Below are positions 1 to 11,070 of a stretch of 11,070 bases of DNA, piece by piece. The stretch is from Chitinophagales bacterium. Its GTDB lineage: Bacteria; Bacteroidota; Bacteroidia; Chitinophagales; UBA10324. Every line of letters starts with the position of its first letter. The stretch's first letter is position 1. A model generated the notes under the pieces. The model had not been told where the DNA came from. It did not search any database and saw only the letters and a program-made list of their open reading frames with translations. The stretch covers positions 1 to 11,070 of the forward strand of contig JAJAYG010000213.1 in assembly GCA_026786335.1 (NCBI GenBank), in the 5' to 3' direction. A program made the position numbers and the translations under genes.

Positions 1-1
1 A

Positions 2-202
2 ACCATTGTTTCGGGCATTGCAGAACATTACGCACCTGAAAATATTATTGGTCAGCAGGTTTGCGTGGTCGCTAATCTTGCACCACGAAAAATAAAAGGC
101 ATTGAATCAAAAGGAATGATACTGATGGCAGAAGATGAAAACGGCAAATTAAAATTTGTGATGCCTTCGGAAAAAATTTCAAGCGGGAGTAAAGTTTCGT
201 GA
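2..202 (+). CDS. metG: Methionyl-tRNA synthetase, C-terminal end (partial)
   Basis: This is the last 66 codons of a gene whose start lies before the window, ending in TGA at 200-202. The peptide runs through [18 protein letters not shown], then [15 protein letters not shown], then [17 protein letters not shown]. This is the end of the C-terminal OB-fold tRNA-binding domain (EMAP/Trbp111 type) found on many bacterial methionyl-tRNA synthetases: the conserved V-N-L-x-P-x-K/R-I-x-G-x-x-S-x-G-M core followed by the closing P-x-x-x-x-x-G-x-x-V. In MetG this domain drives dimerisation and helps bind tRNA in the cytoplasm. Stand-alone CsaA or Trbp111 proteins share the fold, and the missing N-terminal part would settle the matter. 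MetG is favoured because Bacteroidota MetG proteins usually carry this tail. Confidence 0.85.
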
Positions 203-303
203 TTATTTTTCTTAAGGATTTTCCTTGTTAACGCTTTTCAAACAACAATAACTTTTTGTTCTGCTACTTCCTTTCAAACTAATTTGCACGCAATTACAAT
301 TGA

Positions 304-1005
304 ATGAAGCGCACCGCACTTTTTCTCTTTACCCGCACTGCTGAATCTGAAGCTTCGCATAAAAGTTTTGTATCACACAAAACACATAAAGCGAATGTGA
401 AGATTGCTTCCATTCTTATCAGGCGCGCCGAAGAAATTGCAAAGCATTGCAACATTCCTTTTATCGAAATCACAGAAGCGCAGCAACATGGAAACAACTT
501 CAGTGAGCGTTACGCCAATGCCTTTGCAGATGTTTTTGCAAAAGGATTTGAAAATGTAATTTCAATCGGTAATGATTGCACTTCACTTTCAAAAATAATT
601 TTACAGCATGCACTAAGTGAAATTGAAAATTGCGGAGCAGTTGTAGGCCCTTCAAAAGATGGTGGTGCTTACTTAATTGGTTTCAACAAAAAATATTTTC
701 AGCAGCAATCTTTCACTGCATTACAATGGCAGAGCGAAAATTTATTTAGTGCTCTTCAAAATTATTTTGCCAATCAAAATGCTTACATCAGTTTACTTAC
801 AAAACTGAATGACATTGACTGCGCCGAAGATTTTCTTCACTTCATCAAAAACAATCTTCATTCCACCGAAAAATATTTAAAGCAGTTAATTGCTTTTTAC
901 TTCGGCTTATATTTCTTCTTCAAAACAACATTTAAAAAGAGGCATTCTCTTTTTAATATCAATGCCGCATCACTTCGCGGCCCGCCTGCAATTTCTTTCT
1001 GCTGA
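304..1005 (+). CDS. DUF2064 / TIGR04282-like glycosyltransferase
   Basis: A 233-residue cytoplasmic protein of the DUF2064 family, which has a GT-A/nucleotidyltransferase-like fold. Family signatures are visible. The N-terminus MKRTALFLFTRTAESEA matches the beta strand and the E-x-x-x-K region. I-G-N-D-C at residues 88-92 corresponds to the family's IGsDcP metal/nucleotide-binding motif, with Thr in place of the usual Pro. V-G-P-S-K-D-G-G-A-Y-L-I-G-F at about 114-127 is the second conserved motif, and W-Q-S-E-N-L-F with the later D-I-D also fits Bacteroidota members. The ATG at 304 puts the conserved first strand at the N-terminus, so this start is well supported. The C-terminus carries an aromatic, hydrophobic stretch (about residues 192-212, FYFGLYFFF) and a basic patch that may touch the membrane. 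The donor and acceptor are unknown. Relatives occur in arsenosugar and radical-SAM/selenodomain loci, but nothing here points to arsenic metabolism. Confidence 0.8.
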   Translation: MKRTALFLFTRTAESEASHKSFVSHKTHKANVKIASILIRRAEEIAKHCNIPFIEITEAQQHGNNFSERYANAFADVFAKGFENVISIGNDCTSLSKIILQHALSEIENCGAVVGPSKDGGAYLIGFNKKYFQQQSFTALQWQSENLFSALQNYFANQNAYISLLTKLNDIDCAEDFLHFIKNNLHSTEKYLKQLIAFYFGLYFFFKTTFKKRHSLFNINAASLRGPPAISFC

Positions 1006-1081
1006 TTTAGAATTCCATTGAATTCGCCATTTACTTTTTTACTGAAAGAAATTTTTCAATACACATAACCAATTTTAAAAA

Positions 1082-4075
1082 ATGAAAAAGTCATTACTCT
1101 TTTTAATGCTTAGCGTGTGCTCACTCCATTTATTTGCTCAGGTAGATTTGGAAGTAAGCATCAATGAAATGCTCACAGGAAAACCTGTAGCCAATATTAA
1201 TATAACACTCACCAATCCGATGATTGGTTTTACACAACAACTTACATCCAATGAAGTTGGTCGTGTTGTTTTCAAAGGGCTTTCATTAACGGGTGAATAC
1301 ACAGTAAGCACACAGGAATCTGCTGAGTACCTCGCAGCAAAAGCAAGCAATCTAATATTTCGGAACAATGAAAGTCCGAGTGTGCATTTGCAGCTCGCGA
1401 AAAAAACGCAGGTAGATTTAAATGAAGTAGTAGTGAATGGAAGTTCTACCACAAAAATCAATACCATTAATGCAGAAGTTTCGGCAGAGCTTACTTTGAA
1501 ACAACTTGAAAATTTACCTATTGAAGGTCGTGACATTACACGAAGTTTATATCGCTTACCCGGTATTGTGCAGGCAACAGGTTTTTATGCCGAAGCACCG
1601 AGCGTAAGCATCAACGGAGCTAATGCATTGTACACCACTTACCTTATTGATGGCATGGATAACAATGAACAATTTTTAGGCGGACAGAGATTTGCCATTC
1701 CACTTGGCTTCACACAAAATGTAACGGTGCTCACCAATAATTTTTCTGCTGAGTATGGTTTAACTGCCAATGGTGTCATTGATATTACTACAAGAAGCGG
1801 CAGCAACGAATTTACAGGCGAAGCATTTTATCTCACGCGCCCCGGTCCTGCGATTGATGGCAAGAGTGAATTTGCGCAGCGTGATCTTTCAGGGAATTTT
1901 GTGAAAGATGGTTTTATGCGTCAACAATTTGGTGTTGGCTTTGGCGGTGCAATTAAAAAAGACAAAACATTTTACTACATCAATGCCGAACAAACAATTG
2001 ACTTTAAAGACAACCTCTTGAATGTTCCGCAACTTAACATCAATGAAACAGTGCCCGGAAAAAATCGCTTTACTTATGTGAGTGGTAAGCTGGATCAAAA
2101 CTGGAGTTCAAAATTTAAAAGTTCACTAAGAGTAAATCTTGGTTTGGTAAATATTGAAAGACAAGGTGGTGGATTAGAAGGCGGAACAACTTTTCCTTCG
2201 GCAGCAAACAGTGAAGACAGAAATTCTTTTTCTGCAGCTTTGAAAAATGTTTATGTGAATGCAAATTTCTCGAGTGAAACAAATTTGGAAGTTGCAAGTT
2301 TCAGATGGAATTATGGCAAGCCTGTAAATCCTGATGATCCGCAAACGGTTGTTCTTGATCCTTCATTCGCAACCATTGCTGTGCTTGGTAACCCAGGATA
2401 TGTTTTCGATGAGCATGCATTGAGTGAGCAATTGCAACAAAAATTCAAATGGTATTTGGATAAACACACGGTGAAGCTCGGGTTGGAAATGATAAGCACC
2501 AATCATAAATTATATGGCGGAGGAAACCCGAATGGAAATTATAAGGTGCTGCTAACACAAGATCAGGTTGATGGATTGATTGAAACCGGTGTTGGTTCTG
2601 CAATGAGTGTTAATGATATTCCATCAGATGCACAGGTGCTTGATTACAATATTGAATTACATCCGCAAGAATTTGGTGCGCGACAAACTGTGTTGAGTAT
2701 TTATGCCGAAGATCAAATTGCTTCAGGTGATCGATTGCATTTTACTGCAGGGCTGCGATATGATTATGATAATCTTTCGAAAGGCGGAAGCGATAAAGCC
2801 GACATGAATAACATTGCACCGCGGTTGAGTGCAAATTATAAACTCACAGATAAGAGCAGCATTCGAGCAGGATGGGGATTGTTTTATGATAAAATTAACT
2901 ACGCGATTTACAGTGATGCACTTCAGCAAAATACTACATCAGCAAATTATAAAGCAGAATTGCAAGCATTGATTGATGCAGGCAAACTTCCTTCCAACAC
3001 CAACATTGATCAAATTACTTACGATGGAAATCTTTCTGCCAATGCACCTGCAACTTATTTGAATGGGCCATCAGCAGAAGCACTTCAAAGTTATCGCGAT
3101 CATGTTTTTAGCGGGGAAAGAAGAATTTTAAATCCGAATGGTTACAAAAATCCATTTAACAGTCAGGCAACAATTGGTTATCAATATCAGATCGATGACA
3201 ACAAATCTTTTTCAACCGACTTTGTTTTCAATCACAGTTATAATTTATTTCGATTGGTGGATTTGAATGCACCATCAGCTTATCCAATAGATCCGGAAAA
3301 TGCAATTGTTCGCTCGCAAGCTTCGGCAGATTCAACAAGAGCAGTTCCTATTTACTCTGATGCTTCAGGAAACTTTGCGTTGATTAATGGTGATACTGTA
3401 AGAGGTGTTTCGAGAAATGTGGTGATGACAGAAGATGAAGGCGAATCAAAATATATTGGTTTGAGTTTGAATTTCAAAAAAGATCGTGGTGATGATAAGT
3501 TCTCCTATTATTTCAGTTACACACTTTCTTATTTGCAAAACAATACTGAAGACATCAACTTTAAAGCAATGGATGCAAACAACTTTGATCAGGAATGGGG
3601 ACCATCAATCAACGATCGCACACATGTGATCAATGCAGTGTTCTCTTATTACCCATGTAAAAATTTTGTTGCCACACTTGCAACATTGATTCAAAGCGGG
3701 CAACCGATCAATCGCAGTCCCGATGCTTTGATATACGGCACAACTGATTTGAATGGCGATGGAAGCAGCTTTGGTGCTGCCTATGTTGGAAACAGCGATC
3801 GCTCACCGGGTGAAACAAGAAATAATGATCGCCTGCCATGGTCAAATAATTTTGATGTGAGTTTGCAATATAATTTCTCCTTGAAAGGAACACAAAAATT
3901 TACATTGAGTGCCGATGTTTTCAACATCTTCAACACACAAAACCTGAGTGGCTACAGTAACAATGCAACACAGAGCAATCAAATTCAATCGGGTTCCTTG
4001 GAGTCGGGTGTTTTGGTAAGGAAGAATGCAGGAGCGCCGCGTCAGTTTCAATTTGGATTGCGCTACTCATTTTGA
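1082..4075 (+). CDS. TonB-dependent outer-membrane receptor with carboxypeptidase-regulatory-like N-terminus
   Basis: A 997-residue outer-membrane transporter. It starts with a Sec signal peptide (MKKSLLFLMLSVCSLHLFA, cleavage before Q20). Residues of about 21-110 form a CarboxypepD_reg/Ig-like beta-sandwich, with motifs such as GKPVANINITLTNP and VVFKGLSLTGEYTV. The plug domain follows at about 115-240: NLPIEGRDITRSLYRLPGI, SINGANALYTTYLIDGMDN, and TTRSGSNEFTGEAF leading into the barrel. The rest is the beta-barrel, ending in QFQFGLRYSF, whose terminal aromatic residue is typical of BAM substrates. No SusD-like lipoprotein lies next to it, so it is not a SusCD pair. The long plug resembles the Oar-like group of receptors more than SusC, but this is a soft call. 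Its substrate cannot be read from the sequence. The YnjBCD-type importer about 3.8 kb downstream is a possible inner-membrane partner. The ATG is preceded by an A-rich leader, as usual in this phylum. Confidence 0.9.
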   Translation: MKKSLLFLMLSVCSLHLFAQVDLEVSINEMLTGKPVANINITLTNPMIGFTQQLTSNEVGRVVFKGLSLTGEYTVSTQESAEYLAAKASNLIFRNNESPSVHLQLAKKTQVDLNEVVVNGSSTTKINTINAEVSAELTLKQLENLPIEGRDITRSLYRLPGIVQATGFYAEAPSVSINGANALYTTYLIDGMDNNEQFLGGQRFAIPLGFTQNVTVLTNNFSAEYGLTANGVIDITTRSGSNEFTGEAFYLTRPGPAIDGKSEFAQRDLSGNFVKDGFMRQQFGVGFGGAIKKDKTFYYINAEQTIDFKDNLLNVPQLNINETVPGKNRFTYVSGKLDQNWSSKFKSSLRVNLGLVNIERQGGGLEGGTTFPSAANSEDRNSFSAALKNVYVNANFSSETNLEVASFRWNYGKPVNPDDPQTVVLDPSFATIAVLGNPGYVFDEHALSEQLQQKFKWYLDKHTVKLGLEMISTNHKLYGGGNPNGNYKVLLTQDQVDGLIETGVGSAMSVNDIPSDAQVLDYNIELHPQEFGARQTVLSIYAEDQIASGDRLHFTAGLRYDYDNLSKGGSDKADMNNIAPRLSANYKLTDKSSIRAGWGLFYDKINYAIYSDALQQNTTSANYKAELQALIDAGKLPSNTNIDQITYDGNLSANAPATYLNGPSAEALQSYRDHVFSGERRILNPNGYKNPFNSQATIGYQYQIDDNKSFSTDFVFNHSYNLFRLVDLNAPSAYPIDPENAIVRSQASADSTRAVPIYSDASGNFALINGDTVRGVSRNVVMTEDEGESKYIGLSLNFKKDRGDDKFSYYFSYTLSYLQNNTEDINFKAMDANNFDQEWGPSINDRTHVINAVFSYYPCKNFVATLATLIQSGQPINRSPDALIYGTTDLNGDGSSFGAAYVGNSDRSPGETRNNDRLPWSNNFDVSLQYNFSLKGTQKFTLSADVFNIFNTQNLSGYSNNATQSNQIQSGSLESGVLVRKNAGAPRQFQFGLRYSF

Positions 4076-4136
4076 TTTTTTACCACCGATGCACCACATA
4101 ACTTTTCTCTTTGTTTTAGTGGCCCTGTTGTAATTT

Positions 4137-4153
4137 TTTTTTCGAAGAAAAAA
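4137..4153 (+). terminator. Possible weak terminator hairpin after the TonB receptor gene
   Basis: A short hairpin with arms TTTTTTC and GAAAAAA and a GAA loop starts about 60 bases after the receptor stop codon. The stem is nearly all A-T pairs. A T-rich run follows only after the GAGCACCCTG segment (T6 at 4164-4169). It could work as a weak or bidirectional terminator, but a GC-rich stem is missing, so the call is tentative. Confidence 0.25.
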
Positions 4154-4254
4154 GAGCACCCTGTTTTTTGCTTGCATTTTTATATGCAGAATTCTCAGTT
4201 GATTGCTGCAATTAAAATTTTTACTTGATAAAATTTATCTCATATAGGTGCTCT
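4153..4254. repeat. 8-bp perfect inverted repeat flanking 86 bp
   Basis: AGAGCACC at 4153-4160 and GGTGCTCT at 4247-4254 are exact reverse complements. With gaps, the outer flanks continue the similarity: the left arm read in reverse gives a pyrimidine-rich TTCTTC then GAA, and the right arm is followed by CTCTTCTGCAA. The enclosed segment contains further small palindromes. It could be a long-range RNA fold, the remnant of a small inverted-repeat element, or the ends of an invertible segment. The repeat is short and no flanking target duplication is evident. Confidence 0.35.
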
Positions 4255-4363
4255 ACTCTTCTGCAATACCTTAAAATATTTTATCATATTCTTTAAAGGG
4301 TTTGATTAAAATGGTATATTTTATTTGTGATTACATCATTTTCATCAATTAAAATCTTATAAT

Positions 4364-5057
4364 ATGAAAACCTCTCTCTCTCTCTCTCACTCTCTGCTTG
4401 TTGGCAATGAAAACTTACGCCCAATGTGATTGCCCTACATCCCCAACTAATATAAGTATTGTAGCAGGGTATCCGGTGAACATTAATAAGAATGAAAATG
4501 ATGTCGCATGGAATGCTGCTGCGGTAGATGAAGATAACAGTGGTAGCACAGATTGGTATGTAGTGGTTGGCTCAACTGTTCCAAATACTACAAACGGAAA
4601 AGATGCTTTTGCAATGCGCGTTAACCTTGACGGAAGCACCATTGGAACATGGTACTATACTCGCAACTTTCAGAATAGGGATGAAGAAATAATGTCTGTC
4701 TTTATCACAAGTGATAATAAAATCCTTTTGTGTGGTAAAGCACGAACTAATTACCTTGATCCGTGCAGGTATGGTGTTTTAAGTACTGATAGCAGCAGCA
4801 ACTCACTTGCTGTTTTCCCAAACCCTTCTACCGGCGATTTCAACATTAGTTTGAAGTTGGATGAAGTAGTATCAGGTTCTGTAAAATTAGAAGTACTCGA
4901 TCAGGCAAGCAGAGTATGCTTATCGGAATACAGACAGATTGAGAATGGAAGCATGCTCAATTTTAATTCAATGGAATTACCTACGGGTATGTATTTCATA
5001 AGAGCTTCCATTGCTGAGTCAACCTATCTGGCAAAACTTCTTATCCAAAAAAACTAA
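4364..5057 (+). CDS. Secreted T9SS type A sorting-domain protein, signal peptide out of frame across a CT repeat
   Basis: The ATG at 4364 opens a signal-peptide-like reading (MKTSLSLSHSLL) that leaves the correct frame within the (CT)8 tract and stops at TGA 4427-4429. The rest lies in another frame, open from TTG 4398 to TAA 5057. Adding one CT unit (or removing two) fuses them into a 231- (or 229-) residue protein starting MKTSLSLSLTLCLLAMKTYA, with a signal-peptidase site before QCDC. The mature part has one propeller-like blade (DAFAMRVNLDG, then DNKILLCGKA, similar to delta-60/SBBP repeats). It ends in a T9SS type A sorting domain of about 80 residues (LAVFPNPSTGDF ... LPTGMYFIRA ... LAKLLIQKN), which would send it through the outer membrane. 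As sequenced, only a signal-less form from TTG 4398 or ATG 4407 can be made. One blade is far fewer than a propeller needs, so an internal deletion is possible. It may be phase-variable, a decaying gene, or a sequencing artefact. Confidence 0.7.
4372..4388 (+). repeat. (CT)8 microsatellite in a signal-peptide coding region
   Basis: Eight CT units plus one C form an uninterrupted 17-base tract starting 8 bases after the first base of the ATG at 4364. After one AC interruption, TCTCT follows. A dinucleotide tract inside an ORF changes the frame with each unit gained or lost. Here 6, 9 or 12 units would be in frame and the 8 present are out of frame. The in-frame reading gives alternating Ser-Leu residues that form a good hydrophobic signal-peptide core. 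Confidence 0.85.
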
Positions 5058-5091
5058 TCTTATTTTTTTAAAAACATTAAACCTCTATACT

Positions 5092-6786
5092 ATGAGAGCA
5101 TCTAATATTTTCATTTTAATAATTGCGTTCAGCAATACCATCTTGGCGCAAGGAACATGGATTCAGAAAGCTGATGTTGGGGGAAATGGGCGATTTGGGG
5201 GTATTGGTTTCAGCGTGGGTAACTTTGGTTATATTGGTACTGGTAGTGGAGGCTAAAAAGATTTTTGGCAATATGATCCTGCTTCAGAAGTATGGACACA
5301 AAAAGCCGACTTTGGTGGTGGCGATCGAGTAAATGCTGTTAGCTTTTCAATCGGCAACAAAGGTTACGTTGGAACTGGACAGTGGAATCAACTTTTTAAG
5401 AAGGATTTTTGGGAGTATGATGCTTCAGCAAATATTTGGACTAAGAAAGCAAACTTTGGTGGGCATTCACGTGAGTCTGCCATCGGCTTGAGTATCGAAG
5501 GCAAGGGTTACATTGGATTGGGCCATTATACTAATGAACAGACTCAAGACAACATTGATTATATGGATCTTTGGGAATACGATACCGTCAATGACACTTG
5601 GACAAAGAAAGCAAACTTTGTAAATAGCAGAAAGTTAGCGGTCGCTTTTTCAATTGGTCATAAAGGCTATGTTGGAGCTGGTTACTCCATTGGCGCACCC
5701 AACTTAAACAATGACTTTTGGCAATATGACCCCTCTTCTAATTTTTGGACCCAAAAAGCAGATATACCAGATTCACCGAGAATGGAAGCAGTTGGTTTTT
5801 CTATTGCAGGCAAAGGTTATGTTGGGACGTGAAGCAATGGCTTAGACTATAAAAAAGATTTTTGGGCCTATGATACTTTAACCAACACATGGACTCAGCA
5901 AGCAGATTTTGGTGGTAGTGCTCGTGCATGGGCTGTCGGGTTTTCGATTGGCGGTAAAGGATACATTGGTACAGGCGTAAATCCAGGTTCATTAAAGGAC
6001 TTTTGGGAATTCTCTCCTCAGTGCGATAGCTTGATTGTTTTTGCTGATGCAGATGGCGATGGCTACGGAAATGCAAGCAATGATACCCTGCTCTGCGATT
6101 CCATTTTACCCATGGGATATGTCTATGACAACACCGATTGCAACGATGCAGATGCAACTGTTAACCCAAACGCAAATGAGATTTGCAGCAATGGAATAGA
6201 TGATAACTGCAACGGTCAGGTAGATGAAAACTGCTGCGCTGCACCTGCCGGGCTTGCCACCACTAACATTACAAATTCGAGTGCGCAACTGAACTGGAAT
6301 ACAGTTGCCTCTGCTACAAAATACAAGGTTCAGTGGAAGCGTGATTCCTCCGGTGTAGCATGGAATACCATAACTGTTACTGCGCCGAATACTACAACGA
6401 CTATAACAGGACACTTACCAAATAGCAAGTATAAATGGAAAGTGCGAAGCATCTGCGGCAGTATGAAATCAGATTTTTCTGCCATAGTAAAGTTCACTAC
6501 ACTTTTGAGAATGGGGAATGAAGTGATGAAAGACAACAGTGTATCCGTTTATCCTAATCCATTCGATCAATCTGCAACCATTTCATTTATGCTTGATAAA
6601 ACCTCAACCGTTGAAATTGATTTGTTCGATTTATCAGGAAGAAAGTTTACATCAATCGTAAGTGAGACACTCGAACAGGGCGAGCATCAAATTCCATTTA
6701 ATAGCAAGGATCTGGAATCAGGCATCTACCCTTTGCAGTTGAAACTTGCAGATGAAATCAGGATAATAAAAATAGTTGTTCAATAA
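5092..6786 (+). pseudogene. Six-blade kelch propeller / MopE-motif / FnIII / T9SS protein with two in-frame stops
   Basis: One frame runs from ATG 5092 to TAA 6786 (564 sense positions), interrupted only by TAA at 5254-5256 (codon 55) and TGA at 5830-5832 (codon 247). Order: signal peptide (ILIIAFSNTILA, cut before Q); six kelch-like blades whose DFW/DLW-x-Y/F motifs begin at 5260, 5404, 5566, 5713, 5857 and 5998 (47-54 residues apart); a MopE-type putative metal-binding motif at about residues 315-382 (DADGDGYG, DCNDADATVNPNANEIC, DDNCNGQVDENC); an FnIII domain at about 384-470; and a T9SS type A sorting domain from about 482 (VSVYPNPF). No frameshift is present. Both stops fall in the same kind of loop, between GYxGTG and DFW, and each is one base from a sense codon (TGA where the repeat pattern suggests Gly GGA). 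As sequenced, export and secretion signals are on different fragments, so the protein should be inactive unless the stops are read through or are errors. It starts 34 bases after the previous gene. Confidence 0.8.
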
Positions 6787-6810
6787 AATCTTAACTGGTA
6801 AACCCTTCAA

Positions 6811-7770
6811 ATGAAAAATCTTCTCAGTACTATACTCCTTGGTTTATCTGTAACCATCACGAGTGCCCAAATTGAATTTGTAGTGATCAACACACCCACA
6901 GAAAATAATTTCATTGCTTCTTCCTTTATCAATGATGATGAAGGATGGATTGCGGATAACCAATCTGTGCTATGGCATACCAATAACGGAATGGCAACAT
7001 TTGATACCATGTTTATTGGAAAGCAATTCGTTAAGATTGACTTTATTGATGCAAGCAATGGATTTGCTATCGGCAATGACATTGCCTACAAAACCAGTTA
7101 CGGCGGAGCAACCTGGCAGTCGTTATCTCTTGAGCATATTACTTCAGCACTTCTCTTAATTGATAAGAATACCGGTTTCATAAGTGGTGTTGATTCCATT
7201 TACAAAACAAATGACAATGGTATTAGCTGGTCAACAATTCCCATTGAGCAAAGAACCTTCGTTGATTATTACTTCACTGATGAATCAACAGGTATTGCTG
7301 CAGCAGAGAATTTTACCGATAACAAGCCCCTTTGGAGAACTACAGATGGCGGGCAGACATGGAAAAATGTTTTTGACGACTACCATTATCACATGAACTC
7401 CGTTTTTTTTCTAAACAAAGACACAGGTTGGGCAGCAGGGTATTTTGAAACAGGTGGCTCAACTCATGAACCGTCAATCTTAAAATCTACCGATGGGGGT
7501 AGTTCGTGGACAATGCTTTATCAAAATAATGAAGTAATGGGTCTTGGTGAATCATTTATAGATATCCGTTTCAAAAGTTCTCTCAATGGTTTTGCTATCT
7601 CAAATATGTTCGTGAATGTGATTACCACAGATGGTGGCAAAACATGGACTCGTGCCGATGAAACCAATTTCGTTAACTTCCCTGAACACAATGGCTATTA
7701 CAAAACGATTGAAGGTTCAAACAAGCTATACCTGATAGGCACAGGGGGCTATATAGCGAAATGGAAGTAA
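6811..7770 (+). CDS. Exported Asp-box (BNR/YCF48-like) beta-propeller protein
   Basis: A 319-residue protein with a clear signal peptide (MKNLLSTILLGLSVTITSA, cleaved before Q20). It has a series of Asp-box repeats: a degenerate HTNNGMATF near residue 56, SYGGATW near 96, TNDNGISW near 133, TTDGGQTW near 177, STDGGSSW near 226 and TTDGGKTW near 272. Between them lie strands of the YCF48/BNR type such as DSNGFAIGN-like and DTGWAAGYF motifs. This pattern indicates a sialidase-like or YCF48-like propeller; no sialidase catalytic residues can be claimed. Unlike the two genes before it, it ends right after the last blade (GTGGYIAKWK) and has no T9SS sorting domain, so it is likely periplasmic or otherwise exported. 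It follows the kelch gene by 24 bases and is probably co-transcribed. The reading frame is intact. A T8 run at 7403-7410 lies within it. Function unknown. Confidence 0.8.
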   Translation: MKNLLSTILLGLSVTITSAQIEFVVINTPTENNFIASSFINDDEGWIADNQSVLWHTNNGMATFDTMFIGKQFVKIDFIDASNGFAIGNDIAYKTSYGGATWQSLSLEHITSALLLIDKNTGFISGVDSIYKTNDNGISWSTIPIEQRTFVDYYFTDESTGIAAAENFTDNKPLWRTTDGGQTWKNVFDDYHYHMNSVFFLNKDTGWAAGYFETGGSTHEPSILKSTDGGSSWTMLYQNNEVMGLGESFIDIRFKSSLNGFAISNMFVNVITTDGGKTWTRADETNFVNFPEHNGYYKTIEGSNKLYLIGTGGYIAKWK

Positions 7771-7862
7771 GCCATTCTATTTTTCTATTTGTAATAGCAA
7801 TGAGCGGATATTCCTCTTAAAACAAGTTGTTAAGATGTACAGCTAAATTCACTTTTGAATTC

Positions 7863-7886
7863 CCGCATTCCTATTTTCGCATGCGG
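7863..7886 (+). promoter_or_regulatory. Inverted repeat just upstream of the YnjB-like gene
   Basis: CCGCAT at 7863-7868 and ATGCGG at 7881-7886 are perfect reverse complements around a 12-base T/C-rich centre, ending 12 bases before the TTG at 7899. It could be an operator half-site pair or a hairpin in the leader of the importer mRNA. The enclosed TATTTTCG (7872-7879) resembles the Bacteroidota -7 element TAnnTTTG in 5 of 6 fixed positions. If that is the promoter, the repeat would straddle it, which suits repressor control. The nearest TTTG (7854-7857) is only 14 bases upstream, shorter than the usual spacing of about 20. No riboswitch motif was recognised. Confidence 0.3.
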
Positions 7887-7898
7887 TAAATCAAGATT

Positions 7899-9188
7899 TT
7901 GAAAAAAACTAATACTAATTTTTTTAATTATTATTTTTCTACAAGGAAAGCATCCTTTGTATTGCAAAAAAGTAATAATTGTAATTCTGTTTTGTTTTTA
8001 CTCTTACTGCTTTTTTTCTCCTGTAAAAATTTTCCGCAAGAAAAACTCCCGAAAGAGATTTCTTACATGACATGGAGTAATATTCTTTCAACAGCAAAAG
8101 GAACAACAGTGAATCTGATGATGTGGACGGGCGATGCATTCATCAATAAATACATGAATGATTTTGTGGTGCCGCAATTAAAATCAAAGTACAATATTGA
8201 TTTAAAAATAAGTGCAGGGCAAGGAAATCAAATTGTTTCATTGGTGATGAATGAAAAACAAGCCGGCAAACAAAATCAAATGGATATGTGCTGGATCAAT
8301 GGCGAAACATTTTATCAGCTCAGGCAAATTGATGGTTTGTATGGACCGTTCACTGATCAGTTACCCAATTCAAAACACATTGATTTCAAAAATCAATTCA
8401 TCAACACTGATTTTCAACAACCGATAAATGGAATGGAATGTCCATGGGGAAATGTTCAACTCTGTGTAATTTACGATTCATTAAAAGTTCCTTCACCTCC
8501 AAAAAATTTAACTGAGTTGGCACAATGGGTAAAAATAAATCCCGAAAAATTTACCATCGGTATCGACTTTACCGGCTTAACAGTTTTAAAATCGTGGATG
8601 ATTTCAATAGCAGGTGGTACCGATTCTTTGAAAGGAAATTTTAATGAGGAGAAATATCAGAAGTATTCAAAACAACTCTGGAGTTATATCAATAACACAA
8701 AACAATACTGGTGGAAAGAAGGAAAAACTTTTCCGAATGCCGTGGCACCCATGCATCAGATGTTTGCGAATGGCGAACTATATTTTACCATGAGTAATAA
8801 TGATGGCGACGTTGATAACAAAGTATTGCAGGGATTTTTTCCAGAGTCATCACGCTCCTATGTGTATGACGGCGGCACCATTCAAAATTCGCACTATATG
8901 GGAATACTTAAAAATGCAGAAAACGTTGCCGGTGCAATGGTGGTTTGCAACTTCTTAATTTCGAAGGAAGCACAGTTTGAAAAAATGAAAACAAATGTTT
9001 GGGGCGATGGAACTGTGCTGGATGTAACAACCCTGGATGGTGACTGGCAACAAAAATTTGCAACGCTTGCAGCCAGAAAATACGGACCACAACGTTCGCA
9101 GATTCAATCAAAGGCATTACCCGAAATAGCAGCAGAATACATGATTCGCTTAAATGATGATTTTAGAAAATTTGTAATTGAAAAATAG
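7899..9188 (+). CDS. ynjB: YnjB-like ABC transporter substrate-binding lipoprotein
   Basis: A type-2 periplasmic-binding-fold protein of the YnjB family (COG4134), 429 residues from TTG 7899. Family features: NLMMWTGDAFINKYMNDFV near residue 71; a lysine/glutamine-rich helix (NEKQAGKQNQ) followed by DMCWINGETF at 129-138, matching the VWINGENF motif of E. coli YnjB; YGPFTDQLPN; NTDFQQPINGMECPWG; and VIYDSLKVPSPPKNLTELAQW. A lipoprotein signal is visible, with hydrophobic core LFLLLLLFFSC and the lipid-bearing Cys followed by KN, a form common in Bacteroidota. From TTG 7899 the N-region is unusually long. A second TTG at 7962, with AAGGAAAG 11 bases upstream, would give a normal signal of about 20 residues (MQKSNNCNSV...), and I consider it at least as likely. 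The protein would capture an unknown solute and pass it to the permeases encoded next. It overlaps the next gene by 11 bases. Confidence 0.85.
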   Translation: MKKTNTNFFNYYFSTRKASFVLQKSNNCNSVLFLLLLLFFSCKNFPQEKLPKEISYMTWSNILSTAKGTTVNLMMWTGDAFINKYMNDFVVPQLKSKYNIDLKISAGQGNQIVSLVMNEKQAGKQNQMDMCWINGETFYQLRQIDGLYGPFTDQLPNSKHIDFKNQFINTDFQQPINGMECPWGNVQLCVIYDSLKVPSPPKNLTELAQWVKINPEKFTIGIDFTGLTVLKSWMISIAGGTDSLKGNFNEEKYQKYSKQLWSYINNTKQYWWKEGKTFPNAVAPMHQMFANGELYFTMSNNDGDVDNKVLQGFFPESSRSYVYDGGTIQNSHYMGILKNAENVAGAMVVCNFLISKEAQFEKMKTNVWGDGTVLDVTTLDGDWQQKFATLAARKYGPQRSQIQSKALPEIAAEYMIRLNDDFRKFVIEK

Positions 9189-10032
9189 AAGCAACATATT
9201 ATCACACTCATTTTTTGCACTGCTGGTGATTGCGCCATTTGCTGCAGGAATCATTTATGCCTTGCTCTATAGTTTTGGTTTCATTGGTGAACTCAATCAA
9301 GAATTTACATTGCAGCATTGGAAAAATGTTTTGCAATCTGCCGAAATTTTTAAATCCTTTTTCTTCAGCATTTACATAGGAATTACTTCACTTTTAATTT
9401 CTGTCTCAATTGCTTTTCTTTTTGTAATGAAAAGAAAAATAAATTCCAGTGGTTGGATGAGTTATTTCTTTTATTTGCCACTCGCAATTCCTGCAATGGT
9501 TGCAGCATTTTTTACTTTTCAGTTTTTGTCGGGTGCAGGTTTTCTCTCACGAATATTTTTTCAGCTGCACATTTCGAATGGAATTGATGACTTTCCCGAT
9601 CTTGTAAATGATACTTTTGGAATAGGCATTATTATAACACATGTAATGCTTGCGTTGCCTTTCTTTATATTGCTTTTTAGAAATTATTATCAATCTGAAA
9701 AACTCGAAACGCTTAAAGAGCTTTCATTAACACTGGGCTCCACTTCTTCTCAATTCAATTTAAAAATATTAATTCCGGTGTTGCTAAACAAAACTTTTGC
9801 ACCGCTTGCGCTTTACTTTATTTTCATACTCGGCTCTTATGAAATTCCGTTGTTGCTTGGTCAGCAAAGTCCACAAATGATTTCTGTGTTGGTGAATAGA
9901 AAACTCAGCCGTTACAATTTGCTTGATATTCCGCAGGGATATGTCATCGCCATTCTTTATACACTGCTTGTTATGCTGCTGCTGTATTTCTTTATCAAAT
10001 CAAAAGACAAGTCGCATGTTCAGCAAGCTTAA
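9178..10032 (+). CDS. YnjC-like ABC permease, N-terminal-half protein
   Basis: A 284-residue inner-membrane permease of the binding-protein-dependent type (BPD_transp_1). About six hydrophobic helices are visible: near residues 10-32, 61-84, 94-117, 148-167, 208-232 and 253-272. The cytoplasmic EAA loop is LKELSLTLGSTSSQFNLKILIP (key residues L182-G187, then the I-L-I-P end), which docks on the ATPase. It corresponds to the first half of E. coli YnjC, which is a single fused protein with two such domains. The start is taken as TTG 9178 (MKNRSNILSH), which places the first helix normally. This overlaps the end of the ynjB-like gene by 11 bases and suggests translational coupling. No ATG is available before the first helix. 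The gene ends in TAA 10030-10032, 17 bases inside the next gene. Confidence 0.85.
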   Translation: MKNRSNILSHSFFALLVIAPFAAGIIYALLYSFGFIGELNQEFTLQHWKNVLQSAEIFKSFFFSIYIGITSLLISVSIAFLFVMKRKINSSGWMSYFFYLPLAIPAMVAAFFTFQFLSGAGFLSRIFFQLHISNGIDDFPDLVNDTFGIGIIITHVMLALPFFILLFRNYYQSEKLETLKELSLTLGSTSSQFNLKILIPVLLNKTFAPLALYFIFILGSYEIPLLLGQQSPQMISVLVNRKLSRYNLLDIPQGYVIAILYTLLVMLLLYFFIKSKDKSHVQQA

Positions 10033-10789
10033 TTGGGTGTCGCGATTTGTTCGGGTAGTGATTTTTTCATTACCTATTTTGCTCTTGTTACTGCTTTCAT
10101 TTTCTCTTCAATGGAGATTCCCTGATGTTTTACCAGACACTTTTTCATTGGGCAACTGGAAAGCACTGTTACAAAATCAAAACGGAATGATGGTGAGTTT
10201 TGAAATTTCCATTTTCATTTCCATCATTGTTGCATTCACATCCACCGCATTAGGTTTTATAATGAGCCGTATGATTGCTTTTCATTCAAAGAAAAATTTA
10301 TTGATTGCATTTGCTTATCTGCCATTCGTTTTGTCGCCTGTAATTTTTGCTTCAGTGCTGAACTTCTATTTTATCAGTGCTGATCTTTCGGGAAATATTT
10401 TTGGTGTAATGCTCGCGCAATTATTCATCACACTACCATTTGCATTGTTACTGTTTGTTGATTATTGGGATTTAAAATTAAAGTCGCTTGAAGATTTAGT
10501 TTCAACGCTTGGCGGAAATTCCCAACAATCTCTTTTCAAAGTAATCATCCCCATTTCAAAAAACTTGTTACTGCTTTGTTTCTTTCAAACATTTTTAATC
10601 TCTTGGTTTGAATATGGGCTGACTTCAGTTATTGGCGTAGGAAAAATTCAAACCCTTACAGTAAAAGTTTTTCAATTCATCAGCGAAGCAAATCCATATT
10701 ACGCAGCAGTAAGCAGTTGTTTGCTAATTCTTCCGCCATTGTTTCTTCTTTTCATTAACAAAAAATATTTGTTCAACACACTTAAATAA
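10016..10789 (+). CDS. YnjC-like ABC permease, C-terminal-half protein
   Basis: A 257-residue membrane permease, the counterpart of the second half of E. coli YnjC. The ATG at 10016 (MFSKLNWVSRFVRV) is chosen. It gives a short basic N-terminus before the first helix (VVIFSLPILLLLLLSFSL), whereas the longer open frame from 9923 would add a Cys-rich peptide that is only the out-of-frame reading of the previous gene. The EAA loop is EDLVSTLGGNSQQSLFKVIIP at about 159-179, with the conserved T-L-G-x and final I-I-P. The last part ends in a helix and a short basic tail (LFINKKYLFNTLK). It overlaps the previous gene by 17 bases and the ATPase gene by one base (TAATG). Both permease halves presumably form a heterodimer in the membrane. 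Confidence 0.87.
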   Translation: MFSKLNWVSRFVRVVIFSLPILLLLLLSFSLQWRFPDVLPDTFSLGNWKALLQNQNGMMVSFEISIFISIIVAFTSTALGFIMSRMIAFHSKKNLLIAFAYLPFVLSPVIFASVLNFYFISADLSGNIFGVMLAQLFITLPFALLLFVDYWDLKLKSLEDLVSTLGGNSQQSLFKVIIPISKNLLLLCFFQTFLISWFEYGLTSVIGVGKIQTLTVKVFQFISEANPYYAAVSSCLLILPPLFLLFINKKYLFNTLK

Positions 10790-11070
10790 TGCATTTGCGG
10801 CTCCACCATATCGACAAATCCTTTGGCAACGAATCTGTGATTCGCAATCTTGATCTTTCATTAAATACCAATCAAACGCTGAGTATTCTTGGATCATCGG
10901 GCTGTGGAAAGACTACATTGTTAAAAATTATTGCGGGGTTGATTGTACCTGATGGCGGTAAAATATTTCTGGATGAAAAAGACATTTCAATGTTACCCGC
11001 GAACAAACGCAACATTGTTTACCTGTATCAGGAGCCGCTTCTTTTCCCGCACCTTAATGCATTTGAAAAC
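10789..11070 (+). CDS. ynjD: YnjD-like ABC transporter ATP-binding protein (partial, 5' end)
   Basis: The first 94 codons of an ABC ATPase that runs off the window. The ATG at 10789-10791 overlaps the preceding TAA by one base, a classic coupling arrangement. Visible parts are the A-loop region (LHHIDKSFGNESVI), the Walker A motif GSSGCGKTT at 35-43, the first helix LLKIIAGL, and the Q-loop YQEPLLFPHL at 80-89. The LFPHL after the Q-loop is seen in the YnjD/PotA-like import ATPases. The signature motif, Walker B and the switch His lie beyond the window. It would power the import carried out by the two permeases just upstream. The YnjD assignment rests mainly on the genes next to it, because the visible half alone only shows an importer-type ATPase. 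Confidence 0.88.
   Translation, partial: MHLRLHHIDKSFGNESVIRNLDLSLNTNQTLSILGSSGCGKTTLLKIIAGLIVPDGGKIFLDEKDISMLPANKRNIVYLYQEPLLFPHLNAFEN

Follow-up and report, generated by a model that had tools for sequence, protein, structure and literature searches.

A CT repeat in the signal peptide of a T9SS cargo gene as a candidate slippage switch in a Chitinophagales bacterium

Reading frames at the locus

The window, by which we mean the whole stretch of 11,070 nt that was analysed (contig C213 of a Chitinophagales MAG), contains a cassette of three genes on the forward strand, the first of which has a CT repeat in its signal-peptide region (Table 1). The ATG of this gene was read in the window sequence at positions 4364-4366. 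As the original prediction had it, this ATG and the frame of the T9SS protein are out of register, the break lies at an unbroken (CT)8 tract, and translation ends at a TGA in the frame of the ATG after 21 residues; the sequence bears out all three points. Directly 3′ of the tract follow CA and three further CT, and the 222 codons beyond the tract are uninterrupted up to a stop ending at 5057. Arithmetic on the coordinates also agrees with the earlier statement that 6, 9 or 12 CT units would join both frames. A long perfect repeat that lies within the gene start and determines the frame by its number of units is the arrangement of an SSR contingency locus, and not one of 200 shuffles of the window sequence contained a (CT)8.

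Table 1 Features of the CT-tract gene and its cassette in the window.
Feature	Position (nt)	Strand	Remarks
ORF in the present OFF state, 21 codons	4364..4429	+	ATG, CT tract, TGA at 4427-4429
(CT)8 tract, proposed slippage site	4372..4387	+	unbroken; predicted to code for the Ser-Leu stretch in the signal peptide
Downstream frame of the secreted protein	4389..5057	+	signal peptide remainder (..MKTYAQC), N-terminal propeller-like part, T9SS tail
T9SS type A sorting domain, PF18962 / TIGR04183	4812..5045	+	residues 139-216 of the ORF starting at 4398
Second cassette gene, kelch + MopE + fn3 + T9SS tail	5092..6786	+	in-frame TAA 5254-5256 and TGA 5830-5832
Third cassette gene, Ycf48-like/BNR repeat protein	6811..7770	+	open throughout

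In the databases, the protein of the window gene is represented by a copy of 216 amino acids (P0001) whose start is placed 3′ of the tract. The fused protein of 231 residues, proposed earlier as a search target, did not emerge, as the protein search returned the window's own copy only, and a scan of genome contigs with the window protein found no copy of the locus from a second strain.

The sorting domain of the window gene scores above the cut-off in both Pfam and NCBIfam (PF18962: E-value 6.6e-9, 36.4 bits at a cut-off of 27). Apart from this tail, Pfam gave a weak DUF5122 propeller signal for the window-type gene and no match to the Hop family; the gene is therefore not a member of the Helicobacter pylori Hop switches. 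With the sorting domain and a signal peptide that is complete only in frame, the protein has the features of T9SS cargo, the signal peptide being judged by eye here as everywhere in this analysis. The host MAG encodes the T9SS translocon (SprA_N with 527 bits, in an SprA frame of 1622) as well as an intact MutS of 884 amino acids.

CT tracts across the source genome

The source MAG comprises 2.90 Mb in 564 contigs and is 72.85% complete. Stretches of 2,181-3,017 bp in three other genomes of its order match named Saprospiraceae MAGs without a difference, which places the source organism in the order of the Saprospiraceae but not in that family. A full listing of CT repeats of at least five units yielded seven loci, five of which have six units or more: C42 (11 units), C213 (8, the tract in the window), C228 (11), C401 (6) and C554 (12). 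By eye, a signal-peptide-like N-terminus surrounds the tract at all five of these, and neither of the two five-unit loci (C108 and C138) lies at a signal peptide. A dinucleotide model with parameters from 113,162 bases sampled in the MAG predicts only ~0.05 windows of (CT)6 and ~0.0001 of (CT)8 for 2.9 Mb. The repeats hence cluster at genes for surface or secreted proteins more than chance would allow (5/5 loci), the pattern sought in SSR contingency loci. No AC or AT repeat of at least six units was found in the whole MAG, in a search that covered the units CT, AC and AT.

Of the five tracts, only that of the window copy is out of frame (OFF), the other four being in frame. The encoded proteins start with MKTKIISRTVV-LSLSLSLL-..TAQC (C228), MKSNLLSRIAV-LSLSFSL-..EAQC (C401) and MKNFNSTMLAKAF-SLSLSLS-..NAQP (C42, with just 91 codons after the tract before the contig ends). 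In C554, the repeat is GA on the coding strand and is read as ERERERER directly ahead of the hydrophobic core, with an ORF of 198 codons past the tract. Since four of these five genes are probably related to each other, they do not count as five independent origins.

A multi-copy cassette with broken copies

The three-gene arrangement of the window, or part of it, is also present in C228, C401, C220, C274, C280 and C525. The intact first genes in the ON state have 668 (C228) and 713 codons (C401). With 231 codons, the window gene is 437-482 codons shorter than these full-length paralogues; it aligns to their start and tail, and most of the propeller is missing. The kelch genes of C228 and C401 are without interruption. 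In other copies, the kelch gene has two TGA in frame (C280) or a TAA with loss of the frame further on (C57), the Ycf48-like gene has a TAG in frame (C220), and the first genes break off (C525, C274). Overall, several cassettes have a kelch or Ycf48-like gene with in-frame nonsense codons (window 5092-6786, L045, L038, L034). Recoding of stop codons in the kelch genes was considered and rejected, as the TAA and TGA sites match different residues in the other repeats.

From these alignments, the window copy seems to have lost an internal part, and its cassette to be partly in decay. The original prediction had named an indel error in the assembly as the main alternative to a switch. Our main rival is instead decay of the window copy as a duplicate. 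Phase variation would then be a present or former property of the family, and in this internally deleted, no longer functional cassette the tract would be a relic fixed OFF. The missing propeller, the TAA and TGA in the adjoining kelch gene and the other broken cassettes speak for it, as opposed to the open stretch of 222 codons past the tract, which ends in a scoring T9SS domain, and to the open third cassette gene. Weighing both, we consider decay of the window copy unlikely.

Regarding the age of the tract, the first-gene paralogues in C525 and C274 lack it and have ordinary signal peptides. The same is true of the signal peptide of P0003, the nearest database homologue of the C228 protein (39% identity). 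For G007, a genome from the same family, 23 ORFs out of six stretches were compared, and no CT/GA run in their first 130 nt is longer than 6 nt. Judging from these relatives, the tract is of recent origin within the gene family.

Similar tracts in named genomes

We scanned the contigs of named genomes for ATGAA, a gap, (CT)8, another gap and Ala-Gln codons in any frame, so that the motif itself was blind to the frame. Ala-Gln is consistent with the Q-rule described for Bacteroidetes in the part of the source consulted (PMC5837995). Of 54 matches, 28 were Bacteroidota-named by our own reading of titles. For the ON/OFF count, 24 of the 54 were excluded because there was no ORF of at least 150 codons or no open ATG. 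The remaining 30 loci comprised 6 ON and 24 OFF, with 4 ON and 13 OFF in the Bacteroidota subset; the long ORF carries the Ala-Gln in its own frame at 25 of the 30. The 6/30 in frame are compatible with the one third expected for random phase (p 0.17), the 30 loci being partly non-independent: L154 and L159 are 97.5% identical over 1575 bp, and L156/L168 and L139/L163 are homologues. Switching predicts a pattern of this kind, with intact long ORFs behind out-of-frame starts in random phase.

These counts also bear on an assembly or sequencing error, in which the real tract of the window would be in frame and the consensus would have gained or lost a unit. Dinucleotide tracts are prone to error, the MAG is fragmented (564 contigs, 72.85% complete), and there are several stops in the neighbouring kelch copies. 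However, rare errors would leave most loci in frame, and 24/30 OFF in the scan is far above such a level; the other four tracts of the source genome are in frame, and large genes are open, among them a TonB-type receptor of 997 amino acids and ABC genes in the window, MutS (884) and SprA (1622). Nor would errors account for why the tracts sit in signal peptides. We regard this explanation as very unlikely.

Domains were sought in 20 of the proteins behind such tracts. A T9SS tail matched with an E-value of at most 0.01 in eight and above the curated cut-off in four, several of the 20 being incomplete at the end of the sequence examined. M12B reprolysin-like proteases (four), M10-like (two), S41 (one) and S8 (one) were found, besides one SBBP propeller, two proteins with PKD domains and three without a match. 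Four Saprospiraceae M12B-like proteases (L142, L153, L161, L169) are 23-26% identical, carry 10, 13, 9 and 9 CT units in the signal peptide and are all OFF.

Several further loci of the scan may be recorded here. A single Tannerella sp. MAG carries seven loci that resemble each other (L124, L125, L140, L141, L150, L158, L165), in which a short start with an ATG is followed by 8-19 CT units and then by short ORFs only. In Prevotella sp. 10(H), the related tracts L162 and L166 (22 and 29 CT units) lie on a single contig, ahead of a very short ORF. L131 and L132 are homologous genes in Kiritimatiellae and Verrucomicrobia MAGs, with 18 and 14 CT units at the gene start, both OFF. L148 has a pilin-like look and no in-frame Ala-Gln.

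CT, GA and AC tracts within the order

In a sample of 396 genomes of the order, we searched for at least eight CT units followed by a base other than C, a pattern that skips tracts followed by C, among them the window's own. This search gave 25 places in 16 genomes, or 26 with the window tract added. The script put 14 of the 26 at the 5′ ends of ORFs with 120 codons or more and classed three as interior and nine as "other". Three of the 14 tracts at the 5′ end are ON and 11 are OFF. By our own reading and with duplicates merged, signal-peptide-like starts were found at 15 of 23 separate loci, weaker members including L108, L111 and L116. For this count, three tracts of G390 were merged into one, as were two contig ends of G002; G307 was left out as eukaryote-like by eye despite a script call at the 5′ end, and two tracts called "other" by the script were added (C42, where the contig ends after 91 codons, and C95 of G002, where no ATG was found). 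Also noted was L117 (in C58 of G201), where (GA)18 lies at the 5′ end of an ORF of 208 codons that is methyltransferase-like by eye; no signal peptide and no upstream ATG were found there.

AC repeats of at least eight units, intended as a control, occurred at 25 places in 20 genomes of the order. At least seven of these 25 (L184, L185, L187, L188, L191, L197, L200), with 8-21 units, precede signal-peptide-like cores. AC tracts were hence rejected as a clean negative control, and the effect is therefore not specific to CT but part of a wider habit.

The AC and GA tracts are also informative on whether the repeat could be a neutral by-product of signal peptides rich in Leu and Ser, without a role in switching. 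TCT encodes Ser and CTC Leu, both suited to a hydrophobic core, and a high density of STRs in coding sequences of Bacteroidota is described in the part of a report that we consulted (PMC12699852). GA and AC tracts ahead of the core, however, encode Glu-Arg or Thr-His, which composition would not promote there, and selection preserving the frame would lead us to expect mostly ON loci, as against the 6/30 seen. In addition, the excerpt available of another study describes strong avoidance in Bacteroidetes of dinucleotide repeats with at least five units (PMC4060949). A mere by-product is thus most improbable.

Differences in tract length

In G002, which belongs to the same family, the ends of two contigs overlap over 128 columns without a mismatch and with a single 6-nt gap, (GA)20 versus (GA)23. 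Among homologues from the scan, L156 and L168 (proteins 55% identical) have CT13 and CT19, and L139 and L163 (49% identical) have 9 and 12 units. The differences between the G002 ends and between L156 and L168 are frame-neutral and are therefore evidence of length change, not of switching. L134 and L175, considered as two alleles of one locus, were rejected as such at 88.7% identity and are homologues.

Discussion

The best reading of these data, and in our view the probable one, is that a family of genes carries slippage switches in its signal peptides. Gains and losses of CT units in replication would make the frame of the ATG match, or fail to match, that of the remaining signal peptide. 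When both frames match, the tract would supply the hydrophobic core with Ser-Leu repeats, and the cell would make and export the protein. Out of frame, as in the window copy, translation would be over after 21 residues. The window gene would be one of at least five such tract genes in the genome, four in frame and the window copy out. This model implies that tract lengths change within a population, that export would be lost in the OFF state and that the shortened window copy would still give a useful protein when ON. The last point is open to doubt because most of the propeller is absent (231 versus 668 and 713 codons). The phase-variable layout proposed originally thus stands as a recurrent arrangement, given the five of five loci in the genome and the random phase before intact ORFs elsewhere, with the reservation that the window copy itself is perhaps a dead duplicate.

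The closest parallels are in H. pylori. In the parts of the sources consulted, CT repeats in the signal-peptide part of oipA (hopH) set the ON/OFF state, with 5-11 units (PMC10564699), and hopZ, sabA and babA are switched ON and OFF by slipped-strand events at 5′ CT repeats (PMC3960876). As in these genes, the CT tract here lies in the signal-peptide coding region of genes for surface proteins, and several tract genes occur per genome, with ON and OFF copies and similar numbers of units. In contrast to H. pylori, the phylum is another one, the cargo is T9SS-exported rather than an outer-membrane porin-like Hop protein, GA and AC tracts precede the core in related genomes, and the switch is a putative one. 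MutS is intact here, and slippage is therefore expected to be slower than in H. pylori. The original prediction had described slippage switching as well known in Proteobacteria; this view needs widening, the nearest known case being in Helicobacter.

The opa genes of Neisseria carry repeats of the pentamer CTCTT in the leader peptide, as stated in the portion of the source seen (PMC3960869). They share with the present genes a coding repeat in the leader peptide, a multi-copy family and frame-based switching, and differ in the pentamer unit and in encoding adhesins of another phylum. Switching rates have been measured for opa; in the present genes, switching is predicted.

Surface variation in Bacteroidota is mostly attributed to DNA inversion. 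Invertons make the surface proteins within a population of this phylum heterogeneous, as the loci described here would, but they invert promoters or segments and involve no slippage, unlike the switch proposed for the window gene. Variation of this kind by invertible DNA is described for Bacteroidota in the section of a paper available to us (PMC11892184). Among the titles and abstract beginnings of the matches listed, mostly from outside subscription journals, we found none on slippage or repeat phase variation specific to Bacteroidota.

A wider reading can be offered tentatively. The Bacteroidota of this order, together with scattered members of other phyla, may have independently built switches of exported proteins with CT in the core or with GA or AC before it. 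In the source genome, such a switch would ride on a multi-copy three-gene cassette, the broken copies of which may be a sequence reserve. As part of this joint reading, the switched cargo might comprise T9SS propeller proteins, M12B- and M10-like proteases, PKD proteins and lipoproteins.

Should T9SS cargo also be switched by repeat slippage within signal peptides, many genes would be switchable that are at present annotated as broken or are given a start too far 3′, so that the signal peptide is missing. The effect, if true, would be readable from existing metagenome reads, and Bacteroidota, Helicobacter and Neisseria would present a testable case of convergence.
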